Source: Tindallia sp.
Lineage (GTDB): Bacteria; Bacillota; Clostridia; Peptostreptococcales; Tindalliaceae
Assembly: GCA_007134225.1 (NCBI GenBank)
Contig: SLLE01000025.1
Coordinates: 1 to 49,309, forward strand
Direction: 5' to 3'
DNA length: 49,309 nt
Shown here: positions 1 through 49,309 of the stretch, piece by piece
Layout: each line of letters begins with the position of its first letter
Position numbering within the stretch: the first letter of the stretch is position 1
Notes under the pieces: generated by a model
The model's input: the letters and a program-made list of their open reading frames with translations, nothing else
Databases searched by the model: none
Told to the model about the DNA's origin: nothing
Position numbers and translations under genes: made by a program

Positions 1-31
1 CGCGAGGGTTCGATTCCCTTCACCCGCTCCA
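1..31 (+). tRNA. tRNA-Gly, 3' part (truncated by window edge)
   Basis: Only the T arm and the 3' acceptor strand with encoded CCA are present. The T-loop GGTTCGATTCC lies in an AGGG/CCCT stem and the acceptor half reads CACCCGC-T-CCA. That acceptor sequence with discriminator U matches Firmicute tRNA-Gly, but the anticodon lies outside the window, so the identity is inferred. Confidence 0.7.
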
Positions 32-35
32 TATT

Positions 36-127
36 GGAGAAGTACTCAAGTAGGCTCAAGAGGACGGTTTGCTAAACCGTTAGGTCGCTTATGCGGCGCG
101 CGGGTTCGAATCCCGCCTTCTCCGCCA
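36..127 (+). tRNA. tRNA-Ser (anticodon GCU)
   Basis: A complete class II tRNA of 92 nt with encoded CCA. The acceptor pairs GGAGAAG with CTTCTCC. The anticodon stem ACGGT/ACCGT encloses TTGCTAA, giving anticodon GCU, which reads AGY serine codons. A long variable arm, typical of tRNA-Ser, precedes the GGTTCGAATCC T-loop. It lies 4 nt after the tRNA-Gly end, as in a processed tRNA cluster. Confidence 0.97.
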
Positions 128-146
128 TTTAGCAAGGTGATACCGT

Positions 147-223
147 CCGGGTGTAGCGCAGTTTGGTAGCGCACATGGTTTGGGACCATGGGGCCGGGAG
201 TTCGAATCTCTCCACCCGGACCA
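147..223 (+). tRNA. tRNA-Pro (anticodon UGG)
   Basis: The acceptor CCGGGTG pairs with CACCCGG and is followed by A-CCA. The anticodon stem ATGGT/ACCAT carries TTGGGAC-type loop bases with anticodon TGG, so this is proline tRNA. The D arm with GTTTGGTAG and the AGTTCGAATCT T arm are intact. It is the third member of the cluster. Confidence 0.97.
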
Positions 224-229
224 ATTCTT

Positions 230-305
<76 letters not shown>

Positions 306-311
306 AAAAAG

Positions 312-353
312 CCAACTTTTTGCATTTAAATGCTAAAAGTTGGTTCTTTTTTT
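312..353 (+). terminator. Terminator of the tRNA cluster
   Basis: CCAACTTTT at 312-320 pairs with AAAAGTTGG at 334-342, with an inner GCAT/ATGC stem, and a run of T at 346-353 follows. It closes the tRNA transcription unit and also covers the far-upstream TTG at 340 that is open into the helicase frame. Confidence 0.85.
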
Positions 354-393
354 AGAAAATAAACACTTCTATCATCGTAAAGGGGAAGAATCA

Positions 394-2541
394 ATGCTGC
401 AGGAATGGCTTAAGAATCGGCATAATATTTCGTTTAATGACCAGCAAAATAAAGTGATGGAACACTGCGATGGGGCAGCATTAGTGCTGGCCGTTGCTGG
501 AGCCGGAAAAACAACTTGCTTGTGTGCCAGAACTGCTAAATTGATTTTTGATGGAAAAGCGGATGCGGGAAGAATATGCACGCTGACGTTTTCGAAAGCA
601 GCCTCCCGAGACATGAAACATCGTTTTAACCACTTGTTTCATGGCCTTGTCCCAAATGCACATGAAGTTCACTTCTCAACCATCCATTCCTTTTGCTATA
701 AAATTTTGAGGCATCATTATCGGAAGCATAACATTCCTTTTCAATTCATCGAGAAGGGAAAGGCCAAGATTGATAAGAACACTCTGCTAAGAAAAATATA
801 TGCTCACTACTGTCAGGAATATATGGATACAGATACACTGGAAGAATTGGAACGTTTAATAGGGTTTTCGAAAAATCGGTTGTTAACAATAGAAGAAATC
901 GAAAACGTGGATACAGGAATTAAAAAGTTTCCCGTGATATTTCAAGCGTATGAACAATATAAAAATAAGCACTATTTACTTGATTTCGATGATATGCTGA
1001 CAAAAACATATCACTTGTTAAAAGAAAATCAGTTATATTTGAATATTTTTCGAAATCAGTATGACTACTGGCAGGTGGATGAATTTCAGGACACTTCGCC
1101 GGTTCAGTGGGAAATTATTAAAATGATGGTAGGTTACGAAGGAAACGTTCTATGTGTAGGTGATGATGACCAGACGATTTATAGTTTTCGGGGATCTACT
1201 CCAGCAACAATGCTTGGCTTTAAAGATGATTTTCCTATATCGAAGGCATATTTTATGGAGGAGAATTTTCGCTGTGGCAAGCTCAGCACAAATATAAGCA
1301 GTCAATTCATTCAAAAAAATCGGAACCGTTACAATAAAAAAATTTTCACCAAAAACCCTGAAAGAGAGATGAATGAGCTCATCCTCTATTCAGACGAACG
1401 GGAGCAGTTGGATAAAACCATTGATTCTATAATGACTATCATGGAGAATAAGACAGACGCTACCATTGGCGTTTTATTTAGGAAAAATCTCTCATCCATT
1501 CCTTTTATTGATGCCTTAAGTGACTTGAAGATACCCTTTAAAGTTAGGGATCACATTATTAAATCAATGAGGCATTGGATCATCAATGATATGCTAAATA
1601 TAATCGATTTTGCTTACCACCCACACAACAAAGACCTTCTGGAAAAGATATATTATCGAATGAACGGCTATATTAGTCGGGAGCAATTGGCATACTCCTT
1701 AAAAATAAAAAAGCCAGACCAGCATTTATTAAAAGTACTGGCGAAGAATCCAGCGCTGGAAGATTATCAGGTGGACCGACTGAATCAGTTGATCGACGAG
1801 CTGGAGCGGCTTAAATCTAAAAAAGGACCTTCCATTTTAAAACAAATTCTGTATTCAATTGGATATATGAGTTTTCTGGAGCGAAATCATTCTATTTCTC
1901 AAAGTGCGGCAAAGCATTTGATTAGCGTGCTGGAACATATGATGCGAAATGCAGAAAGTCCACAGGAGTGGCGTCATAAGCTTGAAGAAATGGAAAATAA
2001 AATCAACATGGCACAGCAGGCGAAAAATGCTCAATTAACATTGACGACCATCCACTCTGCTAAAGGATTGGAGTACGATTATGTGTTTATCGTTGATGTG
2101 ACAGAAAATATTTTTCCCAGTCTAAAAGCAGGGAAAAAGGTGAGCGAAGAAAATATTTTGGAACAGATAGAGGAAGAGAGACGACTGATGTACGTAGCAA
2201 TGACGAGAGGGATCAATAAAGTGACAGTTTCTGCACCAAAAATAATGATGAACCAACATCAGTTTAATTCAATGTTTGTCGAAGAATTGCAGACCTTATT
2301 GCCAACAAATAACAAAGTCTCACGACGATTCATGGATCCGTTTCGGAAACAAAAATCCAGTAATCATTCATTGTCTGCTGCCTTAAATCCAGGCGTGATG
2401 GTTGATCATATCAAATTCGGTAAAGGTGCTGTTGCCAGCAAAGATCACGCTTGTGTGATGGTAAACTTTGGAAATCAGATAAAAAAGATATCCTTGGACT
2501 ACGCAGGAAAAGTACTTAAAATAGACGATGCTGAATCTTGA
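394..2541 (+). CDS. UvrD/Rep-family ATP-dependent DNA helicase (superfamily I)
   Basis: A 715-residue 3'-5' superfamily I helicase of the UvrD/PcrA/Rep type, acting on DNA in repair or replication restart. Visible motifs, in order, are the Walker A loop AGAGKTT near residue 35, VDEFQDTSPVQW (Walker B, motif II), VGDDDQTIYSFRGS (motif III), HSAKGLEYD (motif V) and EERRLMYVAMTRG (motif VI). The C-terminal 50 residues (PGVMVDHIKFGKGAV and onward) resemble the Tudor-like tail of PcrA. The start at 394 is chosen because AAGGGGAAG at 380-388 is a fitting ribosome site. The upstream in-frame TTG at 340 lies inside the tRNA terminator. The family is certain; which paralogue (PcrA or a clostridial accessory UvrD) is not. 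Confidence 0.93.
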   Translation: MLQEWLKNRHNISFNDQQNKVMEHCDGAALVLAVAGAGKTTCLCARTAKLIFDGKADAGRICTLTFSKAASRDMKHRFNHLFHGLVPNAHEVHFSTIHSFCYKILRHHYRKHNIPFQFIEKGKAKIDKNTLLRKIYAHYCQEYMDTDTLEELERLIGFSKNRLLTIEEIENVDTGIKKFPVIFQAYEQYKNKHYLLDFDDMLTKTYHLLKENQLYLNIFRNQYDYWQVDEFQDTSPVQWEIIKMMVGYEGNVLCVGDDDQTIYSFRGSTPATMLGFKDDFPISKAYFMEENFRCGKLSTNISSQFIQKNRNRYNKKIFTKNPEREMNELILYSDEREQLDKTIDSIMTIMENKTDATIGVLFRKNLSSIPFIDALSDLKIPFKVRDHIIKSMRHWIINDMLNIIDFAYHPHNKDLLEKIYYRMNGYISREQLAYSLKIKKPDQHLLKVLAKNPALEDYQVDRLNQLIDELERLKSKKGPSILKQILYSIGYMSFLERNHSISQSAAKHLISVLEHMMRNAESPQEWRHKLEEMENKINMAQQAKNAQLTLTTIHSAKGLEYDYVFIVDVTENIFPSLKAGKKVSEENILEQIEEERRLMYVAMTRGINKVTVSAPKIMMNQHQFNSMFVEELQTLLPTNNKVSRRFMDPFRKQKSSNHSLSAALNPGVMVDHIKFGKGAVASKDHACVMVNFGNQIKKISLDYAGKVLKIDDAES

Positions 2542-2556
2542 TTCGGCATCGCCTTT
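2526..2556 (+). terminator. Possible terminator after the helicase gene
   Basis: An 11-bp hairpin (2526-2536 with 2541-2551, loop CTTG) overlaps the helicase stop codon. It is followed only by CCTTT, so the U tract is weak and termination may be partial. Confidence 0.5.
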
Positions 2557-2663
2557 CAATGATACCGCCGATTTTTCAGGACTTTTCAGCCTGATAGATC
2601 TTAATAAAACAGGGTATCTAGGTTGTAGCGTGAATTTTTAGAACGATCAAGGGAGGGATTGCT

Positions 2664-4700
2664 TTGAAACGGGTGGAAACCATTTGTGGCTATTGTGGAT
2701 GTGGTTGTGGAATTTACGTGAACGTTGCGGAAGACGATACGGTTCTCGGGATCACACCAAGTTACAACCATGTAGTTAGTAAAGGAAAACTGTGTTCAAA
2801 AGGCTGGCACGGTTATGCATTTGTCAGAGATTCCAGACGGCTGACCAGTCCACTGATTCGGAACAGTGATGGCAGCTTTCGGGAAGCTGACTGGGACGAA
2901 GCCTTAGACAAGGTGGCTGAAGGTTTAAAAGCAGCTACGACAGCAGGTGATAACACGGACCACATTGGTTTGATTTCATCAGCGCGATGTACTAATGAAG
3001 AAAATTTTCTGATGGCAAAACTGGCACGGGCTGGACTCAAAACCAGCAGCATCGATCATTGTGCCCGGTTGTGACACAGCCCAACGGTGGAAGGTCTTTC
3101 TACTTCATTTGGGACTGGTGGTGCAACTAACACAATGAATGACATAAGTGATGCTGAGTTAATTATAGTGATTGGATCAAATACAACAGAACAGCATCCC
3201 CTGGCAAGCACCAGAATTTTTGAAGCGCTGGAAAAAGGGGCTGAATTGTATGTGGTTGATCCCCGCAAAATACGACTAACAGATTTTGCGCATGCCTATG
3301 CAGCGATTGAACCAGGAACAAATTTACCAATGATCAATGCCATGATCCATGTCATCATTGAGGAAGGGTTGATCAATAAAGAGTTTATTGAAAAAAGGAC
3401 AGAAAACTATGAAGAAATGAAAAAGTCCGTTGCGGACTGTACACCAGAATGGGCGGAATCCATCTCAAGAGTTCCGGCAGAAACCATTCGACAATTTGCC
3501 CGCAAATATGCCACTACGGACAAGGCCATGATTCTTTTTACAATGGGTGTCACGCAGCAAACAACCGGCGTGAAAAGTATTCGTGCCCTGGGGAATTTAG
3601 CGATGATTACGGGCCATGTTGGAAGACCATCAACAGGAATTAACCCTTTACGTGGGCAAAATAATGTTCAGGGAGCCGGCGACATGGCGGCATTGCCGGA
3701 TTATTTGCCCGGCTACCAACGACCTGAATGGCCGGAAACCAAAGAGCGATTCACCAAGGCATGGGGTGACTTTTCATGCCTGCGTGGTAGAAATATAATC
3801 GAAATGTTTAACTTAATGGAAGAAGGTACGATGAAAGCCGCTTACATCGTAGGTGAAAATCCTGTTCTTTCTGATCCAGACCAGAACCACACGATTCAAT
3901 GCCTTGAAAAGGTACCATTTTTAGTTGTTCAGGATATCTTTTTAACAGAAACGGCTCACTATGCCGACATTGTGCTGCCGGCTGCCAGCTTTTTGGAAAG
4001 AGAAGGAACGTACACGAATACAGATCGGCGAGTTCAGATGATTCACCCGGTGATTAGTCCAGTTGGAGACTCTAAACCTGACTGGGAAATCATAACCGAA
4101 ATTATGAAACGTATTGGAATGAATGTGGATTATCAGTCCCCTTCTGATATCATGGATGAGATCAATTCGACCACGGATCTTTATGGCGGTATTACCCATG
4201 AACGCATCAAGAAAGTGGGAATCCAATGGCCGTGTCCGACAAAAGACCATCCAGGAACACCAATTTTGCATGTTGGTGAATTTATACGGGGAAAAGGATT
4301 GTTTACGATTAATGATTTTGAATTTTTGGGAGATCAGCGAAGCGATGAATATCCATTTCTCCTGACAACCGGCCGAGTCACTCATCAATATCATACCGGT
4401 ACCATGACGCGAAAAGTATGGACCTTAGCACTGGAATACCCTCATGGTTTCGTAGAAATTCATCCAAAAGACGCTGAAGAATATGGAATACAAATGCATC
4501 AGCCGGTAAAGATTACATCAGCAAGAGGTAGCATTACAGCTCCTGCAATGGTTACGGATAGAATAAACGAAAAAACACTGTTTGTACCTTTCCACTTTGC
4601 TGAATCGCCGGCAAATCGATTGACTGGACAAAATCTCGATCCTATTATCAATATACCTGCGTTGAAAGTCTCCGCGGTAAGAATTGAGGTGGAACAATGA
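2664..4700 (+). CDS. fdhF: Formate dehydrogenase, catalytic alpha subunit, selenocysteine-containing
   Basis: A 678-residue molybdopterin (Mo or W bis-MGD) oxidoreductase that oxidises formate to CO2 or does the reverse. The N-terminus carries the [4Fe-4S] motif C8-x2-C11-x3-C15 with C44. An in-frame TGA at 3072-3074 falls exactly where the family has its catalytic Cys/Sec (DHCARL-U-HSPTV, residue 137), and a SECIS-like hairpin follows, so the gene is one intact selenoprotein, not two fragments. The C-terminal molybdopterin-dinucleotide-binding domain shows GRVTHQYHTGTMTRK. Length is close to E. coli FdhF. Translation starts at TTG 2664 behind GGGAGGGA at 2651. The stop overlaps the next start as ATGA, which implies translational coupling to its electron-transfer partner. 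No promoter could be assigned with confidence in 2557-2650. Confidence 0.95.
3072..3103 (+). promoter_or_regulatory. Sec UGA codon and bacterial SECIS element of fdhF
   Basis: The UGA is at 3072-3074. GTGGAA at 3087-3092 pairs with TTCTAC at 3098-3103 (one G-U) and exposes the apical loop GGTCT at 3093-3097, 18 nt after the UGA. The E. coli fdhF SECIS has the same GGUC-type loop bound by SelB at a similar distance. The pairing is read directly; SelB recognition is inferred. Confidence 0.88.
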
Positions 4701-6631
4701 AAAACATGAAGCGGTATAAGCTTAACAGAGAAAACTTGGATCAGGTGCTTAATCAATGGAACAGAAAGACAAAAGTCTATGTTCCGACAGGGGAAGGAAA
4801 AGACATTAGCCTGATGCCTTTGTTGGAAGGTCAACGAACCGAGGATTATATTAACTTGACTTTGCCGGTGAAAGAATTTGTTTTTGAGCAAAAAGAGAAA
4901 TTATTCAGCTGGGAAAAAAATGATGATGATCTTGAAGTCACTAATCTTGCGCATCAACATGCAGCTGAGCGAATTTTATTCGGTGTACGGGCCTGTGACA
5001 CTTATGGCATTGCGTTCACGGATCGATTTTATCTCCAGGAATTTCTGGATCCAAACTACCGATCACGAAGATCCGGCACAACGATCATAGCTGTAAACTG
5101 CTTGCGTGCTGGTGAACATTGTTTTTGCACGTCGATTGGTACCGGCGTTTTTTCCACGGTAGGATATGATATTGCCCTCACACCACTGGGCTCGATTTAT
5201 TTGGTGGAAGTGGCCACACAAAAAGGCCAGGCTCTTATTGATGCTGCAGCATTGCATTTTACAGAAGCGGAAGAAAGCCTGATGGAAAAAAAAGATGCTT
5301 TGCGACTGCAGGTTGAAGAAAGCTTTCCATTAAAAATGGACCTTAGCAATTTGTGGGAGGATATGGCAAAAACCTTTGACGCGGATTTTTGGCTTAGAGA
5401 AGCGAATGCCTGTATTGCATGTACAGGGTGCACGAACGTTTGCCCCACTTGCACCTGCTTTAATGTTGTGGAAGAGAATAAGAATTTAAATAAGGGTGAA
5501 CGTGTTCGTTACTGGGATTCCTGCCAAAGTGAACATTTTACAAGAAATGCGGAACATCACAATCCCAGGGATGCCGTTTCCCGAGTTCGATATCGGATTT
5601 ATGATAAGCTGAAATATATTGAAGAACGGTTTGGTTATAAAGGTTGCTCTGGCTGCGGACGTTGTACGGATGTCTGCCCTACCTATATTAGCATTATCGA
5701 TATTATACATGCAACGCAAAAGGCTGTAAGGGAGAATCAAACCCCAGCTGCAGTACACCAAACCACTAAAATACGTCATGAAATAATAGATAGAGAAATT
5801 AATATGAAAAAAGGACTCTATACACCCGATATTGCAACGATTACACGTGTCAAACAGGAGACGCCTGAAATAAAGCGAATTTTTATGAAATACGATGACC
5901 CAGAGCTGCACACCAATTACGAATATAAGGGTCAATTTTTTCAGGTGACCGTGTTTGGAGAAGGAGAAGTGCCGCTTTCTATTCCTTTCGGACCGGATCA
6001 TACAGATGAGTTTGTGTTTGATTTTAAAAATGTGGGAAATGTTACCAATGTTTTGTATCACATGAAAGAAGGAGATCAAGTAGGACTTCGTGGTCCTTAC
6101 GGACATGCATTTCCCTATAACGCCCTGAAGGGACGGAATTTGATTTTTGTTGGTTCAGGAGTTGCCATGGCACCGCTTAGGACTGTGATCGAGCCTGTGA
6201 TCAAAAATCCGAATGATTTTCAACAGATAATTATTCTTGCCAGTGCCCTTCGATATGAAAAACTGATCTATAAGGATGAAATGAAGGAATGGGAAAAAAT
6301 TGAAAACGTTAACATAAAATATGCTTTGAAAGATCCTTCCGATCATATTGATGCCCACATCGGTTATGTAAATGACTTGTTGCCTGACCTGGGTTTGAAC
6401 TGGACAAACACGACAGCGCTGGTTTGTGCATCCCCTAAACGGATTAAGAAAGTAGCCAGAGATTTAATGGATCTGGGCATGAAACCTTCGGATATATTAG
6501 TAACGCTGGAGACCCATATGCGCTGTGGTGCTGGGAAGTGTGGACATTGTAAAGTTGGAAGTCATTACATGTGTGTGGATGGACCAGTTTTTACTTACGA
6601 AGAAATGATGGCATTACCGCCCGAATACTAG
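4697..6631 (+). CDS. Fused AsrA/AsrB-like iron-sulfur flavoprotein, formate dehydrogenase electron-transfer subunit
   Basis: A 644-residue fusion of two normally separate subunits. Residues 1 to about 370 resemble anaerobic sulfite reductase subunit A and the beta subunit of sulfhydrogenase, with a dicluster ferredoxin pattern: C239-x2-C242-x2-C245-x3-C249 and C317-x2-C320-x2-C323-x3-C327. Residues about 385-644 resemble AsrB/HydG, a ferredoxin-NADP-reductase-like module with the FAD-side motif RGPYGHAFP near 465, the nucleotide loop GSGVAMAPLR near 487-496, and a C-terminal [2Fe-2S] set C610, C615, C618, C626. It overlaps fdhF by 4 nt, so it is very probably its redox partner, shuttling electrons between formate and NAD(P)(H) or ferredoxin. 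Which carrier it uses cannot be read from the sequence. The protein is predicted soluble. Confidence 0.88.
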   Translation: MKNMKRYKLNRENLDQVLNQWNRKTKVYVPTGEGKDISLMPLLEGQRTEDYINLTLPVKEFVFEQKEKLFSWEKNDDDLEVTNLAHQHAAERILFGVRACDTYGIAFTDRFYLQEFLDPNYRSRRSGTTIIAVNCLRAGEHCFCTSIGTGVFSTVGYDIALTPLGSIYLVEVATQKGQALIDAAALHFTEAEESLMEKKDALRLQVEESFPLKMDLSNLWEDMAKTFDADFWLREANACIACTGCTNVCPTCTCFNVVEENKNLNKGERVRYWDSCQSEHFTRNAEHHNPRDAVSRVRYRIYDKLKYIEERFGYKGCSGCGRCTDVCPTYISIIDIIHATQKAVRENQTPAAVHQTTKIRHEIIDREINMKKGLYTPDIATITRVKQETPEIKRIFMKYDDPELHTNYEYKGQFFQVTVFGEGEVPLSIPFGPDHTDEFVFDFKNVGNVTNVLYHMKEGDQVGLRGPYGHAFPYNALKGRNLIFVGSGVAMAPLRTVIEPVIKNPNDFQQIIILASALRYEKLIYKDEMKEWEKIENVNIKYALKDPSDHIDAHIGYVNDLLPDLGLNWTNTTALVCASPKRIKKVARDLMDLGMKPSDILVTLETHMRCGAGKCGHCKVGSHYMCVDGPVFTYEEMMALPPEY

Positions 6632-6639
6632 TAGCATTA

Positions 6640-6677
6640 AAAAGGCCCGATTTCTCAACTGAGGAATCGGGCCTTTT
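6640..6677 (+). terminator. Terminator of the formate dehydrogenase operon
   Basis: AAAAGGCCCGATT pairs with AATCGGGCCTTTT around a short loop, ending in TTTTCTTG. It is a strong rho-independent terminator 9 nt after the stop codon. Confidence 0.92.
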
Positions 6678-6728
6678 CTTGATAATTAGCCATTTTAATT
6701 GAAAGTCACCGCTCATAAAGCAATTATC

Positions 6729-6737
6729 TGTTATAAT
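6729..6737 (+). promoter_or_regulatory. Extended -10 promoter upstream of the YczE-like gene
   Basis: TG-T-TATAAT at 6729-6737 is a consensus extended -10 element. There is no good -35 at 17 nt. It lies about 60 nt before the start codon and downstream of the FDH terminator. Confidence 0.6.
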
Positions 6738-6797
6738 ATAGAAGGTTGGAAGAATTTGTAATAAAGACGTCAACATAACAAAACGGAAGGAAGATGA

Positions 6798-7445
6798 ATG
6801 ATGGACGTCATTAGCATAACTAAGCGGATGATTGTCTATATAACAGGGTTGTTTCTGCTGGCCTTAGGGGTAGCTTTTTCAATAAAATCCGGTTTGGGTG
6901 TCTCTCCAGTATCATCATTTCCCTATGCAATTAGCCTGGTGCTGGAAAGAGACGTTGGACTAATGTCAACTGTTGTGTTTACATTTTATATACTGATACA
7001 AATTTTACTGCTGCGACGAAATTTCGAGTTAAAAAATTTTCTGCAACTGGCTGTTGCCAGCATGTTTGGCTTTTTTGTCTCCGCATCTATGGCGTTGATT
7101 ATACCGCTAAACCCTGTTAGTTATCCTTCCAGGCTGGCATTCTTGGTTATCAGCCTGTTTTTAATTTCTACCGGGATTATATTCTATCTGACGGCCAATA
7201 TAGTGTCTATGCCGCCAGAAGGCATGGTACTGGCTATACAAAAGACAACAGGGATTCCTTTTTCAAAAGTGAAAATAATCTTTGACAGTACCAGTGTTTT
7301 ATTGGCGGCAGTTTTACTGATGAGCTTTGTCGGGAATCTTCAAGGGTTGAGGGAAGGAACACTTTTGGCAGCCTTTGGGGTTGGACGCCTTATTGGTTTT
7401 CTCTCAAAATGGTTGAGGCCTATCCTAATTTCTTTCATTAAATAA
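6798..7445 (+). CDS. YczE/YitT-like integral membrane protein
   Basis: A 215-residue, strongly hydrophobic protein with about five membrane segments. Its N-terminal region (GLFLLALGVAFSIKSGLGVSP) is the hallmark of the YczE/YyaS membrane family, whose function is poorly known. In Bacillus, YczE has been linked to non-ribosomal peptide production. The start is one of two tandem ATGs (6798 or 6801) after GGAAGGAAG. It is a single gene with its own promoter, converging on the nitrilase gene with an 8-nt gap. I can assign the family but not a substrate. Confidence 0.75.
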   Translation: MMDVISITKRMIVYITGLFLLALGVAFSIKSGLGVSPVSSFPYAISLVLERDVGLMSTVVFTFYILIQILLLRRNFELKNFLQLAVASMFGFFVSASMALIIPLNPVSYPSRLAFLVISLFLISTGIIFYLTANIVSMPPEGMVLAIQKTTGIPFSKVKIIFDSTSVLLAAVLLMSFVGNLQGLREGTLLAAFGVGRLIGFLSKWLRPILISFIK

Positions 7446-7466
7446 AGAAATATTTATTTTTGGATG
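7443..7466. terminator. Weak A/T-only hairpin between convergent genes
   Basis: AATAAA and TTTATT around GAAATA, flanked by A and T runs, form the only candidate bidirectional terminator between the two convergent stops. It has no G-C pairs in the stem, so it would be weak. Confidence 0.3.
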
Positions 7467-8374
7467 TTGAGTTGAAACACGTCAGGCCGAGCATAATGAC
7501 CACAGGGATCAAAATCCAGCCGACTACGTGTAATAGCACTTAGATCAAGGTCAGCAACAAGGATTTCTTCACGATGATAAACAGGACCGGCTACGTAATT
7601 TCCAAAAGGATCAATAATGGCACTTCCTCCGGAACACATAATATCTGGTTGCTTTTCTAATTCGGCGTAACCTGGAAGATCTTCTGGAACCATTCTTTTT
7701 TCGATATACTGGTTACAGGAAAGGACATAACTTCTACTTTCCATAGCGATGTGCTTGATGGTGTGCTGCCAGGATTCGCGGGCATCCGCGGTGGGTGCAA
7801 GATACAAATGAACGCCTTGCTGGTAGATGGCAGCACGTGCCAGCGGCATGTAGTTCTCCCAGCAAATCAACCCTCCCATTATGCCATACGGTGTTTCAAT
7901 GGTAGTGAGGGTGCTGCCGTCTCCTTCGCCCCAGATAAGACGTTCTGATCCGGTTGGTTTTAGCTTCCTGTGTTTTCCAAGTATGGAGCCGTCCGGCCCA
8001 AAATAGAGAATCGTGCAGTAAAGAGAACCGTTAAGAGCATCCCGTTCATTGATTCCTATGGATACATAAGAGTGGGTTTCTTTGGCTGCATTCCCGATGG
8101 CTTCAGTAGCCTCATCAGGAATCGTAACGGAGTTCTCATAGAAACGCTGCCAGTCAAAACGGCCTTCCGGACTTCTGCTGCCAACGACGCAGCCGAAACT
8201 CAGACCACGTGGATAAGCAGGAATAAATGCCTCAGGAAATACAATAATCTGAGCGCCTTTTTCCGAAGCTGATTTAATTAGCTGTATGGTTTTTTCAGTG
8301 GTTGCAAGCTTATCCATTATAACCGGAGCTGCTTGAACAACGGCAACTTTTACAGATGGATGAAACTGATTCAT
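7454..8374 (-). CDS. Nitrilase-superfamily carbon-nitrogen hydrolase (nitrilase branch)
   Basis: A 306-residue protein of the nitrilase branch, which converts nitriles to carboxylic acids and ammonia. The catalytic triad is visible: Glu48 in VFPEAFIPAYPRG, Lys137 in HRKLKPT and Cys171 in GGLICWENYMPL. The extra conserved Glu145 also fits true nitrilases, and GGLICWEN is closer to nitrilases than to amidases. The start at 8374 follows AGGAGGC (8381-8387 on the minus strand) at 6 nt; a longer open frame reaching 8488 lacks such a site and would read through the promoter. It is divergently transcribed from the small selenoprotein gene. The physiological substrate is unknown. Confidence 0.9.
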   Translation of the reverse strand: MNQFHPSVKVAVVQAAPVIMDKLATTEKTIQLIKSASEKGAQIIVFPEAFIPAYPRGLSFGCVVGSRSPEGRFDWQRFYENSVTIPDEATEAIGNAAKETHSYVSIGINERDALNGSLYCTILYFGPDGSILGKHRKLKPTGSERLIWGEGDGSTLTTIETPYGIMGGLICWENYMPLARAAIYQQGVHLYLAPTADARESWQHTIKHIAMESRSYVLSCNQYIEKRMVPEDLPGYAELEKQPDIMCSGGSAIIDPFGNYVAGPVYHREEILVADLDLSAITRSRLDFDPCGHYARPDVFQLNIQK

Positions 8375-8405
8375 TACATTGCCTCCTATTTTATCTATTT
8401 GTTCT

Positions 8406-8434
8406 ATCCTATGATGAAGTGGTTGGTTTGTCAA
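8406..8434 (-). promoter_or_regulatory. Sigma-A type promoter of the nitrilase gene
   Basis: On the minus strand TTGACA (8434-8429), a 17-nt spacer and TAGGAT (8411-8406) form a near-consensus promoter about 30 nt before the nitrilase start. It lies in the 112-nt divergent region shared with the selenoprotein operon. Confidence 0.75.
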
Positions 8435-8486
8435 TTTAATCTGTGGGTAGATTGGTGGATATTTTTTTAGAGGGAGGAAAGAAATC

Positions 8487-8807
8487 ATGAATATTGAATT
8501 AACGGAAGAACTTTTGCAGCACTTAAATCATCGCAACATAGATGCTGTAACAATTGAAAAAGACACGCGTCAATTTTGTTGAGCTGCACCACAAATGCCT
8601 TTGGTAAAGGAAAAAAAGCCGAAACAAACAGAAAATTATCGTCAAACTCTGAATCAAGGAATTACTCTTTACGTTCATCATGAACTAAAATATACTGGTA
8701 AAACGCTTAAAATTGGAATCAAAAAAATTCTTTGGCTGACAAACATTTATGCCTTTGATCCTGAAACTATTTGTCTCTGTGGTGGGTATTATAAAGAAAA
8801 GGGATGA
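8487..8807 (+). CDS. Small selenoprotein with Cys-Sec motif (CC/Se motif family candidate)
   Basis: Reading from ATG 8487 (GGGAGG at 8472, spacing 9) gives 31 codons, an in-frame TGA at 8580-8582, then 74 more codons to a TGA at 8805: 106 residues if the first TGA is selenocysteine. The motif is QF-C31-U32-AAPQMP, with a second pair C96-x-C98 (ICLCGG) near the C-terminus. It fits, as far as I recall, the protein family named for a CC motif whose second Cys can be Sec. A hairpin with an exposed GGT loop 20 nt after the UGA acts as a SECIS candidate, and the host clearly uses Sec (fdhF). A standard gene finder would call only the 3' part from 8595, or nothing. Function is unknown; a vicinal Cys-Sec suggests redox or metal/selenium handling. 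It heads the run leading to the SLH protein and desulfurase. Confidence 0.8.
8580..8610 (+). promoter_or_regulatory. Sec UGA and SECIS-like hairpin in the small selenoprotein gene
   Basis: The UGA is at 8580-8582. CCTTT at 8598-8602 pairs with AAAGG at 8606-8610, leaving the tri-loop GGT at 8603-8605. The exposed GGT lies 20 nt past the UGA, compared with 18 nt for GGTC in the fdhF element of this same window. SelB binding is inferred. Confidence 0.7.
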
Positions 8808-8830
8808 TGAATCAAGACGGAGGGATTAAT

Positions 8831-10231
8831 ATGCTTATTAGAATATTGACAGGCATCTTGCTTATACTGACAGTTTTAGCGCCTATATCGGCTCATGGTA
8901 TTTTTAGTGATACCCGTGATCACTGGGCAGATGATCATATTTTCTGGGCTACATTTGATTATCCGGTATTTAGTGGTTATCCGGATGGAACATTTAGGCC
9001 TGAGAATTCAATTACCAGAGCAGAATACCTTACTATGATCAATAAATTGCTGGCGCTGGCCAATGATCCTTACCAACAGAAAACGACTGAGAGAATATCC
9101 TATCGGGACCTTTATGAAAATCATTGGGCCTATTCCCATATTCAGGCTGCGCATCAGAGCATCGAAGGCGCCACACACAACGACATATCACTTACTGAAG
9201 TGTTTTCTGGTCCGCTGTTTGAGCCGGAAAAAAGAATCAGTCGCTATGAAGCTGCTTTAGCAAGTCATGCAATTTTATCACCGGAAACTGATCAGCGGGA
9301 TTCGCAATTGAACAATCTATGGGATCTGGACGAATCGGATCCCAACAGCCAATACATTCAGGAATTGGAAACGAGAGGGATCATTAGTGGATTTCCGGAT
9401 GGGAGTTTCAGACCGGAGGCACCCATCACAAGAGCGGAAGCTGCAGCACTCTCCAGAAAAATATTCGAAGACCTGGAATATTTAAAAGAAAATTTTCTGA
9501 CCCCAATACCGCTTATCGAGATGGATTTCTCAGGATACCCGGTTTTTAGCATGGCTACCATGGATGAATCCACGGACAATCATCGTCGCTTTATTGATGC
9601 AGTCACGTCTTTGGAATATATAAGCATCGTCGGATTTATTCCCTACGAGGAACGTGCTTTATATGATCCAAACCCGATTGAAACGTTATGGGAGCTAAAA
9701 GAGGGCGGCTATCAAAATGAGCTGGGAATTAGTTACTACCTGATAAAATATGATGATAGTCTATCGCAACAGGAGAAGCGCGAGCTTGCAAACGATGCAA
9801 TTAACGCGTACCTATTGTTACCAGTAGAACAGGTGGACGGAATGAGTGCATTCTTTAAAATAACAAAGGACATATCAAACCCGGATCTTTTTCAACAGGG
9901 AGCCGAACGATATCTGGAGGCTGTTTCGGATGAAGAAAAAATGCTTCGAACCATAAACCTGTTGGCGGAGCATTATCAACGTCAAAATTTATGGGACTCT
10001 GCTGAAAATATTTATCACAAGGCGATTCGTCAAACAAATGAAGTAGGCATTATTAAGAATGCGATGCAGAATCTTGCCTATACCTCCCTTCAACACAGAA
10101 GCACTGAAGATACAATTCAATTGATGAATGATCACCGCATGTCTATACTGGATGCGACAACAACTTCTGGAGACTGGGAGGCACTTCATTTTAAGCTGGA
10201 AGCAATACAAAAGCAATTGCTGCTTCAGTAG
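8831..10231 (+). CDS. Secreted SLH-domain protein with helical C-terminal region
   Basis: A 466-residue exported protein. A signal peptide spans residues 1-22 (hydrophobic core after MLIRILTGIL, cut probably after ISAHG or SAH). Three S-layer-homology repeats follow at about 25-70, 89-148 and 163-210; the first and third show the typical SGYPDGTFRPE...ITRAE and SGFPDGSFRPE...ITRAE cores, while the middle one is degenerate. SLH domains anchor proteins to pyruvylated secondary cell-wall polymer. The rest (220-466) has no domain I recognise; residues 355-430 look helical and TPR-like. The start at 8831 has GGAGGG at 8819-8824; an ATG at 8804 overlapping the upstream stop would add nine residues before the signal peptide. 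It follows the selenoprotein gene by 23 nt. Confidence 0.88.
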   Translation: MLIRILTGILLILTVLAPISAHGIFSDTRDHWADDHIFWATFDYPVFSGYPDGTFRPENSITRAEYLTMINKLLALANDPYQQKTTERISYRDLYENHWAYSHIQAAHQSIEGATHNDISLTEVFSGPLFEPEKRISRYEAALASHAILSPETDQRDSQLNNLWDLDESDPNSQYIQELETRGIISGFPDGSFRPEAPITRAEAAALSRKIFEDLEYLKENFLTPIPLIEMDFSGYPVFSMATMDESTDNHRRFIDAVTSLEYISIVGFIPYEERALYDPNPIETLWELKEGGYQNELGISYYLIKYDDSLSQQEKRELANDAINAYLLLPVEQVDGMSAFFKITKDISNPDLFQQGAERYLEAVSDEEKMLRTINLLAEHYQRQNLWDSAENIYHKAIRQTNEVGIIKNAMQNLAYTSLQHRSTEDTIQLMNDHRMSILDATTTSGDWEALHFKLEAIQKQLLLQ

Positions 10232-10319
10232 CTGCTTTACAATTCCATGGTTTTTCGTTATGATGTTGGTTGTCGGCTATGATCGATGGAACAATTCCGC
10301 TAATGTAAGGAGCCTTACC

Positions 10320-11480
10320 ATGAAGCTATATTTGGATCACGCAGCAACCTCTCCAATACTGGACGAGTCATTGAGAGTTATGGTTGATGCCTATCGAGAA
10401 GCATATGCCAATCCATCGTCAGCTCACTCTTTTGGAAGCGATGTAGAAAGGCGAGGCAAACAGGCAAAAAAGAATATATTAAAACACCTGGCCGGAAAAC
10501 CGAAAAACCTAATTATGACTTCTGGAGGAACTGAGGCAAACAATCAGATGATTTACAGCCAGTCTGTCAAATCCTCCGGGAAAGCGGCCTGTTTTTTGAC
10601 GTCTTCTATTGAGCATAAATCTGTTCTTCAACCACTGGAACATTGGACACCTAAAGAGTCTGTCCACTTATTAAAAGTAGGTCGGACTGGGCAGATTTCC
10701 CTGGAACATCTTGATGAAATACTGGAAAAAGAGGGCAAACGTTTGACGTTTGTCTCGCTGATGCACGTTAATAACGAAACAGGCATCATACAACCTCTTC
10801 AAAAAGCCGTTGAAATTATCCGGCATAAATCACCTGAAGCCTTTATCCATGTGGATGGTGTGCAGGCATTTGGTAAAATTGAGGTCCAGGATCTAATACG
10901 GTCGATAGATGCATATAGCATTAGTGCTCATAAGTTAAGAGGTCCGAGAGGACTGGGCGCCTTATGGATAAAAAATCCGGATAAGCTGAATCCACTGCTG
11001 CATGGCGGTGACCAAGAGTACGGAAAACGTTCTGGCACACAGAACTCACCTGCATTATTAGGATTTGAAAAATCTGTGATAAAAGCTTATGAAAACTTGC
11101 ATGAAAACCATCAAAAACGTTTGGCGATTAGGGAAACAATCATTGAAGAGATAAAAAGCAGCATCCGTGATACGATGGTAATTGAAGTGAAGGATCAACA
11201 GGTGCCAGGAATTTTATTAATAGCATTTGAAGGTGTAAAAAGTGAAGTGCTATTGCATTCACTTGAAACAGAAGGAATCTATGTTTCCTCAGGATCAGCC
11301 TGTGCTGCCAGAAAAGATGAAATCAGCCATGTTTTAAAAGCAATGGAAATTCCTCTTGAGTGGGCCGAAGGGGTCCTTCGAATCAGCTTTGATGAAACGA
11401 TGACAACGGAACAGATTCTTTATTTGGTGGAAAAGCTTACGGAGCATGTACAGAAAATCAGAAAATGGGTGAAGAGGTGA
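10320..11480 (+). CDS. Cysteine desulfurase, NifS/NifZ-like
   Basis: A 386-residue PLP enzyme that takes sulfur from L-cysteine as an enzyme-bound persulfide. The PLP-binding lysine is K205 in ISAHKLRGPRG, D179 (HVDGVQAFG) contacts the pyridine nitrogen, H99 lies in SSIEHKS, and the persulfide cysteine is C328 in SSGSACAA, a short loop typical of group II NifS/NifZ-like enzymes. The start at 10320 follows AAGGAG at 10307. It ends 4 nt before thiI. The same nifZ-thiI pair in Bacillus subtilis forms a dedicated sulfur relay for 4-thiouridine, so that role is the best guess. Delivery of selenium from selenocysteine is an alternative in this selenium-using genome. Confidence 0.93.
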   Translation: MKLYLDHAATSPILDESLRVMVDAYREAYANPSSAHSFGSDVERRGKQAKKNILKHLAGKPKNLIMTSGGTEANNQMIYSQSVKSSGKAACFLTSSIEHKSVLQPLEHWTPKESVHLLKVGRTGQISLEHLDEILEKEGKRLTFVSLMHVNNETGIIQPLQKAVEIIRHKSPEAFIHVDGVQAFGKIEVQDLIRSIDAYSISAHKLRGPRGLGALWIKNPDKLNPLLHGGDQEYGKRSGTQNSPALLGFEKSVIKAYENLHENHQKRLAIRETIIEEIKSSIRDTMVIEVKDQQVPGILLIAFEGVKSEVLLHSLETEGIYVSSGSACAARKDEISHVLKAMEIPLEWAEGVLRISFDETMTTEQILYLVEKLTEHVQKIRKWVKR

Positions 11481-11484
11481 AAGG

Positions 11485-12681
11485 GTGGCTGAAAAACAAA
11501 TCATTATTCGAAGTGGTGAGACAGTTTTAAAAGGAAAAAACAGAAGGATATTTGAAGATAAATTAATGAGCGATTTATCTCGCGTCTTAAAACCTTATGG
11601 TAAGACTAAAATAGAAAAGAAACATAATCGGATGTATATACCGGTGGAAAATGATTTTAATGTGGATATACTAGATCGATTGAAAAACGTATTTGGAGTA
11701 GATCTGATTTCAGTGGCATCGGTGGTTGAACGTGATTTAGAGACGATACAAAAGGCTGCTTTGGATGAATTAAAAGAACTGAAAAGAAGCCGCTCATTTA
11801 AGACATTTAAAGTCGAATCAAAAAGAACAGATAAAAAATATCCCATAAAATCAATGGAATTGAGTCGAAAAGTTGGCGGATATTTGCTACACTCATTAGA
11901 CGACATTGAAGTAGATGTTCATCATCCTGATGTGACGATCTATTTAGAAGTCAAAGAAAAAGCATATGTTTTCAGTGATCGCTTTCGGGGTCTCGGAGGG
12001 CTTCCAAGAGGCAGTAACGGTCAGGCGATGCTGCTGCTTTCCGGAGGTATTGACAGCCCGGTTGCCGGATGGATGGTGGCTAAAAGGGGCGTGTTGCTGA
12101 AAGCGGTCTATTTTCACAGTTATCCCTATACCAGCCAGCGAGCATATGAGAAAGTGGTTGAATTGGCTGAAAGGCTCACTACTTATTGCGGCCCTATACA
12201 ACTGTTTTCCATCAATCTGCTTTCTTTTCAACAAGCCGTCGCAGAACACTGCCCTGAATCAGAAGGAACGATATTGGTGCGACGGATGATGACCCGATTG
12301 GCTGAGAAACTGGCATTAGAATATGGGTGCGATGCGTTAATCACCGGCGAGTCCCTGGGACAAGTTGCCAGTCAAACCATTCAAAGTATCCGAGCTACCA
12401 ATGAATCAGTAACGCTGCCGGTACTAAGGCCGCTAATTGCGATGGATAAGCAGGAAATCATCGAAATCTCAAGGAAAATTGACACGTACCATACATCAAT
12501 CCTTCCTTTTGAAGATTGTTGTACTGTATTTTTGCCCGACAAGCCGGTTACAAAGCCGCGCACTGATAAAATTAAGCAGTCGGAAACATTGCTGGACTTG
12601 GATGCTTTAACAGAAGAATTGTTTAACCAAGTGGAAATGGAATGGATTAAAGAAGAAAATGAACCAAAGGAGGATTTTTAA
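11485..12681 (+). CDS. thiI: tRNA 4-thiouridine synthetase ThiI (no rhodanese domain)
   Basis: A 398-residue enzyme that adenylates U8 of tRNA and inserts sulfur to make 4-thiouridine; in some bacteria it also serves thiazole synthesis. Domains are an N-terminal ferredoxin-like region (1-60), THUMP (about 61-165) and an ATP pyrophosphatase domain with the PP-loop SGGIDSP at 186-192. DCCTVFLP near 344-351 supplies conserved cysteines. The E. coli C-terminal rhodanese domain is absent, as in B. subtilis, where the neighbouring desulfurase passes sulfur directly. It starts at GTG 11485 directly after the desulfurase, and AAAGGAGG inside its 3' end is the ribosome site of moaC. Confidence 0.96.
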   Translation: MAEKQIIIRSGETVLKGKNRRIFEDKLMSDLSRVLKPYGKTKIEKKHNRMYIPVENDFNVDILDRLKNVFGVDLISVASVVERDLETIQKAALDELKELKRSRSFKTFKVESKRTDKKYPIKSMELSRKVGGYLLHSLDDIEVDVHHPDVTIYLEVKEKAYVFSDRFRGLGGLPRGSNGQAMLLLSGGIDSPVAGWMVAKRGVLLKAVYFHSYPYTSQRAYEKVVELAERLTTYCGPIQLFSINLLSFQQAVAEHCPESEGTILVRRMMTRLAEKLALEYGCDALITGESLGQVASQTIQSIRATNESVTLPVLRPLIAMDKQEIIEISRKIDTYHTSILPFEDCCTVFLPDKPVTKPRTDKIKQSETLLDLDALTEELFNQVEMEWIKEENEPKEDF

Positions 12682-13182
12682 ATGGGAGAATTGACACATT
12701 TTAACAAAAGCGGTCGGGCTAATATGGTGGAGGTTGGCCATAAGCTCAACACTCAGCGTGAGGCCGTCACATTTGCCAGTATCACCATGAAACCGGAAAC
12801 ACTTCGGCGAATTGTGGATCAGGAAATCAAAAAGGGTGATGTTCTGGCGGTGGCACAGGTAGCTGGCATCATGGCTGCGAAGAAAACCAGTGATTTAATT
12901 CCGATGTGTCATAATATTTTTCTTACCGGGGCTGACGTGGAGTTTCAGGTTGATGAAGAAAACAATAGAATTGATATGATGGCGACTGTAAAAACAACGG
13001 GGAAAACCGGAGTAGAGATGGAAGCACTGACAGCAGTTTCGGTGGCAGCACTTACGATTTATGACATGTGTAAAGCGATTGATCGCGAGATGGAAATATC
13101 AGATATTAAACTGTTGAAAAAAACCGGTGGCAAGTCCGGCGATTATGTAAGATCCGGATATGAAAGCTTGCTGGAAGAATAG
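12682..13182 (+). CDS. moaC: Cyclic pyranopterin monophosphate synthase MoaC
   Basis: A 166-residue enzyme of the second half-step of molybdenum cofactor synthesis, making cyclic pyranopterin monophosphate from the MoaA product. The family signature is visible in [22 protein letters not shown] (substrate-site Cys-His), [26 protein letters not shown] (read in parts) and [12 protein letters not shown]. It begins directly after the thiI stop codon with AAAGGAGG at 12667, so it is cotranscribed. The formate dehydrogenase encoded upstream needs this cofactor; moaA is not in the window. Confidence 0.96.
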
Positions 13183-13189
13183 AGCATAA

Positions 13190-13232
13190 AAAAACACCTG
13201 CATCGAATCAATCATTGAATGCAGGTGTTTTT
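13190..13232. terminator. Bidirectional terminator between moaC and mog
   Basis: AAAAACACCTGCAT pairs with ATGCAGGTGTTTTT around a 15-nt loop, with an A run on one side and a T run on the other. It can end transcription from both converging operons. Confidence 0.9.
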
Positions 13233-13234
13233 GT

Positions 13235-13738
13235 TCAATCCTGTTTATGATGGTGACCGCACTCGCTGGCAGTGCCTTTTAAAATTTCAATCCCATGAAC
13301 CAAGGATGGCTTAATGATCCCCAGAGCTTCAATAACACCTCGGGGATTGCCCGGCAAATTGATAATAATGGTTTGACCCCGGATACCGGAGACAGCTCTG
13401 GAAAGAATTGATCGAGGATTTTTTTCATAGCTCTTCATTCGTATTAGCTCCGTGAATCCCGGAATCTGACGCTGAATCACGTCCATGGTAGCCTCCGGAG
13501 TAATATCTCTTTTGGAAAAACCGGTGCCACCAGTTGTAATGATTAGATCAAGACACGCTTCATCGCACATTCGAATCATTTCATCGGCAAGTGCTTTTCT
13601 CTCATCGGGAACGATTGTATACTGTTCCATGGCTCCTCCCATTTCACCCAAAAAAGATTGGATGGCAGGTCCACTTTCATCAACACGTTTTCCGGCAGCG
13701 CCTTTATCACTGGCAGTGATGACTCCTACTGTAAACAT
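13235..13738 (-). CDS. mog: Molybdopterin adenylyltransferase, MogA/MoaB family
   Basis: A 167-residue protein that adenylates molybdopterin before metal insertion. The family motifs VGVITASDKGAAGKRVDESG at the N-terminus, TTGGTGFSKRDITPEA in the middle and NLPGNPRGVIEAL near the C-terminus are all present. The C-terminus ends in a short His-rich tail (CGHHHKQD). The start at 13738 follows AGGAGGAT on the minus strand. It is 12 nt downstream of the penicillin-binding protein stop, so the two are probably one transcript, an unusual pairing. With MoaC it points to active molybdenum or tungsten cofactor production. Confidence 0.93.
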   Translation of the reverse strand: MFTVGVITASDKGAAGKRVDESGPAIQSFLGEMGGAMEQYTIVPDERKALADEMIRMCDEACLDLIITTGGTGFSKRDITPEATMDVIQRQIPGFTELIRMKSYEKNPRSILSRAVSGIRGQTIIINLPGNPRGVIEALGIIKPSLVHGIEILKGTASECGHHHKQD

Positions 13739-13750
13739 GAGAATCCTCCT

Positions 13751-16558
13751 TTAAAAGTCAACGGTTGTGGAATATGCGACATTTTCGTTTATTTCAATTT
13801 CGAATTTTTGTGATCCGCTACCAGTGATGCGAAATTCTGCAACATCTCCATCTTGCTCCATATTGTGTGTTCTTTTTTCCAATAGTACTCGCTGATTGTC
13901 CTCAACCCGGTATAGTGCAAGTTCGATCGTGCCCTCTGCATTGATTGGCGGTGTTCGGAGAGTTCGACTTGAGACAGCTGGTGGATCGCCGGAATCCTCG
14001 GTTCTATCGTCATCATCCTCCCTGAGAGAGCCATCTGGGTCATAAGAATCATCTAGATCGAATGAGACATCATTCGTGCTGTCTTCATCCGGATCATACT
14101 CTGCTCTGGGCAGTTCATATTGCCAGTCTCCTGGAATAATTCCGTTATGCTCCTCAGGATAGTAGGGTGTTTCTCGCTGGGTAAAGATTCTTGTTTCTAT
14201 TTCATGGGGTGGGGTTTGATCATTGGCTAATTTTCCTGATGGTGCGTGAATATCTGCCTCCACATGAACTTCACAATAATCGGTTGGCTGCGTTCCGCTG
14301 ATAAACATTTCAGAACGGACGGTGCTGCCGCGCGGGTCCAGTGAACAATACTCAGTTGGAAGCTTACCGGATTTTGAGCATACATTAACTCGGATAATAT
14401 TATCCGGGCTTTCAAAGTTTCTCGATTCATGACCTTCATGAACACGAGCCATTACGGTTTGCCATAATTCAGCAGCCATACGGCTTCCCTGCTGAAGTTT
14501 TTCAGGCAAATCATGCCCTATCCAGACACCACCTGTATAATAAGGGGTATAACCGACAAACCAGGCATCCTTTTGGTCATTCGTTGTACCGGTTTTTCCT
14601 GCCACAGGAATCTGGTTGTTACCCTGATCAAGACGCGCTCTAGAACCGGTCCCGGAGGATACCACATCTCGCAGCAAATCTGTCATTATATAAGCCACCT
14701 GTTCAGAAATTACCCGATTTCTTTCCGGGCGATTATCGAGAATCAGATTTCCACGCCTGTCATAAACCTCTGTAAAGGTTAAAGGGCTAGTATAAACTCC
14801 TTTGTTTGCCAGCGTTGCGAAAGCTCCGGTCATTTCCATAGGAGAAACTCCTCGTGTCATACCACCCAATACCATTGAATAATTTTCGTCAGTTGATGTT
14901 CGTCCGTCACGAACCACTGGATTATCTCTGCCGACCAGTGAAGTAATACCCATCTGTTCCATATAGTCGAACATGACGGCAAATTGCGGCCGAGCATCAT
15001 ATTCGCCCAGTTTCTCTGCAAAACGGACGGCACCAACATTACTGGAAACCCGTAGTGCTTCACGCATCGTCATCAAACCATGGAAGCTGTTGTAATGATT
15101 TCGGGGCCAGGAAGTATTGGGAGCCTGTGGATTTAAATAGGCTGGCACGTCATCGATAACGGTGGCTGCAGTCATTCCAAGATCAACTGCAGGCACATAA
15201 GCCGCTAGCGGTTTAATGGCAGAGCCAGGCTGGCGTGATGAGAGAGCCCGGTTATAGACTCGATGCCCCCGGGTCATGCGACCCCCGATCAATGCTTTTA
15301 TTTGTCCGCTGTGCTGGTCCATAATGACCATGGCAGATTGTGGCTGAACATTTCCCTGGTCATCAAGGATATAATTTCCATCAGCATCTTTTAAGGTTCC
15401 TGGAAAATTCTCAGCTTTATTATATTCTTCTTCCAAAATCTGTTGCATACGCATATCGAGGGTACTGTGAATGCTGAGTCCACCGGATTGAAGCATATGA
15501 CTGGCATCCTGACTGGAGTAGCCGGCATTTTCGAGGGCTTCAAGCACGTCACGCTGCACCAGCTCACCAAAGAAAGAAGATATATCATTATCGCCACTAA
15601 GTGTATTTGGCTGTATACTGGATGCAATATCCTGACTCAACGCTTCTTCGTATTCATTATCGCTTAGGTATCCAAGACGATGCATGCTGTTTAGCACCAG
15701 GCGCATCCGAGGAAGCGTTTCCGGATTAAAAACCACGCTGTACTCAGCATCTTCATCGTAAAGGACAACGTGATCCTCCTGCACCTGATCTTTCCTTAAT
15801 AGGGATACGGGGGAATAACGACGTGGATTTCTGGCAATTCCTGCGAGCAATGCAGCTTCAGCGTTGGTGAGTTCGTTGACATCTTTTGAAAAATACAACT
15901 GTGCCGCAGCTTGAACTCCATTTGCCTGGACACTGTATGAACCACTAAAAGCAACACTACCAAGGTTGATTGTGTTTAAATAAGCTTCTAGAATCTGCTT
16001 TTTACTCAATTGTCGATCCAGTTGCATACCGTAATAGGCATCTTTTATTTTACGGGTATAGGTCTGTTCTGGGGAAAGGTATATAATTTTGGCCAGTTGT
16101 TGATTGATTGTGCTGGCACCTTGACGGGAGCCGGTTCTAAGATTTGTCCAAAAGGCTCCGAAAATACGTTTTACGTCAACGCCACCGTGATCCCAAAATC
16201 GTTCGTCCTCGATGGCAATGAACGCATCGATTAAATGGTCCGGTATTTGATTAAAGTCAAGAATGGCACGGTGTCCTTCTGTTTGGACTTTCTCCATTGT
16301 GTTACCATCTTTATCGTAAATAAATGAGCTTTCATCCAAAAATGTGTATAAGTTGGTTCCGTCGATTGGTTCGATTTCCCTGACAATGCCTGCCACTACT
16401 CCAACAGCAGTTCCAGCTACCAGAAAAAATATCAGTACCAAAACAATCATGGTTCCCCAAACAAGTTTTGGTAAGATCGTTTTTTTCTTGGTCTTTCTTT
16501 TGGAACTGGAGACTCTGGCGGTTCGTCTTTCCTGATATGAGCTTCCATTTGTAGACAT
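13751..16558 (-). CDS. Class A penicillin-binding protein (PBP1A-type transglycosylase/transpeptidase)
   Basis: A 935-residue bifunctional peptidoglycan synthase anchored in the cytoplasmic membrane. It has a basic cytoplasmic N-terminus (1-30), one membrane segment (about 33-58), a GT51 transglycosylase domain with E117-DERFWDHGG and RQGASTINQQLAK near 145-156, and a transpeptidase domain with SAIK at 446-449, SSN at 505-507 and KTGT at 655-658. After about residue 745 comes a low-complexity acidic, Pro-rich linker with many DED/DD runs and then a small beta-rich tail, as in many Firmicute PBP1 proteins. It begins at ATG 16558 with GGAGGGA upstream. Followed by mog in the same direction. Confidence 0.95.
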   Translation of the reverse strand: MSTNGSSYQERRTARVSSSKRKTKKKTILPKLVWGTMIVLVLIFFLVAGTAVGVVAGIVREIEPIDGTNLYTFLDESSFIYDKDGNTMEKVQTEGHRAILDFNQIPDHLIDAFIAIEDERFWDHGGVDVKRIFGAFWTNLRTGSRQGASTINQQLAKIIYLSPEQTYTRKIKDAYYGMQLDRQLSKKQILEAYLNTINLGSVAFSGSYSVQANGVQAAAQLYFSKDVNELTNAEAALLAGIARNPRRYSPVSLLRKDQVQEDHVVLYDEDAEYSVVFNPETLPRMRLVLNSMHRLGYLSDNEYEEALSQDIASSIQPNTLSGDNDISSFFGELVQRDVLEALENAGYSSQDASHMLQSGGLSIHSTLDMRMQQILEEEYNKAENFPGTLKDADGNYILDDQGNVQPQSAMVIMDQHSGQIKALIGGRMTRGHRVYNRALSSRQPGSAIKPLAAYVPAVDLGMTAATVIDDVPAYLNPQAPNTSWPRNHYNSFHGLMTMREALRVSSNVGAVRFAEKLGEYDARPQFAVMFDYMEQMGITSLVGRDNPVVRDGRTSTDENYSMVLGGMTRGVSPMEMTGAFATLANKGVYTSPLTFTEVYDRRGNLILDNRPERNRVISEQVAYIMTDLLRDVVSSGTGSRARLDQGNNQIPVAGKTGTTNDQKDAWFVGYTPYYTGGVWIGHDLPEKLQQGSRMAAELWQTVMARVHEGHESRNFESPDNIIRVNVCSKSGKLPTEYCSLDPRGSTVRSEMFISGTQPTDYCEVHVEADIHAPSGKLANDQTPPHEIETRIFTQRETPYYPEEHNGIIPGDWQYELPRAEYDPDEDSTNDVSFDLDDSYDPDGSLREDDDDRTEDSGDPPAVSSRTLRTPPINAEGTIELALYRVEDNQRVLLEKRTHNMEQDGDVAEFRITGSGSQKFEIEINENVAYSTTVDF

Positions 16559-16676
16559 ATTCGTCCCTCCATTAATTTGCAGTTCATTTATGGTTTCAGA
16601 AATTTAGACCATATGTGATATCGTATCAAAACCAAGAGAAAAATGAGACAAGGAATGATACAATTTAAGACAGCTC

Positions 16677-16705
16677 ATTATACCATGACGAGATCTTTTT
16701 TAAAA
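16677..16705 (-). promoter_or_regulatory. Extended -10 promoter of the class A PBP gene
   Basis: On the minus strand TTTTAA (16705-16700), a 17-nt spacer ending in TGG, and TATAAT (16682-16677) make an extended -10 promoter about 120 nt before the PBP start. The facing hflX gene shows no equally clear promoter in 16683-16760. Confidence 0.6.
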
Positions 16706-16779
16706 GGTTCCATCATTTTGAGTACTACAAGAGAAAAAAATCAATTCAGTTAGATATTAACGAGGGAGGTTGTTCGGCT

Positions 16780-18066
16780 ATGGAGATCAATAACCATGAA
16801 GCGTTTTCAACGTGTATTTTATTGGGTGTTTATCATCGGGAAAGGGAACAATATCAGGTTGCTGATGAAATGGAAGAATTGGAATCGCTTGCAGAAGCTT
16901 GCGGTTACAGGGTCGAGGCAAAGAAAATTCAAAAAAGGCAACGTCCGCACGCTTCTTTCTATGTAGGCCGTGGAAAGCTGGAAGAAATTGCAATGGAAGC
17001 ATCCGAGAAAAAAATTGAGACCATTATTTGTAATGATCCGCTTAGCACACTTCAGGTTCAGCATATCGAGCAAAAAACAGAACTTGCAGTTCAGGATCGG
17101 TTCCATTTGATATTGAACATTTTTTCGAAACGTGCTTTCAGCCTGGAAGGTAAATTACAGGTAAAACTGGCAGAATTGCAATTCCAATTACCAAGACTGA
17201 GGGGCAAGGGAATTGATATGTCGCGACAAAGAGGTGGTATCGGAACGCGAGGGCCAGGAGAAATGAAACTTGAACAGGATCGCAGGCATATCCAACAGGA
17301 AATGAATCGAATCCGGGAAAAATTGAAACATATACAAATTCAAAAAAATACACGTCGTAAAAAAAGGGTTAAGAGCAAAAAACCCCTGGTCGCATTGGTT
17401 GGATATACAAACGCGGGAAAATCGTCGTTAATGAACGCCTTCATCGATATCAGTCTTAATCAGCAGGAAGAAAAAAAGGTATTTTATAAAAATCAGCTTT
17501 TCAGCAGTTTGGATGTACACTTTCGCAGAATTATTCTTCCGGATAAGTTTGAATTCTTATTACTGGATACAGTTGGTTTTATCAAAAAATTACCACATGA
17601 ATTAGTGGAGGCCTTTCAATCAACGCTTAACGAAATTTCGTATGCTGATTTAATTATTAATGTCGTTGACGGATCATCTCCTCACAGAGAAATGCACGAA
17701 GAAACCACTCGTCAGACATTGTCCAGATTGGAATGTCAGCACATCCCGATTTTGCAGGTCATGAACAAGCGTGATCTTGTTTCTGATAAACCGATTCATA
17801 GACCCGACCATTCATCGGTTCAATGGATTTCAACGCGAAGCAAGGAGGATATTCTGCTCTTGGCTGAAAAAGTTAAAAGTATTACAGGAAAACATGCGGA
17901 AGAGTCATTTTTTAAAATACCCTATGAACGGTTTGACTTGGTGGAACTGGCATATAAAGCAGGTCAGGTTAGAGAAATTGAGTATCAGGAAAACTGGATT
18001 CTGATTAAAGGATTGTTCCAAAAGGATCCACAGAAGCTTATGAAATGGAGGGTATCAAATCATTAA
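16780..18066 (+). CDS. hflX: GTPase HflX
   Basis: A 428-residue ribosome-associated GTPase that splits or rescues stalled 70S ribosomes. The HflX N-terminal domain contains HASFYVGRGKLEEI near 57-70 and the signature QRGGIGTRGPGE at 150-161, followed by a basic coiled-coil linker (about 165-200). The G domain has G1 GYTNAGKSS at 208-216, G3 LDTVGF and G4 NKRD. Start ATG 16780 follows GAGGGAGG at 16762 with 10-nt spacing. It stands alone between a divergent PBP and a Nudix gene with its own promoter. Confidence 0.96.
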   Translation: MEINNHEAFSTCILLGVYHREREQYQVADEMEELESLAEACGYRVEAKKIQKRQRPHASFYVGRGKLEEIAMEASEKKIETIICNDPLSTLQVQHIEQKTELAVQDRFHLILNIFSKRAFSLEGKLQVKLAELQFQLPRLRGKGIDMSRQRGGIGTRGPGEMKLEQDRRHIQQEMNRIREKLKHIQIQKNTRRKKRVKSKKPLVALVGYTNAGKSSLMNAFIDISLNQQEEKKVFYKNQLFSSLDVHFRRIILPDKFEFLLLDTVGFIKKLPHELVEAFQSTLNEISYADLIINVVDGSSPHREMHEETTRQTLSRLECQHIPILQVMNKRDLVSDKPIHRPDHSSVQWISTRSKEDILLLAEKVKSITGKHAEESFFKIPYERFDLVELAYKAGQVREIEYQENWILIKGLFQKDPQKLMKWRVSNH

Positions 18067-18107
18067 CAAATAGAGTGAGTTAAAAGAGTAAATTTTTTGT
18101 AAAATTC

Positions 18108-18136
18108 TTGTAAAGAAGTTGCGAATAAGGTATGAT
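18108..18136 (+). promoter_or_regulatory. Promoter of the Nudix-family gene
   Basis: TTGTAA at 18108-18113, a 17-nt spacer and TATGAT at 18131-18136 fit a sigma-A promoter about 45 nt before the start codon. Confidence 0.65.
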
Positions 18137-18181
18137 ATTACTAAGAAGAGTAAATATTATAAAAAAAAAGGGGGAATTGCC

Positions 18182-18613
18182 ATGATTGTCAGAAACTGCG
18201 CGGGCGGTGTGGTTTTTTATGCAAATCAGGTGTTGATCCTGCAAAATGAAAAAGGCGAATGGGTGTTGCCAAAAGGAAAAATTCGTAATGACGAGCCTGC
18301 ATCGGATACAGCGTACAACCGGGTTGAATTTGAAGCTGGGGTTGATGCTGAGATACTTTCCACTGCCGGTGAGACATGTTACGAATTTTTTTCCGTTACA
18401 CGAAAAGAACCTGTTTGCAATCAAATTGTATGGTACATCATGAAAGCACGTAAAAAAGAGTATCAAATAAATCCGGAAGAAGGATTTATGAATGGTGGGT
18501 TTTATCCAATTGAAGAAGCACTGGAAAAAATAACATACAGTCAGGATCGTTCGTTGGTGAGCCTTTCTTATCGCAAATATAAAGAACTGATGAAAGAAAA
18601 AGTGGCAATTTAA
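18182..18613 (+). CDS. Nudix-fold protein with degenerate Nudix box
   Basis: A 143-residue protein beginning MIVRNCAGGVVF, as in a Firmicute Nudix hydrolase group. The Nudix box consensus is Gx5Ex7REUxEExGU. Here the first part fits (G-KIRND-E at the right spacing), but the metal-binding part reads NRVEFEAGV, so the Arg, the first Glu and one of the paired Glu are replaced (N, R and F). Activity on a nucleoside diphosphate substrate is therefore doubtful; it may be a binding protein or have altered metal needs. The start at 18182 follows AAAGGGGG. It has its own promoter and is followed by a strong terminator, so it is monocistronic. Confidence 0.8.
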   Translation: MIVRNCAGGVVFYANQVLILQNEKGEWVLPKGKIRNDEPASDTAYNRVEFEAGVDAEILSTAGETCYEFFSVTRKEPVCNQIVWYIMKARKKEYQINPEEGFMNGGFYPIEEALEKITYSQDRSLVSLSYRKYKELMKEKVAI

Positions 18614-18644
18614 AGCATAAATAGTATGATTTGACTGGGTCATA

Positions 18645-18688
18645 GGACAGAAGAGATGGTGCGACAAGCATGCCTCTTCTGTCCTTTT
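18645..18688 (+). terminator. Terminator after the Nudix gene
   Basis: GGACAGAAGAG at 18645-18655 pairs with CTCTTCTGTCC at 18674-18684, followed by TTTT. The ATG at 18670 that opens the longer YigZ frame sits in this hairpin, which supports the later YigZ start. Confidence 0.9.
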
Positions 18689-18723
18689 ACGATTATAATG
18701 GTACTGAAGAAGGTGAAAAACAA

Positions 18724-19398
18724 ATGAAAGATCATACGCATTATAATGAACGAAAGGCTGAAGAATCAGAGTATATAACCATTCGACGAAAACAATGGTA
18801 CCAGAAAACAATTGAAAAATCTGATTTTATTGCCTATGCGGCTCCAATTGAAGGAGAGAAGGAAGTCAGTATTATTCTTGAAGGAGTCCGTCAAAAATAT
18901 CCGGGAGCGACCCATTATGTGTACGCTTTTACATTAGGAATAAAGCAAGAAATGCAAAAATTTAATGATGACGGAGAGCCTTCCGGAACAGGGGGAATGC
19001 CGATTCTTGAAATCTTTCGCAACAAGAACCTGTGCAATTTAATGGTCGTGGTTGTCCGTTATTTTGGAGGAATAAAGCTGGGTACTGGTGGGCTTAAGCG
19101 GGCGTATTCCAGGACAGCACTGAAAGCCATTGAAGAGGCAGGAATTATTAATATGAAGCTTTACCAGTGGTTTCATTTGAAAATCGATTATACGTATTGG
19201 GGAAAAATTGAGTATTTTCTGGCCCAGCTCCATATCCCTACAGATAAAGTAGTGTTTACCGACATGGTTTCACTTAATATTCCATTGCTTCCCTGTGATG
19301 AAGAAACAGTTCTTGCCCAAGTGGCTGAAATTATTGGAGATGTTCCAGAAATTGAAAAGCTTGATCGGGAATATCTTGCAGATTTAAGTGCCGATTAA
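18724..19398 (+). CDS. yigZ: YigZ/IMPACT family protein (UPF0029)
   Basis: A 224-residue protein of the YigZ/IMPACT family, related to the yeast translation regulator Yih1 by its N-terminal domain and with an EF-G domain IV-like fold at the C-terminus. The signature is clear: DFIAYAAPIE, a central FNDDGEPSGTGGMPIL, and VVRYFGGIKLGTGGL. The molecular role in bacteria is not settled. The start at 18724 follows GAAGGTGA; an earlier in-frame ATG lies in the preceding terminator. It is 60 nt upstream of the CoA-binding protein gene, with no terminator seen between them. Confidence 0.92.
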   Translation: MKDHTHYNERKAEESEYITIRRKQWYQKTIEKSDFIAYAAPIEGEKEVSIILEGVRQKYPGATHYVYAFTLGIKQEMQKFNDDGEPSGTGGMPILEIFRNKNLCNLMVVVVRYFGGIKLGTGGLKRAYSRTALKAIEEAGIINMKLYQWFHLKIDYTYWGKIEYFLAQLHIPTDKVVFTDMVSLNIPLLPCDEETVLAQVAEIIGDVPEIEKLDREYLADLSAD

Positions 19399-19458
19399 AC
19401 CCACCATTATTGGGGTATCTCACAACCATCATGTGAATAGTAGAGGAGGAAAAGGTCA

Positions 19459-19854
19459 ATGGATGATGTTCAAAAAAACAAACAGGCAATGCTGGAACTA
19501 AAAAAATGGGTGGTAGTGGGAGCAACACCAAGCCAGGAAAAATTTGGATTCAAGATTTATCGGACTTTGCAGGAACATCACTATCAGGTGTTTGGCGTTA
19601 ACCCGCGGTACAAAGAGTTGGAAGGCGAATCGTTATATCCGGATTTGAGCAGTCTGCCGGAAAAACCGGAGTGTGTTAGTGTGGTAGTACCTCCAAAAGT
19701 AACGATGGATTTATTGGATGAAGTTCATCAGGAAGGCATTCAATATGTGTGGTTCCAGCCCGGAACCTATGATGCGGAAGTGCTTAAAAAAGCACAGGAG
19801 CTGGATTTGAAACTGGTGTACAACGATTGCATTTTAGTAACGTTGGGACATTAG
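19459..19854 (+). CDS. CoA-binding domain protein (YccU-like)
   Basis: A 131-residue single-domain Rossmann protein of the CoA_binding_2 type, like E. coli YccU. Visible motifs are WVVVGATPSQEKFGFKIY (dinucleotide/CoA loop), VFGVNPRYKELEG, and VVVPPKVTMDLLDE. It lacks the succinyl-CoA-ligase partner domains and is likely a stand-alone CoA or nucleotide binder of unknown role. The ribosome site GAGGAGG lies at 19443. Probably cotranscribed with yigZ. Confidence 0.85.
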   Translation: MDDVQKNKQAMLELKKWVVVGATPSQEKFGFKIYRTLQEHHYQVFGVNPRYKELEGESLYPDLSSLPEKPECVSVVVPPKVTMDLLDEVHQEGIQYVWFQPGTYDAEVLKKAQELDLKLVYNDCILVTLGH

Positions 19855-19953
19855 TCTTTTTCATTTAAGCAAATAATCCTTTGATATTGTGACGACATTT
19901 TTGAATATTTATTCACAATTGATAAGGATTTTTTCTGTTTTTGTAGTTTTTTA

Positions 19954-19962
19954 TGATATAAT
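19954..19962 (+). promoter_or_regulatory. Extended -10 promoter of nadE
   Basis: TG-A-TATAAT at 19954-19962 is an extended -10 element after a T-rich stretch without a good -35. It lies 62 nt before the nadE start, in the 170-nt gap after the CoA-binding protein gene; nothing else was seen in that gap. Confidence 0.6.
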
Positions 19963-20024
19963 GACAAAATAAATGGAGTCACTAATGGCGTCATTAAGAG
20001 GAACGTTTAGGAGGTTGATGAGAT

Positions 20025-20768
20025 TTGAAAAATAGCTGTGAAAGTTTTGTGCAGGAAAGAGTGGCATGGCTTCAGACCAAATCGAAAGAAGCTGGAACAA
20101 AAGGCCTAATCGTTGGTCTTTCTGGCGGGATAGATTCTGCTGTAGTGGCTAACTTAATTAAACGGGCATTTCCCGAGGATTCGATGGCAGTTATTTTGCC
20201 AATTTCCAGCAATGATAAAGACAGGGAAGATGCGTTGCTGGTAGCGGAAAAAGCGGGTATTTACTATGAAACCATAGAAATGAGCACCACCCATACGGCG
20301 ATGATGGAACAAATATTTGCATTGCCCCGACTGAAAGCCCATACAAACATGCACTCAAAAAAAATATCCGATGCAAATTTAAGGGCTAGATTAAGAATGA
20401 GTGCGCTTTATGCGATAGCGAATGCCTTGGATTATATGGTGGTTGGAACGGACAACGCGGCGGAGTTGTATACCGGATATTTCACGAAATATGGTGACGG
20501 CGGTGTAGACCTGCTGCCAATCGCTGATTTATTAAAAAGAGAAGTTTATGAGATGGCTAGGCATTTCGAAGTTCCTGTGTCTGTGTTGGAAAAGGCACCT
20601 TCTGCCGGATTGTGGAATGGTCAGACAGATGAAGACGAAATGGGAATAACGTATGCAAAGATCGACGATTTTTTAGACGGCATAGAAATACCGGAAAAAG
20701 ATCGGCAGGTCATTGAAAAAATGCATAAACAATCCAGACATAAAAGGGAAATGCCACCGATCCCTTAA
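20025..20768 (+). CDS. nadE: NH3-dependent NAD+ synthetase
   Basis: A 247-residue enzyme that amidates nicotinic acid adenine dinucleotide to NAD using ATP and ammonia. The PP-loop SGGIDSAV is at residues 33-40; NLRARLRMSALYAIAN, VVGTDNAAELYTGYFTKYGDGGVDLLPIADL (read in parts) and LEKAPSAGLWNGQTDEDEMG are family motifs. The short length and the absence of a nitrilase-type glutaminase domain make it the ammonia-dependent form. Translation starts at TTG 20025 behind AGGAGG. Together with NadD (42304) it completes the late NAD pathway seen in the window. Confidence 0.96.
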   Translation: MKNSCESFVQERVAWLQTKSKEAGTKGLIVGLSGGIDSAVVANLIKRAFPEDSMAVILPISSNDKDREDALLVAEKAGIYYETIEMSTTHTAMMEQIFALPRLKAHTNMHSKKISDANLRARLRMSALYAIANALDYMVVGTDNAAELYTGYFTKYGDGGVDLLPIADLLKREVYEMARHFEVPVSVLEKAPSAGLWNGQTDEDEMGITYAKIDDFLDGIEIPEKDRQVIEKMHKQSRHKREMPPIP

Positions 20769-20790
20769 GTTGGCACCATGAAATGAATAA

Positions 20791-20819
20791 TTGAAACATC
20801 AATGGGCTTGTGCTAAAAT
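20791..20819 (+). promoter_or_regulatory. Promoter of the yebC gene
   Basis: TTGAAA at 20791-20796, a 17-nt spacer ending in TGC, and TAAAAT at 20814-20819 form a promoter with an extended -10, about 70 nt before the start codon. Confidence 0.7.
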
Positions 20820-20888
20820 CTATTATGTAAAGGTTGTGCTCGTTGTATCTCAATTTTGAGTATCTTAGAATAGGGGTCAAGGAATGTT

Positions 20889-21602
20889 ATGGGAAGAATT
20901 GGCAACATAAAAGACAGAAAAAACAAACAGGATTCAAAAAAAGCTTCTGTTTATACGAAAATGGCTCGGTTAATTTCCGTTGCAGTTAAGGAAGGAGGGA
21001 GTGATCCGGAGTATAATGCGACACTCAAAGCCGCGCTGGACAAGGCAAGAGCAAATAATATGCCGAATGATAATATAGAGAGAGCCATCAAGAAAGCAAG
21101 TGGAGAATCAGGAGATCAAATATTCGAACATATTATCTATGAAGGGTACGGCCCTTCCGGAGCAGCTGTTATTCTGGAGGTCCTTTCCGAAAATCGCAAT
21201 CGGACAGTTGGTGAAATTCGCCATATATTTGATAAAAACGGAGGCAATCTGGGTACTAGCGGTTGTGTTGCCTATCTTTTTGATCGCGTTGGACATATCC
21301 TCATTGAAAAAAGCATTTATCCGGATGAAGATCAAACAATGATGGATGCATTGGATTCCGGTGCAGATGACATTGAAATAGATGAGGAAGTTTACGAAAT
21401 AACGGTATCGCCTGCAGGTTTTATTGAGCTAAAAGAAGCTTTGGAAGAAAAGGAATATGAGTTTTTGGAGGCGGATGTAATCTACAAACCTCAGAATCAG
21501 GTGGAACTGGCAGATGAAGATAGCTCCAAAATGGAAAAACTTATTGATATGCTTGAGGACAATGATGATGTTCAGGAAGTATATCACAACTGGAAACACT
21601 GA
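20889..21602 (+). CDS. yebC: YebC/PmpR family protein
   Basis: A 237-residue member of the YebC/PmpR family. Members have been described as transcription regulators and more recently as ribosome-associated factors that help translate proline runs. Typical sequences are near the N-terminus ([22 protein letters not shown], read in parts), [17 protein letters not shown], and [10 protein letters not shown]...[21 protein letters not shown]. The family start usually reads M(A/S)GHSKW; here it is [15 protein letters not shown], the shorter Firmicute variant. ATG 20889 follows AAGGAA. It is followed after 26 nt by a cell-wall hydrolase gene. Confidence 0.94.
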
Positions 21603-21628
21603 TAAAGGAAATAAGGAGGGTTTAACTT

Positions 21629-22744
21629 TTGACTAGTTATCGAAAAGTAAAAATAATTGTTTTTACGGTTGTGGCTGTTCTGTTAACAAGTATAGCTGGG
21701 CATGCCATTTCCGGTGTCGGAACGGTGATCGGTGACAATACAACGGTTCGGAGTGAAGGGAGCTTAAATGGAAGTGTTGTTCAAACGATTCCGATTGGAG
21801 CCCATGTCATTATAAATGATTTAAAAAATGATTTTTATCAAATCGACGTGAAATCAAATGACGTGAATGGGTGGATACACAAAGATTTAATTTTGCCGGA
21901 TAAGAACACCCAGAAAGAAAAAGTTCAAAAAGGAACCGTAACAGCTACCATCCTCAATATCAGGTCTGGTCCGTCAACAGAAAACGGACTGCAGGGTCAG
22001 TTAAAGCAGGGTCAGCAAATCCAGATCATTGGAGAGAAGGAAGTCTGGCTCCAAATAAATGACGAACGAGGCGTGAAAGGCTGGGTTCACAGCGATTACA
22101 TAAACATAATTCCAAATTTACCGACTGCTTATGTTGTTTCTGAAACAGCAAATGTTTATACGCAAATGGACAAAAATGGTGGACTGCTTGAAGTATTAAA
22201 GACAAATGAAACTATGTATATTAAAAACTATCAAAATGGCTGGTATCTGGTAAAGACAGACTCTGGAATTGAAGGTTGGGTTATTCGAAAAGAAGTGAAA
22301 TTGATTGTCAATGGAAACGGTCCCGTTAGCCGGGGGGCTTCCAGAGGCGCTTTGAATGATATTGTAGGCATAACCGAAAAATATCTTGGCAGCCCATATC
22401 GCTATGCAGCCACAGGTCCAAATCGATTTGACTGTTCAGGTTTTGTCTATTACATTCTACACGAATATTATGGCGAGCAATTAAGGCAGCAAAGCATCAA
22501 CCTTCCCAGATCTTCAAGATATATGGCTAACGTTGGAACGACCATCAGCCGCGACCAGCTTCAGGTGGGAGATCTTGTGTTTTTTAACAATGGCTCCACC
22601 AGCAGGATTAATCATGTTGGTATCTATATTGGCGGGAATAACTTTATTCATGCATCCTCCGGGTCCAATATGAGCGTCATTGTATCATCTCTTAACTCTA
22701 ACTATGATAGACGCTATTCGACGGCGAAAAGAGTTATACAATAA
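21629..22744 (+). CDS. Secreted SH3-NlpC/P60 peptidoglycan endopeptidase
   Basis: A 371-residue exported cell-wall hydrolase. A signal peptide covers residues 1-27 (cleavage near GHA-ISG). Three bacterial SH3 domains follow at about 29-90, 102-160 and 167-225, each ending in a GW(I/V) motif. The NlpC/P60 domain (about 240-371) has the catalytic C269 in RFDCSGFVYY, H329 in INHVGIYIGG and H341 in FIHASS. Such enzymes cut the gamma-D-Glu-diamino acid bond in stem peptides. Translation starts at TTG 21629 behind AAGGAGGG with 8-nt spacing. Likely cotranscribed with yebC. Confidence 0.94.
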   Translation: MTSYRKVKIIVFTVVAVLLTSIAGHAISGVGTVIGDNTTVRSEGSLNGSVVQTIPIGAHVIINDLKNDFYQIDVKSNDVNGWIHKDLILPDKNTQKEKVQKGTVTATILNIRSGPSTENGLQGQLKQGQQIQIIGEKEVWLQINDERGVKGWVHSDYINIIPNLPTAYVVSETANVYTQMDKNGGLLEVLKTNETMYIKNYQNGWYLVKTDSGIEGWVIRKEVKLIVNGNGPVSRGASRGALNDIVGITEKYLGSPYRYAATGPNRFDCSGFVYYILHEYYGEQLRQQSINLPRSSRYMANVGTTISRDQLQVGDLVFFNNGSTSRINHVGIYIGGNNFIHASSGSNMSVIVSSLNSNYDRRYSTAKRVIQ

Positions 22745-22780
22745 ACGACAAGAAATTCGAATACGATTGAATGCAGAAGT

Positions 22781-22922
22781 AGTATTTGGTCACGAGTAAC
22801 TGTGCCGCGAAGCAGCCAATGCTTTCGCGGCTGACCTTATGAGTCAGGAATATCAAAAATATCGTTACGTAAACAGCTCTGACGACCACTGCCTTGCCGA
22901 TATGATGGAGAGGATTTTTTTT
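22781..22922 (+). ncRNA. Structured leader candidate upstream of the rnf operon
   Basis: The 290-nt gap before rnfC holds no credible gene but clear structure. GCCGCGAA-GCA at 22804-22814 pairs with TGC-TTTCGCGGC at 22820-22831, flanked by GGTCA (22788-22792) and TGACC (22832-22836). CTGAC at 22831-22835 can instead pair with GTCAG at 22843-22847, and a second CTGAC at 22879-22883 competes for that GTCAG. Eight Ts follow at 22915-22922. Mutually exclusive helices before a T run suggest a riboswitch or attenuator, but I match it to no known class. Confidence 0.5.
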
Positions 22923-23034
22923 GTGGAATTAAATGAATTTAGCGCTAATCAATTTGGTTAAGTTCATAATAGCCAAGCATATAACAATACTAAAAACAGC
23001 AACCCGCTGTTTATGATATGAAAGGGTGAAAAAC

Positions 23035-24363
23035 ATGAATTTCTTAACATTTAAAGGCGGAATTCATCCACCGGATTCCAAGTCGGCCACATCAACGAAA
23101 GCGATTGAAACAATGAAAGCGCCAAAAGAAGTAATCATTCCTTTGCATCAACATATTGGAGCTCCCTGTCAACCAACAGTCAATCCTAAAGATGAAGTGA
23201 AGGTAGGCCAGATGATAGGTGAACCCCAAGGTTTTGTTTCTGCACCGATTCATGCTTCTGTCTCTGGAACAGTAAAAGAGGTGGCGATAAAACCAATTGG
23301 TGGTGGACGGAATGTGCAGTGTGTGGTAATTGAATCCGACGGGTTAGATGAAATTCATCCGGATATTCAGCCATACGGTTCGATTGAGTCTATGGACGAA
23401 AAGCAAATTATTGAAATGGTTCAAAAAGCAGGCATGGTAGGGATGGGTGGAGCAACCTTTCCAACACATGTAAAATTATCTCCACCACCTGAAAAACCAA
23501 TTGAAACCATCATTATTAATGGTGCTGAGTGCGAACCCTATTTGACTGCAGACTATCGCCTGATGCTTGAAGATCCCGAAACCTTGGTTCTGGGTCTGAA
23601 AATTATCATGAAATCTGTTGGTGCTAAACAAGGTATGATTGGGATTGAAGCCAACAAAAAAGATGCCATTGATAAAGTTTTAAAAGTAATACATGAAAAA
23701 GAACCTATTCACGTAGTGGCGCTTCAGACAAAATATCCTCAGGGAGCAGAAAAACAGCTCATTGAAGCCTGTACAAAAAGACAGGTTCCTTCTGGTGGTC
23801 TTCCCATGGATGTAGGCGTCGTTGTTAACAATGTAGGTTCAGCCTATCAAATAGCGAAAACCTATCAAACGGGTATGCCATTAATTGAAAGGATCACCAC
23901 AGTTACCGGCTCGTGCATAGCGGAACCGAAAAATCTTAAAGTAAAGATTGGTACATCGATTAAAGAGTTGGTTGAGTTTTGTGGAGGATACACCAAGACT
24001 CCGGGAAAAATTATTTTTGGTGGTCCCATGATGGGAATGGCGCAGGATTCTGATGAATATCCGATTGAAAAAGGTACGTCGGGCGTTCTCATTTTTGATG
24101 AAAACGAAGCGGTTATTCCGGATCCAGTCAACTGCATTCGATGTTCCAAATGCATTGAAATCTGTCCTATTTATCTGATGCCGGTGACCATCAGTGAGTA
24201 TTCATTGGCCGATCGCATGCCGGATGCTGAAAGATATAATGCGTTGGATTGTATTGAGTGCGGCTCCTGTTCGTATATTTGCCCTTCGAAAAGGCCATTA
24301 CTGCAGTCCATTCGTGTAGCGAAAAGTACGATTATGGCAGAAAGAAAAAAACAAGAGAAATAA
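23035..24363 (+). CDS. rnfC: Rnf electron transport complex subunit C
   Basis: A 442-residue peripheral subunit of the ferredoxin:NAD+ oxidoreductase (Rnf) that carries the NADH/FMN site on the cytoplasmic side. It begins FLTFKGGIHPP, has a biotinyl-like barrel region, and the flavin/NADH loop GMGGATFPTHVKL with INGAECEPYLTADYRLM. Two [4Fe-4S] motifs lie near residues 365-375 (CIRCSKCIEICP) and 404-415 (CIECGSCSYICP). ATG 23035 is preferred over the upstream GTG 23026 because AAAGGGTG is the ribosome site. First gene of rnfCDGEAB; regulation is probably through the leader upstream. Confidence 0.95.
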   Translation: MNFLTFKGGIHPPDSKSATSTKAIETMKAPKEVIIPLHQHIGAPCQPTVNPKDEVKVGQMIGEPQGFVSAPIHASVSGTVKEVAIKPIGGGRNVQCVVIESDGLDEIHPDIQPYGSIESMDEKQIIEMVQKAGMVGMGGATFPTHVKLSPPPEKPIETIIINGAECEPYLTADYRLMLEDPETLVLGLKIIMKSVGAKQGMIGIEANKKDAIDKVLKVIHEKEPIHVVALQTKYPQGAEKQLIEACTKRQVPSGGLPMDVGVVVNNVGSAYQIAKTYQTGMPLIERITTVTGSCIAEPKNLKVKIGTSIKELVEFCGGYTKTPGKIIFGGPMMGMAQDSDEYPIEKGTSGVLIFDENEAVIPDPVNCIRCSKCIEICPIYLMPVTISEYSLADRMPDAERYNALDCIECGSCSYICPSKRPLLQSIRVAKSTIMAERKKQEK

Positions 24364-24392
24364 TATAAGTAATGATAACGGGAGGGAAACAA

Positions 24393-25346
24393 ATGGAGGA
24401 AAAACTGATTGTGTCTTCATCACCGCACATAAGAGATGATAATTCAGTTTCAAAAGTGATGGGTGATGTTGTCATTGCATTAATCCCGGCGACACTGGGA
24501 GCAGTTTACTTTTTTAGAACCAGAGCGGCTATTCTTATTTTGGTTGCCGTTATCACAGCAGTTCTGGCAGAAGCAGCGATACAAAAATTAAGAAAACAGC
24601 CAGTAACGGTCAGTGATATGAGTGCTGTCGTCACAGGATTATTAATTGCCTTAAACTTATCACCGGCCGTATCCTGGTGGTTACCTGCGATTGGTTCAGT
24701 TTTTGCCATAGTTGTCGTAAAGCAAATTTTTGGCGGTCTGGGTAAAAACTTTATGAATCCGGCGCTGGCTGCCAGAATTTTATTGACACTGTCTTGGACC
24801 GAACGAATGACTGAATGGGTCAGTCCAGGGGTTGATATGGTCTCAGCTGCAACACCGTTAAGTTTTGTTAAAGGAGAAGTGGCAGTTCCTGCCGGAGCAC
24901 CGTCCCTCTTTGACGCATTTATTGGAAACATCGGAGGATGTATGGGTGAGACATCCGCACTATTGTTGTTAATCGGAGGAGCATACCTGGTATATCGTAA
25001 AGTCATATCAATTCATATTCCAGCCGTGTACATAGGAACGGTAGCGTTGCTCACACTGTTAAACAGCGGGTTCAATGTCGAATACATGGCATACCACGTT
25101 GTCTCCGGCGGCTTGATGATTGGCGCTATTTATATGGCAACCGATTATGCATCTTCACCGTTAACAACAGAAGGGAAAGTCATATATGCAGTTGGTTGTG
25201 GTGTATTAACAGCTACCATTCGTATTTTTGGTGGTTATGCTGAAGGCGTTGGCTTCTCAATTTTATTAATGAATGTGGCGACTCCATTAATTGATCGATA
25301 TACGGCTCCGGCCATATATGGGGAGGTGAAGAAACAAAATGCGTGA
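24393..25346 (+). CDS. rnfD: Rnf electron transport complex subunit D
   Basis: A 317-residue integral membrane subunit, part of the ion-conducting core. Many hydrophobic segments are visible, and Thr in SAATPLSFVKG near residue 155 is the expected site of covalent FMN attachment. The family start SSSPHIRDDNSVSKVM is typical of clostridial RnfD. ATG 24393 follows GGGAGGG; an ATG at 24372 lacks a ribosome site. It overlaps rnfG by 8 nt. Confidence 0.95.
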   Translation: MEEKLIVSSSPHIRDDNSVSKVMGDVVIALIPATLGAVYFFRTRAAILILVAVITAVLAEAAIQKLRKQPVTVSDMSAVVTGLLIALNLSPAVSWWLPAIGSVFAIVVVKQIFGGLGKNFMNPALAARILLTLSWTERMTEWVSPGVDMVSAATPLSFVKGEVAVPAGAPSLFDAFIGNIGGCMGETSALLLLIGGAYLVYRKVISIHIPAVYIGTVALLTLLNSGFNVEYMAYHVVSGGLMIGAIYMATDYASSPLTTEGKVIYAVGCGVLTATIRIFGGYAEGVGFSILLMNVATPLIDRYTAPAIYGEVKKQNA

Positions 25347-25875
25347 TATTATAAAGATGAGCTTAATTCTATTGATCATCACCAGTGTTTCCGGGATGAT
25401 ACTTGGTTTCACAAACAGTATGACTGAAGGTATTATTTTGGAAAGATCATTGGAAGAAATTGCTTCATCATTGGAAACCTTGATAACAGACGCTGACGAA
25501 TTTGAAATGCTTGACGATGAGGAAATAATATCCAGAGAAAGAATCAAAGAAGTTTATGCTGGCTATGAAAACGGATCAATTGTCGGTTTTGCAGTTAAAT
25601 CTTTTGGACAGGGCTATGGCGGCGAGGTGGAAGTAATGGTTGGCATCATTGGTGATGGAACGATCAGTGGTGTTCGGGTAATGAGCCAGTCGGAGACACC
25701 AGGTTTGGGAGATAAAATTACGGAAGAGAGCTTTCTTGAAAACTATCAAGGGAAAATAACAAGTGAAGACGTGGCCATCGATACGATTGGAGGCGCCACG
25801 GTTTCAAGTAAGGCTGTGAATGATGCTGTAGAGGCTGCGGCAAGTCTGTTTGAAGACATTTTAAAAAATAGGTAG
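25339..25875 (+). CDS. rnfG: Rnf electron transport complex subunit G
   Basis: A 178-residue subunit with one N-terminal membrane helix (about 7-27) and an extracytoplasmic FMN-binding domain. The covalent FMN site is in TIGGATVSSKAV near residue 153 (S/T-G-A-T type motif, here GGAT). SQSETPGLGDKI is another family motif. The start ATG 25339 lies within rnfD behind GGGGAGGTGAAG, showing translational coupling. Confidence 0.94.
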   Translation: MRDIIKMSLILLIITSVSGMILGFTNSMTEGIILERSLEEIASSLETLITDADEFEMLDDEEIISRERIKEVYAGYENGSIVGFAVKSFGQGYGGEVEVMVGIIGDGTISGVRVMSQSETPGLGDKITEESFLENYQGKITSEDVAIDTIGGATVSSKAVNDAVEAAASLFEDILKNR

Positions 25876-25892
25876 ATTAGGAGGCGAAACTG

Positions 25893-26489
25893 GTGAAACT
25901 AACAAATATATTCTCCAGAGGTTTGGTTATGGATAACCCCGTTTTCGTTCAGGCTCTGGGTATGTGTCCGATTCTGGCTGTCACCAATACCGCTTTTAAC
26001 AGTTTAGGTATGGGGATGGCGACGACTTCGGTTCTTCTGGGATCTAATATAGTGATTTCACTGCTTAGAAAATCCATTCCAGCCAAAATCAGAATTCCAT
26101 GCTTTATTGTCGTGATAGCAACTTTCGTTACAATGGTTGGTATGATTTTGGAGGCGTACTTTCCGGATCTTAATCAGTCACTGGGCATTTTTGTTCCACT
26201 GATTGTCGTAAACTGCCTGATTCTTGGCAGAGCAGAATCATTTGCATCGAAAAATTCATTAGTTGGATCTGTAACGGACGCGATTGGTATGGGGCTAGGT
26301 TTTACGGGAGCACTGGTAGTTTTGGGTATGGTCAGAGAAACTTTCGGATTTGGATCACTATTCGACATGCAGCTTTTTGGAGAGGCCTTTGAGCCGATGG
26401 CTTTAATGGCAATGCCACCAGGGGCTTTTCTGGCACTGGGAATATTGATGGCTGCATTTAATAAAATTGTATACGCAAAACTAAAATAA
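25893..26489 (+). CDS. rnfE: Rnf electron transport complex subunit E
   Basis: A 198-residue integral membrane protein with about six helices, a homologue of NqrD. The motifs NPVFVQALGMCPILAVTN near residue 15 and LIVVNCLILGRAESFA include the conserved membrane cysteines thought to ligate the intramembrane iron centre with RnfA. GTG 25893 start behind GGAGGCG. Fourth gene of the operon. Confidence 0.94.
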   Translation: MKLTNIFSRGLVMDNPVFVQALGMCPILAVTNTAFNSLGMGMATTSVLLGSNIVISLLRKSIPAKIRIPCFIVVIATFVTMVGMILEAYFPDLNQSLGIFVPLIVVNCLILGRAESFASKNSLVGSVTDAIGMGLGFTGALVVLGMVRETFGFGSLFDMQLFGEAFEPMALMAMPPGAFLALGILMAAFNKIVYAKLK

Positions 26490-26504
26490 CAGGAGGTGTT
26501 CACC

Positions 26505-27086
26505 GTGTCTGCATCATCAATTTTCGTCATTCTTGTCAGTGCGATTTTTGTTAACAACTTTGTTTTGTCAAGATTTTTAGGAATTTGTCCTTTTCTGGGA
26601 GTATCGAGAAAGGTGGAGACCTCTTTTGGAATGGGAATGGCCGTTACATTTGTCATGACGATGGCTTCCATTATTACTTTTCTTGCACAACGTTTTATTT
26701 TGGAATCCCTGGGGATTGAATATATGCAAACCATTGTTTTTATTTTGGTTATTGCTTCTTTGGTACAACTGGTTGAAATGGTCATTCAAAAAACTAGTCC
26801 AACGCTTTATCAGTCACTTGGTGTTTATCTGCCGCTGATTACGACAAATTGTGCCGTCCTCGGCTTGACCATCCTGAATATTCAGAATCAATACAATCTA
26901 ATCGAAACTATCTTTCATGCAATTGGAGCAGCAATTGGGTTTACGCTTGCCATCGTATTGTTTGCAGCGATTCGGGAACGCCTGGAGTTGGCAGATTTGC
27001 CATTAGAATTCAAAGGCTTCCCAATTGCATTAATTACCGCTGGCCTAATGTCCCTGGCATTTATGGGCTTTATAGGCTTGGTGTAG
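26505..27086 (+). CDS. rnfA: Rnf electron transport complex subunit A
   Basis: A 193-residue integral membrane protein, homologous to RnfE in inverted topology (NqrE-like). [20 protein letters not shown] and [15 protein letters not shown] carry the conserved cysteines. The start is placed at GTG 26505, 8 nt after AGGAGG at 26491-26496; the frame is open to another GTG at 26496, which overlaps that ribosome site. Followed by rnfB after 12 nt. Confidence 0.94.
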
Positions 27087-27098
27087 AGGAGCGATCAT

Positions 27099-27923
27099 AT
27101 GAATATAGAAACGATAATGTTCCCTGTAATCGGACTGGGTGGCCTGGGGCTTGTCTTTGGTGCCGGGTTAGCCCTTGCTTCCCAAAAATTTAAAGTGGAT
27201 ACAGACCCAAGAGTGGCGACGATACGAGAGCTTCTTCCGGGTGCCAACTGCGGGGGTTGTGGAGTTCCCGGGTGCGACAGCTTTGCAAAAGCTGTCGCTG
27301 AAGGCAAAGCACCGGCGGATGGTTGCCCTGTTGCAGATGGAGCCACAAACGAAGAAATAGCAAAAGTCTTAGGCGTGGAAATTGCCGGAAACGTTAAGAA
27401 CGTTGCAAAAGTCATTTGTCGAGGTGGAGCTGACGAATGCAAAGAGAAGTTTGTTTATAACGGAATTCAAGACTGTGTAGCAGCCAATATGATTAGCGGT
27501 GGCAGTAAATCCTGTCATTATGGCTGTCTAGGGCTCGGATCCTGTTATACCGCTTGTCAGTTTGATGCCATTAAAATCAATGATAACAACTTGGCAGAGA
27601 TTATTCCTGAAAAATGCACAGCTTGTAATAAATGCATTATAGTTTGCCCTAAAAATGTGATTAAAATGGTCCCTTATAAGCAGGAAGTAGTGATAACATG
27701 CAATAGTAATGATCCTGGCAAGGAAGTAAGGCAAAAATGTTCCATTGGTTGCATTGCTTGTAAGATCTGCGTAAAAGCATGTCCGGAGGATGCCATAGAG
27801 TTTGAAAACAATCTGGCGTTTATTAATTATGATAAATGCACCAATTGTTATGTTTGTGTCGAAAAATGTCCAACAAAAGCCATTGAAGGAGTATTCGCCA
27901 AATCAAAACAGCAGACTGGTTAA
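27099..27923 (+). CDS. rnfB: Rnf electron transport complex subunit B (ferredoxin-accepting)
   Basis: A 274-residue subunit thought to take electrons from reduced ferredoxin. An N-terminal membrane helix (about 5-28) is followed by the [4Fe-4S] domain C51-GG-C54-GVPG-C59 with C76, and then several ferredoxin-type clusters: CHYGCLGLGSC, CTACNKCIIVCP, CSIGCIACKICVKACP and CTNCYVCVEKCP. The multi-cluster tail is typical of clostridial RnfB. It is the last gene; a terminator follows directly. Confidence 0.95.
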   Translation: MNIETIMFPVIGLGGLGLVFGAGLALASQKFKVDTDPRVATIRELLPGANCGGCGVPGCDSFAKAVAEGKAPADGCPVADGATNEEIAKVLGVEIAGNVKNVAKVICRGGADECKEKFVYNGIQDCVAANMISGGSKSCHYGCLGLGSCYTACQFDAIKINDNNLAEIIPEKCTACNKCIIVCPKNVIKMVPYKQEVVITCNSNDPGKEVRQKCSIGCIACKICVKACPEDAIEFENNLAFINYDKCTNCYVCVEKCPTKAIEGVFAKSKQQTG

Positions 27924-27934
27924 TCCTGTTTATT

Positions 27935-27970
27935 AAATACGGCAGCCGGCAGTATAGGCTGCCGTATTTT
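27935..27970 (+). terminator. Terminator of the rnf operon
   Basis: AAATACGGCAGCC at 27935-27947 pairs with GGCTGCCGTATTT at 27957-27969 around a 9-nt loop, running into TTTTGTTCTC. Confidence 0.92.
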
Positions 27971-27982
27971 GTTCTCTTGTGC

Positions 27983-28011
27983 TTGCCAGCGGTTGCTTTA
28001 AGTGGTACACT
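27983..28011 (+). promoter_or_regulatory. Promoter of the Gx transporter/radC/mre/min region
   Basis: TTGCCA at 27983-27988, a 17-nt spacer and TACACT at 28006-28011 lie just after the rnf terminator and 54 nt before the next start codon. No terminator was seen downstream before the end of minE, so the unit may be long. Confidence 0.55.
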
Positions 28012-28064
28012 TTTAAAAGGATTTTAAAGGCTGCGAAAAGTACATTTTGAAAGAGAGATTATTG

Positions 28065-28592
28065 ATGAAGACAAAAAAAATTGTTTATTATGGTATTTTA
28101 ACGTCTCTTGGCATAGGGTTGCATATTGTTGAAGGAATGATCCCGAATCCTTTTGTTGGAATGGTTCCGGGGGCTAAAATTGGACTTGCTAATATTATCG
28201 CACTGATTACATTGACCATTTTTGGTTTTAAGTTCGCACTATCTGTTAACCTGATGCGTGTCGTGATTGCCGGTTTATTGACAGGAGCCGTCACTTCGAT
28301 GTTGTATGGATTGGCGGGTGCTTTTTTCAGCACCTTACTAATGTGGGTGGTCATACACTATTTCAGTAACTTCTTCAGTCTGGTTGGTGTTAGTGTTTTA
28401 GGAGCACTTGCTCATAACGTTGCCCAGTTGGCTGTGGCCGGTTTGATCATACAGAATCCGAGAATATTTGTTTACTTACCTGTGATGATGTTTGCCAGCA
28501 TTTTCACCGGCATTTTTATTGGTCTAACAGCATATTTTGTATTGCAAAAAGTAACCGTATTCTTCAACGAAACTTCTTACTCAATGACTTAG
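28065..28592 (+). CDS. Gx transporter family protein (heptaprenyl diphosphate synthase component I-like)
   Basis: A 175-residue membrane protein with five to six helices of the family annotated as heptaprenyl diphosphate synthase component I or Gx transporter. The typical glycine-rich sequence GMVPGAKIGLANIIAL and NLMRVVIAGLLTG are present. In Clostridia such genes often sit beside Rnf or FMN-binding proteins, and a role as a substrate-specific (ECF-like) membrane component is assumed for the family. The enzymatic name is probably misleading. ATG 28065 is favoured over an upstream TTG at 28047. Confidence 0.8.
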   Translation: MKTKKIVYYGILTSLGIGLHIVEGMIPNPFVGMVPGAKIGLANIIALITLTIFGFKFALSVNLMRVVIAGLLTGAVTSMLYGLAGAFFSTLLMWVVIHYFSNFFSLVGVSVLGALAHNVAQLAVAGLIIQNPRIFVYLPVMMFASIFTGIFIGLTAYFVLQKVTVFFNETSYSMT

Positions 28593-28607
28593 CAAAGGAG
28601 GGTTCAT

Positions 28608-28856
28608 ATGAACAGACAAAAAAATACAGGTTGGTTCCTTATCATAATCGTAGCGGGAGTGCTGATTGGAAGTCTGATAGGCTCTCTGCTGGGACAAGCC
28701 TTGCCTATTTTAACATTTGGTCCTGGCCCCCTTGGTCTTGAAAGTGTATCGGCAGACCTCGGATTCTTGACGTTCCATTTATCTTTCATGATTCATCTAA
28801 ACCTGGCAGGATTAATAGGTCTTATTTTAGCTATTGTTTTATTCAAAAAAATATAA
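28608..28856 (+). CDS. DUF4321 small membrane protein
   Basis: An 82-residue protein with two membrane helices (about 8-30 and 56-80) separated by a short Gly/Pro-rich loop (LTFGPGPLGLES). It fits the DUF4321 family that commonly precedes radC in Firmicutes. ATG 28608 follows AAAGGAGGG. Function unknown; conservation of position suggests a link to the cell-shape genes. Confidence 0.8.
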   Translation: MNRQKNTGWFLIIIVAGVLIGSLIGSLLGQALPILTFGPGPLGLESVSADLGFLTFHLSFMIHLNLAGLIGLILAIVLFKKI

Positions 28857-28885
28857 ATCAATCATATAACCCACAGGAGGCTGAC

Positions 28886-29590
28886 ATGACATCTGGATAT
28901 ACCGTTACCATAAAAGAAATGCCAGAATCGGAACGACCGCGGGAAAAGATGTTGATGGAAGGAGCTCAAACCCTTTCCAATGCTGAATTAATTGGAATTA
29001 TTCTTTCCAGTGGAACACAAAATCAGACGGCGATTGACCTGGGAAGAGAGATTTTATGCCAGAACCATGAAGGATTATCATTTTTACGTAATTGCAGCAT
29101 TCAGGAACTAATGGAAATTAAGGGAATTGGACCTGCTAAAGCGGCTCAGATTGTTGCTGCCGCAGAGCTTGGCAAAAGAATCTCCATTACCGGACGGGAT
29201 TCGAAATATCGAATTAAATGTCCGGAAGATATTAGCAGACTGGTGATGGAGGATCTGAGGTATTTGAAAAAAGAAGTATTTAATATTCTTCTCTTAAACA
29301 CAAAACATGAAGTGATTAGCGTGGAAAACATTTCGGTGGGAAGCTTGAATGCATCCATTGTACACCCAAGAGAAGTGTTTCAACCTGCGATTAGAAAAAG
29401 CAGTTCGGCAATTATTTTAGTTCATAATCATCCGAGTGGTGATCCCACTCCCAGCAGAGAGGATCACAACATAACAAAAAGGCTGATAGACTCCGGTACT
29501 TTACTGGGAATTTCGGTTTTGGACCATGTCATCATCGGAGATAATGTATTTACAAGTCTAAGGGAATTGAATGCTGTTATGTTTGAATAA
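28886..29590 (+). CDS. radC: RadC/YsxA JAB-domain protein
   Basis: A 234-residue protein with an N-terminal helix-hairpin-helix region (MEIKGIGPAKAAQI near 73-86) and a C-terminal JAMM metalloprotease-like domain with HNHPSGDPTPSREDH (metal-binding His-x-His and Asp). Despite the name, a direct DNA repair role is doubtful. ATG 28886 follows CAGGAGG. In Bacillus the next gene is mreB; here mreC follows after 34-43 nt. Confidence 0.94.
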   Translation: MTSGYTVTIKEMPESERPREKMLMEGAQTLSNAELIGIILSSGTQNQTAIDLGREILCQNHEGLSFLRNCSIQELMEIKGIGPAKAAQIVAAAELGKRISITGRDSKYRIKCPEDISRLVMEDLRYLKKEVFNILLLNTKHEVISVENISVGSLNASIVHPREVFQPAIRKSSSAIILVHNHPSGDPTPSREDHNITKRLIDSGTLLGISVLDHVIIGDNVFTSLRELNAVMFE

Positions 29591-29633
29591 AAAGTGGTGA
29601 TACTGAACAGAGATGGTGAGATAATTGATCAAT

Positions 29634-30464
29634 ATGAACGACCGAAACAGAATACCAATTATAATCACCATTATGGTGATTCTTCTTATTATGGTTATAG
29701 GCTTTACTTCTCAGCAACGAGAACGGTTAACACCTGTGGAAAAATGGATTGGAGATTTTTTTATGCCATTCCAGAGAATTGTCAGTCAGGGTTATTATGG
29801 GGTCGAAGATCAGATAAGAACCCTGATTCGATCCAGTGAAATAAAACAGGAGAATGAAATGCTTAAAGAAGAGCTTCACCATTATCAATCGGAGCTGATT
29901 GAAGCAAAGCTGAACAGGGAAGAGCTGATGGAACTAAAAAATCTTCAGCAAACCCTGAATAGTATTGATAGAAGTGGATTTTCTGAACCCATTACAGCAA
30001 ATGTTATCGCCAATAATTCAGGTAACTGGTTTCAAATGTTCACTGTGGATGCTGGGGAGAGAAAAGGTGTTGGTGTGAACAGCGTCGTTATCGGGTCTGG
30101 TGGATTAATTGGAAGAGTGTATGAAACGGGAAACACCTGGGCGAAAGTAATATCCATTATTGACAACAGCAGCTCAGTCAGTTTTCGGGTGCTTCGTGAT
30201 GGAGATCTGCAGGGAATTGTGTCCGGCAGCGTAGACAATGAGTTAAGCGGCTATCTTTTTGATCCGGATGCCGAAATTATTGTTGGTGACCAATTAATCA
30301 CTTCTGGAATTGGATTGTATCCAAGAGGAATTTTGATTGGCGGTATTACCGATATTTCTACAAGTGCTGACCAACTGCTTCAAAACATTGAAGTTGAACC
30401 TGCTGTTAATTTTAATCGAATGAATAAGGTGATGATTATAAATCCGAAAATTTATGAAGAATAG
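29634..30464 (+). CDS. mreC: Rod shape-determining protein MreC
   Basis: A 276-residue bitopic membrane protein that organises the elongation machinery outside the membrane. It has an N-terminal helix (about 7-24), a coiled coil (about 65-100, EIKQENEMLKEELHHY) and the beta-rich MreC domain with NWFQMFTVDAGERKGVG, SGGLIGRV and ITSGIGLYPRGILIGGI. The start is uncertain: ATG 29634 is 13 nt from GGTGAG, while TTG 29625 is only 4 nt from it. No mreB precedes it. Confidence 0.92.
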   Translation: MNDRNRIPIIITIMVILLIMVIGFTSQQRERLTPVEKWIGDFFMPFQRIVSQGYYGVEDQIRTLIRSSEIKQENEMLKEELHHYQSELIEAKLNREELMELKNLQQTLNSIDRSGFSEPITANVIANNSGNWFQMFTVDAGERKGVGVNSVVIGSGGLIGRVYETGNTWAKVISIIDNSSSVSFRVLRDGDLQGIVSGSVDNELSGYLFDPDAEIIVGDQLITSGIGLYPRGILIGGITDISTSADQLLQNIEVEPAVNFNRMNKVMIINPKIYEE

Positions 30465-30473
30465 AGGGTTACC

Positions 30474-30971
30474 ATGCGTAGATTGTTTTTAGGTTCACTC
30501 TTTTTTTTCAGCATGATCATCGAATCCACTTTTTTATCCTATCTGCCTTTTCCAAGTCTTGTACCCAACACAACGATGATTCTTGTCATTTGCTTTGCTC
30601 TATACTACGAAGAAAAAAATGGGGCAATAATCGGATTCACAGCCGGCCTCATTAAAGATATGATAGTCGGGAGAGTTGTTGGGATCAGTGCCTTAACCTT
30701 CATGTTGATTGGTTTTTTAGTGGGATATTATAATCGAAAAGTGTTTGTTGAAAATGCAACCACTCCTTTCGTTCTTACCGCTGCTTCAACGATTCTTCAT
30801 GAAAGCATTGCTTTTGTAGCTGTGTTTTTAATGGGATATCCAATTCATGTAACGATGGCCCTAAATCGAATCTATCTGTACCAAACTATTTATAATGCGT
30901 TGGTTGCTGTGCCTATTTATTTTATTATGAACCAGATCTTACACAGTCACTTTTTGAAAAAATCTTACTGA
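30474..30971 (+). CDS. mreD: Rod shape-determining protein MreD
   Basis: A 165-residue integral membrane protein with about five helices, the membrane partner of MreC. The pattern LVPNTTMILVICFALYYEEKNGAIIGFTAGLIKDM (read in parts) is typical of MreD. ATG 30474 is 9 nt after the mreC stop, and the gene ends 11 nt before the PBP2 gene. Confidence 0.9.
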   Translation: MRRLFLGSLFFFSMIIESTFLSYLPFPSLVPNTTMILVICFALYYEEKNGAIIGFTAGLIKDMIVGRVVGISALTFMLIGFLVGYYNRKVFVENATTPFVLTAASTILHESIAFVAVFLMGYPIHVTMALNRIYLYQTIYNALVAVPIYFIMNQILHSHFLKKSY

Positions 30972-30982
30972 GGATTGGTTTT

Positions 30983-33784
30983 ATGAATATCAGAGAAACG
31001 AAATTCCGTTTTATTATGATGACAGCAATGATACTGCTGTTTTTTCTCATTATCATCTTTCGATTGGCCAGCTTAATGATTGCTGAGGGAGAATCGCACA
31101 GAGAATATGCAGAAAATCGCATTGTGAAAAGTATTTCTATCAGCGCACCACGGGGAGAGATCCGTGATCGATACGGTCGGTCACTGGCGGCTAATCGTCC
31201 AAGTTTTTCTGTGGAAATATCGAAAAATGAAATGATAGACGAGCGCATTAATGAAATCAGTGCTGAGTTGATCCGAATCTTCAACCAAAACGAAGACCAG
31301 TTTCTTGATGATTTTCCCATCCTGTTAACGAATAAGGGTTTTGTATTTGAGTACGACGAAAGCATTTCTCAATGGAAAGAAGAGTTTGAAATCCCAGAAG
31401 ATTACAGTGCGAAAGAAGCCTTTGACCTATTGAGAATTCGTTATGAAATAAGTGCTTCCGATCCGGCTGAAGTTCAGCAGCGCTTGCTGGCAATCCCGGA
31501 GCTTACGGTACCAATTTCGATTCGAACTTGGAAGTTCACAGAAGAAATGCGGCGTGACCAGTGGTTTGATCAGATGAGAGTTCCAGACGAATACGATTCG
31601 CCACGAGATGTCTTTCAATGGCTTCGGGATGTAAAATTTGAAATACCAGAACATTATAACCATCGTAAAGCTCGCGATATCATGGCAATTCGTGAACAGA
31701 TTGAAACGCAATTACCTGGATTTATGCAATATCAACCAATAAAAATAGCTCAGGATGTTTCACCTGCGAGTGTAAGCCTCATAGAAGAAATGATCTATGA
31801 ACTTCCCGGAGTGAATATTGTGGTAGAGCCTATTCGCACATATCCGGAAAATAGTGTGGCAGCACATATCCTTGGCAATTTGGGAAGGATTTCCGATCAA
31901 AATGAAATTGAGTACTACATTGAAGAGCAGGGTTATTTGCCCAGCGATATCATTGGCAAGACAGGAATAGAGCATAAATTTGAAGAATTGTTGAAAGGAA
32001 AAGACGGCTCGCAACGTGTCATGGTGGATTCGCGTGGTCGTCTGGTTAGGGTGCTGGAAAAACAAGAACCGGTACCTGGTGAGACCATCAAGCTAACCAT
32101 CGATTTGGAGTTTCAGAAAAAAGTGGAAGAAGTGCTGAAAGATGTACTGGAAACGATACAGGTGGGCGGTACTTATGAGACACAATGGGGCAGCAATGAA
32201 CTGGTTGGCAGGGAAGGACCAAGGCGGAATGCCACTTCTGGATCCGTTGTGGTTACGGATGTAAAGACTGGCGAGATTTTAGCGATGGCCAACTATCCGG
32301 CGTATGATCCGAATTTATTTGTAACTGGCATCACAAATGAAGTCTGGCAAAAAGTAATGCCGGAAAACCCAAGAGATCCGCTGGCGCCTCGCCCATTGTT
32401 AAATATTGCAATGTCAACGGCGGTACAGCCAGGTTCCACTTATAAGATGCTGGTAGGTCTAGCCGCCCTGGAAAGTGGACTAAGCCCGACGTATGAAATT
32501 CTTGATCGTGGATTTATCCAAGTAGGTGAACATACCTTTGGAAACTGGTTATGGAATCAAAGCAGGCAAACCATGGGGTATCAAAACTTATATGAAGCTA
32601 TCGCTGATTCCAATAACTATTATTTTTACTCCATTGCAAATGCGTATGATTATAGTCGGAATCGACCACTCCCGTTTGACATGGATGTGGATGCACTGAT
32701 TAACTATTCGATGATGTTTGGGCTCAACGATGAGACAGGAATCGAAATTGACAGACCTCGGGAGCAAACCGGCGGAGTGCCGAATCCGAAATCTAAACTT
32801 CGCATGATGAAAGCGATTCTGCGTAACCATTTGAACCGAATACTGGGCGAAGACGATATGGAATCTGAATTGATGGAAGAGAATCCGGAAGCAGTTCAAG
32901 CCGCGATTGAACATCTGGTAGAGTTAGCCGAAATGAATCCGCCCAGATATGAAGTATATCGAAATGTCAGAGAGGTGGGTATCGTGGAAAGTCGAGCGAA
33001 TGCCATTACTGATCTTGTGAAATATAGTTATTATAATCAAGCTAACTGGAGCATTGCTGACACGATGAATTTTTCAATCGGTCAGGGAAGTCATGCCTAT
33101 ACACCCCTCCAAATGGCAAACTACATGGCGATGGTAGCCAACGGAGGTGTCAGGAATCAGCTTACCGTTGTAAGGGATATCATACCTGAGAATGCTCGAA
33201 CAGATACATCCATACCGGATCATGAATCCAGGAGACTGCCGTTGAATGACCCCAATAATCTGACCCATATCCAACGAGGTATGCACCAGGCAACGGTGAG
33301 CGGGGGTGCAAGAAATTACTTTAGCGATTTTCCGGTGAACGTTGCTGCGAAAACCGGAACAGCACAGCGTGAAGGGAAAATTCCTCCGGCAGATGAAGTG
33401 ACTTATCTCCTGTCTCATCTTCGTTACTTTGGTGTAAGCGAAGAGGCCGTTGTGGAAGAAACGAAACGCCTCATGGAAGAAAATCGTGATCAGAATCAGT
33501 ATCAGGATGAAGGGTATGCAATGCGACAAGCGATAAGAACCCTTAACCCATCTCTTACCAATGCTGATCTGGATGAATACAAGGAGGATTATGATAATTT
33601 CTCCTGGTTCACTGGATTTGCTCCCTATGAAGATCCGGAAATAGCAATTTCGGTATTAATCTTTCAGGGAGGTGCCGGTGGCTATGGGGCACCAGTCTTC
33701 CGGGAAGTGGTGGCAGAGTACCTTGGGTTAAATGAAGAAGCCAGAAATGGGACCCATATCTTCAATAGTTTTATGACGCGTTAA
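30983..33784 (+). CDS. mrdA: Penicillin-binding protein 2 (class B transpeptidase, elongation)
   Basis: A 933-residue monofunctional D,D-transpeptidase of lateral wall synthesis, anchored by one helix (about 11-34). The pedestal starts with APRGEIRDRYGRSLA. The transpeptidase has S485-T-Y-K488, S543-N-N545 and K790-T-G792. It is long for PBP2 (usually 600-750 residues): an insertion at about 120-245 contains three repeats of a (I/V)P(E/D)xY motif (137, 200, 221), and further inserts lie at about 600-690 and 797-872. Clostridial PBP2 proteins often carry some of these. The usual partner rodA is absent from this locus. Confidence 0.94.
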   Translation: MNIRETKFRFIMMTAMILLFFLIIIFRLASLMIAEGESHREYAENRIVKSISISAPRGEIRDRYGRSLAANRPSFSVEISKNEMIDERINEISAELIRIFNQNEDQFLDDFPILLTNKGFVFEYDESISQWKEEFEIPEDYSAKEAFDLLRIRYEISASDPAEVQQRLLAIPELTVPISIRTWKFTEEMRRDQWFDQMRVPDEYDSPRDVFQWLRDVKFEIPEHYNHRKARDIMAIREQIETQLPGFMQYQPIKIAQDVSPASVSLIEEMIYELPGVNIVVEPIRTYPENSVAAHILGNLGRISDQNEIEYYIEEQGYLPSDIIGKTGIEHKFEELLKGKDGSQRVMVDSRGRLVRVLEKQEPVPGETIKLTIDLEFQKKVEEVLKDVLETIQVGGTYETQWGSNELVGREGPRRNATSGSVVVTDVKTGEILAMANYPAYDPNLFVTGITNEVWQKVMPENPRDPLAPRPLLNIAMSTAVQPGSTYKMLVGLAALESGLSPTYEILDRGFIQVGEHTFGNWLWNQSRQTMGYQNLYEAIADSNNYYFYSIANAYDYSRNRPLPFDMDVDALINYSMMFGLNDETGIEIDRPREQTGGVPNPKSKLRMMKAILRNHLNRILGEDDMESELMEENPEAVQAAIEHLVELAEMNPPRYEVYRNVREVGIVESRANAITDLVKYSYYNQANWSIADTMNFSIGQGSHAYTPLQMANYMAMVANGGVRNQLTVVRDIIPENARTDTSIPDHESRRLPLNDPNNLTHIQRGMHQATVSGGARNYFSDFPVNVAAKTGTAQREGKIPPADEVTYLLSHLRYFGVSEEAVVEETKRLMEENRDQNQYQDEGYAMRQAIRTLNPSLTNADLDEYKEDYDNFSWFTGFAPYEDPEIAISVLIFQGGAGGYGAPVFREVVAEYLGLNEEARNGTHIFNSFMTR

Positions 33785-33867
33785 ATTGTTTAAGGAGAAA
33801 AAGTGGAATTATTTGGTATAAAGAGGTAAAATGAAATGCAATGGTTCAATAAGGGAGGTGTTTCTTG

Positions 33868-34548
33868 ATGATGACAGAGGAAGGGCGAATTGAGCTTAAA
33901 GGAACCGGTGACGGATTGGTCATAAAAGTTCATATACAGGGAGAATTTGATCTGGTAAAAAAACTCATTCAACAAAAAATTGAAGAAAACCCTGATTTTT
34001 ACAAAAAAGCAACATTGGCCGAATTAACATGCGAATATTTAATGCCGGAAGATCATGATGAGCTTCAGCAGTGGTTGTTTGATGAGTATCAAATGAATCC
34101 GGCGAAAAAAAGCAGAAACAAAAAAAATAGCGTGCCCGAGACCTCGGAAGTATCTCCAACATCAAAACCAGAACCAATTAAGTGGAGCAAGGAAGACAAA
34201 GAAAGAATAGAAGATGAAACACGCTTTGTTCAGGGAACTGTCAGATCCGGTCAAAAGATACACAGCGACGGCAATATTGTTGTACTGGGAGATGTTAATC
34301 CGGGTGCTGAACTGGTAGCTGGCGGAAACATTGTCGTGATGGGAAGTTTTCGTGGGATAGCTCATGCCGGAGCGCAGGGGAATGAAGATACCTTCGTTGC
34401 TGCTCTTGTACTGCAACCGACACAACTGAGAATTCATCAAACCATCACCAGGTCACCGGATGGAGAATTTGAACAATCAAAAACGCCTGAAATTGCAAGG
34501 CTAAGAGAAAAAGCTATATGCATTGAACCGTTTTTTATTAAAAATTAA
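33868..34548 (+). CDS. minC: Septum site-determining protein MinC
   Basis: A 226-residue inhibitor of FtsZ ring assembly. The N-terminal domain (about 1-85) binds FtsZ; a Lys/Ser/Pro-rich linker (about 90-115) leads to the C-terminal beta-helix with VRSGQKIHSDGNIVVLGDVNPGAE, AGGNIVVMGSFRGIAHAG (read in parts), which dimerises and binds MinD. The start is one of TTG 33865, ATG 33868 or ATG 33871; ATG 33868 is 9 nt after GGGAGG. Confidence 0.95.
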   Translation: MMTEEGRIELKGTGDGLVIKVHIQGEFDLVKKLIQQKIEENPDFYKKATLAELTCEYLMPEDHDELQQWLFDEYQMNPAKKSRNKKNSVPETSEVSPTSKPEPIKWSKEDKERIEDETRFVQGTVRSGQKIHSDGNIVVLGDVNPGAELVAGGNIVVMGSFRGIAHAGAQGNEDTFVAALVLQPTQLRIHQTITRSPDGEFEQSKTPEIARLREKAICIEPFFIKN

Positions 34549-34571
34549 AGGCAAAAGCAGGAGGGGTAATA

Positions 34572-35369
34572 ATGGGTGAAGTATTAGTGATTACGTCTGG
34601 AAAAGGCGGGGTTGGAAAAACGACAACCACTGCGAATTTAGGAACTGGGTTGGCTCAACTAGGTAAAAAAGTTGTTGTCATCGATGCGGATATTGGACTT
34701 AGAAATTTAGATGTGGTACTTGGTTTGGAAAATCGGATTGTATACGATTTGGTAGATGTGATTGAAGGTGGATGCAGACTTCGGCAGGCCCTGATTAAAG
34801 ATAAAAGGATGCCAGAACTATATTTACTTCCTGCGGCCCAAACCAGGGATAAGAATGCCATTAATCCGGAACAAATGGAAGCACTACATGAAGATTTAAA
34901 AGAAATGTTTGACTATATTTTGGTAGACTGCCCGGCAGGCATTGAACAGGGATTCAGAAACGCCATTGCAGGCGCAGATAAAGCCATTGTTGTTACCACT
35001 CCGGAAATCTCCGCCGTAAGAGACGCCGATCGAATTATTGGCTTACTGGAAGCGGCAGAGCTCCGCAACCCAAAACTGATTGTTAATCGACTAAAGATTG
35101 ATATGGTGAAACGCGGCGACATGATGAATATTGAAGATATGCTGGATATACTTGCCATAGATTTGCTTGGCGTGATTCCGGATGATCAGGAAATTGTTAT
35201 ATCCACTAATAAAGGCGAACCCGTCGTAACAAAAATCAACTCATACTCAGGTCAGGCATATCACAACATTGCTCGGCGAGTATGTGGAGAAGATGTACCG
35301 TTGATGGATCTTGAACTTCAGAATGGTTTTGTTCACCGGATTCGAAAAGTGTTTGGCCTGGCAAAATAA
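34572..35369 (+). CDS. minD: Septum site-determining ATPase MinD
   Basis: A 265-residue membrane-binding ATPase that carries MinC. The deviant Walker A motif GKGGVGKTTT is at residues 10-19, followed by VVVIDADIGLRNLD and LVDCPAGIEQGF. The C-terminal amphipathic membrane-targeting helix is FVHRIRKVFGLAK. Start ATG 34572 after CAGGAGGGG. Lies between minC and minE. Confidence 0.97.
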   Translation: MGEVLVITSGKGGVGKTTTTANLGTGLAQLGKKVVVIDADIGLRNLDVVLGLENRIVYDLVDVIEGGCRLRQALIKDKRMPELYLLPAAQTRDKNAINPEQMEALHEDLKEMFDYILVDCPAGIEQGFRNAIAGADKAIVVTTPEISAVRDADRIIGLLEAAELRNPKLIVNRLKIDMVKRGDMMNIEDMLDILAIDLLGVIPDDQEIVISTNKGEPVVTKINSYSGQAYHNIARRVCGEDVPLMDLELQNGFVHRIRKVFGLAK

Positions 35370-35396
35370 ATTCGGAATTGAGAAGGGGGAAGAACC

Positions 35397-35681
35397 ATGG
35401 ATTTCTTTAAATTTTTTACAGGCGAAAGTAAGAAAAGTAAAAATGTTGCCAAGGAACGTTTGAAACTGGTTTTGGTCCATGATCGCGCCGACTGTTCACA
35501 GGATTTTCTTGATTCCATAAAAGTAGACCTCATTAATGTAATTTCAGAGTATATGGTAATCGATGAAGAAGAGCTGGATATCAAAATTACGAGAACAAAG
35601 CGCGAATCCGATGAATCCACCATGCCTGCGCTGGTAGCCAATATACCAATCAAACACATGAAAGACCGCAAGCGTATTTAA
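35397..35681 (+). CDS. minE: Cell division topological specificity factor MinE
   Basis: A 94-residue protein that stimulates MinD ATPase and produces pole-to-pole oscillation. It has the amphipathic N-terminus MDFFKFF, the contact helix AKERLKLVLVHDRADC, and the C-terminal dimer domain with ISEYMVIDEEELDI. Having MinE rather than DivIVA as the topological factor fits Clostridia. The radical SAM gene follows after 29 nt. Confidence 0.96.
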   Translation: MDFFKFFTGESKKSKNVAKERLKLVLVHDRADCSQDFLDSIKVDLINVISEYMVIDEEELDIKITRTKRESDESTMPALVANIPIKHMKDRKRI

Positions 35682-35710
35682 GCTGTTAGACAGAGGAGAT
35701 ATCTTCATAT

Positions 35711-37537
35711 ATGAATTTGGAAAAATTGCTTAAACAAGTGGAAAAACCTGCTCAATACCTTGGGAACGAATACAACAGTATCCGAAAAGAAATCAGTGAT
35801 AACACCATCCGCTTTGGCTGGTGTTTTCCGGATTTGTATGAGATTGGCATGAGTCATTTGGGCAGCTTGATCATGTATCATTTGCTGAATGAAAAGCAGG
35901 AAATTTTCTGCGAACGTTTTTATATGCCTGCAGAAGATATGACAAAACTACTGTTAGAAAATGACGTGAAACTCTTTAGCCTGGAAACAAAAACACCTAT
36001 GAAGGAATTCGATGTGATCGGGTTTACACTTCAATACGAACTCAGTTATACCAATATACTTCATATGCTACGGATGTCAGACTTGTCATTTCGCTCAAGG
36101 GATAGAAGTGAGAAGGATCCGATTATCATCATGGGTGGTCCATGTGCTTATAATCCGGAACCAATTGCTGATATTGCTGATATTGTTGTCATAGGAGAGG
36201 CAGAAGAAGTGATCCTTGAGATCATGGAGACCTACCAAAAGCATAAAGCAGATAAAGCTGCGTTTCTGTCTGCGGTTTCAAAGCGCGAAGGAGTCTACGT
36301 TCCTTCCCTCTATCGAGTAATAGCAGACGACCAAAATTTGTTCAATGTCATAGAGCCTATTAATGCAGAAGCACCATCCAGAATCACCAAAAGATACATA
36401 AAGAATTTGGATCAATCCTACTATCCGGACAAACCGTTAATGCCGCATATGAAAACCGTTCATGACCGTGCAACGATTGAATTGTTCAGAGGATGTATTC
36501 GGGGATGCCGTTTTTGCCAGGCGGGAATGATTTATAGACCTGTTAGAGAGAAAGGCAAAGAAAAACTCTTAAGCGATGCCAAAACCATCATCCAAAACAC
36601 AGGATACGACGAATTGTCACTTACGTCTCTGAGTACCAGTGACTACACAAAACTCTTTGACCTATCAAATGAGCTGATGAAAGATCTTGAAAGTCAAAAG
36701 GTAGGGCTGTCCCTGCCTTCTTTGAGGCTGGACAATATGACGTTGGATATTTTAAAGCAGGTTCAGCGGGTTCGTAAATCAGGCTTAACCTTCGCCCCGG
36801 AAGCTGGCAGTCAACGCCTTCGGGATGTCATCAACAAAGGAATCAGCGAAGAAGACCTGATCCTTTCCGTGAAAGAAGCTTACCAGGCCGGATGGAGCCA
36901 GGTTAAACTGTACTTTATGATAGGCTTGCCAACAGAGACCATGGAAGATGTTGAAGCCATTTATCAACTGGTGTCCAAACTTGATCATGACGTTTTTCAA
37001 AAACGAGATCCTATTTACAAGCACCCGTTGAAAATAAGTGTTAGTGTTTCTAATTTTGTACCCAAACCCTTTACTCCGTTTCAATGGAGCCAACATGATA
37101 CAATGGAAAATCTTGCAGAGAAACACCGCGTGCTCAAAGAAAAGTTTCGAAAGCGACGATCCATTCAATTCAGCTACCATGATCCAGAAACCAGCTTCCT
37201 TGAAGGTGTTTTTGCCAGAGGTGATCGAAAATTATCGGAAGTGCTGATTCGCGCCTACGAAAAAGGCTGTCGATTTGATGGCTGGGCTGAAAATTTTAAT
37301 TTTGACGCCTGGATGGAAGCCTTCCAAGAGATGAAAGTGGATCCGAACCTATATACCTCAGTAGAAAGACCTATTGAAAAACCTCTCCCCTGGGATCATA
37401 TTAATGCGCTGGTAACAAAAGAATTTTTGGCGAGAGAATATGAAAAATCGCTTCAGGCACAAAAAACTCCCCATTGTCGCGAACAGTGTTCTGGTTGTGG
37501 ATTGCAATTCGGGGAAGGCGGTGGCATATGCCCATGA
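35711..37537 (+). CDS. B12-binding-domain radical SAM protein, TIGR03960 family
   Basis: A 608-residue protein with an N-terminal cobalamin-binding-like domain (about 30-200; GFTLQYELSYTNIL and GGPCAYNPEPIAD) and a radical SAM core with C262-x3-C266-x2-C269 in GCIRGCRFCQAGM. The C-terminus ends with a Cys cluster (CREQCSGCGLQFG), possibly an extra metal site. In Clostridia it is nearly always followed, as here, by a DUF2344 protein and RNase G. The substrate is unknown; a role in RNA or ribosome modification is only inferred from the neighbourhood. Confidence 0.92.
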   Translation: MNLEKLLKQVEKPAQYLGNEYNSIRKEISDNTIRFGWCFPDLYEIGMSHLGSLIMYHLLNEKQEIFCERFYMPAEDMTKLLLENDVKLFSLETKTPMKEFDVIGFTLQYELSYTNILHMLRMSDLSFRSRDRSEKDPIIIMGGPCAYNPEPIADIADIVVIGEAEEVILEIMETYQKHKADKAAFLSAVSKREGVYVPSLYRVIADDQNLFNVIEPINAEAPSRITKRYIKNLDQSYYPDKPLMPHMKTVHDRATIELFRGCIRGCRFCQAGMIYRPVREKGKEKLLSDAKTIIQNTGYDELSLTSLSTSDYTKLFDLSNELMKDLESQKVGLSLPSLRLDNMTLDILKQVQRVRKSGLTFAPEAGSQRLRDVINKGISEEDLILSVKEAYQAGWSQVKLYFMIGLPTETMEDVEAIYQLVSKLDHDVFQKRDPIYKHPLKISVSVSNFVPKPFTPFQWSQHDTMENLAEKHRVLKEKFRKRRSIQFSYHDPETSFLEGVFARGDRKLSEVLIRAYEKGCRFDGWAENFNFDAWMEAFQEMKVDPNLYTSVERPIEKPLPWDHINALVTKEFLAREYEKSLQAQKTPHCREQCSGCGLQFGEGGGICP

Positions 37538-38310
37538 TGATGCGAGCTAAATATGCGAAAGAAGGCATGATGAAATACCTGTCGCACCTGGACCTGGTTC
37601 GACTGTTTGAAAGAGCCTTTCGCAGGGCGGAAATACCACTGGCGTTCTCCCAGGGTTTTAACCCGCATCCGATAGTTTCCTTTGCTTCTCCTTTAAGCAT
37701 TGGCGTTAGCAGTGAAGCTGAGTATTTCGATTTGGTGCTTAGCAAAGCAATGCATGAGGCGGAATTTGTTCGAAAACTTAATCATACGCTTCCGGAAGGA
37801 ATTCGGCTGGTGACAGCCAAGTACCACGAAATAGAAAAAGTGCCTTCCTTAATGAAGGAGTCAGCATTAATTTCTTACCGGGTCGAAGGATATGCAGACC
37901 ATACATTGGAAACGAATCAGCTGGAATCATCCCTTGATATTTTCTTGGATGGAGAAGAAATATGGATCGATAAAATCATTAAAAAAAACAAATATAAACA
38001 TCGAAGGCAACAGAAAATCACAAGAATTAATATTCGGCCCCTGATTCATGCTTTAGCAATTCAATCGGTAAGAGACAACTATATGAGTGCGGAAATTCAA
38101 ATTCATAACTTGGACAGCGGAACCGTTAAGCCATTGATTGTCTTTCGGGAATGGTTTCATTCAGCGAATCTTCAGATTGACTTGGACCAGTTGTCTATTC
38201 ATCGTTTGGAAGTATTCCGCATCAACGAACAGGCAGAGTATGAGCCCATTCTTCCTTCGGATTCTTCTATGGTGCAGGAATTGAACAGTGGAAAGCGGGA
38301 TGTTGAATGA
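37528..38310 (+). CDS. TIGR03936 radical SAM-associated protein (DUF2344)
   Basis: A 260-residue protein with the family motifs MKYLSHLDLVRLFERAFRRAEIPLAFSQGFNPHP (read in parts), which lie near the N-terminus and suggest an RNA- or nucleotide-binding ferredoxin-like fold. It overlaps the radical SAM gene by 10 nt: ATG 37528 sits behind GGGGAAGGCGGTGG, while the frame is open further upstream without a ribosome site. It overlaps rng by 4 nt (ATGA). It is presumed to work with the radical SAM protein. Confidence 0.88.
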   Translation: MPMMMRAKYAKEGMMKYLSHLDLVRLFERAFRRAEIPLAFSQGFNPHPIVSFASPLSIGVSSEAEYFDLVLSKAMHEAEFVRKLNHTLPEGIRLVTAKYHEIEKVPSLMKESALISYRVEGYADHTLETNQLESSLDIFLDGEEIWIDKIIKKNKYKHRRQQKITRINIRPLIHALAIQSVRDNYMSAEIQIHNLDSGTVKPLIVFREWFHSANLQIDLDQLSIHRLEVFRINEQAEYEPILPSDSSMVQELNSGKRDVE

Positions 38311-39731
38311 ATCATATTATTGCTGATGTAGGTGTATTCGAAACAAGAGCTGCCGTGCTTGAAGGCGATAGGGTAGAAGAACTTCATTTTGAAAGAAATA
38401 AGCATAAAAGTAAGGTTAACAATGTTTACTGTGGAAAGATTGTTAATATTGTCCAGGGAATGGGAACTATATTTGTTGATATCGGCATCGATAAGAATGT
38501 TTTTTTGCATGAATCAGATCTTAATAAACCATTGAAACACTTGAGTGAGGGAGATTCGTTGCTGGTCCAAATCACAAAAGACGCCCTTGGAAGCAAAGGA
38601 GCAAAGGCGACGGCTTTTCTTTCCTTTCCGGGCAAATATGTGGTCTTGCTTTCTGAAGAAAAGCATATTGGTATATCGAACCGGGTTGTCGATGAAAGAG
38701 AAAGAGAAAGGCTCCAAAATTTGGCACATGAACTCATAGAAGACACATCTTATGGCATTATCATGCGAACGGAAGCAGTTCATCAATCGGATGAAATAAT
38801 CGAAACGGACTTTCGTTACCTCCAGAAACAGTGGGAGCAAGTGGAATCCGAAAAACGATGGGCTGAGAAAGGAGACGTTCTTTTTCGTGAAGAAGATCTG
38901 CTAACGAGATTGCTGAGAGATGTCATGAACCATAACACAGAATCTTTTCTGATCAATGATGCGAAAGAAACAGAAAGGGTTCGTGGCCTGTGTGAGGTTT
39001 TAATGCCAGAATATCTTCCGCGAATTAGACACAGCGAACCAAAAGAAAATCTTTTCGAAAAATATGAGATTGAAGCCCAATGGAAAAATGCCATGAAAAG
39101 TAAAATTGTTTTGAAAAGTGGAGGAAGTCTTGTGATTAACGCCACAGAGGCTCTAACGGTTATTGATGTTAATAGCGGTAAGTTTACCGGGAGCAGTTCT
39201 TTTGAGAACACCATCTTTCAAATTAACATGGAAGCTGTGCAGGAAATAGCCAGACAGCTTCGATTACGAGATATTGGCGGAATTATTGTGATTGACTTTA
39301 TCGATATGAAAAACGCTGGGAATAAGGAAAAATTGCTACGCGAACTAAACCTGGCGTTCAGCAAAGACCGCCAAAAAACCGTGGTTTTGGGGATCACCAA
39401 GGTGGGTTTGGTTGAAGTGACCCGTAAAAAAACAAGAGAAAAAGTGGACTCTCTTTTTAATGAAGCCTGTAGCGTATGCCACGGAACAGGAAGGGTGCCA
39501 TCCGTTTACCGGCATATATATGAACTTGAAAATCAGTTCCGAAGACTGGAAAAGCAACCAGATATTCATGCATTGGCCATAAGCGTTCATCCTGATCGTT
39601 GGATCGAATTGGAAAAAGAAGGCCTGAGCATCCAAACCATGGCTGAAGCTTACGGACTGGAAGCAACAATCATTAAGGATGAATCCCGTCTAAACAATGA
39701 TTTCCAAGTGAAAATATATGGAAAATCATAG
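38307..39731 (+). CDS. rng: Ribonuclease G/E family endoribonuclease
   Basis: A 474-residue RNase G type enzyme that cuts single-stranded RNA with 5'-monophosphate preference and matures rRNA or mRNA. It has an S1 domain (about 36-118), the catalytic aspartates D287 (TVIDVNSGKF) and D330 (IIVIDFIDM) that bind magnesium, and a Zn-link C388-x2-C391 (CSVCHGTGRVPS). The long RNase E scaffold tail is absent, so it is RNase G-like. Third gene of the radical SAM operon, coupled by ATGA. Confidence 0.94.
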   Translation: MNHIIADVGVFETRAAVLEGDRVEELHFERNKHKSKVNNVYCGKIVNIVQGMGTIFVDIGIDKNVFLHESDLNKPLKHLSEGDSLLVQITKDALGSKGAKATAFLSFPGKYVVLLSEEKHIGISNRVVDERERERLQNLAHELIEDTSYGIIMRTEAVHQSDEIIETDFRYLQKQWEQVESEKRWAEKGDVLFREEDLLTRLLRDVMNHNTESFLINDAKETERVRGLCEVLMPEYLPRIRHSEPKENLFEKYEIEAQWKNAMKSKIVLKSGGSLVINATEALTVIDVNSGKFTGSSSFENTIFQINMEAVQEIARQLRLRDIGGIIVIDFIDMKNAGNKEKLLRELNLAFSKDRQKTVVLGITKVGLVEVTRKKTREKVDSLFNEACSVCHGTGRVPSVYRHIYELENQFRRLEKQPDIHALAISVHPDRWIELEKEGLSIQTMAEAYGLEATIIKDESRLNNDFQVKIYGKS

Positions 39732-39777
39732 CAGTAACCGCTGGTTGGATAGCGAAACATGGATGACGAAATATGCG

Positions 39778-39806
39778 TTGACAACATCTGTTAGCAGTGG
39801 TATAAT
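39778..39806 (+). promoter_or_regulatory. Strong promoter of the rplU-prp-rpmA operon
   Basis: TTGACA at 39778-39783, a 17-nt spacer and TATAAT at 39801-39806 are full consensus. Predicted transcription start near 39813, leaving a leader of about 77 nt before rplU. Confidence 0.93.
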
Positions 39807-39811
39807 ATGTG

Positions 39812-39889
39812 TTCGTAGAAGCCGCTCAAATCGGGTTAAAACCTGTAAGGTGCCTGGATTTGGCGAGACTGGTTAGAGGAGGTGTCATA
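39812..39889 (+). ncRNA. L21 leader (ribosomal protein autoregulatory leader candidate)
   Basis: The leader between the consensus promoter and rplU contains GGTTAAAACC and further self-complementary GCC/GGC segments, and ends in GAGGAGG. Firmicutes have a described L21 leader RNA at this position thought to sense L21. The placement and size fit; I could not check the full consensus. Confidence 0.55.
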
Positions 39890-40201
39890 ATGTACGCAAT
39901 TATTGAAACAGGTGGCAAACAGTACCGGGTTGAAGAAGGATCCACACTGGTGGTTGAAAAGCTTGAGGTGGGTAAAGGTGAGACTGTTAAGCTGGACAAG
40001 GTGTTGGCTGTCTCCAAAGACGGAGAGCTTTCAATGGGTCAGCCTTTAGTGGAAGGTGCTTCAGTTGAGGCAACTGTAGTTGAGAATGGTAAAGCGGATA
40101 AAATTATTGTCTTCAAGTATAAACCCAAGAAAGACTACAGACGAAAAAAAGGCCATCGACAACCATACACAAAGTTAAAAGTTCAAAGCATCAATGCATA
40201 G
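39890..40201 (+). CDS. rplU: Large ribosomal subunit protein bL21
   Basis: A 103-residue ribosomal protein that binds 23S rRNA. It starts [17 protein letters not shown] and ends with the basic rRNA-binding motif [24 protein letters not shown] 39890 follows GAGGAGG; the frame is open further upstream into the leader RNA but without a ribosome site. First gene of rplU-prp-rpmA. Confidence 0.98.
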
Positions 40202-40214
40202 GTTAAGATGACGT

Positions 40215-40550
40215 ATGATCACTATTAAACTCATGAGAAACAAAAAAGGCGATATCGTTGAATATATGGTAAGCGGTCACGCGAATACAGATGAATATGG
40301 AAAAGATATTGTATGTGCTGCGATATCAATACTTGCTCAGACGATGATTCTTGGGATTCATCGAATCCTGGAGTCTGAACCTGACTGGTCAGCAGAAAAT
40401 GGTCATTTGAAATGTTCGCTGCCAGGCACATTGGACCATGAACAACGAAACCAGGTTAATGCGATCCTGGAGACGATGGCACTGGGATTTGAAAATCTAA
40501 GGGTGCAGTATCCGGAATCGATAAGGATTGAAACAAAGGAGGTGCGCTGA
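40215..40550 (+). CDS. Ribosomal-processing cysteine protease Prp
   Basis: A 111-residue protease that removes the N-terminal extension of L27 in Firmicutes. The catalytic His and Cys are in [19 protein letters not shown] (His22, Cys34). It lies between rplU and rpmA, as in Staphylococcus and Bacillus, and the L27 encoded next door has a cleavable extension. The stop overlaps the rpmA start codon by one base. Confidence 0.95.
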
Positions 40551-40849
40551 TGTTATTCAAAATGAATTTACAACTGTTTGCCAGTAAAAAAGGTGTTGGG
40601 AGCTCCAGGAACGGTCGTGATAGTCAGTCCAAAAGACTGGGTGTCAAGCGGAGTGACGGACAGGAAGTAACAGCTGGCAGCATTATTATTCGACAAAGAG
40701 GAACAAAAATCCATCCGGGACAGAATGTGGGACGTGGTGGTGACGATACGTTGTTTGCAATGATTGACGGAATCGTTAAGTTTGAGCGTAAAGATAAAAA
40801 GAGAAAGCAGGTAAGCATTTATACCGCTGAACATGCACCAGTACAGTAA
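40550..40849 (+). CDS. rpmA: Large ribosomal subunit protein bL27 with cleavable N-terminal extension
   Basis: A 99-residue ribosomal protein near the peptidyl transferase centre. The N-terminus [15 protein letters not shown] carries the Prp cleavage motif (cut after LQLF), giving a mature protein beginning ASKKG. Family motifs are [17 protein letters not shown] and [16 protein letters not shown] 40550 follows AAAGGAGG inside prp. A terminator follows. Confidence 0.97.
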
Positions 40850-40872
40850 AATCAATCATATCAGCACTTGAT

Positions 40873-40897
40873 AAGCCGCCTTGAAGGCGGCTTTTTT
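40873..40897 (+). terminator. Terminator of the rplU-prp-rpmA operon
   Basis: AAGCCGCC at 40873-40880 pairs with GGCGGCTT at 40886-40893 and is followed by a run of T to 40897. Confidence 0.93.
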
Positions 40898-40944
40898 ACC
40901 ATTTAGGAAAAAAGTGGAATGACATTTGAAAGGCAGGAACCTTT

Positions 40945-42264
40945 ATGTTTATAGATCAGGCAGAAATCCAGCTTAAGGCAGGTGATGGCGGTAATGGCAT
41001 TGTCGCCTTCAGGCGGGAGACCTACGTGCCAGATGGGGGACCATCCGGTGGTGACGGAGGGAAAGGCGGCGACATTATTTTTGAAGCAGACGCCAATCTT
41101 CGAACCTTAATGGATTTTCGATATAAAAGAAAATATGAAGCAGAACGCGGCGAAGATGGTAAGAATAAGAATTGCTTTGGCAGACAAGGAAAAGACTTGA
41201 TTGTCAAAGTACCCTGCGGCACATTAATTAAAAACAAAAACACAGAAAAGATAATGGCAGATCTTACGAGAGATGGACAACGCTTTCTTGTTGCAGAAGG
41301 AGGCCATGGCGGAAAAGGCAATGCAAGGTTTAAAACTTCTGTACGCCAGGCGCCGAACTTTGCCACAGCAGGCGAAAAAGGTTATAGCGTTGAGGTTGTT
41401 TTGGAATTGAAACTGATCGCAGATGTAGGGTTAGTAGGATTTCCCAACGTCGGAAAGTCGACATTGCTATCCGTCATTACGGATGCACAGCCTAAAATAG
41501 CCAATTATCATTTTACGACCTTAACTCCCAACCTGGGTGTCGTGCAGAATCAGTGGGGAGATAGCTTTGTGGTGGCAGACATTCCAGGCGTGATTGAAGG
41601 GGCTCACCAGGGAGTTGGGCTTGGGCTGGATTTTCTGAGGCACATTGAACGAACAAAAGTGTTAGTGCATGTATTGGATATTGCAGGTATTGAAGGCAGA
41701 AATCCACTGGAAGATTTTCAACAGTTAAATAATGAATTAAAACAATATGAAATTGATTTATCGGATCGACCACAAATTATTGCGGCGAATAAATCAGATT
41801 TAATCAGTGATCCATCGATTTTTGATGAATTTATTGATACAATGAAATCAGATGGGTATCCGGTGGTATTGATATCGGCAGCAACTGGCAATGGAATCGA
41901 CGAACTGCTGAAAGAAGTTAGCCACTTGCTGAAAAAAACAGAAGAAAAAGAAGCGGAACAGACAAAAATGGAAGCAGCAACAGCGGAAGATGAGTCCAGC
42001 AGAAAGGTAATACGCTTTTCGGACCAGGAAGATACAAAAAGATTTAACGCCTTTAAGAAGAATAATGTTTACTATGTGGAAGGCGAAATGGTGCGTAAGC
42101 TGATTTATTCTCTCAATATGGATAGCATGGATGCTCTGTTCCATTTTTATCGTGTTCTGCAAAAAAATGGTGTGATCAAAGAATTAAAAAAGCTAGGAAT
42201 TCAGGAAGGCGACACGGTAAACATCATGGATGTAGAATTTGATTTTGTGGAAAATCCGGAATAA
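40945..42264 (+). CDS. obgE: GTPase Obg
   Basis: A 439-residue ribosome-assembly GTPase. The glycine-rich Obg fold (1-158) contains PDGGPSGGDGGKGGD. The G domain has G1 GFPNVGKST at 165-173, VADIPGVIEGA (G3) and ANKSD (G4). A Glu-rich linker (about 330-355) leads to the C-terminal OCT domain (about 360-430), as in B. subtilis Obg. ATG 40945 follows AGGCAGGA. It comes after the L27 terminator, so it has a separate promoter or reads through. Confidence 0.97.
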   Translation: MFIDQAEIQLKAGDGGNGIVAFRRETYVPDGGPSGGDGGKGGDIIFEADANLRTLMDFRYKRKYEAERGEDGKNKNCFGRQGKDLIVKVPCGTLIKNKNTEKIMADLTRDGQRFLVAEGGHGGKGNARFKTSVRQAPNFATAGEKGYSVEVVLELKLIADVGLVGFPNVGKSTLLSVITDAQPKIANYHFTTLTPNLGVVQNQWGDSFVVADIPGVIEGAHQGVGLGLDFLRHIERTKVLVHVLDIAGIEGRNPLEDFQQLNNELKQYEIDLSDRPQIIAANKSDLISDPSIFDEFIDTMKSDGYPVVLISAATGNGIDELLKEVSHLLKKTEEKEAEQTKMEAATAEDESSRKVIRFSDQEDTKRFNAFKKNNVYYVEGEMVRKLIYSLNMDSMDALFHFYRVLQKNGVIKELKKLGIQEGDTVNIMDVEFDFVENPE

Positions 42265-42303
42265 TATTAACCGAACCCCTATCTGATAAAGGATGGATAT
42301 CTC

Positions 42304-42939
42304 GTGACAGACAGGAAAAGACAAAAAGCAGGGATTTTGGGCGGGACTTTTGATCCGATTCATAACGGACACCTGTTTATTGCACAGACAGCATTAGAAG
42401 AAGTAGAACTTGATCGGGTTGTTTTTGTGCCCTCTGGTCGTCCGCCGCATAAAACCCATCAAAGGATCACCGAATCAGCACATCGCCTGAAGATGCTTCA
42501 GAAAGCCATACAGTCAAACCCTTACTTCGAGTGCTCTACCTGTGAGATTGATAATGAAAAGATCGGATACACCTATGATTTACTGGAAAAGATGAAACAA
42601 AATAATCCGGATGTTGATTTTTATTTCATTATGGGTGCTGATTCCTTTATGGACATTAAGAGTTGGTACCGTTATAACGCACTATTAACGTTGGCGGGAT
42701 TCATTGTCATGAAGCGTAAAGGGTATGATGCTCAGTTGCTTGATCACCAGGCACATCACTTTTCTCAAAAACAACAGGAAAAGATTATCATACTGGATAG
42801 CCCAAAACTGGAAATATCTTCTTCCGACATCCGGAATCGTGTTAACCTTGGTAAATCGATTAAATACCTGGTACCGGAGGAAGTGGAACGTTACATTGAA
42901 AGCAATCGTCTATATCGGAATGGACAGGAGTGCCTATGA
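42304..42939 (+). CDS. nadD: Nicotinate-nucleotide adenylyltransferase
   Basis: A 211-residue enzyme that makes nicotinic acid adenine dinucleotide from NaMN and ATP. The nucleotidyltransferase motif GGTFDPIHNGHL is at residues 14-25; PSGRPPHKT near 44-52 and the C-terminal SSSDIRNRVNLGKSIKYLVPEEV (read in parts) are family features. Start GTG 42304 behind AAAGGATGG. The stop overlaps the yqeK start (ATGA), and the order nadD-yqeK-rsfS is classic for Firmicutes. Confidence 0.97.
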   Translation: MTDRKRQKAGILGGTFDPIHNGHLFIAQTALEEVELDRVVFVPSGRPPHKTHQRITESAHRLKMLQKAIQSNPYFECSTCEIDNEKIGYTYDLLEKMKQNNPDVDFYFIMGADSFMDIKSWYRYNALLTLAGFIVMKRKGYDAQLLDHQAHHFSQKQQEKIIILDSPKLEISSSDIRNRVNLGKSIKYLVPEEVERYIESNRLYRNGQECL

Positions 42940-43532
42940 CGGACCAATCTAAACTGATTGACAGGATCAGAAAAGAAGTGGAGAAAAAAACAACGCCAAA
43001 GCGTTATCAGCATATTCAGGGTGTTGTTCAATCAGCTGTTTGGCTTGCAAAAAAATATGGAGCAAATGAACAATCGGCAGAAATTGCTGCGCTTTTGCAT
43101 GACTACGCAAAAAATGACTCCAGGCAGACTCTGAATCATTTTATTAAGGATCACAACCTTCAATTGGACCCGATCCTGCAACATGCTCACCAGCTGATTC
43201 ATGGCAAAGTGGCAGCTGTTATGGCTGAAAGAGATTTTGGCATCACGGATCAGGAAATACTGCTTGCCATTGAGAGTCATACCACTGGAAGACCGGGCAT
43301 GAGTAAGCTGGAACAAATAATTTATCTGGCAGACTTTATCGAGCCGGAAAGAGATTATGCGGCAGTTCATCATTTGCGAAAACTGGCTGAAGAAGATCTG
43401 GAAAAAGCGGTGTTCACAGCGCTGAACAATACCATGATTTACGTGTTGCGGACAAAAAAACTGCTCCATCCCAGCACGCTGGAATGTCGAAATCAGATGC
43501 TGATGGAAAATCCATCACTGGCAGAAATATAG
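42936..43532 (+). CDS. yqeK: YqeK-type HD-domain Ap4A hydrolase (symmetrical)
   Basis: A 198-residue HD-domain phosphohydrolase that splits diadenosine tetraphosphate to two ADP. The metal site is visible as RYQHIQGV near residue 25, AALLHDYAK near 52-60 and the later LADFIEPERDY. ATG 42936 with AGGAG 6 nt upstream is preferred over an in-frame GTG at 42930. Coupled to nadD. Confidence 0.94.
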   Translation: MTDQSKLIDRIRKEVEKKTTPKRYQHIQGVVQSAVWLAKKYGANEQSAEIAALLHDYAKNDSRQTLNHFIKDHNLQLDPILQHAHQLIHGKVAAVMAERDFGITDQEILLAIESHTTGRPGMSKLEQIIYLADFIEPERDYAAVHHLRKLAEEDLEKAVFTALNNTMIYVLRTKKLLHPSTLECRNQMLMENPSLAEI

Positions 43533-43564
43533 GATAGAGATAACACATAGAAGGAGGTTTGTAA

Positions 43565-43924
43565 GTGACAGAAAATCAAAAGATCAAAAATTTGGTCAAG
43601 CGAATGGTTGAACACATGGAAGAAAAACATGGACAGAATATTACCGTTCTTGATCTGCAGGGAATATCCAGTATGTGTGATTACTTTGTGATCAGCAGTG
43701 CAACGTCTGAAAGACAGGTGAAAGCCATTGCAGAAGGAATAAGAGACGGGCTTGAAGAAGAAGCTATTTTTCCGACTCATGTCGAAGGATTAAGGGAAGC
43801 CAGATGGATCCTATTGGACTACGGTGACATTATCGTACATCTTTTTGTTCAGGAGGATCGGGATCACTATGGACTGGAAACCATCTGGAAAGATGCACCG
43901 GTCGTAAACATTGACACATTATAA
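43565..43924 (+). CDS. rsfS: Ribosome silencing factor RsfS
   Basis: A 119-residue protein that binds L14 and keeps ribosomal subunits apart in poor growth conditions. Motifs: VLDLQGISSMCDYFVISSATSERQVKAIAE (read in parts), EGLREARWILLDYGDIIVHLF. Start GTG 43565 behind AAGGAGG. The leuS promoter lies inside its last codons. Confidence 0.96.
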   Translation: MTENQKIKNLVKRMVEHMEEKHGQNITVLDLQGISSMCDYFVISSATSERQVKAIAEGIRDGLEEEAIFPTHVEGLREARWILLDYGDIIVHLFVQEDRDHYGLETIWKDAPVVNIDTL

Positions 43925-43940
43925 ACCCTTAAGATATAAT
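43911..43940 (+). promoter_or_regulatory. Promoter of leuS, inside the 3' end of rsfS
   Basis: TTGACA at 43911-43916, an 18-nt spacer and TATAAT at 43935-43940 give a strong promoter. The predicted transcription start is near 43947, about 165 nt before leuS. Confidence 0.85.
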
Positions 43941-43946
43941 AATATG

Positions 43947-44113
43947 AACGCATCAATCGTTCGATGGTGATTTCATCATATGTAAGCTGAGCTTTCTGTG
44001 AAATAGGGCTTCATTGCGGAGTGTGCTTCGCTCCCTTATGGAACGGAGAGCTTTTTACATGAATCCTTTTTATCAGACGCGCATATCCTAAAACATTTAA
44101 AGGGGGAAGATAA
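43947..44113 (+). ncRNA. leuS leader with an internal terminator (attenuator candidate)
   Basis: The leader begins with a GAACG/CGTTC hairpin and ends with RBS AAAGGGGG. It holds a 10-bp helix closing a long hairpin plus TTTTT upstream of leuS. A T-box would be expected for leuS in a Firmicute, but the conserved TGGNACCGCG sequence is absent. The regulatory signal is unknown; a plain intergenic terminator for rsfS transcripts is an alternative. Confidence 0.45.
43990..44056 (+). terminator. Terminator or attenuator hairpin upstream of leuS
   Basis: AGCTTTCTGT at 43990-43999 pairs along all ten positions (two G-U) with ACGGAGAGCT at 44043-44052, then TTTTT. Inside, GGAG at 44018-44021 pairs with CTCC at 44031-44034. 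Confidence 0.75.
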
Positions 44114-46582
44114 TTGTCAACCTATGATTTTCATACAATCGAAGGAAAATGGCAAAATTCTTGGAATGAGCAAGAACTGTATAAAACAGCTGAATCTGAA
44201 AGACCAAAGTACTATGCTTTAGAAATGTTTCCATATCCTTCCGGAAAAATACATATGGGGCATGTTCGGAACTATTCAATTGGTGACGTAGTAGCGCGCT
44301 ACAAAACCATGAAAGGATTCGATGTTCTTCATCCGATGGGGTGGGATGCCTTTGGACTGCCGGCTGAAAATGCAGCCATTCAGAATAAGATTCATCCCAA
44401 TCCATGGACGGATAAGAATATCGAAGAAATGAAAAACCAGTTAAATAAGCTTGGTCTCAGCTATGACTGGGAGCGGGAGGTTTCTACCTGCTCACCAGAC
44501 TATTACCGATGGACTCAGTGGATTTTTTTGCAATTCTTTCATCATGGACTTGCATATAAAAAAGAATCGAGGGTTAACTGGTGTCCTTCCTGTGACACCG
44601 TATTGGCAAATGAACAGGTGGTTAATGGGCAGTGTGAACGATGTGACAGTCATGTAAAAAAAGAAATGTTAAATCAGTGGTATTTTAAAATTACAGACTA
44701 TGCAGATCAATTACTGGAGGATTTGGATTTGCTCCAGGGTTGGCCGGATAAAGTTAAGACCATGCAGGAAAATTGGATTGGGAAAAGCACAGGTGCTGAT
44801 ATCAATTTCCCGGTAGATGGAATGGATTTTCAGCTAAATGTATTTACCACCAGACCGGATACGGTTTTTGGAACAACGTGTATGGTCATGGCACCGGAGC
44901 ACCCTTATGTTAAGCAAATGACGAAGGGGACGGAGTACGAAAAACCAGTTCATGATTTTATTCACAAGTTGCAGCATATGAGTGACATTGAAAGAACATC
45001 AACGGATACCGAAAAAGAAGGCATGTTTATCGGGCGTTACTGCGTCAATCCATTTAATGATGCTAAAATACCGATTTATATTGCCAATTATGTTTTGGCA
45101 GATTATGGTTCCGGTGCGATCATGGTCGTTCCGGCTCATGACCAGCGAGATTTAGATTTTGTTAATAAATACAATATTGACGTTGTGCCTGTCATTAAGC
45201 CGAAAGATGCAGAAGAACCCTATCACATCGAAAAAGAAGCTTATGACGGAAAAGGGATGATGATCAATTCCGGTAAATACAATGGAATGGATTGCGATAA
45301 GGCTTTTGATGCAATCTGTGATGATATGGAAACTCAGGGTACCGGACAACGAACCGTCAGTTACCGCCTCCGTGACTGGCTGCTGTCGCGCCAACGATAT
45401 TGGGGTGCTCCCATCCCCATTGTCTACTGCGACGGCTGTGGCATCGTACCCATTAAAGAAGAGGACCTGCCAGTTGAATTACCCCTGGACATCGAATTCA
45501 GTGGCAAAGGCAAATCGCCCTTAACAACCAGTCAATCTTTTTTGCAGGCAGAGTGCCCAACCTGCGGTGGAAAAGCAACCAGAGAAACAGATACCATGGA
45601 TACCTTTGTTGATTCCTCCTGGTATTTTCTTCGGTATACGGATCCACACAATGAAACACTGCCCTTTGACAGAGAAAAAGTTAGTCAGTGGATGCCTGTC
45701 AATCAGTACATTGGCGGAGTGGAGCATGCTATTCTTCATTTGCTGTATTCCAGATTCTTTGTAAAAGTCATGAAAGATTTGAAGTTATTGGACTTTGATG
45801 AACCATTTCTCAACCTGCTGACCCAGGGGATGGTCTTAAAAGATGGTGCAAAAATGTCGAAATCCAAAGGCAATGTGGTAAGCCCGGAAGAAATTATACG
45901 GGAATACGGAGCCGATACGGCCAGGTTGTTCGTTCTTTTTGCGGCACCCCCGGAAAGAGACCTGGAATGGAGCGATCAAGGAGTGGAAGGTTGTTACCGC
46001 TTCTTGAACCGTGTATGGCGACTGGTACAAGAAGTGATTCAGGAACAGCATGCAAACCTGATTAAAGACACCATGGATGAAGAAGACAAAGCCGTTTCCT
46101 TTAAAATACACAGTACCATCAAAAAAGTGACAGATGATATTGATACGCGATTTAATTTTAATACGGCAATTAGTGCGGTAATGGAGCTGGTAAACGAATT
46201 ATATAAATACAAAGCCCTTGATAAAGTAAGAATAAACGGAAAACTTTTGCAGCAAGGAATAGAGACCGTGCTGATCCTCATGGCACCCTTTGCGCCTCAT
46301 ATGACGGAAGAACTGTGGAGTCAAATGGGCCATCAAGAATCAGTGCATCGAAAATCCTGGCCGGAAGCAGACTTAAACGCGCTGATTAAAGATGAAGTTG
46401 AAATCGTGGTTCAGTTAAATGGAAAACTGAAAGAAAAGATACTGATTCCTGCGGCTCTTTCTAAAGAAGAAACAGAGGAAAGAGCAATGAACAACGACAA
46501 AGTAAAGGAAAGCATCGAAGGAAAAGAGATTAAGAAAGTGGTTGTGGTTCCAGGAAAACTGGTGAATATTGTCGCCAAATAG
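44114..46582 (+). CDS. leuS: Leucyl-tRNA synthetase
   Basis: An 822-residue class I synthetase that charges tRNA-Leu. The HIGH motif appears as HMGH at residues 47-50 and KMSKS as AKMSKSKGN near residue 580. The editing domain (CP1) lies at about 220-410 with the threonine-rich [10 protein letters not shown] motif, and zinc-type cysteines occur in [13 protein letters not shown] and CPTCGG. Length is normal. Translation starts at TTG 44114 behind AAAGGGGGA. It has its own promoter and a terminator-bearing leader. Confidence 0.98.
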
Positions 46583-46613
46583 AGAAACAAGAAATAAAAA
46601 GGAGCCGTTCAAG

Positions 46614-47273
46614 ATGGATAATCATCAAAAATTGCACCCAACACTGGCTAGCTTAATCCCCTTGGTTCACTCCATGGGAAAAACCCTGGGAAAGAACTGC
46701 GAAGTTGTTTTGCATGAAATTAACCAATCGGTGAAAACGATCGTAGCCATCAGCAATGGTCATGTGACTGGAAGATCTGTTGGAAGTCCTTTGGTAAATG
46801 AAGGCTTGGAAGCAGTTCGAAAAGGTGATCAGTCGGATCATATCATTAATTATAAAAATAGAAGCACTGATGGTAAAATATTAAAATCATCAACGATGAT
46901 GCTGCGGGATGAGAAAGACGAGATCATTGGATGCCTTTGTATTAATATTGATATATCCGAATTCATGATTGCCAAAAAAGTGCTGGAAGAATTTACAAGT
47001 ATCGAGCAGAACGAAGTGGATCACTTTCACGACACGGGCTACAACAGCGTTAGTGATGTTTTAAACAACCTGGTTACAAGAACCCTGGAGGAATTCGGAA
47101 AACCGGTGGCATACATGAATAAAGAAGAGAAGGTGTCCATCGTAAAAAAGCTGGATGAACAAGGTGCATTCCTGATTAAGGGTGCGATTGATTATGTCGC
47201 TAAAGTTTTGTGTGTATCCAGGTACACCATTTATAACTACCTGGATGAAATACGTGCCAACGAACCTTCTTAA
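46614..47273 (+). CDS. YheO/DauR-like transcriptional regulator (PAS-like and HTH)
   Basis: A 219-residue regulator. The N-terminal YheO-type PAS domain (about 5-120) includes GKNCEVVLHEI and DEIIGCLCINIDIS; the C-terminal HTH domain (about 160-215) includes GAIDYVAKVLCVSRYTIYNYLDEIR, with Cys209-like position in the helix region. The family includes DauR, a repressor of D-arginine use. The ridA gene starts 28 nt later, and together they suggest control of amino-acid catabolism. ATG 46614 follows AAGGAG with 9-nt spacing; an earlier in-frame start inside leuS is unlikely. Confidence 0.88.
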   Translation: MDNHQKLHPTLASLIPLVHSMGKTLGKNCEVVLHEINQSVKTIVAISNGHVTGRSVGSPLVNEGLEAVRKGDQSDHIINYKNRSTDGKILKSSTMMLRDEKDEIIGCLCINIDISEFMIAKKVLEEFTSIEQNEVDHFHDTGYNSVSDVLNNLVTRTLEEFGKPVAYMNKEEKVSIVKKLDEQGAFLIKGAIDYVAKVLCVSRYTIYNYLDEIRANEPS

Positions 47274-47301
47274 ACGAACCTTAAAGAAAGGAGATATCAT
47301 C

Positions 47302-47682
47302 ATGAGTAAAATGCATGCAACAGACAAAGCACCTGCAGCCATCGGTCCCTATTCCCAGGCAGTGGAGGCGGGAGACATGATTTTTATTTCTGGACAATTA
47401 CCGCTGGACCCGGAAACCATGGTATTTGTTTCAGATGAAATTCAGGAACAAACGAGACAATCCCTGGTCAATATAAAGGCAATTTTGGAATCGGCCGGCT
47501 ACCGAATGGAACAGATCATTAAAACGACGGTGTTTATTAAAGACATGAATGAATTTGGTAAAATGAATGATACCTACGCTGAATTTTTTCAGGCGCATAA
47601 ACCTGCGCGGGCCTGTGTCGAAGTTGCAAGACTGCCAAAGGATGCACGAGTAGAAATAGAAGCCATTGCCATAAAGGAATAA
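47302..47682 (+). CDS. ridA: RidA family 2-iminobutanoate/2-iminopropanoate deaminase
   Basis: A 126-residue enzyme that hydrolyses reactive enamine/imine intermediates made by PLP enzymes. Motifs: APAAIGPYSQAVEAGDMIFISGQLPLDP at the N-terminus (read in parts) and PARACVEVARLPKDARVEIEAIA at the C-terminus, which contains the catalytic Arg of active RidA. ATG 47302 follows AAAGGAG. Cotranscribed with the DauR-like regulator and closed by a strong terminator. Confidence 0.95.
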   Translation: MSKMHATDKAPAAIGPYSQAVEAGDMIFISGQLPLDPETMVFVSDEIQEQTRQSLVNIKAILESAGYRMEQIIKTTVFIKDMNEFGKMNDTYAEFFQAHKPARACVEVARLPKDARVEIEAIAIKE

Positions 47683-47691
47683 AACAAAGAT

Positions 47692-47739
47692 AAAGCCGGT
47701 CCTGTTCACTTTGTGAATTCAGTTGACCGGCTTTTTTTT
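47692..47739. terminator. Bidirectional terminator between ridA and the D,D-carboxypeptidase gene
   Basis: AAAGCCGGTC at 47692-47701 pairs with GACCGGCTTT at 47725-47734, with eight Ts to 47739 on the plus strand. On the minus strand the hairpin is followed by T-rich sequence, so it can serve the convergent gene too. Confidence 0.9.
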
Positions 47740-47742
47740 CGA

Positions 47743-49056
47743 TCATTGGTATCGTTCCATTCGTTTCCGTGAATACATTTTTCTTTTTCTTTTTCGAAGT
47801 CGAAACAAATGGATGTGCCATAATACAAAACTAATCAAAACAGCACCGATAAGGACCACAAAGACAGGAATGCGACGATAAAGCGGCAGGTATTCTACCG
47901 ATTCCATGGCAATCAGATTTGTTTCACCCAGAATTTGATTCTCATGGTAATAAACAGCTTTACCAAGCACCTGATGAGACTCAATGGGTGCCACGTAAGA
48001 ATCTGCAGCTTCAATTACCTGAGTAATGTTCCCGGTGGAGACATGAGACGGAATAATCGTGTGAATAGCCTTTTCGGTGAATAGAGAAAGTGTTTCTCTC
48101 GTTCCGTGCTGGATGGTTACGCTGGCAGCCAACATCTTTTCGTCCGTAAGCGTAACCAGCTGGTAGCTGTCTAAGCCATAGTCCAGCAACGTTCTTGAAT
48201 CTGAATATAGGTTTTCCCGATCTGCATTTAAAATAACGGCGATGACCCGACGGCCATCGTCGGAAGCAGAACTAATGAGACAATGTTGTGCTGCGTTGGT
48301 ATACCCTGTTTTAATACCATCCACACGTGGAGAATAAATATCAACCAATGCATCTCGATAAAGAATCCGATGGCTGGGACCTTTTCCCCAAAGAAACCGG
48401 TTGCTATTATTATAGATGCGCTGTTCTGGTGTTTCCAGCGTTTCGGGAATAATCAATGAGGGGCTGGAAACGATCTCGCGAAAAACCGGATTTTGCATGG
48501 CATAACGGGAAATGATGGCTAAATCATAAGCCGTTGTGATGTGATCTTCATCGGGAAGTCCGTGGGGATTTGTGAAATGTGTATTTTTTGCTCCGATTTC
48601 GATGGCTTTCTCATTCATTTCATCAACAAAGGCCTCAACACTGCCGGAAACATGACGAGCCAGCACCTCTGCCACATCATTTCCTGAACGAATTAACAGA
48701 GCCTTTAACAAAGTCTCGACGGTAAAAGACTCACCTGGCAGTATAAACATACTGGCGCCGGCAACGCCAGGTTCGTAATCAATGTGAACCATTTCGTCCA
48801 GGGCTGTATTCTCCAATACGACAATGGCAGTCAATACTTTGGTGGTACTGGCAGGATAAGTGGGATAATAAGCATTTTTTTCATAAATGATTTCTCCAGT
48901 AACTTCATCCATGAGGATCGCCCTTGGAGAATGAATATCCGGATGTTCTGCTGAGTAGATGGTAAGTGTTGCTGTAGAGAGGATGAAAACGATGCACAGT
49001 AACAGGGCAACAATCTTTTTTGCCCGATGATCACTGAATAAATGACGTGGTTTCAA
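47743..49056 (-). CDS. D-alanyl-D-alanine carboxypeptidase (DacA/PBP5 family)
   Basis: A 437-residue membrane-anchored enzyme that trims the terminal D-Ala from stem peptides. N-terminal signal/anchor (about 14-36), catalytic motifs S70-T-T-K73, S124-G-N126 and K249-T-G251, and a PBP5-type C-terminal domain. Unlike Gram-negative PBP5, a second transmembrane helix lies near the C-terminus (about 397-420), followed by a very basic Arg/Lys tail (RLRKRKRKMYSRKRMER) that should sit in the cytoplasm. Start TTG 49056 (minus strand) behind GGAG with 9-nt spacing. Confidence 0.94.
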   Translation of the reverse strand: MKPRHLFSDHRAKKIVALLLCIVFILSTATLTIYSAEHPDIHSPRAILMDEVTGEIIYEKNAYYPTYPASTTKVLTAIVVLENTALDEMVHIDYEPGVAGASMFILPGESFTVETLLKALLIRSGNDVAEVLARHVSGSVEAFVDEMNEKAIEIGAKNTHFTNPHGLPDEDHITTAYDLAIISRYAMQNPVFREIVSSPSLIIPETLETPEQRIYNNSNRFLWGKGPSHRILYRDALVDIYSPRVDGIKTGYTNAAQHCLISSASDDGRRVIAVILNADRENLYSDSRTLLDYGLDSYQLVTLTDEKMLAASVTIQHGTRETLSLFTEKAIHTIIPSHVSTGNITQVIEAADSYVAPIESHQVLGKAVYYHENQILGETNLIAMESVEYLPLYRRIPVFVVLIGAVLISFVLWHIHLFRLRKRKRKMYSRKRMERYQ

Positions 49057-49160
49057 TCGTATCGACTCCGTTCAAATGTGGGATATAATAAAGATTCCAT
49101 GGAATAATCGGGAATATTAAAGTTTCATGTGGAAAACACTCACTCAATTATAGTACAATA

Positions 49161-49189
49161 AGTATAGCATTTTGTTAAGTGCTATTCAA
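49161..49189 (-). promoter_or_regulatory. Promoter of the D,D-carboxypeptidase gene
   Basis: On the minus strand TTGAAT (49189-49184), a 17-nt spacer ending in TGC and TATACT (49166-49161) form a promoter with extended -10. It gives a leader of about 100 nt. It lies in the 176-nt divergent region, which holds nothing else I can name. Confidence 0.65.
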
Positions 49190-49232
49190 AAGAAAATCAA
49201 TGACATCTGAAAGTTGAACTGGAGGGAATGGC

Positions 49233-49309
49233 TTGGAATTGACAAAAAAGCACAAATTGATCCTGTTAGCTGTTGCAATTGTTATTTTTGCCGGCATATC
49301 GATTCGAGA
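49233..49309 (+). CDS. Membrane-anchored protein, N-terminal fragment (runs off window)
   Basis: From TTG 49233, six nt after GGAGGG, the frame stays open to the window end (25 full codons). It reads a short Lys-rich stretch followed by a hydrophobic segment LILLAVAIVIFAGISI, i.e. a signal anchor. Its position near leuS and rsfS would suit a ComEA-like protein, but too little is present to assign it. Confidence 0.6.
   Translation, partial: MELTKKHKLILLAVAIVIFAGISIR

Follow-up and report, generated by a model that had tools for sequence, protein, structure and literature searches.

A CC/Se motif family selenoprotein of Tindallia and its probable kinship with IscA/HesB proteins

A reading frame interrupted by a single TGA may encode one selenoprotein or be the remains of two dead fragments, and if it is read through, the question becomes what kind of protein it makes. 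Such a frame lies at 8487..8807 of the window, i.e., the whole 49,309-nucleotide stretch of Tindallia sp. DNA analysed here (all features of the gene lie on the + strand). A ribosome-binding site read from the sequence (GGGAGGAAAG, 8472..8481) precedes the ATG at 8487, from which 31 codons lead to the sole in-frame TGA (8580-8582) and a further 74 to a TGA stop (8805-8807). With the UGA read through, the predicted product has 106 residues and a mass of about 12 kDa. It includes adjacent Cys31 (TGT) and Sec32 (TGA) codons (8577..8582) and, towards the C-terminus, the codons for C96-L-C98 (8772..8780), a tail that the alignment shows to be specific to one clade. The next gene, encoding an SLH-domain protein, begins with an ATG at 8831, 23 nt past the stop, behind its own ribosome-binding site GGAGGG. 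The layout of the initial annotation thus holds throughout, from the well-led ATG and the lone UGA directly after the Cys31 codon to the 23-nt gap and the C-terminal CxC. No terminator was found around the gene, nor any convincing promoter.

Such a gene is easy to overlook because annotation halts at the UGA. Frame statistics alone are not striking: the window contains 14 TGA-interrupted frames of this size, mostly overlapping other genes, and it is conservation that lifts this one above chance.

Decoding of the in-frame UGA

That the product of 8487-8807 is a selenoprotein is hardly in doubt, because a conserved UGA or Cys codon, the selenocysteine machinery, a downstream hairpin and purifying selection past the UGA all agree; readthrough rather than two dead fragments, the reading of the initial annotation, is borne out by the same evidence. 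Two of its proposed checks, a homologue search across the UGA and a genome search for selA, selB, selC and selD, both came out in favour. Homologues align across the site and carry UGA or Cys there: matches with a single TGA at this point occur in 11 of 41 genomes of relatives, NF041239 matches in 29 of 291 genomes of the class and matches to a clade profile in 47 of 398 genomes of the phylum, the places in both surveys mostly having one TGA. Among Cys forms the nearest is that of Anoxynatronum buryatiense (L076), which carries TGT at the UGA site and falls inside the clade of the window protein. All four sel genes are present, in the order selD (itself a selenoprotein gene with an in-frame TGA), selA, selB and selC within 4.6 kb on contig C143 (selA 599 bits, selB 397, selD 397, tRNA-Sec 72 against a gathering threshold of 47), and selB was found in all five relatives tested. 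A general reassignment of UGA to another amino acid was set aside, as selC is present and UGA terminates the CC/Se gene itself. The gene is in fact closed by a tandem TGA TGA (8805-8810), though the organism reads UGA as selenocysteine.

The codons after the UGA are, judging by substitution ratios, under purifying selection, with dN/dS of about 0.10 in two pairs (L003 vs L004; L001 vs L002) and 0.2-0.3 in two further ones, dS being near saturation in every pair except L003-L004. Frameshifts or deletions across the UGA, named beforehand as counter-evidence, are absent from all five close relatives read (L002-L006).

The SECIS-type hairpin CCTTT-GGT-AAAGG, whose exposed GGT had been noted initially, occupies 8598..8610, the first base of the stem being the 16th after the UGA and the loop beginning 20 nt after it. 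Counting hairpins with a stem of at least 4 bp and a G in the first two loop positions, a loop start at exactly 20 nt was found in 23 of 32 Sec members and in none of 12 Cys members. The two arms covary, with 53 of 55 pairs formed against 39 when arms were shuffled and none of 20,000 shuffles as good, a figure that is not a strict probability since the sequences share ancestry and the arm register was picked for each loop class. The Cys gene of A. buryatiense retains CCTT/AAGG arms and has lost the loop G pair (TCTGTC), as expected after a change from Sec to Cys. The geometry agrees with the bSECIS model (a loop 16-37 nt past the UGA, with G in its first two positions), while the energy of about -3 kcal/mol falls short of the published threshold of -7.5 kcal/mol or lower; according to a selenoprotein review, a subset of selenoprotein genes lies outside this model. 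Folding of the post-UGA region by itself was no better than that of shuffled sequences. The hairpin being weak in energy, its support is comparative, from positional conservation and covariation. SelB and tRNA-Sec would then decode UGA 8580 as selenocysteine, aided by this hairpin 16-28 nt downstream.

A formate dehydrogenase (FDH) alpha gene in the window (2664-4700; TIGR01591, 788 bits) also has an in-frame UGA, at 3072, followed about 18 nt downstream by a GGTC-loop element (GAA-GGTC-TTT, read by eye), so that the initial description of a shared layout was fair. Taking this FDH as a Sec context in support of the small gene proved weak and incidental, as two congeners keep the CC/Se gene with no FDH adjacent, and its proximity was dropped as support.

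Family membership and a probable Sec-Sec sister branch

Membership of the product in NF041239, the CC/Se motif family to which the initial annotation had assigned it, is practically certain. With Sec entered as Cys in the query, the match reaches 49 bits (E 4.7e-13; cut-off 40) and runs from residues 1-88 to profile positions 1-87 of 91, i.e., across the UGA; from raw DNA it still reaches 44.4 bits. The defining Cys-Cys or Cys-Sec pair is found as C31-U32, aligned with the CC or CU of homologues. The family is thus known already and the window gene is a new member of it: in a 2026 catalogue of selenoproteins from prokaryotes it appears as a hypothetical protein with a single Sec and no assigned function, first predicted in Moorella thermoacetica, the table giving neither fold nor relatives (PMC13188914).

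The same genome holds two further family genes, one with CU and no tail (L016, C11:24552-24827) and one with CC beside a YeiH-like putative transporter (L022, C109:4889-5152), as well as a HesB-like selenoprotein with Sec (L098, C133:10314-10565). Elsewhere, a Cys form and a UGA form of the family stand next to each other as a tandem pair (G365:C17:28933-29489), and in one branch (L048, L049, L052, L053, L073) Sec keeps its position but is followed rather than preceded by Cys (GGUC), so that, judging from the alignment, the partner Cys can flank Sec on either side.

The class survey also revealed at least nine places with two in-frame TGA codons. Taken over the class and phylum surveys, TGATGA stands exactly at the CC/Se position in 18 genes from 18 genomes (L071, L132-L138, L140-L148, L152), L069 being a further, different UU; in one of the searches for this branch the query was an L134-based sequence with a few residues changed, used for searching only. 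Judged by the distance to the prolines downstream, it is the second U that corresponds to Sec32. A hairpin with a G-bearing 4-nt loop (CCCATCG-GGTT-CGATGGG and variants) begins 21 nt past the second UGA in 15 of the 18 genes and 20 nt past it in two, and for L141 another hairpin came first in the scan; the distinct arms form 48 of 48 pairs against 43 when shuffled (p about 0.0003). U-to-C versions of four of the proteins score 37-45 bits against NF041239, and selB is above cut-off in all host genomes. On these features the branch appears to make a vicinal Sec-Sec protein and deserves separate study; the 2026 selenoproteome table (PMC13188914) contains no UU motif.

Probable relationship to IscA/HesB proteins

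The present analysis adds a relationship that the initial annotation did not contain: it indicates that the IscA/HesB proteins, which carry Fe-S clusters, have a distant offshoot in the CC/Se family. A first suggestion of this superfamily came from cousins of the window protein, which weakly match TIGR01911 HesB_rel_seleno (E 1.3e-4) and NF038090 IscA_HesB_Se, and from PF01521, which matches two NF041239 members below its cut-off of 26.3 (23.0 and 20.8 bits; E 2.3e-4 and 9.5e-4 per genome). The window protein itself gave no match to PF01521, nor to TIGR01911 or NF038090 at E up to 1, and Pfam searches with single members returned sub-threshold matches only (TPR-S and others; PF01521 at E 0.16).

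Aligned by hhalign in a comparison of profiles, 44 CC/Se members and 14 HesB-like proteins match with a probability of 96.8% (E 2.8e-10, 90 columns), and of 96.9% when the clade of the window protein is removed, against a maximum of 14.6% in 100 column shuffles; the match was repeated with a 10-sequence family alignment, and Sec32 is aligned precisely with the Sec found in HesB-like proteins. The latter in turn match IscA at 98.7%, and the CC/Se family matches four IscA/SufA sequences directly at 74%. The six CxC members alone gave no significant match to the four IscA sequences, nor did IscA turn up when the clade profile was searched against the PDB by sequence only; since these clade-only comparisons fail, the link to IscA runs through the wider CC/Se family.

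Structure prediction makes an IscA/HesB (A-type carrier) fold very probable for the window protein. A first AlphaFold model, from an alignment of four sequences (window, L074-L076) with Sec modelled as Cys, reached pLDDT 83.2 and pTM 0.75, three of the five models in that run being poor. For this predicted structure Foldseek ranks 1-12 are filled by chains of the IscA/SufA type (among them 1x0g_A, E 3.3e-4, prob 1.00), by DsrR and by a single integrative model, the first unrelated chain following at E 0.37. A VIA search gave ten entries at Z 5.1-8.1, the next at 2.8, with 1r94_A at Z 8.1 and an rmsd of 3.8 over 91 residues; the alignments behind the models are shallow and a best Z of about 8 is middling. 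The PDB matches are IscA, SufA, HI1723, AQ_1857 and their relatives, with nothing unrelated near, and a second model with a natural Cys protein placed first (pLDDT 87.0) returned the same ones.

As for the C-terminal tail, six members—from the genome itself, three congeners and two genomes of a sister genus—extend past NF041239 with DP[ED]T[IV]C-L-C-[GS]-G and form a single Tindallia/Anoxynatronum clade (support 0.95). Most members lack the tail, and none of the others inspected carries it; a scan of clade peptide patterns over about 85,000 species genomes found this clade only, in a set from which near relatives of the window may be missing. IscA ends in NP....C-G-C-G-x-S-F (checked against 1R94), a likeness that suggests an IscA-like ligand pair in the tail and could also be convergent. 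The tail is predicted with low confidence (pLDDT <50). Sec32 is placed at the loop position through the HesB-like alignment, and C96xC98 would correspond to the IscA pair by motif resemblance plus this low-confidence tail.

Possible function and comparison with known proteins

In A-type carriers a loop Cys, together with a CxC at the C-terminus, holds the metal or Fe-S cluster. In the Tindallia protein Sec32 would replace the conserved loop Cys, with Cys31 adjacent, and the CxCGG tail of the clade would sit about where the C-terminal CxC of IscA does; Sec32, Cys31 and the tail thiols might then make up a chalcogen-rich site for binding and passing on a metal, an Fe-S cluster or a related species, as in A-type carriers. 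Taken whole, i.e., as a CC/Se selenoprotein with an IscA/HesB fold acting as a divergent, A-type-carrier-like metal or Fe-S binder, this explanation is the probable one by a modest measure, and for carrier-like binding by itself the chances appear evenly balanced. A PF01521 search of the same genome (97% complete, 199 contigs) detected no IscA/SufA, the HesB-like selenoprotein on C133 being the sole match, so that selenoproteins may stand in for IscA, an absence that is no proof in an incomplete assembly. A wider proposal is put forward tentatively, at somewhat less than even chances. In it the family is an IscA/HesB branch with a Cys-Cys, Cys-Sec or Sec-Sec pair at one site (Sec-Cys in one branch) and would be a carrier of metal or Fe-S species tuned by selenium; the clade of the window protein would possess every IscA-like ligand and one more, and the UGA-UGA branch, with its one hairpin, would be a natural vicinal di-selenocysteine protein.

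Gene context does not decide function, since neighbours are not conserved. The order YczE - (nitrilase) - CC/Se - SLH - NifS-like cysteine desulfurase - ThiI - MoaC - MogA is kept in four genomes of the genus, FDH and nitrilase not being adjacent to the gene in two of the four, and the context in the sister genus differs. NifS-ThiI-MoaC was dropped as a clue because the association, kept within the genus, is not seen around the gene in the two Anoxynatronum-type genomes. Outside the genus the context offered no Fe-S clue, and no neighbour is conserved across the family, the best counts being for a FAD-dependent HI0933-like protein and a PPIC isomerase. In both genomes of the sister genus the CC/Se gene is followed, on the opposite strand, by a gene for a short protein that contains a hydrophobic segment and is similar in the two (L075, about 6885-7304, -; L076, about 6380-6865, -), the L075 copy having no Pfam or NCBIfam match.

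Among other functions for the same selenoprotein, a redox role is the best contender and still an unlikely one: retaining the fold and carrying no cluster, the vicinal Cys31-Sec32 selenenylsulfide would cycle with the tail CxC in disulfide/selenosulfide exchange or peroxide reduction. The vicinal pair together with the second Cys pair of this clade would suit such chemistry, the L005 gene lies near thioredoxin-reductase-like and thioredoxin/glutaredoxin-like genes (judged from their sequences) and uncharacterised selenoproteins are mostly presumed to be redox proteins (PMC13188914); however, the predicted fold is IscA-like rather than thioredoxin-like, and most family members lack the CxC tail. 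Binding or detoxification of soft metals, organometals or selenium species, with no part in Fe-S assembly, is less probable again. CU motifs do recur in the catalogued organometal- and metal-binding selenoproteins SaoL, SaoC, HgcA and MbdU, and genes for an ArsR-type regulator and a heavy-metal ATPase-like protein (again judged from sequence) lie upstream in L076, but there are no such genes near the window copy and the context is not conserved. The reading of the UGA as a true stop between two remnants retains almost no probability, since the 14 TGA-split frames in the window and a hairpin not stable on its own, which would suit it, are outweighed by a UGA or Cys codon that holds its position from genus to genus, purifying selection past the UGA, the covarying hairpin and the Sec machinery.

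With the carrier-like reading, a hypothetical catalogued selenoprotein family gains a testable fold and ligand set. A HesB-like selenoprotein was identified in Methanococcus maripaludis by mutagenesis and 75Se labelling, its function being unclear (PMC11097638); if the CC/Se protein carries metal or Fe-S clusters, this would hint at the role of these likewise unexplained proteins.

Compared with known systems, the window protein is closest to NF041239 Moor_selen_rel, with residues 1-88 above the curated cut-off and CU at the CC/Se site, and differs from it by about 18 extra C-terminal residues bearing CxC[GS]G. With the HesB-like selenoproteins (TIGR01911, NF038090) it shares a similar length, the predicted fold and the position of Sec, in UxGP there as opposed to UAAP in the window protein (UAGP in L005, CAGP in the Cys form L076), whereas the partner Cys beside Sec sets it apart; most HesB-like proteins seen here end in at least one Cys without the tail motif of the window protein. 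With IscA/SufA (1R94, 1X0G, 2D2A; PF01521), finally, identity is about 10-18%, beyond detection by single-sequence or Pfam search, and Sec stands in place of Cys, while the predicted fold, the putative position of the loop Cys and, close to the C-terminus, a resembling motif of [ND]P with C-x-C after it are held in common.
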